From: a virus
Virus record (IMG/VR): IMGVR_UViG_3300033149_005620
Span: 1-56,561 of that record
Strand: one strand, 5' to 3'
DNA: 56,561 nt
Below are positions 1-56,561 of the stretch, one piece after another. Below the pieces are notes generated by a model, which was not told where the DNA came from, ran no database searches, and was given only the letters and a program-made list of their open reading frames with translations. The stretch's first letter is position 1. Every line of letters begins with the position of its first letter. The translations under genes and the position numbers were made by a program.

Positions 1-114
1 CACGGCCTGAGGTTCGCGGTATATGTAGAAGAGATGAAATTCTTCCAGAACCTCCTCAAGCACGGGGAGGAAAAACTCTACTGAATGGTGAGATTTTACG
101 ATGTTAAGGACTGG
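1..114. repeat. 114-bp direct terminal repeat (circular overlap)
   Basis: Bases 1-114 are identical to 56448-56561. A single sulfotransferase reading frame runs through the repeat from both sides and becomes complete when one copy is removed. This is the normal signature of a circular contig with an assembly overlap, giving a unit of 56,447 bp. A true packaged direct terminal repeat is possible, but a 114-bp repeat inside a gene is less typical of one. Confidence 0.93.
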
Positions 115-330
115 CTCGCCTTTCATAGACATCAGAAACGAGAGCAGATTATCCGCCGCCCACCAATTTATTGGCTGGTCTATGTCCATGTTAATCCACG
201 GATATGAGACATATTGAAAACTGTCGGCTAGGGTGTTCATCAAAAAGTGTGTCCCTGACCGCTCATGACTGACCACTATGGCCTTTTTGATCCACTCCGG
301 GCCTAAAGATACTGAGATTGTATGTGGCAT
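1..330 (-). CDS. sulfotransferase, N-terminal part (continues at 56094-56447)
   Basis: Start codon at 330 behind an AGGTGAGG ribosome binding site. The frame leaves the window at base 1 and re-enters at 56447, giving 227 residues in all. Near residue 22 the motif SHERSGTHFLMNTL matches the 5'-phosphosulfate (PAPS) loop of sulfotransferases, and YIYREPQAVMESLCRHL, read across the junction, fits the 3'-phosphate-binding segment. The enzyme is expected to move sulfate from PAPS to a sugar or other acceptor. It follows a glycosyltransferase in the same operon, so a phage- or host-made glycan is the likely acceptor (inference). The acceptor itself cannot be read from the sequence. Confidence 0.85.
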   Translation of the reverse strand, partial: MPHTISVSLGPEWIKKAIVVSHERSGTHFLMNTLADSFQYVSYPWINMDIDQPINWWAADNLLSFLMSMKGEPVLNIVKSHHSVEFFLPVLEEVLEEFHLFYIYREPQAV

Positions 331-339
331 GAGCCTCAC

Positions 340-1260
340 CTATTGCCAGACATCCTCTATGACCTTGTGGATTCTCCTGAAATTATCGAGGCTGTAGTGA
401 TCTTCCACCCATTTACGGTAACGTTCCGGCTCGTAATCGGAGTTGGTAATCATCTTAACCGCGTCATCTACCGTTTTGAATACCCACTCCGTAGCGAACT
501 GGTCCGTAGCCCCAGGCCACGCATGAATTACGGGCTTGATCCCCATTGCCATCGCCTCGATGACGTTGTTGGGGTTGCCTTCGTTGATAGACGTTGAAAG
601 AATAAAACCTTTGTCGCTCAACCAGTCATACACCTTGTCAGGCTCTACGCGGCCCTCAAAGCGAAACCTCTCTTGCAGACCCAAGACCTCCCGATAGGAG
701 AGAAGCTGGGGCACGAGTAGGGGATCACCGGAGAAGCAAATATTGTGTATGGTGTAATCCTCCGGCAAACTGAGCAGAATCTGGAACGCAAGCGGAAAGT
801 TCTTCACGTCCCTTACCGCGCAGACAAAGGCTATTTTCTTGCTCTTTGGGGTCTCTTGCCTGAAAGGAATTGCATTGACATCAACCCCGTTGTAGATGAC
901 GTATTGGCGACGTGGGGCGTTTTCCTTCAGCAAATCATTGAATGTGGAGCGGTAATATTCACTCACAAAAATCATGGCATCTACTGCATCAAAGTTGATC
1001 GAGCCTATCAAATTGGGGGTCCAGAGCTCATATCGCCGGAGGTAGCTGATAATTTTCTTGTCCGGGAAGTAGTGGCTCCAAAAATAGGTTGCCTCATTGC
1101 ACCACATGCTGATAAGGAGATCCGCATCTTGTGATTGGGCGCCGAGAGTTTCGCCATCAAGGGAGTCCGTTACAGTGAGGTCGTAGAAGCACCCGAGTTC
1201 CGTTTCAATGTACGGAGCCCAGCGATTCCCCCATTTAGGGTAGTGTAATAGCGCCTTCAT
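340..1260 (-). CDS. glycosyltransferase, GT4-like (GT-B fold)
   Basis: 306 residues, start ATG at 1260 preceded by AAGGGA. The C-terminal half has the GT4 donor-site pattern: NEGNPNNVIEAMAMG near residue 228 contains an EX7E motif, followed by KPVIHAWPGA. The N-terminal half carries the acceptor-side Rossmann segments, including DAMIFVSEYYR and YVIYNGVD, which are common in GT4 enzymes. It should transfer a nucleotide-activated sugar with retention of configuration. It lies between a methyltransferase and the sulfotransferase with gaps under 10 bases, so the four genes are probably cotranscribed and act on one product. Sugar and acceptor are unknown. Confidence 0.85.
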   Translation of the reverse strand: MKALLHYPKWGNRWAPYIETELGCFYDLTVTDSLDGETLGAQSQDADLLISMWCNEATYFWSHYFPDKKIISYLRRYELWTPNLIGSINFDAVDAMIFVSEYYRSTFNDLLKENAPRRQYVIYNGVDVNAIPFRQETPKSKKIAFVCAVRDVKNFPLAFQILLSLPEDYTIHNICFSGDPLLVPQLLSYREVLGLQERFRFEGRVEPDKVYDWLSDKGFILSTSINEGNPNNVIEAMAMGIKPVIHAWPGATDQFATEWVFKTVDDAVKMITNSDYEPERYRKWVEDHYSLDNFRRIHKVIEDVWQ

Positions 1261-1266
1261 CGTCCC

Positions 1267-1890
1267 TTACCTCGCAAGCACCACGAATTGAGACAGCGCC
1301 CCAGGGGAGGACTCGTAAAGGTGCAGGTCCTTTATCAGCGCCCCAAGCGCATCGGCCATAAGGCCAATATCGGTTTGGGTAAATCCCCAATCAAAGGACC
1401 GGTGCCCGGAGTGCCCGCCGCAAGGGTTGTTGATAAATACATAGGCTTCACGAAGCTTGAGTACTCTGCCTATTTCCCTGTAGGCAACCTTCCTGATTGC
1501 AGGGTCCACGTGCTCGAGGACGTCGAAGAGAAGTATGTGATCAAAAAGCCCATCCCTAAAGGGCAGGCGATCTATCCGCGCCTGAAGGGTCGTCAGGCCA
1601 AAGGCCTTTTTTCCCCAGTCACAAAATCGGTGAGAAAGGTCCGTACCCACATAATTGAACTGCCAGCAGAGGTTCTTCAACGTCCCAGCGATAAGGGCTC
1701 GGCCTAGGCCAATTTCCAGTATCTTCAGGTTTTCCACAGAGTAGCGCAGCAGGTAATGCGAAATCGTGCGGGCCTTCTGAGAATTGAATGAGACATGAGA
1801 CGTGTCTCGATTGACGCATGTCTTCGCGAATAGGTCCCAGTAACAGACATCTCTTGGGGTACGTTTTGGCTGCAAGGGATGCTGCCCCAT
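1267..1890 (-). CDS. class I SAM-dependent methyltransferase
   Basis: 207 residues. Motif I is ILEIGLGRALIAG near residue 57, followed by VGTDLS (motif II), LPFRDGLFDHILLFDVLEHV (motif IV region) and IGRVLK. This is the Methyltransf_11 type found in small-molecule and sugar O-methyltransferases. The start ATG overlaps the stop of the upstream glycosyltransferase (TAATG), indicating translational coupling. Placement between two glycosyltransferases suggests sugar methylation rather than DNA methylation: no DPPY or PC catalytic motif is seen. Substrate unproven. Confidence 0.85.
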   Translation of the reverse strand: MGQHPLQPKRTPRDVCYWDLFAKTCVNRDTSHVSFNSQKARTISHYLLRYSVENLKILEIGLGRALIAGTLKNLCWQFNYVGTDLSHRFCDWGKKAFGLTTLQARIDRLPFRDGLFDHILLFDVLEHVDPAIRKVAYREIGRVLKLREAYVFINNPCGGHSGHRSFDWGFTQTDIGLMADALGALIKDLHLYESSPGALSQFVVLAR

Positions 1891-2930
1891 TAGACAAGCT
1901 CCCTGTAAAGCGCTTCGAGTTTGTCTATATGGCGTTCCATAGCCCAGTCTCTGGAGCGCCTAGCGATGTTCTTCCTAAAATCCCGGTGCTCCATCCAGCG
2001 CTCTTTCACCTGGCCCATGTTTTCTACCGCCATACCGAAACCGTGCTCTTCAATGAACTGGCCCGGGTGCTTCGCATTTAGGGCGATGACGGGTATGCCA
2101 GCGGCGAGGTATTCAAACAGCTTATTGGGCATAGCGGCCTGCCAGGCAGGGTGAGGCCTGATATTCCCGCACAACCCGTATTCATGCCGGCCTATCTGAC
2201 GAATTAGCCGATCAAATGGATACGATCCCTTCCAGGTTGCTGTCTGGCCGTATGTTTCCTGTATCTCCTTCGTCCCTCCAGGCGTGTAGAGATAGAACGG
2301 GATTCCTCGCTCATGGAATTGCCGCGCGGTCTCCGTATATTCGCAATACCAAAAGCACCAGTGTTCCCTGCCCTGCTCGATTTCCTGGGGGAGATCAACC
2401 CTTCCTTCCATGCAGACTCCTCCGAGCAGCTTCCAGGCGTCCACCCTGTAAAACTCCTCTGGAACATACGAAGGGAGGACTACATAAGGTTGCTCTAGCC
2501 AGTAGGTCTCCCGGACAATCTGCGCCATCGGCTCTGAGACGAAGACAAGTGCATCCGCAAGCTCCATATTGTCGCGCTCATCCTTGCTCCATTTAGGTCT
2601 GTCGGGGTCGTAAGGCGCATCCGGGTCTACCCTCAGAAGGAAGCTGTCGTGGCAATCAAGGACAACGGGCTTATCAGGGAAAATTGACTTGATGATCGTA
2701 ACGAACCACGAGGGCTCGTTATGCGCGTGGAAGATGTCGGCATCCTCGTGAAGCTTGATCGCCTCCTCCATCTGCGCCCTGTGCTGGTAGATGGTAAGCG
2801 TCTTATATCGGTCGCCAAACATTGGAGGCTTGTTTGCGATGCAATGAACCTCGTAACCCTTATCCATGAGCGGAATTGCTTGCTTTTGGACTCTGATGCA
2901 ACAGTGCCGCGCGATCTCGACGATTTTCAT
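1890..2930 (-). CDS. glycosyltransferase, GT4-like
   Basis: 346 residues, start at 2930 after GGGAG. Visible GT-B features are FHAHNEPSW, VLDCHDSFLLR, ADALVFVSEPMAQ and, near residue 267, MPNKLFEYLAAGIPVIALN, the donor-site segment of GT4 enzymes. The first glutamate of a classical EX7E is not obvious, so catalysis may differ from the GT4 at 340-1260; the two are not close copies. It is the first sugar gene downstream of the capsid decoration genes (24-base gap), so it is probably transcribed late with the structural genes. A virion or host surface glycan as target is inference. Confidence 0.82.
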   Translation of the reverse strand: MKIVEIARHCCIRVQKQAIPLMDKGYEVHCIANKPPMFGDRYKTLTIYQHRAQMEEAIKLHEDADIFHAHNEPSWFVTIIKSIFPDKPVVLDCHDSFLLRVDPDAPYDPDRPKWSKDERDNMELADALVFVSEPMAQIVRETYWLEQPYVVLPSYVPEEFYRVDAWKLLGGVCMEGRVDLPQEIEQGREHWCFWYCEYTETARQFHERGIPFYLYTPGGTKEIQETYGQTATWKGSYPFDRLIRQIGRHEYGLCGNIRPHPAWQAAMPNKLFEYLAAGIPVIALNAKHPGQFIEEHGFGMAVENMGQVKERWMEHRDFRKNIARRSRDWAMERHIDKLEALYRELV

Positions 2931-2953
2931 ATTACAGAGAACTCCCTTTCAGA

Positions 2954-3346
2954 TCAGGTATCCCACTTCGAGCTGTATCTGCGCCTGTAATCAATGAAGC
3001 AAATTATGCTTCCGCTGGCAACGGTACCGGCGCTGTCGATGGTCAAATAGCTCCCTGCGTCCACATTCTTGTCAATGGACTTACTCGCAATGGTCCAGGG
3101 CGCCGAGTCCGTCGAAGCCACTACCGTTGCGAGCGTTGAAGAGTTGCGCTTTAAGTTGACCGTGACCTCGGTGCCACCTTGCGTTGCCCGGTGCTGGATC
3201 CCGAATTTCAAAATCTTGATTGGGCCTTTGGGATAGAACCTCTTCACCAGGGTGTTGTCACCGTTTATGAGGACCGAATCCTGATAGGCATGGAAGTGAA
3301 GGCGCTCAACAACGCCATACTGTGCATCACTATAAAATGAGGGCAT
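2954..3346 (-). CDS. capsid decoration-like protein, paralogue 2
   Basis: 130 residues, nearly the same sequence as the neighbouring 3419-3811 product from about residue 30 to the end (shared FYPKGPIKILKFGIQH, TQGGTEVTVNLKRNSS, TDSAPWTIASKS). Differences are concentrated in residues 5-30. No catalytic motif; an alternating polar/hydrophobic pattern suggests an all-beta fold. Being directly downstream of the major capsid gene fits a head decoration or minor virion protein (inference). The variable N-terminal part may set where each copy sits. Confidence 0.6.
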   Translation of the reverse strand: MPSFYSDAQYGVVERLHFHAYQDSVLINGDNTLVKRFYPKGPIKILKFGIQHRATQGGTEVTVNLKRNSSTLATVVASTDSAPWTIASKSIDKNVDAGSYLTIDSAGTVASGSIICFIDYRRRYSSKWDT

Positions 3347-3366
3347 AAGTCACCCCTTTAAGTGAA

Positions 3367-3386
3367 GGGGGCTCCTGAAAGCCCCC
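3367..3386 (-). terminator. GC-rich hairpin between the tandem paralogues
   Basis: A 7-bp stem (GGGGGCT/AGCCCCC) with a six-base loop lies between the two decoration-like genes. No U-tract follows it on the minus strand, so it is not a classical terminator. It could attenuate transcription or protect mRNA ends, giving unequal expression of the copies. Confidence 0.4.
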
Positions 3387-3418
3387 ATTCGTTTACGAAG
3401 TTTTAGAATATGGCGTCG

Positions 3419-3811
3419 CTAGACGTCCCACTTAGTGCTGTAGCGCCGCCTGTACTCGATGAAACAGATTATAGATCCTGTCGCAACGGTACCTGCGCTG
3501 TCCACGGTGAGATAGGAGCCCGCGTCGCAGTTCTTGTCGAGCGACTTGCTGGCTATGGTCCACGGTGCTGAATCCGTGGAGGCAACAACTGTAGCCAGCG
3601 TTGACGAATTCCTTTTGAGGTTAACTGTTACCTCGGTACCGCCCTGGGTCGCGATGTGCTGGATCCCAAACTTCAAGATCTTGATCGGACCCTTGGGGTA
3701 GAACCTCTTCACGAGAGTTTTATCCCCGGCCAGCGTCTTCTCCGCCTGGTGTGCGGTGAGATAAAGCCTCTCCCTCACGCCGTATTGTGCGTCGTCGTAG
3801 AAACTTGGCAT
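3419..3811 (-). CDS. capsid decoration-like protein, paralogue 1
   Basis: 130 residues, start at 3811, 18 bases after the capsid stop. Paralogue of 2954-3346: same length, both begin MPSFY.DAQYGV and end with an RRRYS.KWD block. Probably the ancestral copy because it is adjacent to the capsid gene. Short beta-rich phage proteins at this position are often head decoration or cement proteins; that role is inferred from position only. Confidence 0.6.
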   Translation of the reverse strand: MPSFYDDAQYGVRERLYLTAHQAEKTLAGDKTLVKRFYPKGPIKILKFGIQHIATQGGTEVTVNLKRNSSTLATVVASTDSAPWTIASKSLDKNCDAGSYLTVDSAGTVATGSIICFIEYRRRYSTKWDV

Positions 3812-3829
3812 ATTTCCTCACCCCCCTTC

Positions 3830-4717
3830 CTATGATGCCGAATCCCATTTGAGGATTCGACACTGGGCGGCCGCTGTGTGGACGATCCCGAAGCCCCCGA
3901 GGTAATACCACGCTACCCCCTTCGACCGGCCATAGTCTGTGGGGATTTTCCCGCGCATCTCCTCGGGAACCGCAATTGCCTCGGCGACCGTATCCTCCCC
4001 AAAGAAGAACGCCCAGTCGCTCTTGGCCTTGTTCCAGGCATCGGCCGTTTTCGTATCGGCGTCCCAGGTTGTGGAATCCGCCGCTCCGCCCTTCGGAATC
4101 TGGGTCTGCTCCACGAAACGGCAATTGTCGTACCGGCCAATCTCACCGTTCATGATGAGCTGGAAGCCCTGCGTCACATACTGATAGACGCCCTCAAGGT
4201 CCGTTTTGAGCTGCCGGAACGTGGACGGCCATGCGAGTACGTAGTAGTCGTCCTCAATGTAGGGCGGGATGTTCCGCTCCTTCATGGTGTCGACTACCAG
4301 CCCAATGTGCTGCTTCTTCAGGGCAACGTCGTTGGTCAGGGTCGCGGTTCCGTTCGTGGTCAGAGTAACCGCCGTGGTAGACGTCCCAGCCGTCGGAACG
4401 ACGCGAAGAACGCAGGCATTGAACTGGGCATGTGCCGCTATGTCAAAGGCCTTCTTTGCGTCATTCTTCAGGACCTTGTTGATGATCTCCGTGACCGGGT
4501 GCTCGGAAAGATTATCAAGCTTCCCGGAGTAGGGAACGCTATTGCCATACTCATCAATGGTCAAGGTTCCCTGGGTGATCGTGAATTGTGTTTCGGGCAT
4601 GGTTTTCGTTTCAGTGAGCTTCGTGCCCTGTGTCGAAACGTCACTGTATACATTCCAGTGGAACGTATCGCCTTTTTTCAGCCCCTGTTGCGTTGCATCT
4701 TTTACATCGCAAAACTG
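3830..4717 (-). CDS. major capsid protein, N4-gp56 family, exon 2
   Basis: 295 codons beginning QFCDVKDATQQG and continuing with HWNVYSDVSTQG, GNSVPYSGKLD, LSEHPVTEII and KNDAKKAFDIAAHAQF, the conserved core of N4-gp56-type capsid proteins. The family's conserved N-terminus (LGGYMYS, ...QPL..FR) is absent here but is encoded by exon 1 at 4966-5070. Joining the two restores a 330-residue protein with FR followed directly by QFCD. A TTG at 4720 gives an apparent start, but it has no ribosome binding site and lies at the intron's 3' end. The product forms the head shell, with portal and scaffold encoded just upstream. Confidence 0.93.
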   Translation of the reverse strand, partial: QFCDVKDATQQGLKKGDTFHWNVYSDVSTQGTKLTETKTMPETQFTITQGTLTIDEYGNSVPYSGKLDNLSEHPVTEIINKVLKNDAKKAFDIAAHAQFNACVLRVVPTAGTSTTAVTLTTNGTATLTNDVALKKQHIGLVVDTMKERNIPPYIEDDYYVLAWPSTFRQLKTDLEGVYQYVTQGFQLIMNGEIGRYDNCRFVEQTQIPKGGAADSTTWDADTKTADAWNKAKSDWAFFFGEDTVAEAIAVPEEMRGKIPTDYGRSKGVAWYYLGGFGIVHTAAAQCRILKWDSAS

Positions 4718-4965
4718 CAATCTGTTACTTTCATGACCGCATGGGCGGACGCCCTGTTGGGGTAGCCTCCCCGGTTTCTCTTGAGGCGTTATGCCGGGGT
4801 TCAGACTGTCGCATCACTGGATATTGGTATTTTCTCTCCAGTGCCCGCTCGCTCAGTCGTTCACGCTGCCCACACGCCCTCCTTTAGGGTGGCGTTGCTT
4901 GCGCCTTGTCGCCCGCGCCCGGGCTTCCAAGTCAATCAGAGCGGGTTTTACTTCCGCCATTCTTA
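4718..4965 (-). ncRNA. group I self-splicing intron in the capsid gene
   Basis: 248 nt, no open reading frame of note. Group I signatures: exon 1 ends in U and the intron ends in G. The exon end UUCCGU pairs with the internal guide GCGGAA (P1), with the U.G wobble at the splice site. CCCGCUC pairs with GAGCGGG (P3); CUUG/CAAG and GCCCG/CGGGC form P4 and P5; ACGCC/GGCGU fits P6a. GACU pairs with AGUC (P7) inside a typical GAACGACU element, CACUGG/CCAGUG forms P8 and CCCCGG/CCGGGG forms P9. The intron opens with UAA in phase 0, so unspliced RNA gives only a 35-residue peptide. With no homing endonuclease it is probably not mobile by itself. Confidence 0.9.
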
Positions 4966-5070
4966 ACGGAACTTGATCAGAGGCTGAACAGCCATCCTGA
5001 GCTTTTTACTCAGGTTGAGTGAATACATGTACCCACCCAAGGTATTCACCGCCCATAACTGTCCAGGCAT
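4966..5070 (-). CDS. major capsid protein, exon 1 (35 codons)
   Basis: ATG at 5070 with AGGAG eight bases upstream. The product begins MPGQLWAVNTLGGYMYS and ends QPLIKFR, the standard N-terminus of N4-gp56-type capsid proteins. The next codon is the intron's UAA. Exon length is exactly 35 codons, so the intron is in phase 0 and splicing to base 4717 keeps the frame. The strong ribosome binding site here and its absence before exon 2 support one spliced gene. Confidence 0.92.
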
Positions 5071-5085
5071 ACTTCTTACTCCTTT

Positions 5086-6225
5086 CTATCTGGTTTGCCC
5101 TCGGACCTTCATGATTTCTTGCACGGCCTCCGCGCGGGCCTGCTCTTCCGTTTTCTCCTGGTCCGAAGGGGTAGTGGTTTCTTGTTTTGCACTGACGGGT
5201 TTTGGCTCGTCAATGCCCTTCTTCTTCTCTTCTTTTTCTTTCATGTCCGCGACTTTAGGTTTAGGGGGGGGCTTGGGTTTGACGGCCTCTTCCCTGGCTT
5301 TTCTGACCTCTGCGCCCGCTGCGGCGTACGTTTCCCATACATTGGGTTCGCCGGCGGCCAGTTTCTCATTGACAATCCGGGTAACCTCCGCCATCAGGTA
5401 GGGGTTCTCCCCGAGGTCCTGGAAGCCTCCACTTTCCGCGGGTTGAAAGAACTTTTGACGAATCACTTCGGCAGCCTGCTCTTTAGCCTGCTCTTCTCGC
5501 TGCTCAAGGGCCTTCTGCACCTCTTCCTGAATCATCTCGGGCGTGATAGCGGGGGTAGTGCCGCGTCCGGCCGCGATGATCTCGTCTATGGCAGCGGCTG
5601 CCTCGTCTTCGTCTCCGTACTGGATAGCCTGTATCCAGGCGCGCTTCTTTTCATTGAACTCGGCATCGCGCTCTTCCGGGGTCTTGCCGTCGGGTGACCC
5701 ATCCGTCTTTGTGGGTGCCTCGGCGGCTTTTTTCGTCGCTTCCTCTAGCAACTCTTCGGCCTGCTTTTTGAGCCGTGATGCCTCTTCGAGGCGTTTATCC
5801 GCAGCTGACTCCTTCTGGAGCGTCCTTATCCCGGCCTCCTTCACCTTGCTCAATGGCACTTTTTGTTCGGTCCCGTCAATAACAAGGGTAACCTCTTCTT
5901 CGTACCGCTCTAGCTCCTGTTGCTCTTTCTCTTTCTTTGCAGCCTCAGCCTCGTCGATCGCGTGCTCCCCCGAAGTCTCCTCCCCCGCCTGGTCCGTTTC
6001 GTTCCCTTCTGGTTCCTCCTGGGCAGGCTCTTCAATGTCCAGTTTCATTCCGTCCTCTTCAACTCTTTGACGGTCGACATTGGCTGCAATCTGGTCAAGA
6101 GCGCTCAGACGCACGTCTGCGGCCTTCTCTCGGCCTTGACTCTCCAGCTGCTGCTTTTCTTCTTCTGTGAGATCCTCGTTGTCCGCGCCCTTGGGGGTAG
6201 CGTCCTGTTTTTCGGGATCTGCCAT
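5086..6225 (-). CDS. scaffolding protein (putative)
   Basis: 379 residues, start at 6225 behind AGGAGG. Very rich in Glu, Lys, Ala and Gln, with long predicted coiled-coil stretches (roughly residues 90-290) and a proline/lysine segment near the C-terminus (KPKPPPKPKV). No enzymatic motif. It lies between portal and major capsid genes, the usual place of the internal scaffold that directs procapsid assembly and then exits. Length and charge fit P22- and N4-like scaffolds; the assignment rests on composition and position. Confidence 0.75.
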   Translation of the reverse strand: MADPEKQDATPKGADNEDLTEEEKQQLESQGREKAADVRLSALDQIAANVDRQRVEEDGMKLDIEEPAQEEPEGNETDQAGEETSGEHAIDEAEAAKKEKEQQELERYEEEVTLVIDGTEQKVPLSKVKEAGIRTLQKESAADKRLEEASRLKKQAEELLEEATKKAAEAPTKTDGSPDGKTPEERDAEFNEKKRAWIQAIQYGDEDEAAAAIDEIIAAGRGTTPAITPEMIQEEVQKALEQREEQAKEQAAEVIRQKFFQPAESGGFQDLGENPYLMAEVTRIVNEKLAAGEPNVWETYAAAGAEVRKAREEAVKPKPPPKPKVADMKEKEEKKKGIDEPKPVSAKQETTTPSDQEKTEEQARAEAVQEIMKVRGQTR

Positions 6226-6230
6226 AGGGT

Positions 6231-6536
6231 TTATCCTCCTTCCTCTTTGTCTAGTTCTTTACGCTCCAAATACTCGTTGAGAGCATTTGCGCCTTCGCTC
6301 ACGGCCTCTTCGAGCCATTGGGGTACCGATAGGGCCGCCTTGAGCCGAATTTGCAATGCGATTACCGCCTTAGTGTCTGTGGGGTCAATGGACTGAAAGT
6401 CATCCACAACCGCGTCCACATCCTGCTGTGCTTTCTGCAATAAGTACTTGCCCACCCGTTCGCCAAGGAACCTGCGCGCCTCTTCGCCTATGCTGATCTT
6501 GGCGTGATAATACCCAAGTTCGTGATCAGTGAGCAT
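6231..6536 (-). CDS. hypothetical protein between portal and scaffold
   Basis: About 101 residues beginning MLTDHELGYYHAKISIG. I chose the ATG at 6536, which overlaps the end of the portal gene; a start at 6557 would add seven residues. Mostly helical and acidic, ending KELDKEEGG; no known motif. Tight packing between portal (overlap) and scaffold (5-base gap) makes a head assembly or packaging accessory role plausible but unproven. Confidence 0.6.
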   Translation of the reverse strand: MLTDHELGYYHAKISIGEEARRFLGERVGKYLLQKAQQDVDAVVDDFQSIDPTDTKAVIALQIRLKAALSVPQWLEEAVSEGANALNEYLERKELDKEEGG

Positions 6537-8571
6537 TCGCGGGCACCGTCTCGCCAACGACCGGGTTCAGCAGGTCCATGGCTTTCATTTCGAGCTTTGC
6601 TCGGATGTCGGCAAGCTTGCGTCTGTCTTCACCCTGCTCTTTCATCTTCGCAGCTATAAGCTTCGTCTCATTGTCAACCATCTTGGAATCAAGCTGCTCC
6701 TGGAGTCGTTGGATTGCCAGCTGCAACTGCTGAATAATCATGCCCATCTGCATCTTCTCTGGATCGTCTCCCATCTGCTCGACAAAAAATCTCTCCCCGT
6801 CCTTGAAACCCAGATAGCCAAATACTTCTTTCGCTACCTCCATAACGTTGAGCGACCCGGGCGGCGTCTTTGTCACCACCTCAAGGATGATTCTAAGCCC
6901 AAAGGTAAAGTTCCGCAGCCGCATCAGGGGGTCAGTTGCGCCCATGCCAACGTTCACGGTCGTCGTTAGCTCCTGATTGAGCAACTCGTCGGTCACCTCG
7001 TCAATGCCGTACTTCTGGAAGATGTTGGCCTTTTCCGCGGCAATGGCCAAAATGGTGGTGTCCGTTTCATACTTCTGTTCGAGCTTAACGAGCTGTCGCA
7101 TAACAGGCTCAACCCACGTCTCTGAAAATGTGCGCAGCGCATATTCGGTCAGAGCATTTGTGTTGCCCTTGAGCAGGTTCATTCCGCCGACGGTCTCATT
7201 GAGCCGGCGGTTGGTCTGGATGGTGGACACTGAGAAGTTGCCCACCACTTCGTCGAAATCAACGTTCAGCCGATCCTGTTCCTGGTACGAGGATCGGGTT
7301 ACATCATTGAACTCCATCTCCTTTACGTCGCCATTGATATCATTGACCATCGTGATTGACCCTGCGGCGTTTCGCACGAGGGACTTGAGGTCCACCTGGG
7401 ATCCCCTTTTCACGAAGTAGCGCTTGTTTAGCACGAGCTTTACATTGTCAAGCCTTTGATTGGCGTTTTCGTTTATCTCCTTCTGAATACCTTCTCCCAG
7501 CTGACCCAACCCGCTTGGATATATTTTGTGGGCCTCGATCACGGAGATGCCCATTACGTAGGGCCTCTCGCCATGGAAATAGACCTGCTCCAGAGGTTTG
7601 GGGTCGGAGAGAAGATGTTCCGTGCCGAGCGTGTAATAGACCCAATCCTGGTGCTTAATTTTGATGATATTGCGATGGACCCACACAATGTCATAGAGGG
7701 CCAGCTCTTTGCTGGACGCCTGTGGCTCCATCCTGTCCGTCCGCTGCCCCTCACGGGCCTGGCGGGTAATGTCAAACCTTTGGCTTCTTGCTGTCTTCAG
7801 GACCTCGTCAGGCAATTCGCGCCATTTGGGCTGGCCTGTCTTCGGGTCCGAGGCGTTCATTCTGAACTTCACGTCCATGATATACATCGGCATCAGCTCA
7901 ATTACGTAGGGGCTCGAATTGATAGGGTCCGTCCAGTCAGCTGCGGGGTCTATGCGCAAATTTTCCACGGGTATGAGCCTGATTGCTGGTTGGTCCTTGA
8001 TCACCTTTTTTTCTTTGATAGTTGTATATTGAGGCTTACCGTCCCCATCCAGTACGGGGTTTCTATCAGCGTCAACAAGGGCTACTCGGTCAACCCTCTC
8101 AGCTTCTTCGTACTCCCAGCTCTGGTAGCTACAGACCACTCCGGGAACCATCGAGTCCTGATATGCGCCGATGCAAATCAAAAACCAGGGAATAGTTTTC
8201 GTCAACCTGTATTGGAGAAGTGCCTCCACGATGTCTGCGCTTGCTCTTTGCATCGGGTCATTCGTGTTCTGGCTTTGTATCGAGACCACATCCTGGTTTG
8301 AGAAGAACGCTGCAACGGCAGCCGCCTCATTGTTGCGGATAGCAGAACGGGTTTTCGGTCGGAAGATCCTCGAGCGGTAGAGGTAGGACGCCTTGTAGTA
8401 TTTTGAGCCAGCGTGGTGCCGGCTCATGAAGTGCCGATAATTGTTTTCCCACTGTTTTCGGTAATTATTGTCAACATAGGTCGTCGACTTTTGGTAGGCG
8501 TCTTGAGCAATCTGCACCCACACCCGCTCGTCGTCCCTTGCTTGCAATACGTGCGCTTGCGCTTCTAACAT
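6526..8571 (-). CDS. portal protein
   Basis: 681 residues, the length of P22/N4-type portals. N-terminal helical region with YRKQWENNYRHF, then SRIFRPKTRSAIRNNEAAAVAAFFS, typical of large podoviral portals; a beta-rich wing region in the middle (residues 190-350); and a C-terminal helical barrel region with MQMGMIIQQLQLAIQRLQEQ and DNETKLIAAKMKEQGEDRR. It forms the ring at the unique capsid vertex through which DNA is packaged and to which the gp4-like adaptor binds. Order (TerL upstream, scaffold and capsid downstream) supports the call. Confidence 0.9.
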   Translation of the reverse strand: MLEAQAHVLQARDDERVWVQIAQDAYQKSTTYVDNNYRKQWENNYRHFMSRHHAGSKYYKASYLYRSRIFRPKTRSAIRNNEAAAVAAFFSNQDVVSIQSQNTNDPMQRASADIVEALLQYRLTKTIPWFLICIGAYQDSMVPGVVCSYQSWEYEEAERVDRVALVDADRNPVLDGDGKPQYTTIKEKKVIKDQPAIRLIPVENLRIDPAADWTDPINSSPYVIELMPMYIMDVKFRMNASDPKTGQPKWRELPDEVLKTARSQRFDITRQAREGQRTDRMEPQASSKELALYDIVWVHRNIIKIKHQDWVYYTLGTEHLLSDPKPLEQVYFHGERPYVMGISVIEAHKIYPSGLGQLGEGIQKEINENANQRLDNVKLVLNKRYFVKRGSQVDLKSLVRNAAGSITMVNDINGDVKEMEFNDVTRSSYQEQDRLNVDFDEVVGNFSVSTIQTNRRLNETVGGMNLLKGNTNALTEYALRTFSETWVEPVMRQLVKLEQKYETDTTILAIAAEKANIFQKYGIDEVTDELLNQELTTTVNVGMGATDPLMRLRNFTFGLRIILEVVTKTPPGSLNVMEVAKEVFGYLGFKDGERFFVEQMGDDPEKMQMGMIIQQLQLAIQRLQEQLDSKMVDNETKLIAAKMKEQGEDRRKLADIRAKLEMKAMDLLNPVVGETVPANAH

Positions 8572-9077
8572 CAGTTCACTCTCCGTGGCTGGTGCTTATT
8601 GAGAACCCCGTCAACTGCAATAGGGGCTTCACCCCGATTTCGCCCTCGCACAAGACGCGCCCTCTCCAAGATTTCGCCGCCGGCCCGCATGACGCATTTC
8701 AGGTTCGGGTCGTCATAGGCCGTGCTGAGGAAAATCCTGTAGCCGTAGGGCGCCCCGGAGAAAAGCGCTGCGTTCACGTCCTGGTTATAGACATTCAGGC
8801 ATGCGACACTGGGCCTATCGTCCACCTCCACGATCCATGTGTAGCCCGGGTAGTGATCGACGAGGACTTTCATCGCCCTGGCGGCCAAGTCCGCGTTTCC
8901 GTCCGGTGCGTAGGGGTTGACTTCGATTCCTATCTCCTCTTTGGGCTTCACAATAATGCCGAATTTGGCCATGGCATTCTGCGTGCTTCGCTTATCAACG
9001 GAGTAGACGTTGCCGTCCTTGCGTGCCCTGATTGAGGTGGTACTCTTTGTTGTGGGGTCAATGATGACGTTACCCAT
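8571..9077 (-). CDS. hypothetical phage protein upstream of portal
   Basis: 168 residues from the ATG at 9077, which has AGGAG upstream; an earlier start at 9110 lacks this. Sequence begins MGNVIIDPTTKSTTSI and contains DGNVYSVDKRSTQNAM and DHYPGYTWIVEVD. The short stretch with basic residues near the C-terminus (ERARLVRGRNRGE) may bind nucleic acid. It overlaps the portal start by one base. I do not recognise the family. Probably a late virion or packaging accessory. Confidence 0.6.
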   Translation of the reverse strand: MGNVIIDPTTKSTTSIRARKDGNVYSVDKRSTQNAMAKFGIIVKPKEEIGIEVNPYAPDGNADLAARAMKVLVDHYPGYTWIVEVDDRPSVACLNVYNQDVNAALFSGAPYGYRIFLSTAYDDPNLKCVMRAGGEILERARLVRGRNRGEAPIAVDGVLNKHQPRRVN

Positions 9078-9249
9078 TGTTCGTCTCCTGGATCTTGTGC
9101 TTGCAATCAAGGGTGGCCCCTAAAACGCGACGAGGCACGAAGTATGCATAACGATAGCCTTTCTGTGGCTCGGAGGTGTACCTCAGGCAGTCGTGCCTGA
9201 TCCAGCACTCGTTGTTTGTGCAGAGGGTCTTGTCGGGGATCGCGGTCAT
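9070..9249 (-). CDS. small cysteine-rich protein
   Basis: 59 residues, ATG at 9249, stop overlapping the next gene's start by eight bases. Cysteines are arranged CTNNECWIRHDCLRY plus one later (LDCKHK), which could bind a metal. Similar tiny Cys-rich proteins are common in phage structural operons, function unknown. The overlaps at both ends with neighbouring genes support translation. Confidence 0.55.
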   Translation of the reverse strand: MTAIPDKTLCTNNECWIRHDCLRYTSEPQKGYRYAYFVPRRVLGATLDCKHKIQETNNG

Positions 9250-9791
9250 AAGCCGTGTTTACTCGCCTGATCTTGCTTGACTGCCTTTTCGCGCTCAGCG
9301 TAATAACTCACAAGAGCCTGCATGTCTTCAGGGCTGGCTTCCCCTGGAACATTGCGTTGATAGATCCAGCACATTTCGCCTGGATCTGCGCCTATGTCCG
9401 TGTAATAAATTCCGATGGGGATAAATTCACCTTGGTGGAACCATGCAAAGAAGGCGTAGTGGCTATAATTGCTGAACTTGGCTCCCGGCTTTGTTGGATA
9501 CATAATTTGGTGAACTATGTCATCGGGATATTGATCTACGCCAGGACCAAAGGAAGTAAAGTCAGGCACCCCTTCCGGCAGCAGAATGGTTTTTTCGGTA
9601 ATCCCTTTGCGCAGAATGCCGTTTGATACTGTCCGCTGAATAAACTGTATGGTGCCGTAGTGGAAACGAGATCCCTCGAAAGATTGGGAAGTTGGGGCGG
9701 GCTGTTCGCTAGTCGTCACACACCCAGCCCCCGCCCATGCTAGCAGGAGCATGCTGGCAAGGACCAAAAACAGCCTAAAACTTTTTCTCAT
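9246..9791 (-). CDS. phage-encoded lipoprotein (putative)
   Basis: 181 residues from the ATG at 9791, which has GGAGGAT seven bases upstream; an in-frame start at 9842 would hide the signal peptide. N-terminus MRKSFRLFLVLASMLLLAW followed by AGAGC is a lipoprotein signal: basic n-region, hydrophobic core and Cys at about position 24. The mature part has no recognised domain (aromatic-rich, with SNYSHYAFFAWFHQGE). Expected in the inner or outer membrane of a Gram-negative host. A lipoprotein inside the late operon could alter the host surface or block superinfection, but this is inference. Confidence 0.7.
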   Translation of the reverse strand: MRKSFRLFLVLASMLLLAWAGAGCVTTSEQPAPTSQSFEGSRFHYGTIQFIQRTVSNGILRKGITEKTILLPEGVPDFTSFGPGVDQYPDDIVHQIMYPTKPGAKFSNYSHYAFFAWFHQGEFIPIGIYYTDIGADPGEMCWIYQRNVPGEASPEDMQALVSYYAEREKAVKQDQASKHGL

Positions 9792-9795
9792 GCTT

Positions 9796-9996
9796 TTATC
9801 CTCCAAATTCATCCGGGTCGGGCATACATTCTCTTTCGACAATGTGTGCCTTCTCCTCGTCGCTTAGCCAAGCGTACTCTTCGGGGCTGTACATGAACTT
9901 GATCGATTCTGGCAGTGCGTCGTAGCGCGGGTCGTGCTGGAACCGTGTCTCCTCTCTCTCTGGACCAGCGAGCCATTTTTCGAAGTCAAAGGCCAT
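9796..9996 (-). CDS. small conserved phage protein
   Basis: 66 residues from ATG at 9996 (MAFDFEKWLAGPEREE). The segment YDALPESIKFMYSPEEYAWLSDEEKAHIVERE resembles short phage proteins found near terminase and portal genes that carry a LPE.IK...T..EW.WL.D..K pattern. Function unknown. A longer frame to 10098 exists, but it overlaps the upstream gene heavily and is less likely. Confidence 0.55.
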   Translation of the reverse strand: MAFDFEKWLAGPEREETRFQHDPRYDALPESIKFMYSPEEYAWLSDEEKAHIVERECMPDPDEFGG

Positions 9997-10006
9997 CTCC
10001 CCCAGT

Positions 10007-10429
10007 TTAGGCCTTAACCCAAAGATAGACGCCTTCCTTGGTCTGATATTCCCACTTGCCATGTAGGCCAAGGTATCCTGGTTTATTCCAAGGTGCATAA
10101 TACCAAGCTATCGAAGAGGGCCTATAATAATCTGAAATGCTCCTCCTGATTTGAACTTTGCGTAGATACTTGGCTGGCACATGTTTTCGTAGGTTTTGGA
10201 GAAGGTGTTGTATAATAACGGTTTTATTTAATTCTTTTGTTTTGTCACCGTTCCAAGGCGTGTATAACAAAGAGCCATATTCATGGCCTGGATTAAACTT
10301 GTCATTTTTGAAGGCTTCTTCAACTGACCGGGCAATGGCCTCTATGGTCTCCAGGGGTAAAGAACCCGCACCGATAGCGACAGCCGAAACCTTCAGGAAC
10401 CCCCTTCTTGTTAGCTTCCTTGATTCCAC
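10007..10429 (-). CDS. Tat-signal protein of unknown function
   Basis: 140 residues from GTG at 10429, seven bases after GGGAG. The N-terminus ESRKLTRRGFLKVSAVAIG is a clear twin-arginine signal: (S/T)RRxFLK with a mildly hydrophobic core. The product should therefore be exported folded to the periplasm by the host Tat system. The remainder (about 110 residues, rich in Tyr and Trp, e.g. SSIAWYYAPWNKPGYLGLHG) has no motif I recognise. Tat substrates are rare in phages, and it sits next to a lipoprotein gene in the same operon, so the two may work together at the envelope. Confidence 0.65.
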   Translation of the reverse strand: MESRKLTRRGFLKVSAVAIGAGSLPLETIEAIARSVEEAFKNDKFNPGHEYGSLLYTPWNGDKTKELNKTVIIQHLLQNLRKHVPAKYLRKVQIRRSISDYYRPSSIAWYYAPWNKPGYLGLHGKWEYQTKEGVYLWVKA

Positions 10430-10432
10430 CAA

Positions 10433-10582
10433 CTAACTCCCATCATATATCCCATGGTCCGTCTTGTCGGTACTCTTGAGCTTACGGCCGTTGCTGAACT
10501 CGTAAACGTCCTCGGGCTCGTTGTGCTCCGGGTCCGCCTCAAGAACCTCAGAAAGCCAGGATTTGTCTGATGTCGTCGTCAT
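10433..10582 (-). CDS. small acidic protein
   Basis: 49 residues, start ATG at 10582, stop three bases before the Tat-protein start. Sequence begins MTTTSDKSWLSEVLEADPEH; acidic middle, then NGRKLKSTDKTD. No motif. It fills an otherwise empty gap in a densely packed operon and its stop sits within the next gene's ribosome binding region, which supports it being real. Confidence 0.5.
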   Translation of the reverse strand: MTTTSDKSWLSEVLEADPEHNEPEDVYEFSNGRKLKSTDKTDHGIYDGS

Positions 10583-10591
10583 GTGTGCCCC

Positions 10592-10885
10592 CTAGTCCGC
10601 TGGCCAAGGCACTTTCTTGTATCCTTGGGCGATATCCCGATCCGTGGCCGACGGGCTTGACTTGGTTGACTTTTTTGCGAGCTTTTTCTCCCTCATTGTC
10701 TCGAAGGCCTTGGCCAAGCCTGCCTGTTTTCGCGTCTCTGCGCTGGCACGATTCCCTTTCTTGAGCACTTTATCTGCATACTCACTCGTGCTCATGTGGG
10801 CACGTTTTGCCTTTGCGCTGAACGCCCCGGGACGCTTGATTACCTCCTCCCGAGGCCTACCAAACAATGTCCCCTTCTTTGCCAT
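10592..10885 (-). CDS. small basic conserved phage protein
   Basis: 97 residues, ATG at 10885 with AAGGAGTG upstream. Strongly basic, with FGRPREEVIKRPGAFSAKAK and STSEYADKVLKKG, a pattern seen in short phage proteins of terminase regions. It may bind DNA or the head. No catalytic motif. Lies directly downstream of TerL. Confidence 0.6.
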   Translation of the reverse strand: MAKKGTLFGRPREEVIKRPGAFSAKAKRAHMSTSEYADKVLKKGNRASAETRKQAGLAKAFETMREKKLAKKSTKSSPSATDRDIAQGYKKVPWPAD

Positions 10886-10905
10886 TATCTCGCACTCCTT
10901 CCAGC

Positions 10906-12660
10906 CTAATCGGTCTCTGGTTCCGGTAAAGTGTCTTGCTCCCTCACCACCTGGGGCGGCCGCATATCCAGGTCATAAATCCTGCTCATAGCGTCCAGGA
11001 AGTCTTTCCATGTGGTTGCGGGAAAAAACAGATACTCGTTTTTGATGACGCGCTCAACCACGTTGTAAAGCTCGCCGTTCTCGTCCTTACGCATGATCCT
11101 GGTTGCTACAAGATAGGGCTTCCCTCTTTTGATGGCATCGGCCTGGAGCTTGGTCGCCCGGGGCTTGAAATTAAACTGATCTGCAACCCGGTCATACTCC
11201 ACTTCGGGGTAGAAGAACTTCCAGTTCTGGTGGTCGGGAATGAGGCGGCGAATCCTGTCGTCCTTTGCGCCCTGGGTCCGATCGCGGGGCCATGAGACTT
11301 CAGTGATCGGAAATGCCGCCTTTTCGATTTGCATCATTTGCTCATAGTGTTCAATGTCGGACTGCATGCCGTACTTTTCATAGGCTACCATGACGGTCTG
11401 GACCCCTGGCTGCTTGATCCACTTGTTCCGCAGATACTTGAGCATCCTCCATCTGGCTGCCAGATCCATCTTGTGACACGCACCATCCAGCAGATACTTG
11501 TTCCAGGCTGCGTCAATGCCAATGACCGCAAAAGCGGAGTTGCAAGACTCTTTCTTCTTCGAGGACGCCGGGTCAACACAGATTGCCACGTTGAGGGTTT
11601 CAGGCCTGATTTCCCACCTGCGGATCCACTCAGGCTTGAGTTCCTGTTCTTCGCCGGCCAGTGGGTTGAGGAGCATCTGGCAGGCGATCGTCCGTGGCGA
11701 GCTGTCTCGCTTTTTCTTCTCCCACTCCTTCGGGCTCAGCAGCACCGGCGCCCCATCGGGGGTCCCGCTATCGGTCGCAGGGTAAATGCGGGGCGTTGCA
11801 GCTTCCCTCTCCAACATAACCCCATAGGTATCGGCAAAATTGTACCTCGTTCCCACGTACCACTTTCTGGGCGGAGTCTTCTCGTCTATACGGGACGACA
11901 GGAAGTCGGAGAGCTCCCACGCCTCTGTCGTCTTGAGGATCATATCGGGTGTCGTCACCGATTTCTCCGTGACGACGTCGTCATAGATCATGAGTTTGAA
12001 GTGCTTTGAGGTGGGAAGGCCGTCAACTAGGCCCCAGCCGGAAAGGGTTGCCTCGTTCGGGTTGGAAACTCTCTTGCAGATGAGCCCGTCGTCTCTCGAC
12101 CAGACCGGGGCTTGCTTCCTGGGCTGATCCCAGAACACCGTGGGGTAGAATCTCGGGAGGAGCGGATTGTTTTCCAGTTCGCGCTTCACGCGCACCACGA
12201 AGTCGCGCGCTATCTTTGTATTGTGGCTGAAGATGCCGATGGTTATCTCTTGCCCTGGACCCCGGAAGTAGGCGTCGGGTGGGTCGAAGACCTGGTAAAG
12301 CGGGCTGTCCTTGGCTATTTCCTGGATTGCACCTGCGAAGGTCATGATACTCGTCTTGAAATGCTCCCGTGCCCATAAGTCCAGGTGCCCGTCGGGATTA
12401 GCTTCAACTTCCCTGCACCGCTCGTACAGCCACTCGGGGCGCCACGTGCGATTTATGACTGACTGCAAGCGCAGCACTTGCGTGATGAGGAAAAAGCGGT
12501 CATACAGACCTACTATCGCCAGGACTTGCTCGTCGAGATGAGGGTCGTTGAGCATCTCCCTGTAGATCCGGAGTGCACCGCTATACGATGCAAAAGGCAG
12601 ATACTCGGAGGCCTGCCTTGCGTACTCAAGGTTGCTCGGTTTTCTTATCGCATTTTCCAT
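10906..12660 (-). CDS. terL: terminase large subunit
   Basis: 584 residues. The ATPase half has a P-loop variant at WAREHFKTSIM (residues 96-106) and Walker B LMIYDDV near residue 223. The nuclease half begins with VAICVDPASSKKK (first acidic residue near 362) and contains VMVAYEKYGMQ. This is the packaging motor that cuts concatemers and pumps DNA through the portal. No Shine-Dalgarno precedes the ATG at 12660. Instead a 115-base structured-looking segment separates it from TerS, so translation may be controlled by RNA structure. Confidence 0.92.
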   Translation of the reverse strand: MENAIRKPSNLEYARQASEYLPFASYSGALRIYREMLNDPHLDEQVLAIVGLYDRFFLITQVLRLQSVINRTWRPEWLYERCREVEANPDGHLDLWAREHFKTSIMTFAGAIQEIAKDSPLYQVFDPPDAYFRGPGQEITIGIFSHNTKIARDFVVRVKRELENNPLLPRFYPTVFWDQPRKQAPVWSRDDGLICKRVSNPNEATLSGWGLVDGLPTSKHFKLMIYDDVVTEKSVTTPDMILKTTEAWELSDFLSSRIDEKTPPRKWYVGTRYNFADTYGVMLEREAATPRIYPATDSGTPDGAPVLLSPKEWEKKKRDSSPRTIACQMLLNPLAGEEQELKPEWIRRWEIRPETLNVAICVDPASSKKKESCNSAFAVIGIDAAWNKYLLDGACHKMDLAARWRMLKYLRNKWIKQPGVQTVMVAYEKYGMQSDIEHYEQMMQIEKAAFPITEVSWPRDRTQGAKDDRIRRLIPDHQNWKFFYPEVEYDRVADQFNFKPRATKLQADAIKRGKPYLVATRIMRKDENGELYNVVERVIKNEYLFFPATTWKDFLDAMSRIYDLDMRPPQVVREQDTLPEPETD

Positions 12661-12775
12661 GATTGTTTACATGAAGCCGGGTTTCTACCAATTGCCCTGA
12701 AGACCCGGCGCTCAGGGTTTAGGAGGTCGCGTCGACCAGCGGGGAGTTGACCGCATTGGTAGCAACGGAGCGTTT
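12661..12775 (-). ncRNA. possible structured RNA element before terL
   Basis: In a region of mostly overlapping genes this 115-base gap stands out. On the minus strand, CTACCAATGC can pair with GCAATTGGTAG (10 bp, one bulge), enclosing hairpins GGTCG-ACG-CGACC and CCTGA...TCAGG. An alternative helix CCGGGT/ACCCGG crosses the first, so pseudoknotted or alternating forms are possible. terL starts right after it without a ribosome binding site. It may regulate or permit terL translation; this rests on hand-drawn pairing only. Confidence 0.4.
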
Positions 12776-13336
12776 TCAGTGGTTTTCCTGGTCTTTTTTG
12801 ATGGCTTCATTGAGTGCCTGGAGGTTCATTTCACCTCTTACGTCAACCTCAATGGGCTTGCCATCTTTACCGGTGTGTTCGTGCCTGTCCGGGGCGTATG
12901 TGCCTTTGATTTTGAAAGCCATATCCAGGGCTCTGCGCTGAGTCTCGAGTGCAACGACGTCGATCCCTATAAGCGAATCGCCGGGATCCTCGCCCGCTTC
13001 TGAGGCGACCACTAAGCGGTGGCCCTGGGGTAGTTCCTTCTCATTGATCACGCCTTTGAGTTTATGGAAGACGGTCTGCTTTGCCTCAATGAGATTGAGG
13101 AGTTTGAGTTTCAGGCGGTTATCGGAAAAGCCATGCTCATCGAGCCAGCTCTCAATTTCGGTGGCGAGCAGGTTTCGGTTCCGATACCCGATTTGCCCAA
13201 AGCTGTGTCGACTGGTGGCACGATAGCCAGCGGCAATTGCCGAGGCGGTGGCGTTCAGGAACGTGTGACTGCCTTCGTCGAGGTAAGCTTTAAGCCACGC
13301 TATTTGCTTTGGGTTCCTCGCTTTTTTCTTTGCCAT
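12776..13336 (-). CDS. terS: terminase small subunit
   Basis: 186 residues directly upstream of terL. N-terminal helix-turn-helix-like region (residues 5-60, KQIAWLKAYLDEG...NATASAIAAGYRATS) as in TerS proteins that recognise the packaging site, then a coiled-coil/oligomerisation part and a C-terminal tail with EVDVRGEMNLQALNEAIKK. Starts at 13336, overlapping the previous stop region. It should bind phage DNA and activate TerL cutting. Confidence 0.82.
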   Translation of the reverse strand: MAKKKARNPKQIAWLKAYLDEGSHTFLNATASAIAAGYRATSRHSFGQIGYRNRNLLATEIESWLDEHGFSDNRLKLKLLNLIEAKQTVFHKLKGVINEKELPQGHRLVVASEAGEDPGDSLIGIDVVALETQRRALDMAFKIKGTYAPDRHEHTGKDGKPIEVDVRGEMNLQALNEAIKKDQENH

Positions 13337-13531
13337 CTAAAAACAGCACGCCTTTATTGGTCGGTTATGAATTGTTGCCTTCCACACCAGTAGATCAATG
13401 ATGGGGACGCGCAGGGGTCCCGGTTCTGGCCAGGAGCAAGCTTCGCCGCGCTCTTTGTCGATGCCCGCAATAATCTTATCTTCTATCCTGTGGCGCTCCC
13501 TTTCCCTGTCATTTCCCTTTTTACCGGTCAT
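13337..13531 (-). CDS. hypothetical small protein
   Basis: 64 residues from ATG at 13531, overlapping the upstream gene by 11 bases. Basic, charged start (MTGKKGNDRERERHRIEDK), then VPIIDLLVWKATIHNRP. No domain recognised. Gene-like spacing just upstream of terS is the main support. Confidence 0.45.
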   Translation of the reverse strand: MTGKKGNDRERERHRIEDKIIAGIDKERGEACSWPEPGPLRVPIIDLLVWKATIHNRPIKACCF

Positions 13532-13991
13532 CTAATCCATGGTCCCTTGCCCACCGGAGGCTCACGCCCTGGTAGGACGACTCCCCTTTTAGCCACTTTG
13601 GCTTTCTCTGATTAAGGGGCCTCATCCTGACGTAATACCGCGCCCATGCAACCTTGAATTGGCGGCACATAGCGGGGGTCATATTGAGCTTTCCGGAGCC
13701 TTTCCAGGCGCAGTAGGAATCAAGTGCAGTGAAGTCGTTGTCGAACCAGCAGGCGATCTCTATGGATTTTAGGCGGGGTACGGCGTTAGGGTCGAATTCG
13801 CCAGGGGGAGCGTCTTTCTCCCACACACCCCCTTCACAATAAAAATCCAGGAGACCGGTGAATCTGGCGTCCTGGATTGGGCATAAAAACGTCTTTTTGT
13901 CTTGGCCTTTACATGCGAAACTCCCGTTAAAAGTGCATTTTGGCGCAAAAATCCGAAGTCTAGCGGAGTTTAACCTACCTCTTATCCCCAT
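13521..13991 (-). CDS. hypothetical protein upstream of terS
   Basis: 156 residues from the only in-frame ATG (13991). Several cysteines in the first third (KCTFNGSF.CKG..., TFLCPIQ, DFYCEGG) may bind metal; the C-terminal half is basic with KVAWARYYVRMRPLNQRKPKW. There is no clear ribosome binding site, and the ATG overlaps a TTGACA promoter-like hexamer, so the true start is uncertain. Not recognised. Confidence 0.45.
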   Translation of the reverse strand: MGIRGRLNSARLRIFAPKCTFNGSFACKGQDKKTFLCPIQDARFTGLLDFYCEGGVWEKDAPPGEFDPNAVPRLKSIEIACWFDNDFTALDSYCAWKGSGKLNMTPAMCRQFKVAWARYYVRMRPLNQRKPKWLKGESSYQGVSLRWARDHGLDDR

Positions 13992-13996
13992 GTCAA
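13968..13996 (-). promoter_or_regulatory. possible late promoter
   Basis: TTGACA at 13991-13996 (minus) is followed 17 bases later by TTAAAC. The -35 is perfect but the -10 is poor, as in activator-dependent promoters. A pair of 15-base direct repeats lies 40-85 bases upstream. It would drive the terS-terL-portal-capsid block. The coding frame at 13521-13991 conflicts with it, which lowers confidence. Confidence 0.35.
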
Positions 13997-14034
13997 GTGT
14001 CCGGGAGCTAAAAAAGGGGGGAAGAAAGGTGCTT

Positions 14035-14080
14035 TTTCGGGGTAAATCGCGGAAGAATGATACCCTTTCGGGGCAAATCG
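14035..14080. repeat. paired 15-bp direct repeats, 31 bp apart
   Basis: TTTCGGGGTAAATCG (14035-14049) and TTTCGGGGCAAATCG (14066-14080) differ at one base and start 31 bp apart, about three helical turns, so both face the same side of the DNA. They lie in the gap downstream of a helix-turn-helix gene and upstream of the terminase genes. They look like binding sites for a regulator. Confidence 0.55.
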
Positions 14081-14102
14081 AGGCCTTGTCAATTTTGACC
14101 CC

Positions 14103-14312
14103 CTATTCGGTAGAGACGCATGGTTCTGAGGCAGGTTGAAGTGTGACGCCTTTCACTCTCTCCAAGAGGTCTTCCTCAAAAACCGCAATCCTGGGTCTAT
14201 AAGCCTGGAGGATGGGCGTGTCTGTTCGGCGCAGTATCTTCCGCGCGGTCCGCTTGCTTACCCCAAGCTTTTTCGCTATCTCCCCAAGCCCAACGATAAT
14301 GTTCGCACTCAT
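14103..14312 (-). CDS. small helix-turn-helix DNA-binding protein
   Basis: 69 residues. LGEIAKKLGVSKRTARKILRRTDTPILQ is an excisionase/MerR-type winged HTH in which GVSKRTARKIL is the recognition helix, followed by a wing (RPRIAVFEEDLLERV). Starts with an ATG overlapping the previous gene's stop. Direct repeats lie just downstream, at 14035-14080, and it precedes the packaging genes, so it is a candidate late regulator. A Nu1-like packaging role is also possible. Confidence 0.65.
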   Translation of the reverse strand: MSANIIVGLGEIAKKLGVSKRTARKILRRTDTPILQAYRPRIAVFEEDLLERVKGVTLQPASEPCVSTE

Positions 14313-14413
14313 TTGCGATCTCCCTTGGTCTTCCTAGCTAACCACTGGAAAATCATCACGATTGCGGCAAGCCCCAAGCCGATGATTGCGCCTATCAGGG
14401 CTGATTTCATCAT
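14309..14413 (-). CDS. 34-residue membrane protein
   Basis: ATG at 14413 with a strong GAGGAGGTGGGG site upstream; the stop overlaps the next start. One hydrophobic helix (SALIGAIIGLGLAAIVMIF) followed by a basic tail (ARKTKGDRK), predicted N-out/C-in single-pass. Too small for functional assignment. Confidence 0.6.
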   Translation of the reverse strand: MMKSALIGAIIGLGLAAIVMIFQWLARKTKGDRK

Positions 14414-14432
14414 TTACCCCACCTCCTCTGCT

Positions 14433-15185
14433 TCAACACTTATCAACGCTGTATACCGCCGATTCCGGGACCGTTTTAAGTTTCTGCTCGCGGATCCGGT
14501 TACCGGTGCGCAGGAATTCCTTTTCGTCGTTGATCAGGTTCATGACCAGTGCGTAGACCTTGTCGGTGTAAGGTATGGGCTCGTTGCACCTGTCCAGGAA
14601 GCAAAAGCTGGTTGATGGATAGTGGCCACGCCACCTCCGGACTCCATCGAGCCTCACAACATCGGGTTTAGCGAGGAATGGCTGTGATCTATGGTAATCA
14701 CCAAAAACGTTGCCGATAATCCAGCTGTGCTTACCTATGACAATCACCCGGTTCGTCCTCCGGTATACCTTCCACTGCTCAAATCCGATGAGATCCCTCA
14801 AAAGCAATTGTGCCTTACATTCGGATTTATACGGAGCCCGTTGCGCTTTCAGTTGCTGCCGTTTGTTCGGCCTTTTCGGTTTCTGAGGTATAGGTGCAAC
14901 GACCGGGCTTGCACAATTGGTCCCCGTATAGGGTGAGTGCACGAACTTGGAACGCTCTGACGGTAGGCCAGGGTAATAGACGCACCCTGCCGCAATAGCT
15001 AGAGCTGTACCAGGGCTGAAGTTAGGAGTTTGCCCCCCTTCAGAAAGTGCTATTGTGCTTCCCGGTAAAAGCCCCGCTCCTTGTGGGCGAGGAGCCTTAA
15101 TATGAGACATAGAATTCTCCGCCCATTTCCGAAATTTACTAGCCAGTACAGCGCTACTTAGTTCGTGGAATAAAAATTCCATCAC
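14433..15185 (-). CDS. conserved phage protein of unknown function
   Basis: Up to 250 residues (GTG at 15185); the ATG at 15110 (MSHIKAPRPQG) is an alternative. The N-terminal third looks disordered (Pro/Gly). The C-terminal half, from ECKAQLLLRDLIGFEQWKVYRRT to TDKVYALVMNLINDEKEFLRTGNRI, resembles a small domain common in environmental phages with unknown role. KAPRPQGAG and KPKRPNKRQQLKAQRAP segments are basic, so nucleic-acid contact is possible. Confidence 0.5.
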   Translation of the reverse strand: MMEFLFHELSSAVLASKFRKWAENSMSHIKAPRPQGAGLLPGSTIALSEGGQTPNFSPGTALAIAAGCVYYPGLPSERSKFVHSPYTGTNCASPVVAPIPQKPKRPNKRQQLKAQRAPYKSECKAQLLLRDLIGFEQWKVYRRTNRVIVIGKHSWIIGNVFGDYHRSQPFLAKPDVVRLDGVRRWRGHYPSTSFCFLDRCNEPIPYTDKVYALVMNLINDEKEFLRTGNRIREQKLKTVPESAVYSVDKC

Positions 15186-15583
15186 CTGTTCCTCCTCTCC
15201 TCGTAAAGTTTTAAGAACGCTCTAAAGCTTTTTACGACCGGGTAGATGTGACCCAGCCTTGAAAAATTCAGCTTCATGGCCTTCTGTGCGGGGGTCAACC
15301 TCCCCCTCTTGGACTTAAGCTCAAAGGCGAGCCACCGGCCGCCCCCAATGGCAATCATTCAATCCGGCCAACCAGGTGTCAGGATCCCCCGGACCCGAGC
15401 GCTCTGCCTGTTTCACTGGCAGGGGTACCCCCGGTCCTTCGCCCACTTCATTATCCTGCCTTGGAGACGCCCCTCCGGTCCGGGTTCCGCTTCCTGGTCT
15501 TCTCTCGTCTCAGCGAACCCCATCTTCCGGTTGTACTCGGCCATATACTCGCTTACCTGCTCCTCTGTCGCCCGCAACCTCAT
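15182..15583 (-). CDS. VRR-NUC nuclease with two in-frame TGA codons
   Basis: One frame of 134 codons from ATG at 15583 (ATGA overlap with the replication gene) to TGA at 15182. The frame is interrupted only by TGA at codon 57 (15413-15415) and codon 75 (15359-15361). The conceptual product has the VRR-NUC nuclease motifs: PGWPD, ELKSKRGRLTPAQKAM and LGHIYPVVKSF, so the D, ExK and Q residues are intact. VRR-NUC enzymes cut branched DNA such as Holliday junctions. Either this is a recent pseudogene or the TGAs are read through (Trp or selenocysteine). Hairpins lie just after both TGAs, e.g. an 8-bp stem at 15331-15352. Confidence 0.7.
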
Positions 15584-16653
15584 GCGTAGGGCACCTCCTT
15601 TGATTTGAGCTGTTCGGATTGTTTTTTCAGCTGCTGCAATCGCTCCTCCTCGCTCATATCCATGCCTTTGGTCGCTTTATCCACCAGTCCAGCTAGATCC
15701 GGGGCGGCCACTGCCCTGAAGCATTTGGCGCACAATCCGGTTTCCAGATCGATCATCACGTTCGTAGCTCCGCAACCTTTACACCGTGAACTCTGTACTG
15801 GCTCCTGGAGGGGCGGACCGCTGGTCGGTTTATTGAACTCCACCCACTTGAGCACCCAGTTCCTCCACGCAGCGATCCAGTCGTTGAATTTACTTTCGAG
15901 CTTTTGGTGGTGAGCTTTAAACTTTTCGAATTGAAAGGGGACCTCCTCTTCGGGCATGTGATATCTTTTCGCATAAGCTTTCATCTCGCTGGTGGGATAG
16001 AAATTCTTTGGGAGTGGCACCTTGACTTTGAAGTGAAATTTCTCTCCCTCGGATTTTTTTGAATTTTTAGGGTGAGGAGGGTCCGCAGGTGCGGCCCTCA
16101 TATTCTCCTTCTCTATCTCCTTCTCCTTCTTTGTCTCTATCTCTATCTCCTTCTCTATCTCTGTCTCTGTCTCTTTTGTCTCCACACTTTGTGGACACTG
16201 TGTTGACACCATGGGGGACAAGGTGTGATACAAAGTGTCCACATCTTGTCTTTTAAGATGCTTCCCTCCGTACCTCCTGAGGGATTCCATCAGTGATTCC
16301 AGCAATGTAAAGGATGAGGGAATAATTTGTGAGACCATAGACAAGATTCCCTGGGCGTGACTTTCGTTTTTTGGAGGGTTCCATTTGAGGTATTTTTTGA
16401 TCAGCACAAATTTTGAGGTCTCGCAGTACTCCAAAAAACCTAATTTTTCAAGGTGTCGACATGATGTGGACACGATGTCCACACTATATCCCAGATCCTC
16501 CGCAATGTAGCTTCTTGGGAGCCGGAAGCAGCCTAAGGAGTTCCCGTGCTCACATGAAAGGAGGTATGCTCCTATCAGCTTGACCTGGTCCGTGAGGTTG
16601 TGGGCTTGAGCCCAGGACCAGTACCTTGTGTGGATTTTTCCGAATTCTCTCAT
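15580..16653 (-). CDS. phage replication initiator-like protein
   Basis: 357 residues. The N-terminus (REFGKIHTRYWSWAQAHNL, GCFRLPRSYIAEDLGYS, CRHLEKLGFLEYC) is a winged-helix region like phage replisome organisers. A charged Glu/Lys/Thr repeat region (residues 160-190) acts as a linker. Then FNDWIAAWRNWVLKW matches the DnaT-like segment, followed by a zinc-finger-like CKGCGATNVMIDLETGLCAKC near residues 292-312. It probably binds the origin and helps load the host helicase. The Glu/Lys linker comes from a purine-rich simple repeat in the DNA. Confidence 0.75.
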   Translation of the reverse strand: MREFGKIHTRYWSWAQAHNLTDQVKLIGAYLLSCEHGNSLGCFRLPRSYIAEDLGYSVDIVSTSCRHLEKLGFLEYCETSKFVLIKKYLKWNPPKNESHAQGILSMVSQIIPSSFTLLESLMESLRRYGGKHLKRQDVDTLYHTLSPMVSTQCPQSVETKETETEIEKEIEIETKKEKEIEKENMRAAPADPPHPKNSKKSEGEKFHFKVKVPLPKNFYPTSEMKAYAKRYHMPEEEVPFQFEKFKAHHQKLESKFNDWIAAWRNWVLKWVEFNKPTSGPPLQEPVQSSRCKGCGATNVMIDLETGLCAKCFRAVAAPDLAGLVDKATKGMDMSEEERLQQLKKQSEQLKSKEVPYA

Positions 16654-16656
16654 GGT

Positions 16657-16929
16657 TTACCCCACTAACTCATAGGCTTTGCGGACGTCCTCTTCGGTTA
16701 GCTTTCCAGCGACTTTACCGGTAGACGCTTTCAAGTACTCTTGTGGCTTGAAACCTCTTATCTTCTTTGGCCAGGGAGAGCCAAAAGGGGCAAAATAAAT
16801 ATCAGCACCCCTCAATGATGTCTTTTTTTTGGTTCCACGTTTCCACGGTGGGTCTGTGAAAATTCCGTCAACGGAATTATCAGGAAGTGATTTCAAAAAC
16901 TCTATCCCGTCTCTCAGTTGATATACCAA
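16657..16929 (-). pseudogene. truncated DNA adenine methyltransferase remnant
   Basis: 90 residues from a TTG at 16929. The first 30 (GIEFLKSLPDNSVDGIFTDPPW) match the DPPW catalytic region of N6-adenine methyltransferases, but the SAM-binding and target-recognition parts are missing. The rest (FGSPWPKKIRGFKPQEYLKAS) is unrelated to the family as far as I can see. Normal length would be 200 or more. It may be a deletion remnant, or a short protein that has kept one motif. It is the first gene of the minus-strand block. Confidence 0.5.
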
Positions 16930-16967
16930 CCCTAACCTCTAACGGCTTGGTTTTTCGCTTGCATTTT

Positions 16968-16980
16968 ATGCCCTGGGCAT
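16968..16980. promoter_or_regulatory. perfect dyad between divergent genes
   Basis: ATGCCCTGGGCAT is a 13-base perfect inverted repeat in the 233-base region (16930-17162) between the divergently oriented minus- and plus-strand blocks. The region is AT-rich and holds no gene that I can see. It is an operator candidate. Confidence 0.35.
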
Positions 16981-17121
16981 ATTATTAAACTCTTCAAGAG
17001 CTTAACCTTCCCGCCAACCCTCAATACGGGGGCTTCAATGCTGACGTCTATTCAAAAATTCTCCTACTACGTCCACCTGTTTTTCCCTGTTGTTTTTAGT
17101 TCCGATATTATGGTATTCAGA

Positions 17122-17138
17122 GTTTAAACCCTTTAAAC
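17122..17138. promoter_or_regulatory. 17-bp inverted repeat upstream of secreted-protein gene
   Basis: GTTTAAACCCTTTAAAC has perfect 7-base arms around CCC and lies 25 bases before the ATG at 17163. The position, between promoter region and ribosome binding site, suits an operator. Confidence 0.35.
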
Positions 17139-17162
17139 ACCTTTAAAAGCAGGAGGCCGCTC

Positions 17163-17483
17163 ATGAAAAAGCTTATTGTTTTTGCTGCTTTACTTTTTGT
17201 TCTGTTCTGGCCATTGTATGCTGGAGCAGGCCAAACCTGGGTCAGAGGCTATTACCGTAGCGACGGAACCTATGTTCAAGGGCATTGGCGGACTACCCCT
17301 GACTCAACTCGGATGAATAACTACTCATACCCAGGGAACTACAACCCGAATACCGGGCGGGTAACGCCCTACTCAAACAACCCAAGAAGGCTATTCCCAT
17401 CAAACCCGAGCCCATATAATGATAGCTTATTAGGACTCCCTGGTTCGAGGCGTGGTTCAGGCTACCGTAATTATGGGCGCTGA
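17163..17483 (+). CDS. secreted protein with GYYRSDGTYV motif
   Basis: 106 residues, ATG at 17163 with AGGAGG upstream. Signal peptide MKKLIVFAALLFVLFWPLYAG with probable cleavage near AGA-GQ. The mature part WVRGYYRSDGTYVQGHWRTTPDS...NNYSYPGNYNPNTGRVTPY belongs to a family of small secreted proteins widespread in Gram-negative bacteria, function unknown. Isolated on the plus strand with its own upstream dyad, it looks like a cargo (moron) gene possibly expressed from the prophage. Confidence 0.75.
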   Translation: MKKLIVFAALLFVLFWPLYAGAGQTWVRGYYRSDGTYVQGHWRTTPDSTRMNNYSYPGNYNPNTGRVTPYSNNPRRLFPSNPSPYNDSLLGLPGSRRGSGYRNYGR

Positions 17484-17636
17484 TGCCCGTCAGATTATAT
17501 TGCAAGGTAGTACTCATTCACTGTCGTTTCATAGAATAGTCCATTGTTGCTGTTTCTGGCAGATTTCCCTTTGGTCAACTTTAATAACTTCATGTTATCC
17601 TTGATATTTTCTGTAAAATAATTTTTTCATTATTTT

Positions 17637-17843
17637 TTAATAAGACTCATCCTCAGGTTCCTGGCATACTTTTTCCCAAAAGTCCGGGGAGTCCATCGTG
17701 GCCAGGATGTGTTTGCGGATCGCCTCACAAACAAAATCGCTGCGAGACCTGAACACCTTGTTCCTGGCAGCATCAAGCTGCTCGATCAGCCATCCCGGCA
17801 TGCTGACGGAGATCGTCTCCCGGGCCTCATTGTTGTGAGCCAT
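17637..17843 (-). CDS. ribbon-helix-helix regulator (CopG/Arc-like)
   Basis: 68 residues, ATG at 17843 with CAGGAGG upstream. ETISVSMPGWLIEQLDAARNK...RSRSDFVCEAIRKHI is the classic RHH pattern: beta-strand, then two helices with the RS.F turn. It dimerises and contacts operators through the strand. It lies in the regulator cluster, so it may control phage gene expression. No toxin partner is next to it. Confidence 0.78.
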   Translation of the reverse strand: MAHNNEARETISVSMPGWLIEQLDAARNKVFRSRSDFVCEAIRKHILATMDSPDFWEKVCQEPEDESY

Positions 17844-17877
17844 GAAAGGCCTCCTGTAGGGTTTTCATGGTGCGAGA

Positions 17878-17955
17878 GGCAGAGGATAGCGCAATAGGGG
17901 GTTGGGGGCCTACCGCTGCCTATTCCTCTGCCACCACACAGGGGGCTGCGCCCCC
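17878..17955 (-). other. two strong hairpins between regulator genes
   Basis: GGCAGAGGATAG (17878-17889) pairs with CTATTCCTCTGCC (17920-17932) with one bulge, and GGGGGC/GCCCCC forms a second hairpin at 17941-17955. No U-tract follows. They sit in the 126-base gap between the HTH and RHH genes and may stabilise or separate their transcripts. Confidence 0.4.
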
Positions 17956-17969
17956 GCCTATTTCGTGCT

Positions 17970-18239
17970 TCATTCTGCCCAGGGGTTAAACCCGAGGGCA
18001 TCTCTAATCTTGTCTTTCACCCGGGCGGACACAGGCCTCCCCTTCAGTGCGCGAAGCACCGAGGTATGGCTCAACCCCAGGTCTGACGCGAAATTTCTTA
18101 TTGATTTCCATTGGAACCTGATGATAAGAGTAAGAATTGTTTCCAGTGGAACTTTAGGCGACTCCAGTGAGCGCAAGAACCTGAAAACCTTGAGGTTTTG
18201 GCTGTTTTTCTCTGTCATGGGACTTAGGTGGCGTTTCAT
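17970..18239 (-). CDS. helix-turn-helix regulator
   Basis: 89 residues from ATG at 18239, which has GGAGAAGGG upstream; a longer frame to 18422 overlaps the opposite-strand gene and is rejected. MEANINGFUL segment: RFQWKSIRNFASDLGLSHTS followed by VLRALKGRPVSARVKDKIRDAL, a Cro/CI-like HTH in which SHTSVLRALKG is the recognition region. Divergent from the gene at 18282 with a 42-base gap, it may regulate both. Role in the lysis-lysogeny choice is possible. Confidence 0.65.
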   Translation of the reverse strand: MKRHLSPMTEKNSQNLKVFRFLRSLESPKVPLETILTLIIRFQWKSIRNFASDLGLSHTSVLRALKGRPVSARVKDKIRDALGFNPWAE

Positions 18240-18281
18240 AGCAACCCTTCTCCAGGCCCGTAGCCAGCGAAGGAGGATGTC

Positions 18282-18575
18282 ATGAGCCACAAGCTCAAGA
18301 TATACACGGTTATTCTTGATGAACGCATCGCCCGGTATCCGTACCTTGCAAGTGATCTGGCTGAAAAGGCCACAGACGAAAGGGGCAATCCCGTTTACTA
18401 CATGACCTGCACTGAAATCCACGAAGGAGGGACCTACTTCTCGGCAACGGTTTCGAAGCCTCCCAGCGGAGAGCCGCGACGTGTCCTTCTAGATCACTCA
18501 TTCGTTGTTGCAGTGCTTGAAGCGGTGAACCTCCGTAACCAACCCGGGTTCGCCCCAGAGGAATCCCCCGCATGA
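18282..18575 (+). CDS. hypothetical protein
   Basis: 97 residues, ATG at 18282 with AAGGAGGATGTC upstream. Sequence begins MSHKLKIYTVILDERIARYP and has ERGNPVYYMTCTEIHEGG. No motif recognised; the composition suggests a small alpha/beta fold. The stop lies 41 bases before the start of the membrane-protein gene downstream. Confidence 0.55.
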   Translation: MSHKLKIYTVILDERIARYPYLASDLAEKATDERGNPVYYMTCTEIHEGGTYFSATVSKPPSGEPRRVLLDHSFVVAVLEAVNLRNQPGFAPEESPA

Positions 18576-18616
18576 TTGTTATGCCGTTCATAGATGACCG
18601 AATAGGAGGCATGGCC

Positions 18617-19024
18617 ATGTCCGAGACAAAATCGCACCTGAATCTTTGCCTTGTTGCCTGCTGGAGTTTGGTCTGGTCAGCGACGATCCTTTCAAGGGGA
18701 CCAAAAGACCTCAGCCTCCTCTACTACATTGTATATTCTCGCCAGTTGCCCCTCAGGCCATTGATTTCTATACCCGTATACGTTTTTGGCGTTTGGCTCC
18801 TGGGTTGTGGTTCAATACTTCTCATCAGCAAAGCTATGACAGCGTTAACGCCTGAAAGATGGAGAGAAAACCGCGTCACCATTATTACCTGCGTTTTATT
18901 GGCCCTGTGGGCTTTTTACGCCCTGATGATTCTTGAGGACTCCGAGTTATGGGCATTCGGCACTTTTTTTATTGGTGTCCCCTTTCTGCTCATCTACATG
19001 TTCATCAAGAGCAGGAAAAAGTAA
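18617..19024 (+). CDS. integral membrane protein, four helices
   Basis: 135 residues from ATG at 18617, seven bases after AGGAGG; an ATG at 18611 is too close to that site and one at 18572 lacks it. Four hydrophobic segments: LCLVACWSLVWSATIL, RPLISIPVYVFGVWLLGCGS, VTIITCVLLALWAFYALMIL and FGTFFIGVPFLLIYMFI. The last 78 bases overlap the opposite-strand regulator gene. Function unknown; small membrane proteins beside repressors are sometimes exclusion proteins (inference). Confidence 0.6.
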   Translation: MSETKSHLNLCLVACWSLVWSATILSRGPKDLSLLYYIVYSRQLPLRPLISIPVYVFGVWLLGCGSILLISKAMTALTPERWRENRVTIITCVLLALWAFYALMILEDSELWAFGTFFIGVPFLLIYMFIKSRKK

Positions 19025-19198
19025 TTCCATGACCGTCACCTCGCCATTGGTGGCTTCCTGGATCTTAAGGGCAAGCTCAGGAGAGGGGCGACGGGCACCA
19101 CGCAGGATGAGGCTAACAGCAGATTTCGAAATCGATAGCTGTTTTGCAAAGCCTGCTTGACTAAGTTTATATTTCTCTAAATAGTCTTTTATCCGCAT
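18947..19198 (-). CDS. Cro/CI-type repressor
   Basis: 83 residues. DYLEKYKLSQAGFAKQLSISKSAVSLILRGARRPSPELALKIQEAT is a clear HTH_3 domain (recognition helix KSAVSLILRG), followed by a short acidic tail, so it is a small repressor without an auto-cleavage domain. The ATG at 19198 is six bases after the -10 of a strong promoter (19205-19233), predicting a leaderless mRNA as for lambda cI. It is divergent from the HTH gene at 19215, forming a likely genetic switch. Confidence 0.8.
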   Translation of the reverse strand: MRIKDYLEKYKLSQAGFAKQLSISKSAVSLILRGARRPSPELALKIQEATNGEVTVMELLFPALDEHVDEQKGDTNKKSAECP

Positions 19199-19204
19199 AG
19201 GAAA

Positions 19205-19233
19205 TGTATATCAAATGATTTACGACCCGTCAA
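19205..19233 (-). promoter_or_regulatory. promoter for repressor gene (leaderless)
   Basis: On the minus strand TTGACG (19228-19233), a 17-base spacer and TATACA (19205-19210) lie so that transcription would begin at about the A of the ATG at 19198. No ribosome binding site is present or needed. It overlaps the first codons of the divergent gene, so occupancy would affect both. Confidence 0.7.
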
Positions 19234-19778
19234 CGGTTTTATTGCTCCCCGGTAAGGAGTTTACTTGCCTTTTGAAGTCGTTCATGAAGACAAAGAAAAT
19301 CTCTTATAACGAATTGGCGCAGAGAATGGGGAAAACAAAGTCAGCCGTCCATAATAATCTGAAAGGCAATCCCAAAACACCCACCCGCGAAAAACTCCTT
19401 CAGGCATTAGGCGAAAAGGATGTCTTGCAGTATTATTTTAATAGCGTCCCGTCTTCACCAAAAAATGGAATAGAGATTGAGGCCAGAGATCTTGCCGTTA
19501 TCCAGGCAATGGCTGACGTAAAAGAAATCATGGAGTCGCGAAATGAGATTATCATCGCTGCCTTGCGGGCAAACATAGCAGCCTTTAAGGCAGCCGTCCG
19601 AGCTGAGGCAAGGTTGAAACAGAGCGAAGAGAAATGGAAGCATACCGAAACGAACCTAAAGCAAGAGATAGATAGGCTAGAAAAAAAAGTGCGATATCTG
19701 GAGCAGTTGGCCGGCCCCCAGCAAGAGTCCTCTACCGGAAAGGCAGATGGCATCGGTACGCAGAAAAAGAGAGTGTAA
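19215..19778 (+). CDS. HTH regulator with coiled-coil tail
   Basis: 187 residues. An HTH lies at residues 24-70 (KISYNELAQRMGKTKSAVHNNLKG), then a long coiled coil at residues 130-170 (EKWKHTETNLKQEIDRLEKK). The start is uncertain: ATG at 19215 or ATG at 19284 (MKTKKISYNE). It is divergently paired with the repressor at 18947-19198, 16 bases apart, and is probably the opposing regulator of the switch. The coiled coil suggests dimer or higher oligomer binding. Confidence 0.65.
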   Translation: MIYDPSTVLLLPGKEFTCLLKSFMKTKKISYNELAQRMGKTKSAVHNNLKGNPKTPTREKLLQALGEKDVLQYYFNSVPSSPKNGIEIEARDLAVIQAMADVKEIMESRNEIIIAALRANIAAFKAAVRAEARLKQSEEKWKHTETNLKQEIDRLEKKVRYLEQLAGPQQESSTGKADGIGTQKKRV

Positions 19779-19847
19779 TATACTTTGAATTTAGTTGAAG
19801 AAAGAATTGATTTTGGCTTGCAAAACTTGATGAAACTAGGAGGGGCT

Positions 19848-20162
19848 ATGGAAAACCATGAAAGCGGAATGATTTTCAATATCCTGATCAAAGAAGACGA
19901 TGGCATGTTTGTCGCTCACTGTCTGGAGCTCGATATCGTTGCCACCGCGGAGAGTGTCGAACAAGCCCAGAAAGACATAATTGCCCTCATATGCGCTCAG
20001 GTCGACTACGCATTCAGCAACGATAATCTTGAGAACCTTTACTGTCCCGCCCCCGCAGAAGTATGGCAAGAGTTTTGGAGTGCAGAAAACAGCGGGGGAA
20101 GAGATATAAGATTGAAAATACCTTCAAAGCCTGAGCCTGAAATTTCTCTTGATTTTTGTTAG
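19848..20162 (+). CDS. HicB-like protein
   Basis: 104 residues from ATG at 19848, behind an AGGAGGGG site. IFNILIKEDDGMFVAHCLELDIVATAESVEQAQKDIIALI is the HicB fold core (pseudo-RNase H, E.DG.FVA.C.ELD). No HicA toxin gene is adjacent, so it is an orphan. It may act as an RNA- or DNA-binding regulator, or neutralise a host HicA-type toxin; either is inference. Confidence 0.65.
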   Translation: MENHESGMIFNILIKEDDGMFVAHCLELDIVATAESVEQAQKDIIALICAQVDYAFSNDNLENLYCPAPAEVWQEFWSAENSGGRDIRLKIPSKPEPEISLDFC

Positions 20163-20212
20163 AAAATGACGATATTATTTACGTGTGTTAAAAGCTGCTT
20201 TGAGTAAAAAGT

Positions 20213-20276
20213 GCCCCTTGTGACGCTTCGGGAAATTAAGAAATAGCTCGGAGCCGACCAAGGGGCTTTGCTTTTT
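20213..20276 (+). terminator. long hairpin with tandem G-A internal loop and U-tract
   Basis: GCCCCTTG pairs with CAAGGGGC and, inside, GCTTCGGG pairs with CTCGGAGC. The symmetric 4x4 internal loop TGAC/CGAC can form tandem G-A pairs. The hairpin (20213-20266) is followed by TTTGCTTTTT, so it can terminate transcription after the HicB-like gene. The ordered internal loop is unusual for a plain terminator, and a protein- or ligand-binding RNA is possible. Confidence 0.65.
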
Positions 20277-20287
20277 GTGGAGGAGTC

Positions 20288-20920
20288 ATGCGGAGAGTTG
20301 TATTCATGATTGATGGTTGGTTCATGCGTAAAAGGATATATAAGCTCAAAACATTTTACTATTCAGGCCCTGAGATCCGCAAATACTGCTTAAAGCATTT
20401 GCGGGAGAACGATTATCTATACCGTATCTTCTATTATGATACCGCCCCTTTAGAGAAAAAGGGGCATAACCCCATATCAAAAAAAGCCATCGATTTCAGT
20501 CAGACCGCCGTAGCCAAAGCCCAGAGTAAGTTATTCGAATCCATAAAAACCACGCCTAACTTTGCCCTTCGCCTTGGTAAGGCGGTTTGGAAAAACAATG
20601 AATGGATACTGGCTCCAGATAAACTCAAATCACTGATAAGCAAAAATCTATCTGTTGATGATCTTTCTGAGCACGATGTTCGCCCCCTTATTGAGCAAAA
20701 GGCCGTTGATATGAGGATCGGCCTTGATATAGCCCTCATAGCGATAAAAAGAATAGCTGATTTATTGATCATTATCACCGGGGATGCAGATATTGTCCCT
20801 GCTTTGAAGTTTGCGAGACGTGAAGGCATGCAGGTTTGCCTTGATCCGCTACGCAATCCTATTCAACCGGAGCTGGAAGAACACGTGGATTTCATAGATA
20901 CAAAGATTCCCAAATTATAG
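20288..20920 (+). CDS. NYN-domain protein (LabA/DUF88-like ribonuclease)
   Basis: 210 residues, ATG at 20288 after GGAGGAGTC. The N-terminus VVFMIDGWFMRKR carries the first Asp of the NYN/PIN-like active site. QKAVDMRIGLDIALIAIKR and LLIIITGDADIVPALKFARREG carry the remaining acidic residues (VDxxxxxD and GDxD). NYN proteins are metal-dependent RNases of the PIN superfamily. In a phage it could process RNA or act in prophage-borne defence; location in the immunity region fits either. Isolated between two promoters/terminators, it is probably its own transcription unit. Confidence 0.8.
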   Translation: MRRVVFMIDGWFMRKRIYKLKTFYYSGPEIRKYCLKHLRENDYLYRIFYYDTAPLEKKGHNPISKKAIDFSQTAVAKAQSKLFESIKTTPNFALRLGKAVWKNNEWILAPDKLKSLISKNLSVDDLSEHDVRPLIEQKAVDMRIGLDIALIAIKRIADLLIIITGDADIVPALKFARREGMQVCLDPLRNPIQPELEEHVDFIDTKIPKL

Positions 20921-21045
20921 GCCATTCATTCCTCCCTCATAATACCCGCTAGAGCTTTCCACCGAGATAACTAACCCTTGCCAATCATCTCTCCACCAGT
21001 GGCACTTGAGTGTAGGTTTTTATTGCCGAATCATATCTTTTTTAG

Positions 21046-21074
21046 TTGACAAGTTGTAAATCTTTTAATATACT
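21046..21074 (+). promoter_or_regulatory. main early promoter (near leaderless)
   Basis: TTGACA (21046-21051), 17 bases, TATACT (21069-21074): one of the two best sigma-70-type promoters here. Expected start of RNA is near 21081, three bases before the ATG at 21084, so the first gene would be translated from an essentially leaderless mRNA. It drives the recombination operon to about 33.9 kb. Confidence 0.78.
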
Positions 21075-21083
21075 TCCCCAATC

Positions 21084-21338
21084 ATGACCACCAAAATCGT
21101 CATAGTCAAGCAGCATCTCTACGAAACCATCAAGGCCGATTTTAGGCGCCAGGGCTGGGAGTTCTGCTCCGCGGTGTTTAAGGGAGGCCTGGTCACGCTT
21201 GAGTTTAGCCTAACCCCGCCACGCCCCGCCAAGCCACGGCATGCCCTGCCAAGCTGGGCCACGTTGGGCCAAGCCTCGCCATGCCATGGAAACCAAAAAA
21301 CCAGTAAGGAGGACAGCAGATGTATGAAATCGAAGTAA
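21084..21338 (+). CDS. small protein / leader ORF ending in pentamer array
   Basis: 84 residues. The first 43 (MTTKIVIVKQHLYETIKADF, RRQGWEFCSAVFKGG) look like a genuine small protein; the remainder is translation of a repeated pentamer array (21215-21289) and is Pro/Ala-rich without protein character. It overlaps the next gene by 19 bases. Being first and leaderless in the early operon, it may serve as a leader ORF, carrying ribosomes over the array to the next start. Confidence 0.5.
   Translation: MTTKIVIVKQHLYETIKADFRRQGWEFCSAVFKGGLVTLEFSLTPPRPAKPRHALPSWATLGQASPCHGNQKTSKEDSRCMKSK
21215..21289 (+). repeat. pentamer array 1 (15 units, CNNGC consensus)
   Basis: Fifteen consecutive 5-base units with consensus CNNGC, such as CACGC, CAAGC and CATGC, equivalent to GCCAN in another register. 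It ends 30 bases before the ATG of the RAMP-like gene. Units are degenerate, not identical, so slippage or phase variation is unlikely and conserved 5-base periodicity suggests selection for repeated binding sites on DNA or RNA. Confidence 0.75.
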
Positions 21339-21919
21339 CGGTAAGAGGTTTGACGCCGATCCTGATGCACAGCGCAAGAGCGATGATGGCCCAGGCCAGC
21401 GTAAGGACGCGCAGCCAGTCAATCCCGCTCTCGGAAGACGAAGCGGAGCTATCGGCGTACAAGACCGAGGATGGATTTCTCTACATGCCAGGTGATGCAT
21501 TTCGCTCATCCATCGTCCAGGCCGCCGGGCCTTACAAGCAGGGTCGCACCTCGGTCAAGAGCGTGCTGAGCGGCGCGATCCTGGAGATGAAACCGGAAGA
21601 GCTGATCCTGGTGCGTGATGGCAAACGCATCACCGAATACGCAGTGGATGTCCGCAGGGTGGTAGTGCAGGGGAACGCGGTCCTGCGCTCCAGGGCCAGG
21701 ATAGACCTCCCCTGGGAGACAACGTGGGAGATGTGGATCGATGAGAACATGTTCAACGAAAGCTTCATCAAGGATACCCTGCCAGATATTATCAACCGCG
21801 CCGGACTGGTGATAGGCGTGGGGGACTTCCGGCCCGGATCTCCGAAGTGCAAGACGGGGAGATTCGGGCGATACGAGATTGCGAAGTATGAGTTCCCGGT
21901 TAAGAAGGGGGGCAAGTAA
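21320..21919 (+). CDS. RAMP/Cas7-like fold phage protein
   Basis: 199 residues, ATG at 21320 behind AAGGAGG. Starts with a strand YEIEVTVRGLTPILMHSA, contains DGFLYMPGDAFRSSIVQAA, and ends with a glycine-rich loop VIGVGDFRPGSPKCKTGRFGRYEI, as in RRM-fold RAMP proteins of the Cas7 type. Related proteins are common in phage recombination operons with no assigned function. No other Cas gene or CRISPR array is present, so this is not an interference complex. Pentamer arrays flank the gene on both sides, suggesting it or a neighbour binds them (inference). Confidence 0.65.
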   Translation: MYEIEVTVRGLTPILMHSARAMMAQASVRTRSQSIPLSEDEAELSAYKTEDGFLYMPGDAFRSSIVQAAGPYKQGRTSVKSVLSGAILEMKPEELILVRDGKRITEYAVDVRRVVVQGNAVLRSRARIDLPWETTWEMWIDENMFNESFIKDTLPDIINRAGLVIGVGDFRPGSPKCKTGRFGRYEIAKYEFPVKKGGK

Positions 21920-21927
21920 TGCTTTTA

Positions 21928-21992
21928 CACGCCTAGCCCGGCCATGCCGAGCCCGGCCGAGCCGGGTCCGGCCGCGCCAAGCCAAGCCAAGC
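21928..21992 (+). repeat. pentamer array 2 (13 units, CNNGC consensus)
   Basis: Thirteen consecutive 5-base units, for example CATGC, CGAGC and CCGGC, ending with three CAAGC copies. It fills the gap between the RAMP-like gene and the ParB-like gene, 28 bases before the next ATG. Same consensus and period as array 1, though the sequences are not copies. Confidence 0.8.
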
Positions 21993-22019
21993 TTATTATG
22001 ATCAAGGGAGCGACACAGC

Positions 22020-22805
22020 ATGAAGCATCTGGAGAGTAAAGAAGTCAACATCGCAGAGCTGGTGCTGGACTTCAACATCTACCCCCGGCACACGATAAGC
22101 GACAGCACCGCCAGGAAGTATCAGGAGGCCTACAGCCTGGGGGCCGAGTTCCCTCCCGTGAGGGTGGAGGCCAGGTCAATGCGGGTGGTGGACGGATTTC
22201 ACCGCGTCGCCGCCTGCACCAGGAATAAATCCGATACCATCAAAGCAGAGCTCTACGAATTTGAGGATGATAAGGATCTCCTGTTCTGGGCAATGGCCTG
22301 GAATTCCACGCACGGCCAGAACCTGTCAGAGGTTGACTACGCCAGATGCTACCTGATCGGCACAAAGGCCGGAATGAAGCCGGAGCTGATAGCCGAAGCC
22401 CTGAGTGTGAAAATTACCAAGCTAAAGCACGCGAGGCAGAAAGGCGTCGCGGATCCCAAGCTCAGACGCGCAATAACGCACGCAGACTCAGCAATATTCA
22501 AGAAGCCATCCCGCAGTGACCTTGTCCAGCCCAAAATCAAGGAAGATGAGGAGCAAAAGAAGGTCAACAGGATCTTCGAGAGCCCCACCAGGCAGGGGGC
22601 GGAAAGAAAACCCGATGAGCCAGTGATAGACTGGCGCGAGCGCTACGAGAGGGAGCTGGAGATCAGGCTCGCCCTCGAGAAGGAGAACGAGAAGCTGAAG
22701 GAGCAGGTAAGACGACTGAAGGAGACAGTGTTTCGCCTCAGCCGGGAAATCAACCCCGATGAGCCTGAATTCGTCCCCGACGAGGCGGAGGACGCCGTGC
22801 TCTAA
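22020..22805 (+). CDS. ParB-like nuclease domain protein
   Basis: 261 residues, ATG at 22020 behind AGGGAGCG. An N-terminal ParB/Srx-type domain (LDFNIYPRHTISDSTARKYQ, FPPVRVEARSMRVVDGFHRVAA; the VVDGFHR segment is the conserved G.HR box). A middle HTH-like part follows (LSEVDYARCYLIGTKAGM) and then a C-terminal coiled coil (YERELEIRLALEKENEKLKEQ). ParB-type domains bind nucleotides and DNA, some act as nucleases. Situated between array 2 and the recombination genes, it is a candidate array-binding protein. Partitioning is unlikely without a ParA gene. Confidence 0.75.
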   Translation: MKHLESKEVNIAELVLDFNIYPRHTISDSTARKYQEAYSLGAEFPPVRVEARSMRVVDGFHRVAACTRNKSDTIKAELYEFEDDKDLLFWAMAWNSTHGQNLSEVDYARCYLIGTKAGMKPELIAEALSVKITKLKHARQKGVADPKLRRAITHADSAIFKKPSRSDLVQPKIKEDEEQKKVNRIFESPTRQGAERKPDEPVIDWRERYERELEIRLALEKENEKLKEQVRRLKETVFRLSREINPDEPEFVPDEAEDAVL

Positions 22806-22817
22806 AGGGAGGCACTG

Positions 22818-23045
22818 ATGATGTCGGACCTGGAGCTTTTCGAAATTCATGAGGGAAGACGCAAGAAGGTCGCCATTGTGAGCGAGGAGATCATCTCGCG
22901 CATGGGGCCTGAGGCCTTCTTCCCGATCCAGAAAGCTCTGGGACGCATGTGGGACCCTACCCCGGATTCGTCTGGGAATCCGTTTAGCGCCCGGTCGCCC
23001 CAACAAGGGTGGGGTTGGGACCGCAAGCGCGACGGTGACAGGTAG
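22818..23045 (+). CDS. hypothetical protein
   Basis: 75 residues, ATG at 22818 with AAGGGAGGC upstream. Begins MMSDLELFEIHEGRRKKVAI and SEEIISRMGPEAFFPIQKALG; the C-terminal third (WDPTPDSSGNPFSARSPQQ) is coil-like. No domain recognised. Follows the ParB-like gene by 12 bases, so probably cotranscribed. Confidence 0.5.
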   Translation: MMSDLELFEIHEGRRKKVAIVSEEIISRMGPEAFFPIQKALGRMWDPTPDSSGNPFSARSPQQGWGWDRKRDGDR

Positions 23046-23200
23046 GGCCAAGAAAATAAAGCGTAGGAGGTTAGGCAGGGGCGCGTAACCGGGCAACCTA
23101 ACAGCATAACCTTTTGAGCCCGGGCGGGACCTAGTGGCCTGCGGAGCCAAAGCCGGGGTCTCCGCCAGGCCCATGGCCCCGCCCCAGAAGGGAGAGGTTC
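23046..23200 (+). other. GC-rich untranslated segment with hairpins
   Basis: 155 bases without a convincing gene. GTTAGG (23070-23075) can pair with CCTAAC (23097-23102), but GGTTA (23069-23073) can pair instead with TAACC (23086-23090), so two exclusive hairpins exist. A second hairpin of 11 bp with one bulge (GGCCTGCGGAG with CTCCGCCAGGCC, 23136-23171) lies 30 bases before the next start codon. Possibly a regulatory RNA leader. Confidence 0.4.
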
Positions 23201-23473
23201 GTGCCCCGAAAGGACACAAGGCAGCAGCTACCGCTTTTCACTCCTCTTGGCCGTGCATTCTCAGAAGAGCGCGAAGCTGCCGACATGCGCATAATGGTTT
23301 TGGATTCCCTTGCGAAGCAATGGTACGGAGGCCTCCAGCGGGTCGAAGGTGAGAACTGTATCGAATGCGGAAAACCGCTCTACTTCCACTGGAATTACTT
23401 GAACTCCAAGTCGAAGGCGATTGTCTATTGCAGAGATTGCGGATGGCATACGGAGGTGCAGCTCAATGATTGA
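23201..23473 (+). CDS. zinc-ribbon-like small protein
   Basis: 90 residues from a GTG at 23201 (GGGAGAGG upstream); ATG at 23285 is an alternative. CIECGKPLYFHW...IVYCRDCGWHT is a CxxC...CxxC zinc ribbon. The first 50 residues (RQQLPLFTPLGRAFSEERE...LDSLAKQWYGGLQR) are helical. Probably nucleic-acid or protein binding within the recombination operon. Confidence 0.6.
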   Translation: MPRKDTRQQLPLFTPLGRAFSEEREAADMRIMVLDSLAKQWYGGLQRVEGENCIECGKPLYFHWNYLNSKSKAIVYCRDCGWHTEVQLND

Positions 23474-23642
23474 TAACCCAATCTATAGTGAACTTGACCG
23501 CCTCTACCAGCAGAACCTGGAATTGCGGCAGAGGCTCGGCAGTGTCCTTGCGGAAAACAGGCGACTCAGGAGGACGTTGGGGCTTATCGTGAAGGTTCTG
23601 AAATATAACTTACCGAGGAGGAAAAATGAGCAAACACGATAG
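23466..23642 (+). CDS. small coiled-coil protein
   Basis: 58 residues from ATG at 23466, eight bases inside the previous gene, with GGAGGTG upstream. YSELDRLYQQNLELRQRLGSVLAENRRLRRTLGLI is a continuous coiled coil, followed by a basic tail (NLPRRKNEQTR). Overlaps the next start by 17 bases, indicating coupling. Function unknown. Confidence 0.55.
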   Translation: MIDNPIYSELDRLYQQNLELRQRLGSVLAENRRLRRTLGLIVKVLKYNLPRRKNEQTR

Positions 23643-24747
23643 CGCATCAGCACAGGAACAAAAGGAGTTTTCCCTGGAGGAATACAGGGCAAGGTCGTTC
23701 AACGTGTTAGTCCCCACCCAAACCCTCAGGACCTATTCCGACATGCACGAGCCCGTCCTTGAGCAGGTGTTCCTATCACCCAACCCGGACGACGGCGACG
23801 TGTACGTCCAGGAGCAGGGGAATCAAAGGAAGCCCACCAAATACGCGCTTACTAAGCAGGCACTCATGAAGCTGAGCCTTTGCGCTGGCATCATGTGGCA
23901 CCCTGCCGAGACAAGGCGCACGGATGACAGAAGCGATAAGAATTATGTGAGCTATCAAGCAGTCGGCGGGGTGCGCAAGTCCGACGGCACCTGGGTGTTC
24001 TGGAAGGGGGAGTACGACCTCGACTTTGAGGTCATCGAGATGGAGCTGGAGGAGCAGTACCGCAACAAGGCCGAGAAATACGAGGCCGACGAGGACGCCA
24101 CCTGGTGGCAGAAGAAGACTGAGGATGAAAAGGAAGCTTACATTCAGCGCTGCATCCGGAGGGACCTGCTCCAGAAGCGGAAGCATAAACTGAAACTGGC
24201 CGAATCCGGCGCAATGAACAGGGTGATCCGCGCCGTCCTCGGGATGAAAAGCACCTACACCAAAAAGGAGCTGGAACAGCCCTTTGTTGTGGCCCGGGTT
24301 GTATTCCGTCCCGATTACTCGGACCCGGAGGTTAGGCGGCAGCTCACCGAGGCGTCCATAGACGCTATGACGAGCATCTACGGCCCCCCCAGGGGCGCAT
24401 ACAAAGCGGGGGCGCCGGCGCCGGGCTCTGACCCTGGTCCTGGGAAGCCGCCGGATCAACAACGGCCCCCTGGGTCTCACACCATCATCGACGTAGAACC
24501 CGAGGAACCCCCGGACCCTGAAAACGGAGAGGCAGAGGGAGGACCGCCCGAGGGGGACAGCAGGGAAGTTGATTTCATCAACAGCGGCGTGGATGACCAG
24601 ATAAAGACCCTGACTCTGCTTGCAGCGCGTAAGGGCTATGACATGACGCAGCTCAAGAGGCCCATACTACAGTGGGAGCCTGAACACCGCATAGGCTTCT
24701 TCCGGAAGCTTAATTCCATGCCCGACAAAGAGGAGAACCCGTACTAG
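23626..24747 (+). CDS. recombination protein, possible ssDNA-annealing type
   Basis: 373 residues, ATG at 23626 with CCGAGGAGG upstream. TKQALMKLSLCAGIMW near residue 80, KGEYDLDFEVIEMELEEQY, and KHKLKLAESGAMNRVIRAVLG followed by LKSTYTK-like GMKSTYTKKELEQPFVV are reminiscent of Rad52/Sak-like annealing proteins (the AESGA..R.IR..LG..S.Y pattern). A Pro/Gly-rich linker follows and a conserved C-terminal segment. Position directly before the SbcD/SbcC-like pair supports a recombination role. The family assignment is tentative. Confidence 0.45.
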   Translation: MSKHDSASAQEQKEFSLEEYRARSFNVLVPTQTLRTYSDMHEPVLEQVFLSPNPDDGDVYVQEQGNQRKPTKYALTKQALMKLSLCAGIMWHPAETRRTDDRSDKNYVSYQAVGGVRKSDGTWVFWKGEYDLDFEVIEMELEEQYRNKAEKYEADEDATWWQKKTEDEKEAYIQRCIRRDLLQKRKHKLKLAESGAMNRVIRAVLGMKSTYTKKELEQPFVVARVVFRPDYSDPEVRRQLTEASIDAMTSIYGPPRGAYKAGAPAPGSDPGPGKPPDQQRPPGSHTIIDVEPEEPPDPENGEAEGGPPEGDSREVDFINSGVDDQIKTLTLLAARKGYDMTQLKRPILQWEPEHRIGFFRKLNSMPDKEENPY

Positions 24748-24751
24748 GCTG

Positions 24752-24883
24752 ATGAACTGGATAATAGGGATAGTTTTCGTGCTGGGCATGTCTCTGGCCA
24801 TGAACGAGGGCGACTATTTCCCCTGGGCGAACCTGCTTGGATTTCTGTTAATGCTTGGCATGCTGAGGCTGATGAGGCGATAA
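24752..24883 (+). CDS. 43-residue membrane protein
   Basis: ATG at 24752, four bases after the previous stop, with GAGGAGAA upstream. Two short hydrophobic segments (IIGIVFVLGMSLAM and ANLLGFLLMLGMLRLM) ending in RR. Its stop is directly followed by the next gene's ATG. Function unknown. Confidence 0.5.
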   Translation: MNWIIGIVFVLGMSLAMNEGDYFPWANLLGFLLMLGMLRLMRR

Positions 24884-25180
24884 ATGCGGTTGTTTGCAAG
24901 CATATTCTTTCTGTTGGGCGTGATCACCGCTGTACTGGTTTTGGGGCTGTTTGCAGGCTGGGTGCTCAAACGATGGGAGAGGGAGATGACGAAGGAGTAC
25001 GTAATAAAGGACAGGAAGATGGGGCTGTATTTTGTAGGTCATGCAGATGGCGGTCGGTACGAGCTCGGCTCGAAGCGCAGGGCAAGGCGTTTCCACAGCG
25101 CGTCCTTTGCCGCCTACGTCGTGGAGGCCCTCAGCAAGGTGGCGGAAGGTCCCTTTGAGATCGAGAAAATAAGGAGATGA
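24884..25180 (+). CDS. membrane-anchored hypothetical protein
   Basis: 98 residues starting immediately after the previous TAA. One N-terminal transmembrane helix (LFASIFFLLGVITAVLVLGLFAGWVL) followed by a basic cytoplasmic-like part (KRWEREMTKEYVIKD, GSKRRARRF). No recognised domain. Confidence 0.5.
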   Translation: MRLFASIFFLLGVITAVLVLGLFAGWVLKRWEREMTKEYVIKDRKMGLYFVGHADGGRYELGSKRRARRFHSASFAAYVVEALSKVAEGPFEIEKIRR

Positions 25181-25185
25181 GGGAG

Positions 25186-25383
25186 ATGGGCAAAACCTAT
25201 GAGATCCAATACTCCATGGCCGTGCGGCGCTGGGTCGGCGTGGAGCAGAAGGGTCCGCTCTCGAAGGTCCTCTGCGTGGGCGAGACCCCGGCGGAGTGCT
25301 TCAGCCAGCTTGAGCGGGCGGACGGCGCGGACACGAAGACCGTGTTCGCGGTCGAAGTGGAAAGCGAGGAGGCAACGCCATGA
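25186..25383 (+). CDS. hypothetical small protein
   Basis: 65 residues. ATG at 25186 is nine bases after AAGGAG; the ATG at 25177 (ATGA overlap) is too close to that site. Starts MGKTYEIQYSMAVRRWVGVE; ends with an acidic tail. Overlaps the following gene by four bases (ATGA). Not recognised. Confidence 0.5.
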   Translation: MGKTYEIQYSMAVRRWVGVEQKGPLSKVLCVGETPAECFSQLERADGADTKTVFAVEVESEEATP

Positions 25384-25655
25384 GATTGAACCAAGAGGTG
25401 ATTCAAACGATTGAGGAGAGCGTAAGCAGGCTCTTGTCGGAATACAAGGATGAACTGAATGAAGCCTATCTCAAATGCGACGAGAGGAAATTCTCCATAG
25501 CGCTGGGAACAAAGATTGAGGAGACCGACAACGGCCGCTTCAAAGTAGAGACCTCGATCAGCTTCGTGAAGGATAAGGTCAAGGACTCGACCATCGACTA
25601 TGTCGATGCCGAGCAAGTCTCATTCAACTTCAAAAACTCGGAGGCAGGCTCGTGA
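25380..25655 (+). CDS. conserved phage protein upstream of sbcD-like gene
   Basis: 91 residues. NQEVIQTIEESVSRLLSEYKDELNEAYLKCDERKFSIALGTKI followed by a strand-rich half (VETSISFVKDKVKDSTIDY). Small proteins with this pattern often precede phage SbcD/SbcC genes. Four-base overlaps at both ends show tight coupling in the operon. Function unknown; possibly a nuclease accessory. Confidence 0.6.
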   Translation: MRLNQEVIQTIEESVSRLLSEYKDELNEAYLKCDERKFSIALGTKIEETDNGRFKVETSISFVKDKVKDSTIDYVDAEQVSFNFKNSEAGS

Positions 25656-26887
25656 AGATATTCCACTTGGCAGACCTGCATATTCGTGACCACGATATAG
25701 ATCAGTGCTGGCGTTGCCTGCATGCTGTAACAGAAAAGGCGCAGGTGGAGCGGCCCGACCTCGTGGTCGTGGCGGGAGATATTTTCGACAACCAGGCGGT
25801 CAAGCTCGGGTCGGATTCGGCAAGGCTCGCGGTGGGCTGGTTCTCCCAGATAGCAGCTATTGCGCCGGTGATATGTGTAACGGGAACGCCGTCGCACGAC
25901 GGCAAAGCGCCCGAAATACTGGCACACATCAATAACCCGGGCATCTGGGTATCTGCGGTGCCGGAGCAGATCGTAGTCGCGAAGGGGGAAATCTGGACAA
26001 TGCAGGATTTCTGGGACACCGCATCCCCTGACATAAGCGATTGCGACTTGATCGTAAGTCTTGTTCCCGCGCCGACAAAGCAGTTCTGGGACAGCCGCGG
26101 CGGGATCCTCGAGACGGACCAGGAAATCTCTCAGACCATGAGCGGCATCTTCGCAGGGTTCGGGGACATCGCTTCGCAGTTTAGCTGCCCCCACATTTTA
26201 GTGGGCCACTTCTCTGTCCGGGGCGCAGAGATATCTGAAAGCCAGGTCATGGTCGGGCGCGAGATTGAGATTGGCAAAGACCAGCTTTCACTGGCCAACG
26301 CCCACCTGGTTCTCCTCGGGCACATACACAAGCGCCAGAGTATCGAACCCAACATCTTCTATTCCGGGTCCCTTTACCCTCTCAATTATGGCGAGAAGGA
26401 AGATAAGGGCTATTACATACAGACAATTGATGGGACCGCAACGCTGTCCCAATTCATCAAAACACCCCACCGCAAACTCACAAGGCTCATATATGACTTC
26501 ACCCGCCATGAGGAGGATACGCTGCACGACCTAGACATCGTGCTGTATAGCCTGGCCCCTGAAGAGGTCCAGGGGGCTGCCCTGCGCGTGGAGCTGAGGG
26601 TGTGGCAGGATGAAGCGGAACAGTTGGACCCTGAGGGAATCAAGAAATTCTACCTTGACGGCGACTTTAGCGTTTACAGGGCAAGCTCGGTTGAGGTGCG
26701 GATCGTGCGAGTACCCAGGGAGAATGTGAGGTGCGAAACTATCCTGAAAGCGCAAAAGCTGAGAGAGAAAATTCTTGAGCGAGCCCGGGTGTCCGGAGAA
26801 AACGGGGTGCCGGAGAGCATTCTGGAAAAGGCCGATAGCCTCGAAGCCCTGCCAGCACAGGAGCTTGTCGAGCGGGTATCACGCTAA
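25652..26887 (+). CDS. SbcD/Mre11-like exonuclease subunit (T4 gp47-like)
   Basis: 411 residues from a GTG at 25652. Calcineurin-like phosphoesterase motifs are in order: DLHI (8-11), GDIFDN (42-47), GTPSHD (78-83, in place of the usual GNHD), GHFSV and GHIHKR. With the SbcC-like ATPase encoded at 27152 it should form a Mn-dependent nuclease that opens hairpins, trims protein-blocked ends and resects DNA during phage recombination. The Asn-to-Ser/His-preserving change in the third motif is seen in phage members and keeps the metal-binding Asp/His. Confidence 0.88.
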   Translation: MKIFHLADLHIRDHDIDQCWRCLHAVTEKAQVERPDLVVVAGDIFDNQAVKLGSDSARLAVGWFSQIAAIAPVICVTGTPSHDGKAPEILAHINNPGIWVSAVPEQIVVAKGEIWTMQDFWDTASPDISDCDLIVSLVPAPTKQFWDSRGGILETDQEISQTMSGIFAGFGDIASQFSCPHILVGHFSVRGAEISESQVMVGREIEIGKDQLSLANAHLVLLGHIHKRQSIEPNIFYSGSLYPLNYGEKEDKGYYIQTIDGTATLSQFIKTPHRKLTRLIYDFTRHEEDTLHDLDIVLYSLAPEEVQGAALRVELRVWQDEAEQLDPEGIKKFYLDGDFSVYRASSVEVRIVRVPRENVRCETILKAQKLREKILERARVSGENGVPESILEKADSLEALPAQELVERVSR

Positions 26888-26890
26888 AAG

Positions 26891-26909
26891 ATTAACCCCA
26901 GGGGTTAAT
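26891..26909. promoter_or_regulatory. 19-bp perfect palindrome between sbcD- and sbcC-like genes
   Basis: ATTAACCCCAGGGGTTAAT has 9-base arms around a single A, three bases after the stop of the SbcD-like gene and 20 before the next ATG. The loop is too small for a good terminator and no U-tract follows, so a DNA-binding operator inside the operon is more likely. Confidence 0.45.
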
Positions 26910-26928
26910 AGCTTTGAAAGGAGGCGTA

Positions 26929-27162
26929 ATGGAGAAGAAGATAGGCCCTACCGGCAGATTTCCGGAGGGCAAGATTAACGAGCATGATGAGGGCGAGCTC
27001 CGGATCGGCATCCCGACCGATGGGGAAAAGGTCGTGGTCAGTTTCGGCGTGCCCGTGTTGTGGCTCGCCATGACTGGAGATCAAGCGATAGAACTGGGCG
27101 ATGCGTTGACGAAGCATGGCCGCAAGGCCAACGGCTGGGACGGAGGAATAAATGAAAATTGA
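26929..27162 (+). CDS. hypothetical small protein
   Basis: 77 residues from ATG at 26929 with AAAGGAGGCG upstream. MEKKIGPTGRFPEGKINEHDEGELRIGIPTDGEKVVVSFG and a Trp/Leu-rich helix near the end (WLAMTGDQAIELGDALTKHGRK). Overlaps the SbcC-like gene by 11 bases. Conserved-looking but unrecognised; located between the two nuclease subunits. Confidence 0.55.
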   Translation: MEKKIGPTGRFPEGKINEHDEGELRIGIPTDGEKVVVSFGVPVLWLAMTGDQAIELGDALTKHGRKANGWDGGINEN

Positions 27163-29455
27163 GTCGATCAAACTGCGCGGATTCATCGGCATCAAGAAAG
27201 GGCTGGGGCTCGACGACCTCGCCCTTGATCTGTCCAGTCTTTCCGGTCTGGTTGCTATTGCCGGGCAAAACGGCAGGGGGAAGACCTCACTCCTTGAGAA
27301 CCTCCAACCGTTTCGCGCCTTCGCATCACGCAAGAGGGCGCTGCAGCACCACGTGTTCTTGAGGGATAGCTACAGGGAGCTTTCCTTCAGGTGGAATGGC
27401 GATGTCTACCGGACCCTCCTGAAGATTGATTGTGACAGCGAGCGCCAGGAAGGGTTTATCTGGAAGAACGGGGATCCCCAGGTGAACGGCAAGGTGCGGG
27501 ACTACGATCGCTATATTGAGGGGCTCTTCGGTAGTTCTCGGCTCTTTTTCAACAGCGTGTTCTGCGCCCAGGGCGCAGAAAAAATCACGGACATGACCCC
27601 GGGGCAGCTTAAATCGTTGTTTACCGAATTCCTCCGCCTGGACCGCTACGTTGAATGGGAGCAGACCGCGAAGCAAATTGGCCAGGTCCTGAGTGGAAAG
27701 GCAAACCAGTTGCAAAAAGAGGTCCAGCACCTTGAACGCATAGTGGGCGAGATCGAAGGGCTGAGGATAAAGCTGATCACGGAAAGGCAGCGGTATGAGC
27801 AACAGAATAAGCGAACCCAGGGGCTGGCAGGTGAGTTGGAGCGCGTAAAGAATGAGCTTGACATTGCCAGCGAGACTGAGAGCAAGAACAGGGTCCTGCG
27901 CGCTAAGCTCGATGCCTACAGCGAAAGCCATGAGGCCGCCCGGAGGGACCTTGCAGCCATTGAGGGGGATGCCCGGGAGGAGATTGAAAGGTTTGGCCGG
28001 GAAATAGCTAAGCTTGAGGGGGAAATTGCGCGCTATAAGGGCATCCTTGAGGAAGGCGACAGGATCACCAGTGCGGTGAGGGAATCAGAGGAGGCCGCTG
28101 CGAGGCTAGCAGGTCTCCTAAAGGATCTGGAGGATACGAGGGCAAAAAATGATGAAGCCCAAGGTTCTATTGGCAGAGTAAAGGAGGAGCTCGCCAAAGC
28201 GAAGGCTGAAAAAGCGAGCTTGAGCGAAGCTAAGGACCTCGCAGTCCTTGAGGCCAGGCTCAAGGCAGCGAAGGAGGATTTGAAGACTTTAAATCTCCGC
28301 GACCCTGCCTGCCGGTCCACTACCTGCTCATTTATCGCCAGGTCCATAGAATCCCAAAAAGCGATTCCGGGCCTCGAACGCCAGATAGGAGAATTAAAAG
28401 CCGAGCAGGAAAAGCGGCTTGAGGCGGTGGAAAAAGACATCCGCTCCGCTACCGAAAGGTTGCGCTCCCTTGAGGGTGAGCAGGGTAAACTCGGTGAGAG
28501 CATCGCGCGGGTCAAAAAAGCGATCACAGAGCAGCAACAGATAATCAGCCGGAACAAGGCATTCGGGGATAAGGCATCCCAACTTGAGACGGCGCGTGCA
28601 GCAGTTTCCTCTACAGACGACCGGCTGTTCGCTCTGGTGAAGGATCGCCATCTGGCCAAGGAGAAATGGGATAAGAAGGTACGCGCCAAGCAGGAGGAAA
28701 TCAGGGTACTCGCAAAGATGAAAGAGGAGGTCAAAGCGGGGATAGACGAGAAAGCGGAGTCAAGGGTCGCGGAGCTGAAAGGGAAGATTGAGGCTCTGCA
28801 AGGGGAGTTCGCCCAGGGTGAAAAGGCGTGCGCCGAAACCTCCAGGAACATCGCGGTGCTTGAAAATCAGCTTCAACAGGCGGAACGGGAGAAAGAAAAG
28901 CTTGCTGCGCTACAAGGAGAAATTGGGAGGGTGAAGAACGAGGTGTCTGAGTGGGCATACCTACAGACGGCGTGCGGGGCGAATGGCCTCAGGGCGCTGG
29001 AGATTGATAGCGTCGCGCCGGCCATCAGCGCATACGCGAACGAATTGCTCAGCCAGGCTTTTGGCCCTCTGTTCACGGTGCGCCTCCGGACCCAGGACGA
29101 GGAGGGCAGGGAAGTTCTGCAAGTCCTCGTCATGCGGGAGGACGGCAGCGAGCCGCTGCTTGAGAACCTCTCAGGCGGGGAGAAAATATGGATACTAAAG
29201 GCTCTGCGCCTGGCAATGACGCTGATCAGCAAAGAAAAGAGCGGCCACAATTTCCTCACGTGTTTGGCCGACGAGGAAGATGGGGCGCTGGACGTAGAAA
29301 ACGCCTTGAACTTCATTCGCCTGTATAGAGCGTTCATGGTCTCTGGCGGGTTTGAATCATGCTTTTTCATCAGCCATAAGCCAGAGTGCGTGGCCATGGC
29401 GGATCACCAGGTGCTGTTTCAGAGCGGCGGAGTTGAGGTGAACGCAGGCGCATAG
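27152..29455 (+). CDS. SbcC/Rad50-like ATPase (T4 gp46-like)
   Basis: 767 residues. Walker A GQNGRGKTSLLE (about 37-48); a long coiled coil from 170 to 630 with a hook CRSTTC near residues 386-391 (C-x4-C instead of the usual CxxC); signature LSGGEK near 672; Walker B TCLADEED near 705. Rad50-type proteins hold DNA ends via the hook and drive the Mre11/SbcD nuclease by ATP hydrolysis. Partner gene is at 25652. The role is phage replication, recombination and degradation or processing of DNA ends. Confidence 0.9.
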   Translation: MKIESIKLRGFIGIKKGLGLDDLALDLSSLSGLVAIAGQNGRGKTSLLENLQPFRAFASRKRALQHHVFLRDSYRELSFRWNGDVYRTLLKIDCDSERQEGFIWKNGDPQVNGKVRDYDRYIEGLFGSSRLFFNSVFCAQGAEKITDMTPGQLKSLFTEFLRLDRYVEWEQTAKQIGQVLSGKANQLQKEVQHLERIVGEIEGLRIKLITERQRYEQQNKRTQGLAGELERVKNELDIASETESKNRVLRAKLDAYSESHEAARRDLAAIEGDAREEIERFGREIAKLEGEIARYKGILEEGDRITSAVRESEEAAARLAGLLKDLEDTRAKNDEAQGSIGRVKEELAKAKAEKASLSEAKDLAVLEARLKAAKEDLKTLNLRDPACRSTTCSFIARSIESQKAIPGLERQIGELKAEQEKRLEAVEKDIRSATERLRSLEGEQGKLGESIARVKKAITEQQQIISRNKAFGDKASQLETARAAVSSTDDRLFALVKDRHLAKEKWDKKVRAKQEEIRVLAKMKEEVKAGIDEKAESRVAELKGKIEALQGEFAQGEKACAETSRNIAVLENQLQQAEREKEKLAALQGEIGRVKNEVSEWAYLQTACGANGLRALEIDSVAPAISAYANELLSQAFGPLFTVRLRTQDEEGREVLQVLVMREDGSEPLLENLSGGEKIWILKALRLAMTLISKEKSGHNFLTCLADEEDGALDVENALNFIRLYRAFMVSGGFESCFFISHKPECVAMADHQVLFQSGGVEVNAGA

Positions 29456-29482
29456 GAGGCACGACAGGGAGTATATACACGG

Positions 29483-29878
29483 GTGGCAAGGACCTATAAA
29501 ACAAGCAAGGCTGATTTTGAGTTATTTAAGAAGCATGTCGGAAAGTGGGTTGATGTTTTTGGGCTCAAATGCTGGCAACTCCACTTTACCACAGAGACGC
29601 TCGCCAACGAGCGAGCGCAAATAAGATATAACCTCATTCATCGACAGGCAATATTTGCGTTGAACACAGAATTTCGGGAATATGAAGACATTTCAATAGA
29701 CAAGGCATTAATTGAGCGAACAGCTTTTCACGAAGTCATGGAACTATTTCTTGCCCCTTTGGTGGGAATGATCGAGCAAAGGTTTGCTCTTGGGGTAGAC
29801 GATATTACAGAAGCCACTCACATGATAATTAGAACACTTGAAAATGTTGTGTGGGAAGGAGGAACTCATGTCAAATAG
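29483..29878 (+). CDS. putative zincin-like protein
   Basis: 131 residues from a GTG at 29483. RTAFHEVMELFLAPL contains an HExxE pattern on a helix, and DDITEATHMIIRTLEN follows, which resembles metallopeptidase-like phage proteins with incomplete HExxH sites. Whether it is catalytic is unclear: the second His of HExxH is Glu. Overlaps the DHH gene by 11 bases. Confidence 0.45.
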   Translation: MARTYKTSKADFELFKKHVGKWVDVFGLKCWQLHFTTETLANERAQIRYNLIHRQAIFALNTEFREYEDISIDKALIERTAFHEVMELFLAPLVGMIEQRFALGVDDITEATHMIIRTLENVVWEGGTHVK

Positions 29879-30770
29879 AATATTGTGCTTTTATCACTCC
29901 GCAGATCTTGACGGGCATTGTTCAGGTGCTCTCGTCAAGATGGCATATCCTGAATGTGAATTGCACCCTATTGACTATGGTGACAAATTCCCCTGGGACC
30001 TTGTAAGGCTTGATTCACTGGCCGAGATAGGCAGAATTTTCATGGTGGATTTCTCCCTTCAGCCTTTTGAAGAGATGGTCAAGCTGCAGCAATTAACGGA
30101 TAACAAGCTCATTTGGATAGATCACCACAAGTCAGCGATAGAGGCCCATAAGGAATGGAACAACAGGCATCCCGCATATCTTTCCATTTGTGGCATCAGG
30201 GAGGTTGGTGCTGGTGCATGCGAGCTTGTTTGGAGATATTTGAGGAAGCGCCTTCATCCTCTCCTTCAGGGCTTACCGGAAGGACCGCCCCTTTTCGTTC
30301 GGTTGCTTGCAGAATACGACGTTTGGGATCACTTCGACCCGCGAACCCTGCCTTTCCAATATGGGGTTCGCCTGCATGACACAGCACCTGAAAATCAGGA
30401 CTTCTGGCGTAGCCTTTTCTACCAAAGCATATGCGAAAGAATTATCAATGAGGGCGAGGTGGTGCTCAAATACATTGAACGGGACAACAAGAAGTATGCC
30501 CAAGCTACGTGGTTCCCTGTTTATTTCAACAACCTAAAGTGCATTGCGATTAATCGGGCATTCGGCAATACCAAGCTTTTCAACTCAGTAGATACAGGCC
30601 AATATGATGCCATGATCGCGTTTGCATACCAAAAGGATAAATGGGTAGTTTACCTGTACAGCGCCAAGCCGGAGGTTGATGTTTCCGAGATAGCAAAAGA
30701 ATATGGAGGCGGCGGACACAAGGCTGCTGCTGGTTTTGTCTGTCAGGAATTACCCTTTCCGCTGAAGTAG
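29868..30770 (+). CDS. DHH-family phosphoesterase
   Basis: 300 residues from ATG at 29868 with AAGGAGGAA upstream; an upstream start at 29838 lacks one. FYHSADLDGHCSG (motif I), IWIDHHKSA (DHH, 85-87), then a DHHA1-type C-terminus GGGGHKAAAGF. This combination is found in RecJ-like and nano/oligoRNA phosphodiesterases that use Mn. Because it is shorter than RecJ, degradation of short oligonucleotides or cyclic dinucleotides is more likely than RecJ resection. The latter function would counter host signalling defence, but there is no direct evidence. Confidence 0.82.
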   Translation: MSNRILCFYHSADLDGHCSGALVKMAYPECELHPIDYGDKFPWDLVRLDSLAEIGRIFMVDFSLQPFEEMVKLQQLTDNKLIWIDHHKSAIEAHKEWNNRHPAYLSICGIREVGAGACELVWRYLRKRLHPLLQGLPEGPPLFVRLLAEYDVWDHFDPRTLPFQYGVRLHDTAPENQDFWRSLFYQSICERIINEGEVVLKYIERDNKKYAQATWFPVYFNNLKCIAINRAFGNTKLFNSVDTGQYDAMIAFAYQKDKWVVYLYSAKPEVDVSEIAKEYGGGGHKAAAGFVCQELPFPLK

Positions 30771-30779
30771 GGAGGGGGT

Positions 30780-30971
30780 ATGCCCAAGGAGATGATTGTC
30801 ATTTATGATGGTCAGCTCTGTGATACCGGCAGGGCGCGGCTCTTTAGGTTTGGTGATGACGAAGCATGGATCCCCGAAAGCCAAATACTCTGGGAGGATC
30901 GGACAGCGAACGAGTTGCTGTTACCAGAATGGCTCGTCATTGAGAAGGGACTGGAGGGATATGCGAAATAA
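30780..30971 (+). CDS. hypothetical small protein
   Basis: 63 residues, ATG at 30780 with AGGGAGGGGGT upstream. KEMIVIYDGQLCDTGRARLFRFGDDEAWIPESQILWED has strand-rich character. Unrecognised. Confidence 0.5.
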   Translation: MPKEMIVIYDGQLCDTGRARLFRFGDDEAWIPESQILWEDRTANELLLPEWLVIEKGLEGYAK

Positions 30972-30990
30972 GTTAGGTAGGTGGAAGCGA

Positions 30991-31227
30991 ATGGAAGATG
31001 AGATCTATAGTGTCAAAGAGGTAGCAAAGTTCCTCCGGGTACATGAGCTCACGGTATATGCGCTGATCCATAGGGCTGCCCTTCCATCGCGGAGGTTGGG
31101 CGGCAAACATCTGATTTCCGGTAAGGCCCTAGCAAAATGGCTAGAGAACGGTGGAGAGATCTCCAAGGTCTCGTGTCTAAGAAGAAGTAGGTTTGGAGAT
31201 GATACTTGTAAGGGACGTAAAAATTGA
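30991..31227 (+). CDS. excisionase-like helix-turn-helix protein
   Basis: 78 residues from ATG at 30991 (MEDEIYSVKEVAKFLRVHEL); ATG at 30961 is an alternative. VKEVAKFLRVHELTVYALIHRAALPSRRLGGKHLISGKALAKWL is the excisionase/MerR-type winged HTH. In a phage with a tyrosine integrase it is the best Xis candidate, though it is three kilobases from the integrase. Regulator is an alternative. Confidence 0.6.
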   Translation: MEDEIYSVKEVAKFLRVHELTVYALIHRAALPSRRLGGKHLISGKALAKWLENGGEISKVSCLRRSRFGDDTCKGRKN

Positions 31228-31567
31228 AAAGGTAAAACCTAATGATTTCCAGCCTATTGCTCGCTATGGCCCAGAATATTTGTTGGCACACGGTTTATTT
31301 GAACCGAATAAAGAGATTGTAATAACCAGAGAAATGGTTAAGGGGAAAAGGTTCCGTAATTTCTATGGCCTTGATGTGGTAATAGGGTGGGATCAAGCTA
31401 CCCAGACAGCGCTTGGCTTGCCCTTTGCAGTTTTCGAAGCCCAAGAGAAGAGGCGTGAAAGTGATTATCGCGAGAATGCTCGATTAAGAAAGAAGATCAG
31501 AGAACTGGAAAATATGACATTACTCCAGTTTATAAAGAAAAAGATAATAACTGCTTTAAGAGGTTAA
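31199..31567 (+). CDS. hypothetical protein
   Basis: 122 residues, ATG at 31199; the TTG at 31193 is less likely. Begins MILVRDVKIEKVKPNDFQPI, ends with a basic coiled coil (RESDYRENARLRKKIRELEN) and a C-terminal KKKIITALRG. Overlaps the HTH gene by 29 bases. Unrecognised. Confidence 0.45.
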   Translation: MILVRDVKIEKVKPNDFQPIARYGPEYLLAHGLFEPNKEIVITREMVKGKRFRNFYGLDVVIGWDQATQTALGLPFAVFEAQEKRRESDYRENARLRKKIRELENMTLLQFIKKKIITALRG

Positions 31568-31591
31568 CCAACCAATGAAAGCAATAAGCTT

Positions 31592-31777
31592 ATGGCACCC
31601 TATTCATCCAACGATGACAGGGATCCCTATGAGATCCTGGCGGAGCCTCCCAAGAATAGCTATGACTTGGCTAAAGACCAAGAACGTGAGCTGATAGAGG
31701 CCATAGGCATTGAATTGTACGAATACCTGGAGAAACTGACTGAGGATGCAGAAGCGAAAGCACCAAGCAGAGTTTGA
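31592..31777 (+). CDS. small acidic protein
   Basis: 61 residues starting MAPYSSNDDRDPYEILAEPP, acidic, with a helix (QERELIEAIGIELYEYLEKL). Overlaps the helicase start by 32 bases. No motif; weak support. Confidence 0.4.
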   Translation: MAPYSSNDDRDPYEILAEPPKNSYDLAKDQERELIEAIGIELYEYLEKLTEDAEAKAPSRV

Positions 31778-33404
31778 TTGCGTGATGGAGCGCATTATTA
31801 GCGGGGATCCCATTCACACGATTACGCTTCATGTGGTCCCTGGGGGAGGGAAGTCGGCCATTCCAATCATTGCCGGTCGGCTGATCACCGCAGGGTTGGC
31901 CGATCGGCTCTGCTGGGTGGTGCCGCGCAAATCGCTCCAGGACCAGGGAGAACGCAATTTCCTTGATCCGTTCTTTCGCCGTATGTTTGACCACCAGTTG
32001 ACCATCCGATCGTCTACGAATGAAACGGATCCGTGCCGAGGGCAGAGCGGCTTTATCACCACATACCAAGCATTGGGGGTAGACCATGATCGGACGGTAT
32101 ACCGAGAGTTTCTCCGAAGGCGATATATCCTCATTCTCGATGAGTTCCACCACTGCGAGTACGGCGGTGCTTGGGCTGGCTGCCTACGTGATATTGTGCG
32201 ACTTGCCGAATACCGAATCCTTATGTCTGGTACCCTTGAGCGTGGAGATAATGCCCGCATTGCATTTATCCCCTACATTGAAGAAGAGCCAGGAATATTT
32301 CGACCCGCCCCTGCCCAGGGAGAGGAGTCCGCCTTTATTCGATATTCCCGGAGCGCCGCATTGATGGAGCAAGCAATCATTCCTTTGCGCTTTTACCTAT
32401 CGGACGGTTACGTGGAATGGGAAACGAAACAGGGCGTGCGGCGGTCCGGGAAACTGTCCAAGATGAACGAGGAGGCCTCGGCAGCCCTTTTTACCGCCTT
32501 GAGCACCCAATTTGCAGAGCAAATCCTGAAAAGAGGCCTCGAACATTGGTCCCGCCATAAAGAACGCAGCACAATATCAAAGCTTCTTGTCGTCACAGCC
32601 AACTACTCGCATGCCAAGCACTTTGCTGGGTTGCTCAAGGCGATGGGCTATAAGGCGAAAATAGCAACGTCTCATGACAGCCCGGTGGCCCTGAAGAACA
32701 TAAAGGAGTTTAGATTCGGGGGGCTGGATATTTTGGTGACCATAGCAATGGCCTATGAGGGGCTCGATGTCCCGCAGATCTCGCACATTATATGCCTCAC
32801 GCACATCCGGACGCTCCCCTGGATAGAGCAGATGATCTCCAGGGCGGTCCGCATTGATCCCAGCGCTGGACCCTATGAAAGCCAGGTTGCCTACGTTTTC
32901 GCGCCGGACGACCCCCTATTTTCCGAGGTGGTTGAGGCTATTCGTCAAGAGCAGGTGCCCATAGTCGGTGACGTAGAAAGGGCGCCCAACAAGGCTGCAG
33001 GAGATAGTCGGGAGCCAGAAAGAGAGCCCTGGATTACTCCTTTGGGCGGAGAAATTACCGGGTCGCGCGAGATCTCCATGTATGGGGCAGCCTCGGATGC
33101 AGGGAGGCCCTCGCAAACGATTACGGTAAAAGATATGGAGGAGGAGCTCCTTGCCCGGATAAGCCGCCACATTGCCAGGTTCAGCTTCGAGAATCGGTAC
33201 AAGCCCCAGAGGATAAACGCCGAGGTCAAGGCGCATTTCCGTAAGGCCAGACGGAATATGACGCTGCGTGAACTTGAGGAGTGCTTGAAATTCGTTCAAT
33301 ACGCCTATCCCCTAAACGGCAGGGAGGGGCGCTCTGCTACCAGCCCGCCGAGGGGCAAAAAGCGCAGGGTGCCGACACAGGTAAGATTATGGGGCATGGA
33401 TTGA
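31746..33404 (+). CDS. SF2 DEAD/DEAH-type helicase
   Basis: 552 residues. Walker A VPGGGKSA (31-38), DEFH box in LILDEFHH near residue 130, SGTL (motif III) and ISRAVRID (motif VI) near 366. Two RecA domains are present and a C-terminal extension (PPRGKKRRVPTQ) that is basic. ATP-dependent unwinding or remodelling of DNA or RNA; similar proteins are common in phage recombination operons. The first Walker A segment follows a very short N-terminus, so no accessory N-terminal domain. Confidence 0.85.
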   Translation: MQKRKHQAEFDCVMERIISGDPIHTITLHVVPGGGKSAIPIIAGRLITAGLADRLCWVVPRKSLQDQGERNFLDPFFRRMFDHQLTIRSSTNETDPCRGQSGFITTYQALGVDHDRTVYREFLRRRYILILDEFHHCEYGGAWAGCLRDIVRLAEYRILMSGTLERGDNARIAFIPYIEEEPGIFRPAPAQGEESAFIRYSRSAALMEQAIIPLRFYLSDGYVEWETKQGVRRSGKLSKMNEEASAALFTALSTQFAEQILKRGLEHWSRHKERSTISKLLVVTANYSHAKHFAGLLKAMGYKAKIATSHDSPVALKNIKEFRFGGLDILVTIAMAYEGLDVPQISHIICLTHIRTLPWIEQMISRAVRIDPSAGPYESQVAYVFAPDDPLFSEVVEAIRQEQVPIVGDVERAPNKAAGDSREPEREPWITPLGGEITGSREISMYGAASDAGRPSQTITVKDMEEELLARISRHIARFSFENRYKPQRINAEVKAHFRKARRNMTLRELEECLKFVQYAYPLNGREGRSATSPPRGKKRRVPTQVRLWGMD

Positions 33405-33472
33405 GCTGAGATATGACCTCGTGAGGGCAGCCCAAAAATACTTAGACGGTTGAGCTTAGAAGGGAGAAAGGA

Positions 33473-33715
33473 ATGAACGGCGAGATTAATGAGCAAGGGC
33501 ATCTTGTTATTTACAGGCCATCCAAGCACGGTTCCCGTGCGATGGAGCAACTATGCCCCCACCAAACAGAGCAATTGGTCCCATGTGGAGACTGGTGCCC
33601 GCTGTTTAGTGAGCCGGAGATTGGCACAGATCCGGATGGCAATTTGACCTCCGCCTCGATTCTCCTATGCGGTGGTCAGCGGTGGATATTCATGTCGTTC
33701 GCTGACGAACGATAA
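33473..33715 (+). CDS. hypothetical small protein
   Basis: 80 residues, ATG at 33473 after GGGAGAAAGG. Contains CPHQTEQLVPCGDWCPLF, a cysteine cluster that may bind zinc, and SILLCGGQRWIF. Not recognised, but the ribosome binding site is good and it fills the space after the helicase. Confidence 0.5.
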   Translation: MNGEINEQGHLVIYRPSKHGSRAMEQLCPHQTEQLVPCGDWCPLFSEPEIGTDPDGNLTSASILLCGGQRWIFMSFADER

Positions 33716-33884
33716 TCGGGGCATTGGAGCGGGCAAGGGCCGGAAGCCCTATAAGGCGGTCACTGAATGCCCAAGCACAAGTTGTCCCTTGCACCGATAT
33801 CGCATTGGGAAAGACCCTGGTCGAAAGAAAAAGGGTGGCAACCCGAAAGTAATTCAGGATTCCGTCTCGGCCTATCTTAGGTAG
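33672..33884 (+). CDS. small Cys-containing phage protein (weak)
   Basis: 70 residues from GTG at 33672, overlapping the previous gene by 44 bases. TECPSTSCPLHRYRIGKDPGRKK resembles the C-terminus of short phage proteins with CP..CPLYPYR.G.NP. The first 25 residues look like read-through of the upstream gene's other frame, so the start is doubtful. Confidence 0.4.
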   Translation: MVSGGYSCRSLTNDNRGIGAGKGRKPYKAVTECPSTSCPLHRYRIGKDPGRKKKGGNPKVIQDSVSAYLR

Positions 33885-33887
33885 GCC

Positions 33888-33918
33888 AAAATTACCCCAA
33901 CTCAGTTGGCAATTTTTG
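33888..33918 (+). terminator. hairpin with U-tract at end of early operon
   Basis: CCAAC-TCA-GTTGG followed by CAATTTTT; outer AAAATT/AATTTT pairing extends the stem. It lies between the last early gene and the integrase promoter, a natural operon boundary. The stem is short, so termination may be partial. Confidence 0.55.
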
Positions 33919-33945
33919 AACGAGACTTGATTTTCTATGGCCTCC

Positions 33946-33974
33946 TTGACATCTACCCCTTACCAACGTAAGAT
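33946..33974 (+). promoter_or_regulatory. integrase promoter
   Basis: TTGACA (33946-33951), 17-base spacer, TAAGAT (33969-33974). RNA would start near 33981, upstream of the ATG at 34015 but downstream of an ATG at 33937, so it also decides the integrase start. Confidence 0.72.
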
Positions 33975-34014
33975 CGGCCCCGTATCAGCCAAATCTGGGG
34001 TTGGGGGCGATTGC

Positions 34015-35157
34015 ATGAAAGGGGGAATCTATTCTGATGAAAAGTGCCCCTTATGCGGGGGCAGGTTTAAAGATGATGGTCGGAGGGGACTCTTCTGCCC
34101 GAACCATCCAGAGCAAAGGGCCAGCAGGCGGTTTCGGATCTACTTCAGGGGGGTCACACGGCGTTTCAGGAGCTACGAGGCCGCTCAAAAATGCCTCACT
34201 GGCCTCAGGTTCAAGGAGGATGAGGGAACGTTCGACCCCAGGGAATATCGGGCTGATAATCCCCTTGGGTTTGAAAATCTAGCCAATGAGTGGCTCCGCC
34301 TCCGAGAGGCGGAGATCAGGCCGGACGGCATCAGCCCAAACACCTATCGGGCCCTTGAAGACCATATTTGGAAGGCGATTCGAGTTTTTGGCCCTGTCAG
34401 CGTAAAACGCCTGCGCCTGAAAGACTTCCAGTTTTTTCTCACCCAGTATAACGTCAGCAATAAGAGCAAATTCAATTATATTCAGACACTTAAGCAGTTC
34501 TTCAAGTGGCTTTACGATAATGATGAGATCTCGGTAATGCCCAAGTTCCCGAAGGTCCAGTTTGAGCTTCGCCGGCGAAAGACTGTTACGAAGGCAGACC
34601 AATTCGGTATCTTGGATACGCTGAAGGGGTGGGCCCCCTACAAGACCTGGCTGGGCATCAAATGGATGACCACCTACTTTAACGTGCGGCCCGAGGAATG
34701 GCGCAATATCCGGGAAGGGGACATCAACCTGAAGGCAAGAGAGATCCTGATACGGCACCCCAAGGAGAATAGGTCCAAAATCGTGTATCTCATTGACGAA
34801 GACGTGGAGATCTTGGGGGCCCTACCCCCTTGCATAGATCCTGACGCCTATTTCTTCCGCCATAAGAATGGGAGGCAATTCGGCGAGAAACATTTTTACA
34901 AGTGGTGGAAGCGGGCCTGTGCCAAGCTCGGAATCCAGGGAGTGGACCTCTACGGGGGCACTACCCACTCAACCACCAGGGCTCTCAGAAAATACCGCAC
35001 CCCGGAGGAGATCCGCTATGGCTCGATGAGGAGCACTACCAAGGCATTTGACCGCTACTACTGGGAGGAAGGAGACGACCTCAGGGCCATCTATTCCGAT
35101 GCTAGGGGTGGCAAAAAAGTGGCAAAGAAATTTAGGCACTCCGAAAGCGATAACTAA
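34015..35157 (+). CDS. int: tyrosine recombinase integrase
   Basis: 380 residues from ATG at 34015, downstream of a clear promoter; the frame to 33937 would begin before the promoter. An N-terminal zinc finger (CPLCGGRFKDDGRRGLFCPNH), a core-binding domain (residues 85-180) and a catalytic domain with Arg in FNVRPEEW (about 224), HSTTRAL (H-x-x-x-R near 320) and the Tyr in FDRYYWEE (about 346). It joins the phage attP, found 21 bases downstream, to a host tRNA gene. Integrases with an N-terminal zinc ribbon occur in phages of Gram-negative bacteria. Confidence 0.9.
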   Translation: MKGGIYSDEKCPLCGGRFKDDGRRGLFCPNHPEQRASRRFRIYFRGVTRRFRSYEAAQKCLTGLRFKEDEGTFDPREYRADNPLGFENLANEWLRLREAEIRPDGISPNTYRALEDHIWKAIRVFGPVSVKRLRLKDFQFFLTQYNVSNKSKFNYIQTLKQFFKWLYDNDEISVMPKFPKVQFELRRRKTVTKADQFGILDTLKGWAPYKTWLGIKWMTTYFNVRPEEWRNIREGDINLKAREILIRHPKENRSKIVYLIDEDVEILGALPPCIDPDAYFFRHKNGRQFGEKHFYKWWKRACAKLGIQGVDLYGGTTHSTTRALRKYRTPEEIRYGSMRSTTKAFDRYYWEEGDDLRAIYSDARGGKKVAKKFRHSESDN

Positions 35158-35457
35158 CCGATATTATTGCAAATCGCTGGTCGGGACGACTGGATTTGAA
35201 CCAGCGGACTGAGTAATACTTTCAGGACCTTACCCACCTAGCGGCAAAAAGATGGTAAAACATAGCCCAACTTAATGAGGTTAAAAATCTTCCCATGAAT
35301 CTCTTTGGCGAATGGTAGACGAAAGCGCTCTGGGAAGAATGTCTTTGCTACCATCTCCGTACTAATAGAACATGATGATAGAATTTGTTCAGTTACACCA
35401 TCCATTGGGTATGCTCATCCGCTTCCATAACTGTCTTGTTTGAGTACGGTAATCGGT
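35158..35457. other. non-coding attachment region
   Basis: 300 bases between the convergent ends of the integrase and the tail spike gene. It contains the tRNA-like attP core at 35178-35206. The remaining 250 bases are AT-rich, with no convincing gene, terminator or RNA; they probably hold integrase arm sites, which I could not define. Confidence 0.5.
35178..35206 (-). other. attP core: 3' end of a tRNA-Pro-like sequence
   Basis: Read on the minus strand, this gives a T-arm (CTGG-TTCAAAT-CCAG) followed by CGTCCCGACCA: the 3' acceptor strand, discriminator A and CCA of a tRNA. The matching 5' strand (CGGGACG) would give C1-G72 with A73, the identity of bacterial tRNA-Pro. Only the 3' part is present; the identity stops near 35206. 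This is the usual structure of an attP that restores the host tRNA gene after integration. Confidence 0.82.
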
Positions 35458-38025
35458 TTATTTCCTATATTTCCAAGCAAAATCCAGATTTGATGCACCA
35501 GGGTCATTCTCACAGTTTACCGTAAAAGTTGTATCGCCAATACTATCTACCCAGATTGCCCCTGGGGTATTTGTAGGATTTTCTATTAGAGTAATGGTTA
35601 TATCTTGTGGGTCGGGGGTAAATCCTAATCCATGAGTAATAACCTTGCTTGTTGTTCCACTGGCAATTGTCCCCGTCCCTGATGCATACGGCTTTTCCCA
35701 TTCTACAACGTAGATTTTATTCCCCGCTGAGACCTCCGTTGTTGCTCCAAGTGCACCTGTAATGTCTATAGTATCAGCATCGACAATCGTTGCGATTGTA
35801 GTACTATGAACATAAGGACTAGACTCATCTGTATCTTTGAAAATGTGAATTACGTCTCCAACTGCCATATTAGATGTTGATCCATTTATAGTAATCGTAT
35901 CAGTGTCGTCCACTGAGGCAATTGTATCTTCTATACGCTTTCTAAGAACCAACCCCCCAGTGTCAACTTTATCAGTAGCAGTATAATAACGCATCTTCGC
36001 GCCTAAATAGGTAACGGGATTAGCCCAAGCATTACCATTCCAATAGCCTACATCACAAAATGGCAGAGGGCCTTTGTTTCCAGTGGCTCCAAAATTGTAA
36101 GGTGTGGTAAAACCGTAAAAGTTATTCTTTTCAACTACTGCATCTATAAAATTTGAACCTGTTACCCGAATAGCATAATCCATATTGCCTGATTCATCGG
36201 CAATTGTATTGCCAACAACTGTAACACCGTAACATAGATCAAGGTTATACAGACGAATTCCCTGATTCATAGGACCTGTTTCGCCTGATTTAGCTGTGAT
36301 AGTGTTTCCTGAAATTGTCCCAGAAACCGTCGCACCAACTAATACAATCCCAGCACCATGAGTCCAATTATCTTCCAAGCCGTAAATCACATTTCCTGTA
36401 AGCGAGAAATTTCTGATATATTGAGCAAAAATCCCTGCATTTCCAGCGGATGTTGTGTGCTTATTGAAGCCAGTAATGATATTGTCTGACACTACTACAT
36501 CTGAAATAGCATCAAAATCTGTCCAATCGCCTGCCACAGGTTGACCAGAGATTTGAATGCCGGAATTATTAGCACCTGTGCCAGACCAAGTATCCGTTGA
36601 GGTGCCTTCAAGATAATTTCCAATGATCCTTACATTCTTAACTATATTTGTGCTGCCTGCCAGCCCAACATCAATCCCCTGGCGAACATCTTTTATGACA
36701 TTGCCTATAATCTCAAGATCGTCACAGTCATGAGACATAATGCCATCCCAGGCCCGAGGACCTGTTATCTTGTTAAAATTGATTGAGGAATATTCAAGCG
36801 GGCTGCCGCCATCATTATCACCTGTTGCTTGGATAGCATAACAATTCTGCTTCCCTGTTTCCTGATTGTCGTAAATAGTATTTTTATCAAAATGAAATTT
36901 TGTATTGCTCGTGCCATTCAGTGCAACACGCTGGTAGTTATGCAGCTCGTTTCTCTCTACCCATACACGATCCGAATTAGCAATCCAAACCAAATCAAAG
37001 CCGGTCATTACCTCAAGATCAGTTACTCTGACATCTGTGCAACCATCAAAATGGATTAATCCTCTGTCTGTAAGCTGCTCTGTAACCAATCTGCCAACCA
37101 GTTTTCCGCCTCGGCCATCAATGGTGATATTATTTTTTGAAGAAGCATAAAAAGTATTTTTATCTGTGCCGGTCTGAGTTAGTACCACACCTGGGAGAAA
37201 GTCAATCCACTGACCATCTTGTATTGTAATTTTATCTGTAAGGCTGACATCATGAGTGCAGGTGATATGGCAATTTGCGTTGCCAAAAGCATCTTGATAA
37301 GCATCAGTGTCAGACCCGTACCAGCCGGTATATATGTGCCCTGGAACAGAATAGGCGATTGATCCATCACCATCAAAAATCTGTTGTGTTGCCGGCGCAT
37401 TAATATTCTCCGGCGAATAAATCGTTACCGTCACTCCAGCAGCAGGAGAGAGGAGGGCACCGTTTTCGAATTGAAACGTTACGTTGGTGTAGGAAGAAAT
37501 GTCGTAGGTGGTGTTGACCGTGTAGGTGGTGGTGTTCGAGGAGCCGTTATGGGTGAACGCCACGGTCGCTTTTTTGCTGGTGCCTAGTGCCGTAAGGAGG
37601 TCGTAAAGTGACGATCCGTTTCCAGCAGCGCCATGGTCACTTTCCGAGGGGTTAGGATAGAGATTGTAAGATCCCCCTCCCCCCACGAATTCCACGTTAT
37701 CCATGGTCCAGATAGTGACATCGGACGAATCTTTAAGGACAAGCTTGTAAAGCCCGGACCCATAGATCGTCGCCTCACCGCGACTATCCAAAATGACAGG
37801 ATTGGTGTTGGGCGTCGAAAGGTTGCGGTCAGAGTATGTAGCCTTGCTTGTCGTGGTACCCGGGAGATAGCTGTAGAGCTTTCCTCCGGCAAGGGGTACA
37901 CCGGAAGAGTCGAACGCTTGAAACTTGGGATTGGACATGAGGGTTCCCGCCCAAGAAAGGTGGGCGAGAAGCATAAAGATAATCAGAAGCGCCTGAAAAA
38001 CGATTTTTAAGTGCCTGGATTTCAT
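35458..38025 (-). CDS. tail spike with N-terminal signal peptide and beta-helix
   Basis: 855 residues. Residues 1-26 form an unexpected export signal (MKSRHLKIVFQALLIIFMLL ending AWA). Then comes a head-binding-like domain with NPKFQAFDSSGVPLAGGKLY and ATYSDRNLSTPNTNPVILDSRGEA. Then a pectate-lyase-like right-handed parallel beta-helix (residues 280-640) with repeated turns such as SNTKFHFDKNTIYDNQ and DDLEIIGNVIKD. The C-terminus is beta-rich. It should bind and probably cleave a host surface polysaccharide. A signal peptide is unusual, since tail spikes are assembled in the cytoplasm. Confidence 0.82.
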   Translation of the reverse strand: MKSRHLKIVFQALLIIFMLLAHLSWAGTLMSNPKFQAFDSSGVPLAGGKLYSYLPGTTTSKATYSDRNLSTPNTNPVILDSRGEATIYGSGLYKLVLKDSSDVTIWTMDNVEFVGGGGSYNLYPNPSESDHGAAGNGSSLYDLLTALGTSKKATVAFTHNGSSNTTTYTVNTTYDISSYTNVTFQFENGALLSPAAGVTVTIYSPENINAPATQQIFDGDGSIAYSVPGHIYTGWYGSDTDAYQDAFGNANCHITCTHDVSLTDKITIQDGQWIDFLPGVVLTQTGTDKNTFYASSKNNITIDGRGGKLVGRLVTEQLTDRGLIHFDGCTDVRVTDLEVMTGFDLVWIANSDRVWVERNELHNYQRVALNGTSNTKFHFDKNTIYDNQETGKQNCYAIQATGDNDGGSPLEYSSINFNKITGPRAWDGIMSHDCDDLEIIGNVIKDVRQGIDVGLAGSTNIVKNVRIIGNYLEGTSTDTWSGTGANNSGIQISGQPVAGDWTDFDAISDVVVSDNIITGFNKHTTSAGNAGIFAQYIRNFSLTGNVIYGLEDNWTHGAGIVLVGATVSGTISGNTITAKSGETGPMNQGIRLYNLDLCYGVTVVGNTIADESGNMDYAIRVTGSNFIDAVVEKNNFYGFTTPYNFGATGNKGPLPFCDVGYWNGNAWANPVTYLGAKMRYYTATDKVDTGGLVLRKRIEDTIASVDDTDTITINGSTSNMAVGDVIHIFKDTDESSPYVHSTTIATIVDADTIDITGALGATTEVSAGNKIYVVEWEKPYASGTGTIASGTTSKVITHGLGFTPDPQDITITLIENPTNTPGAIWVDSIGDTTFTVNCENDPGASNLDFAWKYRK

Positions 38026-38043
38026 GACAAATCTCCTTTTTGG

Positions 38044-38074
38044 TAAAAAAACAGGCGGCGCTGAAGCGCCGCCT
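38044..38074 (-). terminator. rho-independent terminator before tail spike gene
   Basis: On the minus strand, AGGCGGCGC-TTCA-GCGCCGCCT is followed by GTTTTTTT. It is a 9-bp GC stem with a tetraloop and a U-tract, closing the structural operon after the polyvalent protein. The tail spike gene therefore needs its own promoter or read-through. Confidence 0.88.
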
Positions 38075-38087
38075 CGGTCATCGCAAA

Positions 38088-38134
38088 GTATGGCAAGTCG
38101 TGGCAGTTTATGGCGTTTTATGGCATCTTATGGC
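38088..38134. repeat. 10-bp-period array of TGGC/GCCA units
   Basis: TGGC recurs at 38091, 38101, 38111, 38121 and 38131, each preceded by A or G, giving a strict 10-bp period; on the minus strand the units read GCCATAAN and GCCACGAN. The array spans the stop codon of the polyvalent gene. One helical turn per unit would place each site on the same DNA face. The unit resembles the GCCAN units of the arrays at 21.2 and 21.9 kb. Confidence 0.65.
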
Positions 38135-41100
38135 ATCGCCTGCCTTAGGCGTTCCCTTTTTGGGGGCCGGAATGCCCGCCTGATATTGTTTCGTATGGAT
38201 TTCCGGGTGATGAGGGGTGCGAGGCGCTCAAGCCCGTGCGCCCTTACCGCTTCGTTGTAATCTTGAATTTCAGCGATGATATCCAACCAATCCGCCTTGG
38301 ACCGTTCAGATAGGGGACGCAGGTAAAAGCGCTTGATCTTGGCGTAGATATCCGTCCTCATTTCTCGATATTTCTGTTCAATGCGCCTCTCCTTCCATTG
38401 CTTCTCCCTAATCCCCGCGATCCTTGCGGGATTAAAGGAGAGAGCTCTGTAAAGTGCATCAATCGTCTCCGGGAGGAGCGGTTCATTGCCCCAGAAGACG
38501 GGTGCATTGTTTCTGGTGGTCACCCCCTCTGTGGTCTCTCTATATGCCTTTACTATTCCGGCCATGAAGAGCGGTAGTTCATTTTCGATGCCCTTTAGGA
38601 CGTCGCCACGCAAAATGCTTTGTGGACCGCGGTAGAATGTTTCAGATATGACGCTTCCAGGAGCGCCAAGGATTTCGGGTATCGTCGTTGGGATGTCGGT
38701 AATTCCGATCTGAAGCGAACCCTTAAGGGATACGCCTGCGAGACCGAAAGCGCCGAACCTGCCGAATCGCTCAGCGTATTCGCCAAAATTCCGGTTCAAC
38801 CAGTCGTAAAATTTTTCCTCTGGGTCTTCTCCGCCTATGCCCAGGGCTTGAGCGATTGCCGTTATGATAGGCGTAGAGACAGTCGCCCCAGTCCCGGCCA
38901 GCACGGCTGGACTCAGGAGCATCCACGAAAAAGCCTTTGCGTGCTCGGGCTTCCAGCCGGGACCCCACACTCGCTTCATGGTCAGAAGGTAGTTGTGCGA
39001 AAAGGTCCGGAATACGTAAAACATTCTGGCAATTTGCGCGGCAGGATTGGCGCCCCTAGCGAGGTATGGGATATTCGCCTTTCCGTAAACTCCGTGAGCC
39101 TTGTCTGAGACCTCCTTTGCAATGCGCAGGGCTTCGTCGTGGTTAAAGCTCCCTTGGGGTGTTTGGAGCTTCAATCCAAGGTAAGTGCCTGCAATTGTCG
39201 AAACCCTGTTGAGTTGCTCGGTAGCCCCGAAGCCGAGCATGGCCCATTCGATTGCCCTGTTCCACCCTCGGCCTAGCTTGCTCTCAAGAACTGACAGCGC
39301 TTCGCGATTGTATTGCGACTTGTGCCAGCCTTTCTGTTCGATCTCCTCAAAAAGGTCCTTGACGTGCTGCGGTAATTTATCCTTGTCACCGAATTTATAG
39401 TGGCCGTAAAGCCTGGAGGCGTTGCCGATGAGACGGAAGGTCTTGTGTATCGGGATCCCAGCGATACCTTCCATAGCTGCCGGGACTGACGTTACCATGG
39501 CAGTGAGGTTCACCAAGGGGGCGCTGATGCGGCCGCCTAGATATTTCAGCACCGCCACGCCCTTGACTGTGCCCACGAACCGGTCAATCCACTCTTCGTT
39601 CCTGAGCACGTCCTGCAGGTACGCTTTGCCTTCCCTGAAGGCATTGGGCTGTTTCGTGGGGTTGACCCGCCGGTCCTCCACCATGTTGAGCCACTCCTCA
39701 TACGTGGCGTCCTCGCCCTCAAGGGTCTTGTACTGCTGCCAGGTAATGTCTGTGCCAGTGAACGCTCGAACCATGTCAAGCGCTGCGATCCTTTTAGCCT
39801 CCCCTGCGGCCAACCCCGACGCATATTTCGCCGCGGCAATAGCCGGGTCCTCCTCATAACCGATCCAGACATCCTTGCCCTTGGCCATTTGGCGCTGGAT
39901 CATGTGGGCACGGTGCCCACGACCCTTTATGATGTTGGCCACTTGCTCGGCCATGGCTTTTGCGAACAGTACCTGCACCTCTTGGTCAACTATGCCAACT
40001 GAGTTGGCCAGCGCCTTTGCGACCTTTTTGTCGAAATTCGGGCCAGGGTTGTAGAAATGCCAGGCCCTCGGCTCCCCTTCATACGCTGAATAGAACTTTC
40101 CGCCCAGCTCCTTAAAGACCCGTGTCATCCTCTTGGATGTCGGTCCGGTGATAACGAAGTCCCTGAGCCCTGGCCTTACCATCCTGTCGGTCCACTGGAG
40201 GTTAAAGTCCTCTAAAGATAGTCCGCGCGCATGTATACGCTCAAGGGCCTGATTGATCTGCGCCTGCATGGCAATGACCTGGCCTGCCATTTCGAAGACG
40301 TCTTCCGGCATCTTGGGGGAGAGATCCTTCGTGACGGTGTACCCTTTCCTTTGGAGTTCTGTGTGCCGCTTGGCAAGAAGCGTTTTGGTGTCAAAGAATT
40401 CCATGATCGGGTTTTCGCCCTTCTTTTCGGCGTACAGCACGAATCGCCCGGGCCTTCTTATGCGCGGGAAGTAGTAACCTCGCATATCCCCCATCATGGC
40501 TAGGGCGGTTTTGAGGTCAACTTCTACCCTTTTGTTGTCCAGCCTGACCGCTACTGAGGGTAGTGCCGTACCCGACTCCTCATATTGGCTGATAATTTCG
40601 CGCATCGAAGCTGACAGGATATTAAAGCCTTTATGCATGATTAGCCGGAAGGACACCACCGCGTCAACGGCTTGGTCGGGAAAGCCGCGCTTTCTAAGGT
40701 CCTGAGCCTCCATTTGAACGGCAGCGCCCCATGCCTTGGCCTCAGAGTCATAACTGCCCACTAACTGGCCGTTTGGTTTCCTGAGCTTCCATAGGTCGCT
40801 ACCCTCGTCTTTCTCAACCCTGTACCCTATTTGGTTGCGGTCGCGGTTGACTAGGTACGCCTTGACCTTAGCGTAGTCCTGTTTGTGGCGCTTTCTGAAG
40901 TCCTCCAGCTTTTTGGTAAGGTATTCACCTTTACTGTTCTTGGTTAGGAGATTCAGGTACTCATAGTAGGTGTCGGGCCTGGCAAGAGCCGCCTCGTACA
41001 TTCTCCTTAAAGCGGGGACCTTCTCAAAGTGATGTGCCGGCACTGATATGAGGCGGTCGAGGACCGTGGTATCTGGCTTTTGAGCTTTCCACCCAGCTTT

Positions 41101-44100
41101 GCGGTTCTTCCATATTTCCCCAAGCGTGCGGAGGGGGCCTAAGGACCCCCTTGAAAAACCCTGTTCGTATTTCTTCTCTTCAGCCTGAAAAGTGCCTTTG
41201 CGTCCGCCGTATTTTTCCCAGGTCTCGATCACGTGCCTGTTCCAGTCATCAAATGTGCCTGAGAAATGCTTGGTCGGAACTATGCGGGGCTCGACTTCTG
41301 CTTCTTTCCCCGGGGGCTCCGCCAAAGAGAAAGCCGTCGTAGTCTCTTCGATCTCTGGTGCGCCAAAATGCGGGACATACTGCCCGGTGACCATTTTGCC
41401 CCAGATATCCTCGGGACGGGTAAAACCCTGTCCCTTGAGCCCGTTCCTAATGATTTGCAGGTAGCGGCGCAACCTCATCATGATTGCGCGGATCATGTTG
41501 GGCTTATCTTTGAGCGATGAGCGATTCACCATGAATTCCGCAAAGGCATCCGCAGCGGCCTCCTCGCTACCAAAATATTTTATCAAGTGCTCCGCATCGG
41601 ATTTTGTCAGTAGCCATCTCTGGGCCACGTGCATGTATTCGTGATAGGTGGTGCGTTCCAGCCCTTTCAAATTCTGAAGCGACAGGGCAAGTTCCATAAT
41701 CGCGCGATAATCGTCAAAGGTGGTAGCACCAAAAATCTGGCGTATCCCCATGCCCTGTTCCTGCCACTCCTTCACTGACTTGGCAATATTTTTTCCGCTC
41801 AAGGAGATTATGGGCTTTAGCTCTACATCAATGCGCTCAAGCACTTCGGGAGGTGCTCCGGCTTTTTCGAGCCAGGAGTGAACCAGCTTGGCGGTCCTTT
41901 TGATATTTCGGAATTGGCGCGGGGATAGGCGGTATGGTTGTTCGCCGCGGAGAGCTAGTTTGGTTTCGGAAAGAAGCGTGGCATATTTTGTGGGACCTTT
42001 GCCACGCCCTTGTCGCGAAGCCCACGATTGGGCTTCCCAAAATACGTCTACTATCGTCAAACCTTCAATTCCGTTCCACAGGGCATTGACGTAGTCCGAG
42101 CGCGCCTGGGTTAGCACGCTGTTGTTGACGATCATTCCGCTGGCGTTGGTGGCTTCGGCGATCCTTAGAACGTCGGCGGTGGTCTGCTTCATGCTTCTGC
42201 CTTTGATAAAGGGCACAAAGGCAAGCACCCTGTTTTTGCGGTCAAGGAGCATAACGCCATCGTCATTATTGAATTGCTCCTTCAGGGCTTTGAGCGCGTC
42301 CTCCGAATCGACGATTCTAGTCTGTGGGGCGCCGCCGAGAAGCAGGCTGCGCTCTTTCACCGGAAGGCTAATTTTGCGAATTCTGGGGCGGATCTTCCTT
42401 GTTGTCTCTGCCACTTCCCCTGGGCGCATCTCAACGTATTCGGTTCCACCAAGAATAAGTGATGTCAGTTCCACATCGCCAGCCTCAAGAAGGCTCCTGA
42501 CGCTTGAAGTTATCTGGTAATCTTCTTTGCCTGGTTTCGGGTCACCTGTGGGATGGTTGTGGACGAGATAAGCTTCAGATGCCCCAGGTATGTTCAGTAT
42601 CCGCCCAGCAAGTTCAACGGGGTTGGCTATGGCACCGGCGCTGTGACCCTTGGCGTACTTGTGGATCTCAAGGATTCCACCTTCTTTATCAGTCGTTACC
42701 GTGTAAAGGAATTCTTGTGGCGATTTTCTGAGGAAGGCGAGGAGGGCTGCAACATCCTCTGGGCCTGATACGAGTTCTCCCGCCGCTCTAATTCGTCCGG
42801 TTGTGGAAACTCGCACACGTCTACGGGGAGGTACTTTACGATCCTCTTGCCGTTCGGCAGGCTTGAAATCAAATAGTGAATATTGCTCTTGGGGCGTGGT
42901 AGGTGCATAAATGTATTGTGCCCCGCTTTCACCTATCTTGTCAACACCTCTCTCAAAAATATCAAGCGTTTCCCCCTTCTCCGGGGCAAGCAGACTCTTC
43001 TGTTTGCCGGTGGTAGGGGGTTTAACCTTTTCTTTGGGGATAGCGGCTTTAGGCTTGAGGTATTGCTGAAAGACTCGGGCGGCCTTTGCCTGGTCAATCG
43101 TAAAGGTTTCCGGGTCAAAGCCCAGTTCTTTGAGGCCCTCCCAGGAGCCTTCGACTTCGTAGTAGATCCGGCCTTCACTGTCCCTGCCTCTTATGAGCTT
43201 GCGGCCATCGGGGAGTTTAATGATTTCTCGATCCCCTTCCCGATATGCCTTGATGGGCTTTTCAATCTCGCCTTTTGCCCTCAGTAATTCGACCCTCTCT
43301 TGAGGCGTTGGCTCGGTCGGTTTGAGTTCAAGGGCTGGTCTTGCAGCCTTCTCCCTTGGCTGTGCTTTCTCGACTTCTTTGGGTTTCTGCGCAGCCTCCA
43401 GCTTACTCAGTGTAACGGAATCGTATATCTTATACCAGTCTTTCGCGTCCATGCCCGGCTTTAAGCCAGTCTTTCTAATCCAGTGGCTCCAGGATTCCTG
43501 CCTACCAACACCCTTGGCTTTAAGTTCCGCTGCGAACTCTTCGGGGTTTAGCGGTACTACCTTAATTTTCAGCCTTGCTCCCAAAAGTTCCTTGTGCGCT
43601 TCATCCAGTGTTATTAGGCCGCGCTTCAACCGATCAATCGTCCCGTAAAAACCTTTGGCTTCAAGTTGCTTCACGATGTCTTCATAGGATTTTTTGGACG
43701 CGGATGGGGGAATCCTGCGACTTGTCCAAGTGGTCCGCCCATTTGGTTCCCTCTGAAGGACGTAGACAAGGCCCTTTTCGTCGTCATAGAGCTTCCAGGT
43801 CTCAGCGCTTTCCCTTCCCGTACCGGGCAGGCGTTCGACCCGAGCCCCGGCTTTCTTGGCTTTTTCAATAGCCCTGATAATCTTTTCACGCGGGGTGTAA
43901 TGCCATTTCTTTTCCGTGGGATCCCACACGCTTTGCTGCACAGCGTGAACCCATCCAATGGCATCGTCTATAGATTTGCTCTCAGGAGGGCTCTTTCTGG
44001 CGGGGGGTCTTTCTGCCTGCTTCTCTTCGGCGGGTTTCAGGCCGAGCTCTTTATCAAGCCAGTCCTGGTCTTCTTGGGAAATCTCCTTCCATGCTTCGTC

Positions 44101-47088
44101 TAGGGCTTGTTCAACAACTGGGGGTTCTGGCTTTACTGCTTCGTCGAAAAGACGCCAGATTTCCTCAAGTTCTTCAATACTCGCAGCTTTAATCTCGTCA
44201 CGTTCATTCGCCGCAAGGTAGGCTTCAAGCTCTCGCGCAGCTCCTTCGAGATCGGCGGGTGTGTATTCTTGTCCTCCGGCATCCCATTCCTCCTTGATTT
44301 TAACCTTAAGGCGGGCCAGCTCCCTCTCGTACTCTTGCTCTAACTTATCTTCCTCTTCTTTTACGACGGTGTCAACATCTTCCTGGGCACCAGCCTTTGT
44401 TATTTTGGTCGTAATGTTTTGCTCTAGGGCCTGCATGAAGTCGTCTTCTGTAGCCGCTGTGGGAAGCCACCCGGCCTCAATAGCGTCATGGGTCCGCTCA
44501 TCCACGCCTCTTGCCTTGCGATTCCAAATGCCAACTGGCCAGCCCGGCGCTGGAACTTTTTTGCCGGCGGCATTCATTGTATAGCGCATGTCTCGGATTT
44601 CGCCACGCCAGGTCTTGTCCTGGGGATTAATGCCCCCTGTGAGGGCGACCCATTGCCGAAAGGTCTTGGCTTTAGCTGCGCGCTGCGCCCTCTTTTTCTG
44701 CTGCTCCCGCTTCCTCTGCTCTCGGACAGCTGCGGCGACTTCTTCAGTTAGCGGCTTGATCTCTTTGCTGCCGGCCCACATCTCTTTCCCGGTTTTATCA
44801 ATCAAGCCAGTGTCAATAACATCTTCTGGCTTTACGCCAAATTCGCCGAGCATCAGGGCGTGAACGGGTTGCCTGGATTCGTAGATCGTCTGATCTGAGG
44901 TCTTTATAAGCAGGTTGCCGGCAGCCCCCCGTGTAGCGTCCTTTGCTACCTTGCGCTTTTCTTTAAGACCCAGGGGCGCCGACGAGTCTCCCGTCCTAAT
45001 CCAATCTTTGAATTGATTGACGGTCATTTCCGTGATCGCCCCCAGGCCCTTCCAATCCTTGGTGTAGCTGCGGAGGTAGGCCGTCTTGGCCATCTTCTTC
45101 GTAGGGAAACCGACCATCGCTTTGTGTTCGTCAAACAGGCCGGTCTCTGGGTCAACCTGGTCTATCACGAATACCCTGTTGGTTTCAGGGCGCGGGCCGA
45201 TAAAGACATCTACCTGATCGCCGTCTTTGCCCTCTGTGCGCCTGATGTAGCCATAGTGGGCCGCGACCTTTGATTTCCACTTTTTCCCTTGCTTGTCTAC
45301 GCCCTCCCTTATCGAACCTTTTGGATTCTCAATGGAGATATCCATCCCCTGTATATTGATATGACCCTTCTTGTAATTGCCAGCTTCCTTCTGCGCCTCG
45401 GTAGGGGCAGGCTCGGCTTCCTGTGCCGCCTCGTCGACTTCCTCCGGTGGGGGGGACGGCTTTTCCACCTTCTCTTCGGCGGGAGAGACCTCGACAGTTT
45501 CTCCCTCGTCCAGCTTCACTGTCAGCTTTTCCTCCCCAGATGTTTCCGCTGGCGCGACCCTGAGGACCTCGCCGGCGCCCTCCGGCGTTTCTACTCTGTC
45601 TCCTTTCTGATATTCCTCCTCGACGCGGACCGCTTCTTCCGTTGGGCGTGTCGGCTGCGGGCCTTGAAATACTCCACCTGCTCCAGCCTCTCCTCGGCCT
45701 CTTCCCTCGTGGGGTACGGGCCGCCGAGCCTCCTCCTCTTTCCGTCCTTGCCTTTGTGCTCGCTCACGACGTAATATCCTTTCTTCCTCTTTACGATCAC
45801 GGGGCACCTCCTGTTGCAAGATTTCGGTATACTCTTTTTCAGCCTCTTCTATGAGCTCGCTCAGGTCTTTCGGGGCCTCTAGGGGCTTGGTTGCCTTCTC
45901 AGGTTTAAGGCGCTTTTGAAGCCTGGTTTCCGCCACCGATGCAGCACCACCGAAGACGGCCCCCATCATGGAGCCGACTTTCAGTGACTTTTCAGCTTTG
46001 GCAAGTGCTTTGTCCCACCACTGCTTTTGGCTGACTCGATCGAGAAATTCTCTGACATCTTTGCTCGCCGCATATTCGGACGATAGCTCGCCGACGACTT
46101 CCTGCATTCCCTCTGTGAGACCTTCGCCACCTGTACTGGCCATTAGGCGGACTGCAGCACCTACCAGGCGGTGCTTCACGCTCTTCACTGGCCCGCGAAG
46201 GAATGGCATTTTCCCAGCAATCGCCTCCAGGCCAAGGACATCAAGTGCAGAGTTGACGGTGCCGCCTATCCAGGAAATCCTCTCCGCTGTTTTTTCGTCG
46301 GCACCCTTTGCTAGCGCAAGGTCCTTCACCTCGTCTTTATTCAGGTGCCAGAAATAAGAGGCTGCGAGTGGAAACCCCACATAGGGGATGAATCTCATGC
46401 CCAGAGCCATGGCTGTCGGGCCAGCGGAACCCAGTGCCTCAGTCCATATACTTTCCCGCCCTTGCTCGGACGCCTTCTTGAATTCCCGGATATCCGGATC
46501 CGCTTCAGCCCGCTTATCGTAGAACTCAGCCACATTGCGGGCGGTCTCTCCCATGCCTATGGTGCGCGGCAGCGCAGAAAGCCCAGACAGCGCGTCATAG
46601 ACTGTCATCTTGGCGGCACCCCACGGATGATACTCGGTTTCCGTGCCTTGCAATGTGGCTTGGGCCTCTTCTGCTGCCTGCGCAATGAGGGCATTGATCG
46701 CCTCTTTTTTCGGCGGTACAGGGTGTCCGGGAAGCTTGAATTGGTCGGGCCACATGTAATGACCAGAGTAAAACTGGATTGCTTCTTCTCTCGACATGGG
46801 GCGGCCAGTCCGTTCCCCTGTAATTGCTTGTTGGATATCCTCCTCTTTAACCTCTTTGGGTAGATCGTCCCACATAATCGGTTTCACGCCAGCCCTGTAG
46901 GCAGAGCGATAGTCGTAATGGTGGGCAGGATTTTCAGGGTTTGTTACTGCGTATTGAAGGAGGTAATTTTGGTAGTCTTTTTCTTCGGTTGAGGGGCTAG
47001 CTGCAGTAGTAAGGGCGTTGGCTTTTACGCCCGTAACGGCTTGTGCTTCCCGTTCGGCGCTTTGAATGAGGGCATTGAGGTTGGGCAA
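38128..47088 (-). CDS. giant polyvalent protein (DarB-like, multi-enzyme)
   Basis: 2,986 residues from a TTG at 47088, with GAGGAG upstream and just after the previous gene's stop; a frame to 47175 lacks such a site. An inorganic-pyrophosphatase-like domain (about residues 575-690, AHYGYIRRTEGKDGDQVDVFIGP). A RadC/JAMM-like domain with VHNHPTG near 1509. A zincin HEYMH near 1814 with EEAAADAFAEF. A C-terminal PLxRFG-type region near 2773. Such proteins are injected with the DNA and protect it or process host targets. Long disordered linkers occur. A small gene is embedded at 45591-45800. Confidence 0.88.
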   Translation of the reverse strand: MPNLNALIQSAEREAQAVTGVKANALTTAASPSTEEKDYQNYLLQYAVTNPENPAHHYDYRSAYRAGVKPIMWDDLPKEVKEEDIQQAITGERTGRPMSREEAIQFYSGHYMWPDQFKLPGHPVPPKKEAINALIAQAAEEAQATLQGTETEYHPWGAAKMTVYDALSGLSALPRTIGMGETARNVAEFYDKRAEADPDIREFKKASEQGRESIWTEALGSAGPTAMALGMRFIPYVGFPLAASYFWHLNKDEVKDLALAKGADEKTAERISWIGGTVNSALDVLGLEAIAGKMPFLRGPVKSVKHRLVGAAVRLMASTGGEGLTEGMQEVVGELSSEYAASKDVREFLDRVSQKQWWDKALAKAEKSLKVGSMMGAVFGGAASVAETRLQKRLKPEKATKPLEAPKDLSELIEEAEKEYTEILQQEVPRDRKEEERILRRERAQRQGRKEEEARRPVPHEGRGRGEAGAGGVFQGPQPTRPTEEAVRVEEEYQKGDRVETPEGAGEVLRVAPAETSGEEKLTVKLDEGETVEVSPAEEKVEKPSPPPEEVDEAAQEAEPAPTEAQKEAGNYKKGHINIQGMDISIENPKGSIREGVDKQGKKWKSKVAAHYGYIRRTEGKDGDQVDVFIGPRPETNRVFVIDQVDPETGLFDEHKAMVGFPTKKMAKTAYLRSYTKDWKGLGAITEMTVNQFKDWIRTGDSSAPLGLKEKRKVAKDATRGAAGNLLIKTSDQTIYESRQPVHALMLGEFGVKPEDVIDTGLIDKTGKEMWAGSKEIKPLTEEVAAAVREQRKREQQKKRAQRAAKAKTFRQWVALTGGINPQDKTWRGEIRDMRYTMNAAGKKVPAPGWPVGIWNRKARGVDERTHDAIEAGWLPTAATEDDFMQALEQNITTKITKAGAQEDVDTVVKEEEDKLEQEYERELARLKVKIKEEWDAGGQEYTPADLEGAARELEAYLAANERDEIKAASIEELEEIWRLFDEAVKPEPPVVEQALDEAWKEISQEDQDWLDKELGLKPAEEKQAERPPARKSPPESKSIDDAIGWVHAVQQSVWDPTEKKWHYTPREKIIRAIEKAKKAGARVERLPGTGRESAETWKLYDDEKGLVYVLQREPNGRTTWTSRRIPPSASKKSYEDIVKQLEAKGFYGTIDRLKRGLITLDEAHKELLGARLKIKVVPLNPEEFAAELKAKGVGRQESWSHWIRKTGLKPGMDAKDWYKIYDSVTLSKLEAAQKPKEVEKAQPREKAARPALELKPTEPTPQERVELLRAKGEIEKPIKAYREGDREIIKLPDGRKLIRGRDSEGRIYYEVEGSWEGLKELGFDPETFTIDQAKAARVFQQYLKPKAAIPKEKVKPPTTGKQKSLLAPEKGETLDIFERGVDKIGESGAQYIYAPTTPQEQYSLFDFKPAERQEDRKVPPRRRVRVSTTGRIRAAGELVSGPEDVAALLAFLRKSPQEFLYTVTTDKEGGILEIHKYAKGHSAGAIANPVELAGRILNIPGASEAYLVHNHPTGDPKPGKEDYQITSSVRSLLEAGDVELTSLILGGTEYVEMRPGEVAETTRKIRPRIRKISLPVKERSLLLGGAPQTRIVDSEDALKALKEQFNNDDGVMLLDRKNRVLAFVPFIKGRSMKQTTADVLRIAEATNASGMIVNNSVLTQARSDYVNALWNGIEGLTIVDVFWEAQSWASRQGRGKGPTKYATLLSETKLALRGEQPYRLSPRQFRNIKRTAKLVHSWLEKAGAPPEVLERIDVELKPIISLSGKNIAKSVKEWQEQGMGIRQIFGATTFDDYRAIMELALSLQNLKGLERTTYHEYMHVAQRWLLTKSDAEHLIKYFGSEEAAADAFAEFMVNRSSLKDKPNMIRAIMMRLRRYLQIIRNGLKGQGFTRPEDIWGKMVTGQYVPHFGAPEIEETTTAFSLAEPPGKEAEVEPRIVPTKHFSGTFDDWNRHVIETWEKYGGRKGTFQAEEKKYEQGFSRGSLGPLRTLGEIWKNRKAGWKAQKPDTTVLDRLISVPAHHFEKVPALRRMYEAALARPDTYYEYLNLLTKNSKGEYLTKKLEDFRKRHKQDYAKVKAYLVNRDRNQIGYRVEKDEGSDLWKLRKPNGQLVGSYDSEAKAWGAAVQMEAQDLRKRGFPDQAVDAVVSFRLIMHKGFNILSASMREIISQYEESGTALPSVAVRLDNKRVEVDLKTALAMMGDMRGYYFPRIRRPGRFVLYAEKKGENPIMEFFDTKTLLAKRHTELQRKGYTVTKDLSPKMPEDVFEMAGQVIAMQAQINQALERIHARGLSLEDFNLQWTDRMVRPGLRDFVITGPTSKRMTRVFKELGGKFYSAYEGEPRAWHFYNPGPNFDKKVAKALANSVGIVDQEVQVLFAKAMAEQVANIIKGRGHRAHMIQRQMAKGKDVWIGYEEDPAIAAAKYASGLAAGEAKRIAALDMVRAFTGTDITWQQYKTLEGEDATYEEWLNMVEDRRVNPTKQPNAFREGKAYLQDVLRNEEWIDRFVGTVKGVAVLKYLGGRISAPLVNLTAMVTSVPAAMEGIAGIPIHKTFRLIGNASRLYGHYKFGDKDKLPQHVKDLFEEIEQKGWHKSQYNREALSVLESKLGRGWNRAIEWAMLGFGATEQLNRVSTIAGTYLGLKLQTPQGSFNHDEALRIAKEVSDKAHGVYGKANIPYLARGANPAAQIARMFYVFRTFSHNYLLTMKRVWGPGWKPEHAKAFSWMLLSPAVLAGTGATVSTPIITAIAQALGIGGEDPEEKFYDWLNRNFGEYAERFGRFGAFGLAGVSLKGSLQIGITDIPTTIPEILGAPGSVISETFYRGPQSILRGDVLKGIENELPLFMAGIVKAYRETTEGVTTRNNAPVFWGNEPLLPETIDALYRALSFNPARIAGIREKQWKERRIEQKYREMRTDIYAKIKRFYLRPLSERSKADWLDIIAEIQDYNEAVRAHGLERLAPLITRKSIRNNIRRAFRPPKRERLRQAMP
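45591..45800 (-). CDS. overprinted small gene inside the polyvalent gene
   Basis: 69 residues in another frame, from a GTG at 45800 preceded by AGGAGGTG at ideal spacing. Sequence MIVKRKKGYYVVSEHKGKDG then LGGPYPTREEAEERLEQVEYFK resembles a recurring small phage protein with GGPY.T..EA..RL..VEYFK. In the host frame the same stretch is a low-complexity Arg/Glu linker (EEERILRRERAQRQGRKEEE), as expected of a derived overlap. So the small gene is probably older and was captured within the linker, or remains translated. Possible DNA-binding beta-beta-alpha fold. Confidence 0.6.
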   Translation of the reverse strand: MIVKRKKGYYVVSEHKGKDGKRRRLGGPYPTREEAEERLEQVEYFKARSRHAQRKKRSASRRNIRKETE

Positions 47089-47090
47089 TT

Positions 47091-48623
47091 TTACTTCTCC
47101 TCGCTTCTGAGTCCGGCTGTTCCAGGAATCCTTATGCCCAAGAGGGCATTGCCAGCCCAATTCAAGCCTTTCCAATAGGTCTTGAAGGCCTCCCGGAGGT
47201 ATTGCTCAGTCCACTTATCCGCCTTCCGCACCTTCTTGAAGAACTTCTTGAATGAGTCGAAGTCCACCACCTTTTCATCTTCCGGTAAAAGTGGGAGGTA
47301 CTCTGCCGCTACTGCGCCAGCGCGCTCGGGACTCATGCCCGATACAAGCCGTTTCCCAATCTCTTTTGCCGCCTCAGCAATTGTCAGGTTCTGGGTTGCC
47401 TCCTTGCGCAGTTCCTGGCGTATGGCGTTGACTTCTGGCGAAACCGGAGGGGGACCCTCAATCTGCTGGGCATTAAGGGCATCCCTAAAACGCTCTTGCG
47501 CTTCCGGGTTCTGCTTGAAGTAAGCTTCTGTTGCAGCCCGAACCTTGGGAAGACTCATAGGGTCAACGCCCTGTTTGAGTAGCTCGGCATGGATAGCGAC
47601 AAGCTTGGAAAACAATGAGCCAGCAGTCGGTTGGGTCGGCGCCGCAGGTGCCGTTGCTCTTGGAGCCTCCGGTAATGCTGATGGCGTTATAGGCGCTCCA
47701 CGAGGGGCTATTCCTGTAGGTTGAGCTAAAGCGTTGGTTGGTCTTTGGCCGCGGATTTGGTCTATCTGTTTCATGGTTTCTTCGAGGCGTCGAGTTGCGG
47801 CCGCTGCCTGTTCTGGAGGCACAACAGGGTTGCCCTGAAGATCCTTTTCTCCCATGCGGTACGCCTGTATTATTTCAATCTCTGCTTTTGCCTTCTCTTC
47901 GAGCAAGTTCAGCCTGCTCTTTTGCGCCGGGGTCAATCCAGGCTGCTCGTATTTTGCCCTGATTCTCTGCTTGGCTTCCTCAAGGTCAAGCAACTCTTCC
48001 TTGGTGGAGGGCTCCCACTTCTTCCTCTTTCCAATTCGTTCATCATAGGTCTGGTACCGCACCGGATCTTCTGCTTTCTTCGCCCGAGCCTCCGCCTTGG
48101 GAAGGTTATAAACCCTCCGCTCAGCCGTGTCGTATAAGGGCTCAATTTCCCCAGCTTTACCGAACTTGATACCGACATTATGTGCAGCTGCGAAATCAAA
48201 GAATCTGGCTTGGTATTCCGGGTTCTGGTGAATTTGGGGCAAATACTGCCTGAGTTCCTCCATCACGGTCTTGACGTCTTGGGGGTCCCCAATTACCTCG
48301 GTGCCATCAGCAAAGGTGTAGTGGCGGTCGTTTTTATCTATACGCCACGTTTCAGCTGGAGGGTCTGAATCTGGCTCCAAAGCCTTGAAGGCCTTGTCAG
48401 CAAGGTCCTTGTTCCCGGTTTTCTCATAGGTGTCAATGTAAGCGTTAAAGGCATCCAGACTTCGTTTCGCCTTCTCGTATTCCTCTGCTCTGCCTACGTC
48501 CCTCAAATCTCGCTCCGCCAATGCCTGCCTCGTCTGGAGGTATTTCAGGCTTAAAGCGTTTTGCATTGACTTGCCTATTGAGGGGACAGGCGGCGGATTC
48601 ACTAAAAAATTAGCCATTTTCAT
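47091..48623 (-). CDS. internal virion / ejection protein
   Basis: 510 residues. Start ATG at 48623 (or 48617, MANFLVNPPPVPS). Mostly helical, with long charged segments (AEARAKKAEDPVRYQTYDER, AKQRIRAKYEQPGLTPAQKS), a proline/alanine linker (residues 300-335), and a helical C-terminus (FKKFFKKVRKADKWTEQYLREAF). No enzyme motif. It lies between the two other injected-type proteins, so an ejectosome component is likely. Confidence 0.6.
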   Translation of the reverse strand: MKMANFLVNPPPVPSIGKSMQNALSLKYLQTRQALAERDLRDVGRAEEYEKAKRSLDAFNAYIDTYEKTGNKDLADKAFKALEPDSDPPAETWRIDKNDRHYTFADGTEVIGDPQDVKTVMEELRQYLPQIHQNPEYQARFFDFAAAHNVGIKFGKAGEIEPLYDTAERRVYNLPKAEARAKKAEDPVRYQTYDERIGKRKKWEPSTKEELLDLEEAKQRIRAKYEQPGLTPAQKSRLNLLEEKAKAEIEIIQAYRMGEKDLQGNPVVPPEQAAAATRRLEETMKQIDQIRGQRPTNALAQPTGIAPRGAPITPSALPEAPRATAPAAPTQPTAGSLFSKLVAIHAELLKQGVDPMSLPKVRAATEAYFKQNPEAQERFRDALNAQQIEGPPPVSPEVNAIRQELRKEATQNLTIAEAAKEIGKRLVSGMSPERAGAVAAEYLPLLPEDEKVVDFDSFKKFFKKVRKADKWTEQYLREAFKTYWKGLNWAGNALLGIRIPGTAGLRSEEK

Positions 48624-48630
48624 TCCCCCG

Positions 48631-49272
48631 TCAATTTAGTATTCCCGCTTTCTTTAGAATCGCGTAATCAAGAAGGTTTTGCCCTATGCCAGCTGCGGTT
48701 CCTCCCCAGATATTGGCTTGATTAGCGTAGCCGGAAGCCCTTGCCTGGCCGCCTGTGATCAGGGCGTTTCCAATGTTCCCGCCAGCGACTAGAGCGTTCT
48801 CGCCCATTTGAGCAGCCGATGTCTGACCGACACCAGCAAGGCTCTGATATGGGGTAAGGCTTTTGTACCAGCGGTTGAGGAAATTGTCGTACCGAGTGGA
48901 GGCGTAGTCTTCTGCGTAACGAGTGAGCTCCTTGAGGGTCCTGCCACTATCAACACCGCCTCGCGCCGAGGCTCGCCTCATAAGCGGCTTTTCGACGAAC
49001 TCCCTGTAGCCGAACTTGAATCCGGGTTCCTCCTCCGGCACAAATTCACCCGGGCCAGCCTCAATTCTTCCTTCGAGAGCACTCAGGGCTCGTTTCCCGG
49101 CTTCGCGCCAGGGAGCCAGGTCCTCCCTGCTGGTGTAAAACATTTCGCGTTGTACTTCTGCGGCGCGGTCTGTGGCGGCAGCCGCCGTACTGGCAGCCTT
49201 AGATGCCCCACCGGAGCTGATTAAGGCTCCGCCCAATGTGGCCGCAGCTACTCCTAAAATTGCACCTAACAT
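48631..49272 (-). CDS. DNA transfer / ejection protein (P22 gp7-like position)
   Basis: 213 residues. Alanine/glycine-rich N-terminus (MLGAILGVAAATLGGALISS), then helices (ATDRAAEVQREMFYTSREDLAPW), and a Gly/Ala/Asn-rich C-terminus with repeated GG.IGNALI and ANIWGGTAAGIGQ. Small glycine-rich proteins of this kind are injected DNA transfer proteins of podoviruses. Together with 47091 and 38128 products it should form the trans-envelope conduit. Confidence 0.65.
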   Translation of the reverse strand: MLGAILGVAAATLGGALISSGGASKAASTAAAATDRAAEVQREMFYTSREDLAPWREAGKRALSALEGRIEAGPGEFVPEEEPGFKFGYREFVEKPLMRRASARGGVDSGRTLKELTRYAEDYASTRYDNFLNRWYKSLTPYQSLAGVGQTSAAQMGENALVAGGNIGNALITGGQARASGYANQANIWGGTAAGIGQNLLDYAILKKAGILN

Positions 49273-49302
49273 TTTTTCGTCTCCTCTCTATGTCTCTCCA
49301 GG

Positions 49303-49899
49303 TTAGATGAGTTTGGAGATTGCGTTCATCAAGGGGTTATCCGGCCTGTTCTCACCTTTCTTGTCCCACGCGGACCTCACGACCGAGTAGCCGAGATATG
49401 CGGAACCAAAGGTGGAAAAAAGAAACCCACCTATCCATTTCAAGAAGCCCGCAAATTCGGCGATCGCCGCCATCCCAGCCACGTTAGCGGCTAGGAGGGC
49501 GAGTGGGGCAAAAAGCACGTATCCAGCTGTGAGCTTGAACAGGTCTCTCAGTATCTTCGGTCGGGTCTCCGCTCGAAATTTATTGGTGCTTGCCGCATCT
49601 TGGGCCTCAATCTGGGCATAGGTCTCCCATTTTTTCTGCTCGTGCTGGTAATCGAGCTCCCTCTCTTTGAGCGTGTATTCCCTGATCTTCTCCTCGTGCT
49701 GATACATGATTGTCTTCAGCTGTATCTGCCGCTCTATGGGAACAGCGCCCTTGGAGATAGCCCCCAAGATGTCTCCCGCGAGCTTCCCCGCCTCCTCCAC
49801 TGAATCGGGGGCTTTCTTGCCGAACAGGCTCGCGACTGAGCTCCATATCTCTGGCAGCTTGGGCAGGAGTGAGAGCCCTGCCGCTATCAATGGTGTCAT
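49303..49899 (-). CDS. holin, three-transmembrane type
   Basis: 198 residues. N-terminal helices (MTPLIAAGLSLLPKLPEIWSSV), a charged coiled-coil (residues 65-115), then hydrophobic segments LTAGYVLFAPLALLAANVAGMAAI and GGFLFSTFGSAYLGYSV, the 3TM_holin-like arrangement used in gene-transfer release. Its stop is separated by 30 bases from the ejection gene and its start overlaps the endolysin-type gene. It would time pore formation for lysis. Confidence 0.72.
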   Translation of the reverse strand: MTPLIAAGLSLLPKLPEIWSSVASLFGKKAPDSVEEAGKLAGDILGAISKGAVPIERQIQLKTIMYQHEEKIREYTLKERELDYQHEQKKWETYAQIEAQDAASTNKFRAETRPKILRDLFKLTAGYVLFAPLALLAANVAGMAAIAEFAGFLKWIGGFLFSTFGSAYLGYSVVRSAWDKKGENRPDNPLMNAISKLI

Positions 49900-50522
49900 T
49901 TGAAACCCCCTTCCTTTGCTTTCAGAAACGGGTCCAGGTAACCCTTCAGGCTATGGCTATCGCGGATCGGGCGTACCTTGATGTACGCGTTCTGTTTGAT
50001 GGCGTCCGCACCCGTGAGCGTGTGACTTCCGCCACCGCTAGATCCGATGGTGAGGCCGTTGCCGATGCAGATTTCCACATGGGTTACTCTGCCCTTTTCA
50101 TTTTTCCAAAATACGAGGCAGCCTGGTTCGACGTCCTGGACTTTGCAATCCTCAAATCGATCCCAGAGCCCCTGCGCTGTCCAATCACCCACGCGCGGAA
50201 GGACACCCGCGGATTTCAAACATTCAATGACGAAACCAGAACAGTCAAATCCCTGCAATGGGTCGTCACCGCCCCAAATGTATGGTCGTCCAAGGAAGCT
50301 CCAAGCGACCCGCAGGGCTACCCGACGCAAAGCGATTACCTTGCTCGCAGAGTCATTCCGGTAGCACGTTTTACATGCCCCCTCTATCCGCTTGAGGGAC
50401 GCCAGAATGAGAGCCCAATCCTGATCCTCAATCGCCCTCTGCCTCCGGTAGGCCTTCAAAGTGCGATAAATTGTCATGGTGCCATTGAGGATGTCGTGGC
50501 TTTCAGCATTCACTGCTGTCAC
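49896..50522 (-). CDS. NlpC/P60-type endopeptidase (endolysin)
   Basis: 208 residues (GTG at 50522; a GTG at 50513 has better spacing from GAGGAG). Catalytic Cys in GFDCSGFV (C94) and His in VTHVEICIGNG (H148), with a third residue nearby. NlpC/P60 enzymes cut gamma-D-Glu-diaminopimelate links in peptidoglycan stems. No signal peptide, so release depends on the holin encoded next to it. Overlaps the neighbour genes by 4 bases on each side. Confidence 0.85.
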   Translation of the reverse strand: MTAVNAESHDILNGTMTIYRTLKAYRRQRAIEDQDWALILASLKRIEGACKTCYRNDSASKVIALRRVALRVAWSFLGRPYIWGGDDPLQGFDCSGFVIECLKSAGVLPRVGDWTAQGLWDRFEDCKVQDVEPGCLVFWKNEKGRVTHVEICIGNGLTIGSSGGGSHTLTGADAIKQNAYIKVRPIRDSHSLKGYLDPFLKAKEGGFK

Positions 50523-50830
50523 TCCTCTTGGAAGCGAACTATTTTCGCGCCGCTCAATTTGCCCCTCATAAAGGCTACATCTTCTGAGATCTTCTTTGTT
50601 GTTTCAAAGAGCTTCGAGATTTGGTCATCGTGGGTCCTGACCCTCTCTGCTGTGCTGATGACCGTCGCCTTGCAGCTGTCCTCAGGGCAGTGAGCGCGGT
50701 TAGCGGTGTTCTGCCTTGAATTGGCGCCTGAACTACTCGACCTCGACCGAAAGAAATTTATTACTCGCAAAGCTGCATAACCTCCCAATAGTAGCCCTCC
50801 GCACACATTTGCAATTGACTGGGCGTCCAT
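50519..50830 (-). CDS. small membrane protein, possible spanin-like
   Basis: 103 residues from ATG at 50830 (TGATG overlap with the previous gene). One N-terminal hydrophobic helix (SIANVCGGLLLGGYAALRVINF), then a polar region with two Cys (AHCPEDSCKA) and a coiled-coil C-terminus (RTHDDQISKLFETTKKIS). The layout and lysis-cassette position fit an i-spanin- or DUF2730-like protein; no outer-membrane partner is visible. Confidence 0.5.
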   Translation of the reverse strand: MDAQSIANVCGGLLLGGYAALRVINFFRSRSSSSGANSRQNTANRAHCPEDSCKATVISTAERVRTHDDQISKLFETTKKISEDVAFMRGKLSGAKIVRFQEE

Positions 50831-51165
50831 CACACGTTTTCCATTACGTCCAGCATTACGGACAGTTGATCGGCGACAGAGGGATGGAAGTAAATCTTGT
50901 CTCCTGCATCCAGGACCTGGCCCGTAACTTCTGGGCACTCGTAGGTCTCTTTGCTCCCCAGTGCCTTGTCGTTAAGGATAAGGTACTCATCACCTACGCT
51001 TTGCCCGGACGGCACCTTGTACGCCTTGAAAGTGATCGCGCTTGTTGTGTCATTGCAGGCTGTGCACTTGACGATTCTGGCCTGGGTATTTGCTGGGCAT
51101 GCATAGAGCTCGGTTGCGGCCGCCCCGGGCTGCCCTGCATAGGCGTTTTTAAATACGAGCGACAT
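50830..51165 (-). CDS. small virion-like protein
   Basis: 111 residues. MSLVFKNAYAGQPGAAATELYACPANTQARIVKC, TFKAYKVPSGQSVGDEYLILND and KIYFHPSVADQLSVMLDVMENV suggest an all-beta fold like small capsid or tail decoration proteins. Situated between tail appendage and lysis genes. Specific role unknown. Confidence 0.5.
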   Translation of the reverse strand: MSLVFKNAYAGQPGAAATELYACPANTQARIVKCTACNDTTSAITFKAYKVPSGQSVGDEYLILNDKALGSKETYECPEVTGQVLDAGDKIYFHPSVADQLSVMLDVMENV

Positions 51166-51179
51166 GACTAGGTCCTCCT

Positions 51180-51719
51180 CTATGCGGTACGTTTAAATAG
51201 ATAGATTGTGCCTACGACAGTGATTTCGCTTGTTGTGGCATCAATCGTTACCAGCTCCATGCTTTCACCAAAGGCCTCCCAAGTTCCGTACCCAAGGCTA
51301 TCTTTCGGGTCGGCATTGACTGTACTGACAAACACGGAGCCGACTGGCCAAGGGTCCGGCCGCTGGGCTTGGGGTTGATACAACCCAAGGGCGGCTGCCA
51401 GCCTAGCGTCGTCTATCTCCGCCTGAAAGTCTCTGTTTGCGGTTGGGTTTTCGGAGGCTTTATATAGATCAAGCGCTGCAGCTAGTGTGGCTTCGTTAAT
51501 AGATTTCTGGTAACCCTTGGCGTGAAGCAGCTCTAACTTTAGCTCAACTTCCTTAAGCCTCTTGTCGTAGTCCTTGTAGGGCTGATAAGTTGCCCCGACC
51601 TCCGAAATTGCGTCAACCTTGTCAACGCTGTCTGCCAGCTCCAGCGCCCAGTTGAAAATCGGTCTTCCTAGTTGCGCGAGGGCTCGTTCTACCGCCTTGG
51701 TTAGACGCCTAGCTCCCAT
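51180..51719 (-). CDS. tail appendage protein with baseplate-type C-terminal motif
   Basis: 179 residues. N-terminal helices and coiled coil (YDKRLKEVELKLELLHAKG). The C-terminus PWPVGSVFVSTVNADPKDSLGYGTWEAFG is the P-G-S-hydrophobic...GTW motif common in short tail fibres and collar proteins. Probably a fibre or adaptor, adjacent to the gp10-like gene. Confidence 0.65.
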   Translation of the reverse strand: MGARRLTKAVERALAQLGRPIFNWALELADSVDKVDAISEVGATYQPYKDYDKRLKEVELKLELLHAKGYQKSINEATLAAALDLYKASENPTANRDFQAEIDDARLAAALGLYQPQAQRPDPWPVGSVFVSTVNADPKDSLGYGTWEAFGESMELVTIDATTSEITVVGTIYLFKRTA

Positions 51720-51722
51720 GAA

Positions 51723-53117
51723 TCAGTATCCACCAACATTGAGGTCCAAGACGGCGGGGTTATAGATGACCCTCTCAACAGGATCTGTTATCGTGAGGCG
51801 GTAGTTCCTGCGCCTCGCCATACCCAAGCGGTGCCAGGTGACGCGCCGGGTATACTCGCCGATCTTTCCGATACTGCGCCAGAGCTCGTTGGACCAGGAC
51901 CTCATGCCATTGTCGGACCAATCCAGCACAGCTTTGGGATCACTGCCTTGCCCGGTAGCGAGCCCGACGCCTGCCTTGAATTCTACCTCAAGCCGGTTGT
52001 GGTAAATCTGCCTACCATCTCTCGTGACGGTGGGCAAGATCACCTGGGATTTTATGGCATTTCCATAGTCAGTGTAGCTGGACGGATCCACCTCATAGAT
52101 TCTGCCGTTATCATAGTCTCCAATGAGGTGGTTTCCCGCATGGTAGCAGTAACAGTTCGCTCGATGACGAATATTGGTATCTCCGGTGATAGGATAGCTT
52201 GCCCATTGATGCCAGCGCTTGGTGGCAGTATTGTAGGCCCAGGTGACGTTTTCGGTTGGAAAGGCAAGCACATACCAAGTGCCGCCGACCGTATCGAGGC
52301 AGAAGCCGAAGGCGTCGGAGACGGTATTGTAAGCTGCAAATTTCTTGTCAAGCTGCCGGGTAGACACGATCTCGGGTGCAGACCCCAGGCCAGTTGACCT
52401 CAAAACCTGCCGGTGATTGGATAGCCAAAAGAGGGTGTTGTCGCCTGCAGTTAACGATTTTGCGGCAGCAATCCCTTTTGTTTGATAGCCGCCGGAAATT
52501 CGCTCGAAGGGAAAATCCGCGTTACCGGAATTGTAGTAGGGCTCGATGCTTTCTTCGCCAAACACCCAGAGCTCCCGGTGATCGGAAATAACCGCCAATG
52601 CATCATCAGGCTCTCCGTCTGCGGTGGAATAATCCAGGGCGTCCCACGTGGAAAAGTCATTGAGGGCTGATATATAGATTCGTCCGGTCCCATCCTGCGT
52701 GACGACGCCGTAACCGTCCTGGAAGGCAAGGGATGAAGGTGTGGGGAAGTCGGCATCTGTAATTTGGGTAACTGTGGTTCCGGTAACATAGTAGCCATAG
52801 GTGCCGTCGATGATCATCAGCTGTGTCCCGTTGTCCACCATTGAGACCCGGCCACTTGAGGTTAGCAGCGACCCGGTGCATGTTGTCAGCGTGCCGTCTA
52901 TGTACCGGTATACGGAGGACTTGCAGACGATATAGAGGTACCCGTCCATATCCCACATGCCGCGGATCTCTCCGCCCCCGCTGTCGATCACTCTAAAGAG
53001 CGTGAGGCCCGGGGTCCCCATCAGTCCGGGACGTCCGTCGTCAAGTTCTGGCATCCAGAACAGATTGATGGGATAAACGCCTTCGCCTGGCAGTTCGTGT
53101 AAAAGTGGCAAGTTCAT
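51723..53117 (-). CDS. tail accessory factor, P22 gp10-like
   Basis: 464 residues. MNLPLLHELPGEGVYPINLFWMPELD, GTPGLTLFRVIDSGG and many beta-propeller-like strands (GYYVTGTTVTQITD, YGVVTQDGTGRIYISALND) match the packaged DNA stabilisation protein gp10 of P22-like phages, which plugs the tail hub below the portal and holds the needle. Overlaps the gp4-like gene by 4 bases. A strong family resemblance. Confidence 0.78.
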   Translation of the reverse strand: MNLPLLHELPGEGVYPINLFWMPELDDGRPGLMGTPGLTLFRVIDSGGGEIRGMWDMDGYLYIVCKSSVYRYIDGTLTTCTGSLLTSSGRVSMVDNGTQLMIIDGTYGYYVTGTTVTQITDADFPTPSSLAFQDGYGVVTQDGTGRIYISALNDFSTWDALDYSTADGEPDDALAVISDHRELWVFGEESIEPYYNSGNADFPFERISGGYQTKGIAAAKSLTAGDNTLFWLSNHRQVLRSTGLGSAPEIVSTRQLDKKFAAYNTVSDAFGFCLDTVGGTWYVLAFPTENVTWAYNTATKRWHQWASYPITGDTNIRHRANCYCYHAGNHLIGDYDNGRIYEVDPSSYTDYGNAIKSQVILPTVTRDGRQIYHNRLEVEFKAGVGLATGQGSDPKAVLDWSDNGMRSWSNELWRSIGKIGEYTRRVTWHRLGMARRRNYRLTITDPVERVIYNPAVLDLNVGGY

Positions 53118-54055
53118 AAGTCTTTGTCCGGCTCAAAGTAGACGTCCGAGTTCTCCGGTTCAAACATATTGGCTATACCCAAGGATTCGTTGGCGTGCGC
53201 AATGATTACTGCGGCCCTGTCCTTGCTACTCGGGAACTTTGCGAGTAGCTCCTTGGCCAGGTTCCACTTCAGCGTTCTGTGCCATTCACGTGTAAAGTCA
53301 GGATTGTCCTTAGTGCTATCAAAATCCTCTATCGGAAGTAGAGCCACGAACACAATGCTGTCTGTAGTGACGCTCGGAGTGGCGTTGAGATAGATCCTCA
53401 GCTCGTCAATCCTTTTTTCGTAGTAAATCTTAGTCGGGGTGCCGCTTGCGTCCTTATCGCCAATTCCCATGTATTCAGCTTGGGATATGATATCCATGGG
53501 AGTATCTTCGCCATCAGAGGTACGCCTTAGGGGGTCCATGATTTCCGTTGGTGGCCCGTACTGTTCGCTGTTCCCGGATATTGTCGCAAGGTTGGAGCTT
53601 GCTCCAACGTTCAGATTTTCTGATTGAAAGGTCCCGGATTGGCCCTCAATTATGAGCTCGCCGGCCGCATCGCCACCAGCCCAGCTGCCAGATGTCACCT
53701 CTACCGCCATGACTTTTGCAGTTGCGCTGGAGGTTGCACCAGCAATGGTGTCCCCTACCGCAATGGCCGTCGTGCCCCCCGAGGTGAAGGCTAGGCGTCG
53801 AATTTGCAGGGCATACTTGTCGGTAGATGTTAGGTCCAAAGTGAGTTGCCGCCGTTTCCACATTTTGAGACCCGGCGTGACAGGGCTCCCGGGACCCATC
53901 CACTGCTTGACAAGGAGATTCAGGGCGCGCAACGCAGTTGCCGAGTCTTCCGCCGATACGGTTTGCCCTGCACCAACCACCCCGAGCTCTTCAAGCGCGT
54001 CTTGGATAAGTTGACTGGCGGTTACCGTATAATCTGCAGAGCCGGACGATGCCAT
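53114..54055 (-). CDS. head-tail adaptor, P22 gp4-like, with inserted domain
   Basis: 313 residues. The N-terminus (YTVTASQLIQDALEELGVVGAGQTVSAEDSATALRALNLLVKQWMG) and C-terminus (DNPDFTREWHRTLKWNLAKELLAKFPSSKDR) match the gp4-like tail accessory factor, which binds the portal. Residues 90-165 form an extra Gly/Ser/Thr-rich beta domain (VGDTIAGATSSATAKVMAVE), larger than the family core. Overlaps the upstream sugar-enzyme gene by 34 bases. Confidence 0.78.
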   Translation of the reverse strand: MASSGSADYTVTASQLIQDALEELGVVGAGQTVSAEDSATALRALNLLVKQWMGPGSPVTPGLKMWKRRQLTLDLTSTDKYALQIRRLAFTSGGTTAIAVGDTIAGATSSATAKVMAVEVTSGSWAGGDAAGELIIEGQSGTFQSENLNVGASSNLATISGNSEQYGPPTEIMDPLRRTSDGEDTPMDIISQAEYMGIGDKDASGTPTKIYYEKRIDELRIYLNATPSVTTDSIVFVALLPIEDFDSTKDNPDFTREWHRTLKWNLAKELLAKFPSSKDRAAVIIAHANESLGIANMFEPENSDVYFEPDKDL

Positions 54056-55509
54056 TTAAAGCTCCTTTCAATTGCGTCCCACACGGCTTCCGGGGTGATC
54101 TTCGCTTGGCACTCTGCGACGCCTGTCTCCTCATCCCTTGAGCAGTGGGTAAAGCCGTGCTGCATTCTGTGGCAGGGGTAACAAGTACATCCCTCCGGGG
54201 TTAAACTTATCGTGTTGACCCAGTCTCTCGTGAGGTTTTCGACTGAGCTGTGACTCAGGCAAATGATTTTCGGTATGTCAAGCATGCTAACTGCGTTGAG
54301 CACTCCGGTTTCCGGTCCGATGACCAGATCGGCGGCGTGGCATCCAAAGGCCATAGTCTGCCTCATAGACCATTTGCCAGAGGTCTTTATCACCCTCGGC
54401 TCGTTTTCCCAGCCAGTTTCCAGCATTTGGGATAGCTCGTCGCCTGAGAGGACTATGGCCACGTCGTTTCGCTCAATCAGGAGCCTTGCAATGATCTGGT
54501 CCATGTAGGGCCAGGCTTTGTGAACCGAGCTGCCAGATAAAACCCACAGTAGATTATAGGGCATTTTGCGCTGCCTCTTTGCCCACTTTATTTCCTGCTT
54601 CGTTGCGTAGAACCTTGTGTGAATTTGGAAGGGCACTTCAGCAATGTCGTGCATGATTTCAAGGTAGTTGAAGTTGAGGACCTTATGCCGGGCTCCGTGT
54701 GGCCACGCAAATATGGTCCTTCCCTCCATAGCCAGGAGGGAGCCCTCCACGGACTCGCTGAGGTTTACGAATTTCGTATATTTGCCTTTGAGCACGCCCC
54801 AGTATTCGCCAAGCTCCCTATTCGGCACCTGCTCCCTTTGCTGGACCACGAACTCGTCAACGTGAGGGTCCGCTTTTATGACCTCGTATCCCCCCTCTGA
54901 GGTGTAAAGTGTAACGTGGTATCCCTGTTTCTTGAGCTCTGGCAGAACGCTTGATGTCTGGATCATGTCCCCGGCGCCACCGTAGCGTACCACTGCGCAC
55001 ATTTTCTCGGGCTTTAGATCCCGGTAGGGGTAGCGCTTGGCCTTATCGCTTCGCTTCCTGTAGACCTGCAGGAACGAGTTATGGTCTGGCTTGACTTCGT
55101 TGACAACCAGATCCCATCCCCCAGGGATAGCTTCCATGCTATGGACAACGCCCTTCTCGCTGAGGTCGCCATAAGGCAAGTAGAGAACGAGATGTCCTCC
55201 CGGCTTTATCACCCTCCACCACTCCTTGAGCACGGCAGCCCGGTCATCCAACTCATTGAGGAGGTGAGACGAAAAAACTGCATCCACAGACTGGCCAGCG
55301 AACATGGAAAGGCTTCTGCAGTCGGCCACAATATCCGGCCTCCACGGAATATGAGGAGGCCAGTTCTGACATAGGTCTATGCCTATGAAGTGGGGATAGG
55401 TCTTCCAGGGGCCGCAGCCAAGGTCAAGGACCACGCCTTTGGTATAGGGCACGAGCTCATACTTGACCTCAAGGGCTCTTACGTTCTGGGGCTTAAAGAT
55501 ATCAAGCAT
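54022..55509 (-). CDS. methyltransferase-GT9 glycosyltransferase fusion
   Basis: 495 residues. Residues 1-155 are a SAM methyltransferase (VVLDLGCGPWKTYPHFIGIDL, motif I and II; AVFSSHLLNELDD). Residues 165-495 are a GT9/heptosyltransferase-like domain (AVVRYGGAGDMIQTSSVLPELKKQGY, LLWVLSGSSVHKAWPYM, LVIGPETGVLNAVSMLDIPKIICL). GT9 enzymes add heptose or related sugars to LPS. The order, methyltransferase first, suggests channelled modification of a sugar. It overlaps the gp4-like gene, so it is part of the structural operon. Confidence 0.85.
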   Translation of the reverse strand: MLDIFKPQNVRALEVKYELVPYTKGVVLDLGCGPWKTYPHFIGIDLCQNWPPHIPWRPDIVADCRSLSMFAGQSVDAVFSSHLLNELDDRAAVLKEWWRVIKPGGHLVLYLPYGDLSEKGVVHSMEAIPGGWDLVVNEVKPDHNSFLQVYRKRSDKAKRYPYRDLKPEKMCAVVRYGGAGDMIQTSSVLPELKKQGYHVTLYTSEGGYEVIKADPHVDEFVVQQREQVPNRELGEYWGVLKGKYTKFVNLSESVEGSLLAMEGRTIFAWPHGARHKVLNFNYLEIMHDIAEVPFQIHTRFYATKQEIKWAKRQRKMPYNLLWVLSGSSVHKAWPYMDQIIARLLIERNDVAIVLSGDELSQMLETGWENEPRVIKTSGKWSMRQTMAFGCHAADLVIGPETGVLNAVSMLDIPKIICLSHSSVENLTRDWVNTISLTPEGCTCYPCHRMQHGFTHCSRDEETGVAECQAKITPEAVWDAIERSFKWHRPALQIIR

Positions 55510-55890
55510 CTATGCTTCCTTGAATTGATCTGCCTCAGCCTCAAGTAGTTTGCGAAGGAGGACCGACCTCCTGGCCCGCCTGTCGTAAGCGATGTCAAGA
55601 GCATCAAGCTTTTCCATGATCTCTTTACGAGTGAGCTCGTGTGCCGGCACCTGAGCATTGGCCTCCTCAATGACGGCATCCAATTCGTTGAGCTGTGGTT
55701 CCTCAGGCGCAGGCGCTACCGCCTCATTGGCCGGTTCTCGCTGCTCAACCACCGGCCCGGGAGATCCAACCGGTGTCGGGCCGCCTATTTCGTTCCCATG
55801 ATGGTCAAAGAGTTTGCCGTCCTGTTCATAGGCGTGCCCCGCTTGGCCGTAAACCGTCGCGTATGGCCTTGATTTGTTTAACGTTCCCAT
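55510..55890 (-). CDS. HeH/LEM-like domain protein
   Basis: 126 residues. A Pro/Glu-rich N-terminal half (PTPVGSPGPVVEQREPANEA), then C-terminal VPAHELTRKEIMEKLDALDIAYDRRARRSVLLRKLLE, a helix-extension-helix/SAP-like fold often found at ends of phage virion proteins. A structural accessory or DNA contact role is possible. Ends one base before the methyltransferase-GT9 gene. Confidence 0.55.
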   Translation of the reverse strand: MGTLNKSRPYATVYGQAGHAYEQDGKLFDHHGNEIGGPTPVGSPGPVVEQREPANEAVAPAPEEPQLNELDAVIEEANAQVPAHELTRKEIMEKLDALDIAYDRRARRSVLLRKLLEAEADQFKEA

Positions 55891-56075
55891 CCTTTAGCCC
55901 TCCCCAAAAAGCCTTCTGCTGGCATTTCTTCCGGGTCCTCCCCGACATAGCCTCCAGGGTAGACGCGCCGGCCCTGCTCCTCGTCTGTGACCAACGCATC
56001 CGTGAACCCTCTGTCAAGATCCCGCTGACTGACTCCAGAGTTCTCGACATGCTTGAAGCTGTCTTTATCTGCCAT
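55878..56075 (-). CDS. small hypothetical protein
   Basis: 65 residues from ATG at 56075 with AAAGGAG upstream. MADKDSFKHVENSGVSQRDL then RVYPGGYVGEDPEEMPAEG; polar and low in hydrophobics. The ribosome binding site and 13-base overlap with the next gene support it. Function unknown. Confidence 0.55.
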   Translation of the reverse strand: MADKDSFKHVENSGVSQRDLDRGFTDALVTDEEQGRRVYPGGYVGEDPEEMPAEGFLGRAKGWER

Positions 56076-56093
56076 GATTCGTCTCCTTTCTTC

Positions 56094-56561
56094 TTATTGA
56101 AGCCAGACGCCGTCCGGAGTAACGACCCTGTCCTCCCGGCTTGGCTTGATTATTACTTTGGGCACGGCCCTTTTTAACTGTCGCCCGATGAAACGCACCG
56201 TTGCCTCAAAGCGGTCCCGCAGGTCCTCGAATGACACATAGATTATCTGTCCTCTCAGGTGCTCGGGAATACCCTCTTTCCAGCCTTTTTGATGCGCTAA
56301 GAGGCGCTCCCGCATATTCGGGTACTGCCGTGCCTGGTATCTCAAAAGGGAACCAGAGGGCTCAGTAGCAGCCAAAGCAGCGCCGCTCTCCACTTTCGGT
56401 CCTGCGTTCCACGGGATGGCATTGAGGTGCCTGCACAAACTTTCCATCACGGCCTGAGGTTCGCGGTATATGTAGAAGAGATGAAATTCTTCCAGAACCT
56501 CCTCAAGCACGGGGAGGAAAAACTCTACTGAATGGTGAGATTTTACGATGTTAAGGACTGG
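56094..56561 (-). CDS. sulfotransferase, C-terminal part (joins 1-330)
   Basis: The frame enters at the window end (identical to bases 1-114) and ends with TAA at 56094. It carries YIYREPQAVMESLCRHL, the 3'-phosphate-binding segment, then SLLRYQARQYPNMRERLL and IIYVSFEDLRDRFEATVRFIGR, the typical C-terminal helices of small sulfotransferases (YE.L..DP equivalent). See the entry at base 1 for the joined protein of 227 residues. Confidence 0.85.
   Translation of the reverse strand, partial: PVLNIVKSHHSVEFFLPVLEEVLEEFHLFYIYREPQAVMESLCRHLNAIPWNAGPKVESGAALAATEPSGSLLRYQARQYPNMRERLLAHQKGWKEGIPEHLRGQIIYVSFEDLRDRFEATVRFIGRQLKRAVPKVIIKPSREDRVVTPDGVWLQ
56448..56561. repeat. second copy of the 114-bp terminal repeat
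   Basis: Identical to bases 1-114; one copy should be removed when the genome is circularised. Confidence 0.93.

Follow-up and report, generated by a model that had tools for sequence, protein, structure and literature searches.

A split major capsid gene and its insert

The window, by which we mean the entire 56,561-nt stretch of viral DNA analyzed here (IMG/VR record IMGVR_UViG_3300033149_005620), carries a major capsid gene that falls into two exons separated by exactly 248 nt, a layout already described in a preceding sequence-only reading and evident from direct inspection of the sequence (Table 1). Exon 1 has the sequence MPGQLWAVNTLGGYMYSLNLSKKLRMAVQPLIKFR, encodes a peptide ending in ...LIKFR and is preceded by an AGGAG motif 8 nt upstream of its ATG, which bears out the earlier claim of a 35-codon N-terminal exon with a good ribosome binding site. 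Assignment of the protein to the N4-gp56 type was likewise corroborated by the NCBI model TIGR04387 (curated cut-off, 60 bits), against which the product of the joined exons scored 68.0 bits and thus above the cut-off, versus 57.7 bits for exon 2 without exon 1. Exon 2 also matched Pfam family PF13252 (Phage_capsid_3; 32.4 bits), PHROGs assigns the protein to a major head protein family, and annotated relatives, e.g., those of Vibrio phage 1.232.O and Escherichia phage PTXU04, are named major capsid protein.

Table 1. Positions of the capsid exons, the insert and its predicted structural elements in the window.
Feature	Position	Strand	Remarks
Exon 1, major capsid gene	5070-4966	minus	ATG (5070) to CGT (4966), 35 codons
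Group I intron (putative)	4965-4718	minus	exactly 248 nt; no ORF >50 codons
Exon 2, major capsid gene	4717-3830	minus	295 aa, QFCDVKDA..., first codon CAG
Internal guide sequence GCGGAA, 3' strand of P1	4957-4952	minus	pairs with exon end UUCCGU, 4971-4966
P3, 7 bp	4945-4939 (CCCGCUC) with 4850-4844 (GAGCGGG)	minus	encloses P4, P5 and P6
P4	4931-4928/4908-4905	minus	inside P3; covariation and covariance model
P5	4924-4921/4914-4911	minus	inside P3; covariation and covariance model
P6	4903-4901/4866-4864 and 4898-4897/4869-4868	minus	inside P3
P7, guanosine-binding helix	4860 and 4858-4854 with 4808-4803	minus	covariation in relatives; model match in window
P8 hairpin CACUGG/CCAGUG	4843-4838 with 4820-4815	minus	loop is the HEG position in some relatives
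J8/7 AUGCGA	4814-4809	minus	
P9 hairpin CCCCGG/CCGGGG	4799-4794 with 4774-4769	minus	
3' end motif GTAACAGATTG	4728-4718	minus	terminal (omega) G at 4718

The capsid gene is immediately followed by two neighbouring genes of 130 aa each (2954-3346 and 3419-3811, minus strand), 84% identical and without a PHROG match, which possibly encode duplicated head decoration proteins. Other ORFs of the window gave, among the PHROG and Pfam matches listed, an integrase, a DarB-like antirestriction protein, SbcC/SbcD-like subunits, an inorganic pyrophosphatase and glycosyltransferases, so that the phage is possibly temperate.

The insert starts with UAAGAAUG, opening with an in-frame UAA, and closes with a G. 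Direct reading and comparison with relatives agree with the earlier notion that UAA is the first intron codon, such that a full-length capsid protein would require splicing. The terminal G had been pointed out as well, and the GTAACAGATTG ending recurs in introns at the same site of related capsid genes (identical in L117, L131 and L145, nearly so in L015 and L102). As to coding content, the HNH, GIY-YIG and LAGLIDADG endonuclease families were all lacking among the first 25 PHROG and Pfam families listed over 36 ORFs of the window.

All helices drawn in the sequence-only reading could be located. The last 6 nt of exon 1 (UUCCGU) form the 5' strand of P1 and pair with GCGGAA, placing a U.G at the 5' splice site, and a P1 with U.G also follows differing exon sequences in other genes that carry related introns. 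P1, P3, P4, P5, P8 and P9 are already present in the unconstrained MFE fold of the window RNA, from which P7 is missing because it is a pseudoknot that such folds cannot represent. Forcing the core costs 3.2 kcal/mol relative to the unconstrained fold, and the MFE z-score of -2.1 is modest on its own. P7 consists of A4860-U4803, a lone bulged C4859, and G4858 to G4854 paired with C4808 to C4804, so that the bulge lies beside G-C, A-U, C-G and U-A; bulged C and G-C pair together presumably constitute the usual group I guanosine site, by analogy with P7 of Tetrahymena. Hallmarks of group I introns found here thus include a P1 with U.G, the terminal G, a P3/P7 interlocked core with P4-P6 and P8, a bulged base beside a G-C pair in P7, and restoration of the host reading frame upon removal of the insert, the latter evident from the TIGR04387 score and from the corresponding junction in relatives (see below).

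A phage intron subfamily with a covarying core

The core motif of the window, AAAAC-N5-CUGAUNGACUNGGA (also AAAAC-N5-CTGATNGACTNGGA), is common to the same-site introns L117, L131 and L134, and its second form recurs in viral contigs, with at least 120 such stretches. Of 108 matches to the motif, 101 have a 6-7 bp P3 partner after GACT, with P3 sequences that are many and varied. Covariation was assessed in an alignment of 41 non-redundant cores, leaving out the window and counting the named P3-P8 structure: 96.7% of cells were paired, and double compensatory changes amounted to 222, versus 61 in shuffled and at most 27 in slid controls. The P7 pseudoknot is part of the covarying set and contains no broken pair; pair 101-159 occurs as AU (27), GC (13) or CG (1), pair 107-154 as AU (28), GC (11) or UA (2), and the pair flanking the P7 bulge varies between AU, GC and CG among relatives. 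Since the seed motif fixes some P3/P4 letters and extraction demanded GACT...AGTC in P7, independent evidence comes from the variable pairs alone, which span P3, P4, P5, P6, P7 and P8.

A covariance model built from the 41-core alignment, with the window held out, gave a single match in the window (4953-4800, minus strand; 101.8 bits, E = 7e-25), with an alignment displayed without any non-standard pair. With the Rfam group I model RF00028, the window yielded no match either at the gathering threshold or at E <= 10; five other tested sources of the subfamily (six in total) also remained unmatched at E <= 10, and the three gathering matches in 19 subfamily loci all fell away from the subfamily cores. 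The outcome named beforehand as refuting, a group I model at background, thus did occur with RF00028, and the held-out subfamily model was strongly positive. We consider the RF00028 test insensitive because it also missed the other tested subfamily introns despite their covarying group I core; its failure is explained by this covariation together with gaps of the model that have been published (PMC11878797), where RF00028 is stated to be without subgroups ID and IE and phage intron diversity to extend beyond current subgroups. The held-out match and the covarying P3-P8 fold therefore argue for an endonuclease-free group I intron of a phage subfamily to which Rfam is blind. P3-P8 topology and P7 anatomy are shared with RF00028.

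The lack of an RF00028 match might also be taken to indicate a dead intron or an inactivating insertion, leaving the phage defective or exon 2 used on its own from the UUG at 4720, where an ORF with such a start is indeed present. This scenario is very improbable in view of core helices, splice-site U.G and terminal G that are all intact, an exon 1 that is intact and conserved, the failure of exon 2 alone to reach the capsid cut-off, and the fact that upstream of 4720 no good candidate for a ribosome binding site is apparent.

Sequences flanking the subfamily introns were typed with PHROG and Pfam. On the 3' side, major head proteins accounted for at least 20 of 48 (14 of PHROG 1357 and 6 of the P22-type PHROG 283), and on the 5' side, ribonucleotide reductase accounted for 19 and major head protein for about 11 of 49; portal, tape measure and NrdD genes were further hosts. 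Judged by these flanks, the subfamily is concentrated in capsid and ribonucleotide-reductase genes. A GIY-YIG endonuclease is found in some members (L140). In ctn9Y15, a 'P22 coat protein', and in Roseobacter phage CRP-118, a ribonucleotide reductase is annotated as two CDS around a subfamily core; here we relied on the annotated split CDS, as the junctions obtained by splice-site search were neither unique nor clean, and this automatic search chose wrong sites in some loci, e.g., L117 and L131. None of the annotated phage records examined notes the subfamily as an intron. In four loci (L277, L307, L336, L345), no more than about 400-550 nt separates two subfamily introns.

One capsid site, different intron types

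Through exon 2, we retrieved 80 related viral capsid loci. The junction of exons 1 and 2 is contiguous in 76 of them, in agreement with the earlier statement that FR-QFCD is uninterrupted in intronless relatives. Three loci (L002, L015, L049) have an insert of 721-768 nt at precisely the site of the window, and in a fourth, L013, a different intron interrupts the gene about 5 nt upstream, leaving 77 of 80 without an insert at the exact site. This pattern of empty and occupied relatives, the helices present in the unconstrained fold and the held-out model score together argue that the insert is not a chance arrangement.

A clean insert where relatives have none would also be expected of other insertions, such as a group II intron, an intein, an IStron or a transposon remnant; with a group I P3/P7 fold that covaries within the family, we deem this hardly conceivable. 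Taken individually, an intein was rejected since the first codon of the insert is a stop (UAA) and there is no open in-frame insertion, a group II intron since the insert has no GUGYG start and no group II Rfam match, and a transposon remnant since the insert encodes no transposase.

A motif search for the P1 arrangement retrieved additional same-site introns, bringing the total to 14 distinct sequences. The preceding exon end is TTCCGT, or TTTCGT in one case, and most of these introns end in ...AACAGATTG or near it. Lengths are 233-288 nt for those lacking a large ORF and 677-768 nt for those with an endonuclease ORF, with 393 nt as a further length. LAGLIDADG enzymes of solved structure, I-CvuI and I-CreI, were matched by the endonucleases; in a profile search against solved structures, that of L002 matched I-CvuI with E = 1e-7, and a Pfam search of L002 gave no LAGLIDADG family. 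RF00028 weakly matches the type A introns at this site (36.2 bits for L002, about 22-23 for L015 and L049), and the insert of L013 scores 84.5 bits. Introns of at least two types, endonuclease-bearing as well as endonuclease-free, occupy this capsid site. By a simple pairwise score, the core nearest to that of the window is L290/L341, ahead of the same-site L117, and we therefore do not claim a single lineage for the same-site introns.

Several of these loci deserve mention in their own right. The homologous capsid gene of L013 (4619-6030) has two RF00028 introns, the one near the window's site and another of 58.6 bits. In L134 (626-3237), the gene is in four pieces (626-730, 976-1149, 2141-2776, 3172-3237) interrupted by a single intron belonging to the window's subfamily and by two of RF00028 type (87.8 and 92.3 bits). 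L102, L110 and L120 carry 288-nt HEG-less inserts at the same site that resemble the LAGLIDADG-bearing introns, pointing to independent loss of the endonuclease by both intron types found there. The same-site intron of L131 (6066-6458) belongs to the window's subfamily and has about 145 extra nt in P6 containing a short Cys-rich reading frame (CPICKKV...CVECGW), a possible endonuclease remnant.

Proposed splicing, mobility and relation to known introns

Taken together, we interpret the insert, at a probability of roughly 93%, as a self-splicing, HEG-free group I intron after codon 35 of an N4-gp56-type capsid gene, most likely a selfish or near-neutral element; intron anatomy, homology and restoration of the reading frame confirm the gene architecture proposed in the sequence-only reading, and from them we infer catalysis and splicing in vivo. 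During splicing of the late transcript, P1 would form as UUCCGU at the end of exon 1 docks onto the internal guide GCGGAA, whereupon a guanosine bound in P7 (at bulged C4859 by G4858-C4804) would attack after U4966. The freed exon 1 would then attack after the terminal G4718, joining ...FR to QFCD.... On an unspliced transcript, translation would halt at the UAA right after codon 35.

The sequence-only reading had gone further in suggesting that capsid output could be coupled through splicing to RNA folding or host state, and one could envisage a domesticated regulator whose splicing efficiency sets capsid output by folding, translation or host state. The stop just past the 5' splice site would make the capsid strictly splicing-dependent, and group I splicing in T4 needs translation and correlates with growth state, according to the title of a paper by Sandegren and Sjoberg (2007) cited in PMC8541194. 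However, this coupling remained unsupported: occurrence among relatives is sporadic, the site being vacant in most of them, different intron types occupy the same site, and beyond the catalytic core there is no conserved part able to sense a signal. We thus rate a regulatory role as improbable; owing to the sporadic distribution, a selfish or neutral element fits better than a conserved switch. Its mobility partner was most likely lost or is supplied in trans, since LAGLIDADG endonucleases occur in same-site relatives and GIY-YIG enzymes in subfamily relatives at other locations; mobility would accordingly have vanished or be borrowed from the endonucleases of same-site relatives.

Spliced introns in phage capsid genes are already known. 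For mycobacteriophage LittleE, splicing of the major capsid intron was demonstrated by RT-PCR and N-terminal protein sequence, with the intron type left unsettled as 'most likely a group I' (PMC3706429). As in the window, exon 1 ends in U and the intron in G, but the LittleE intron is 819 bp long, with a putative LAGLIDADG endonuclease encoded in the opposite direction, and interrupts a different capsid gene. The intron of BAKA and Optimus, tested for splicing by RT-PCR, is similarly short (265 bp) and resides in a virion structural gene, yet in that of a minor tail protein and with a different sequence (PMC3706429). By description in the same source, lactococcal phage Tuc2009 is comparable in having a group I intron in a capsid subunit gene. 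Nuclease-free status and the weakness of RF00028 for some subgroups are known as well: Bastillevirinae phages have group I introns, some of them nuclease-free, but these were found with Rfam/GISSD models, noted to miss dissimilar introns, and the word 'capsid' is absent from the text of that report (PMC11878797).

As far as the literature searched shows, what is new is the compact subfamily, which possibly corresponds to subgroup ID or IE, and the concentration of its members in genes for capsid proteins and ribonucleotide reductase. Tentatively, and at somewhat less than even odds, we envisage an undescribed, Rfam-invisible subgroup of compact phage group I introns, characterized by AAAAC-N5-CUGAUNGACUNGGA, a very short P4-P6 and an AUGCGA J8/7, that is specialized on genes for ribonucleotide reductase and for major capsid proteins of unrelated families, in which case many 'split' or 'missing' metagenome capsid genes would be spliced. 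Because gene callers split such capsid genes in two, the N-terminus or the whole gene is lost from capsid-based surveys and phylogenies of environmental phages. The intron family is common in viral metagenomes yet missed by Rfam, and the subfamily covariance model from the present analysis could detect such introns. The capsid site itself is a natural case for studying how introns lose and regain mobility within the phage gene of highest expression. An unannotated intron of the subfamily is present in Desulfovibrio/Nitratidesulfovibrio phage 7757 (PV062637.1:81354-81486, L396; 92 bits), and a sequence 73% identical to the intron consensus, with no listed genes around it, lies on a Rhodanobacter denitrificans plasmid (NZ_CP088981.1:39560-39685, L399).
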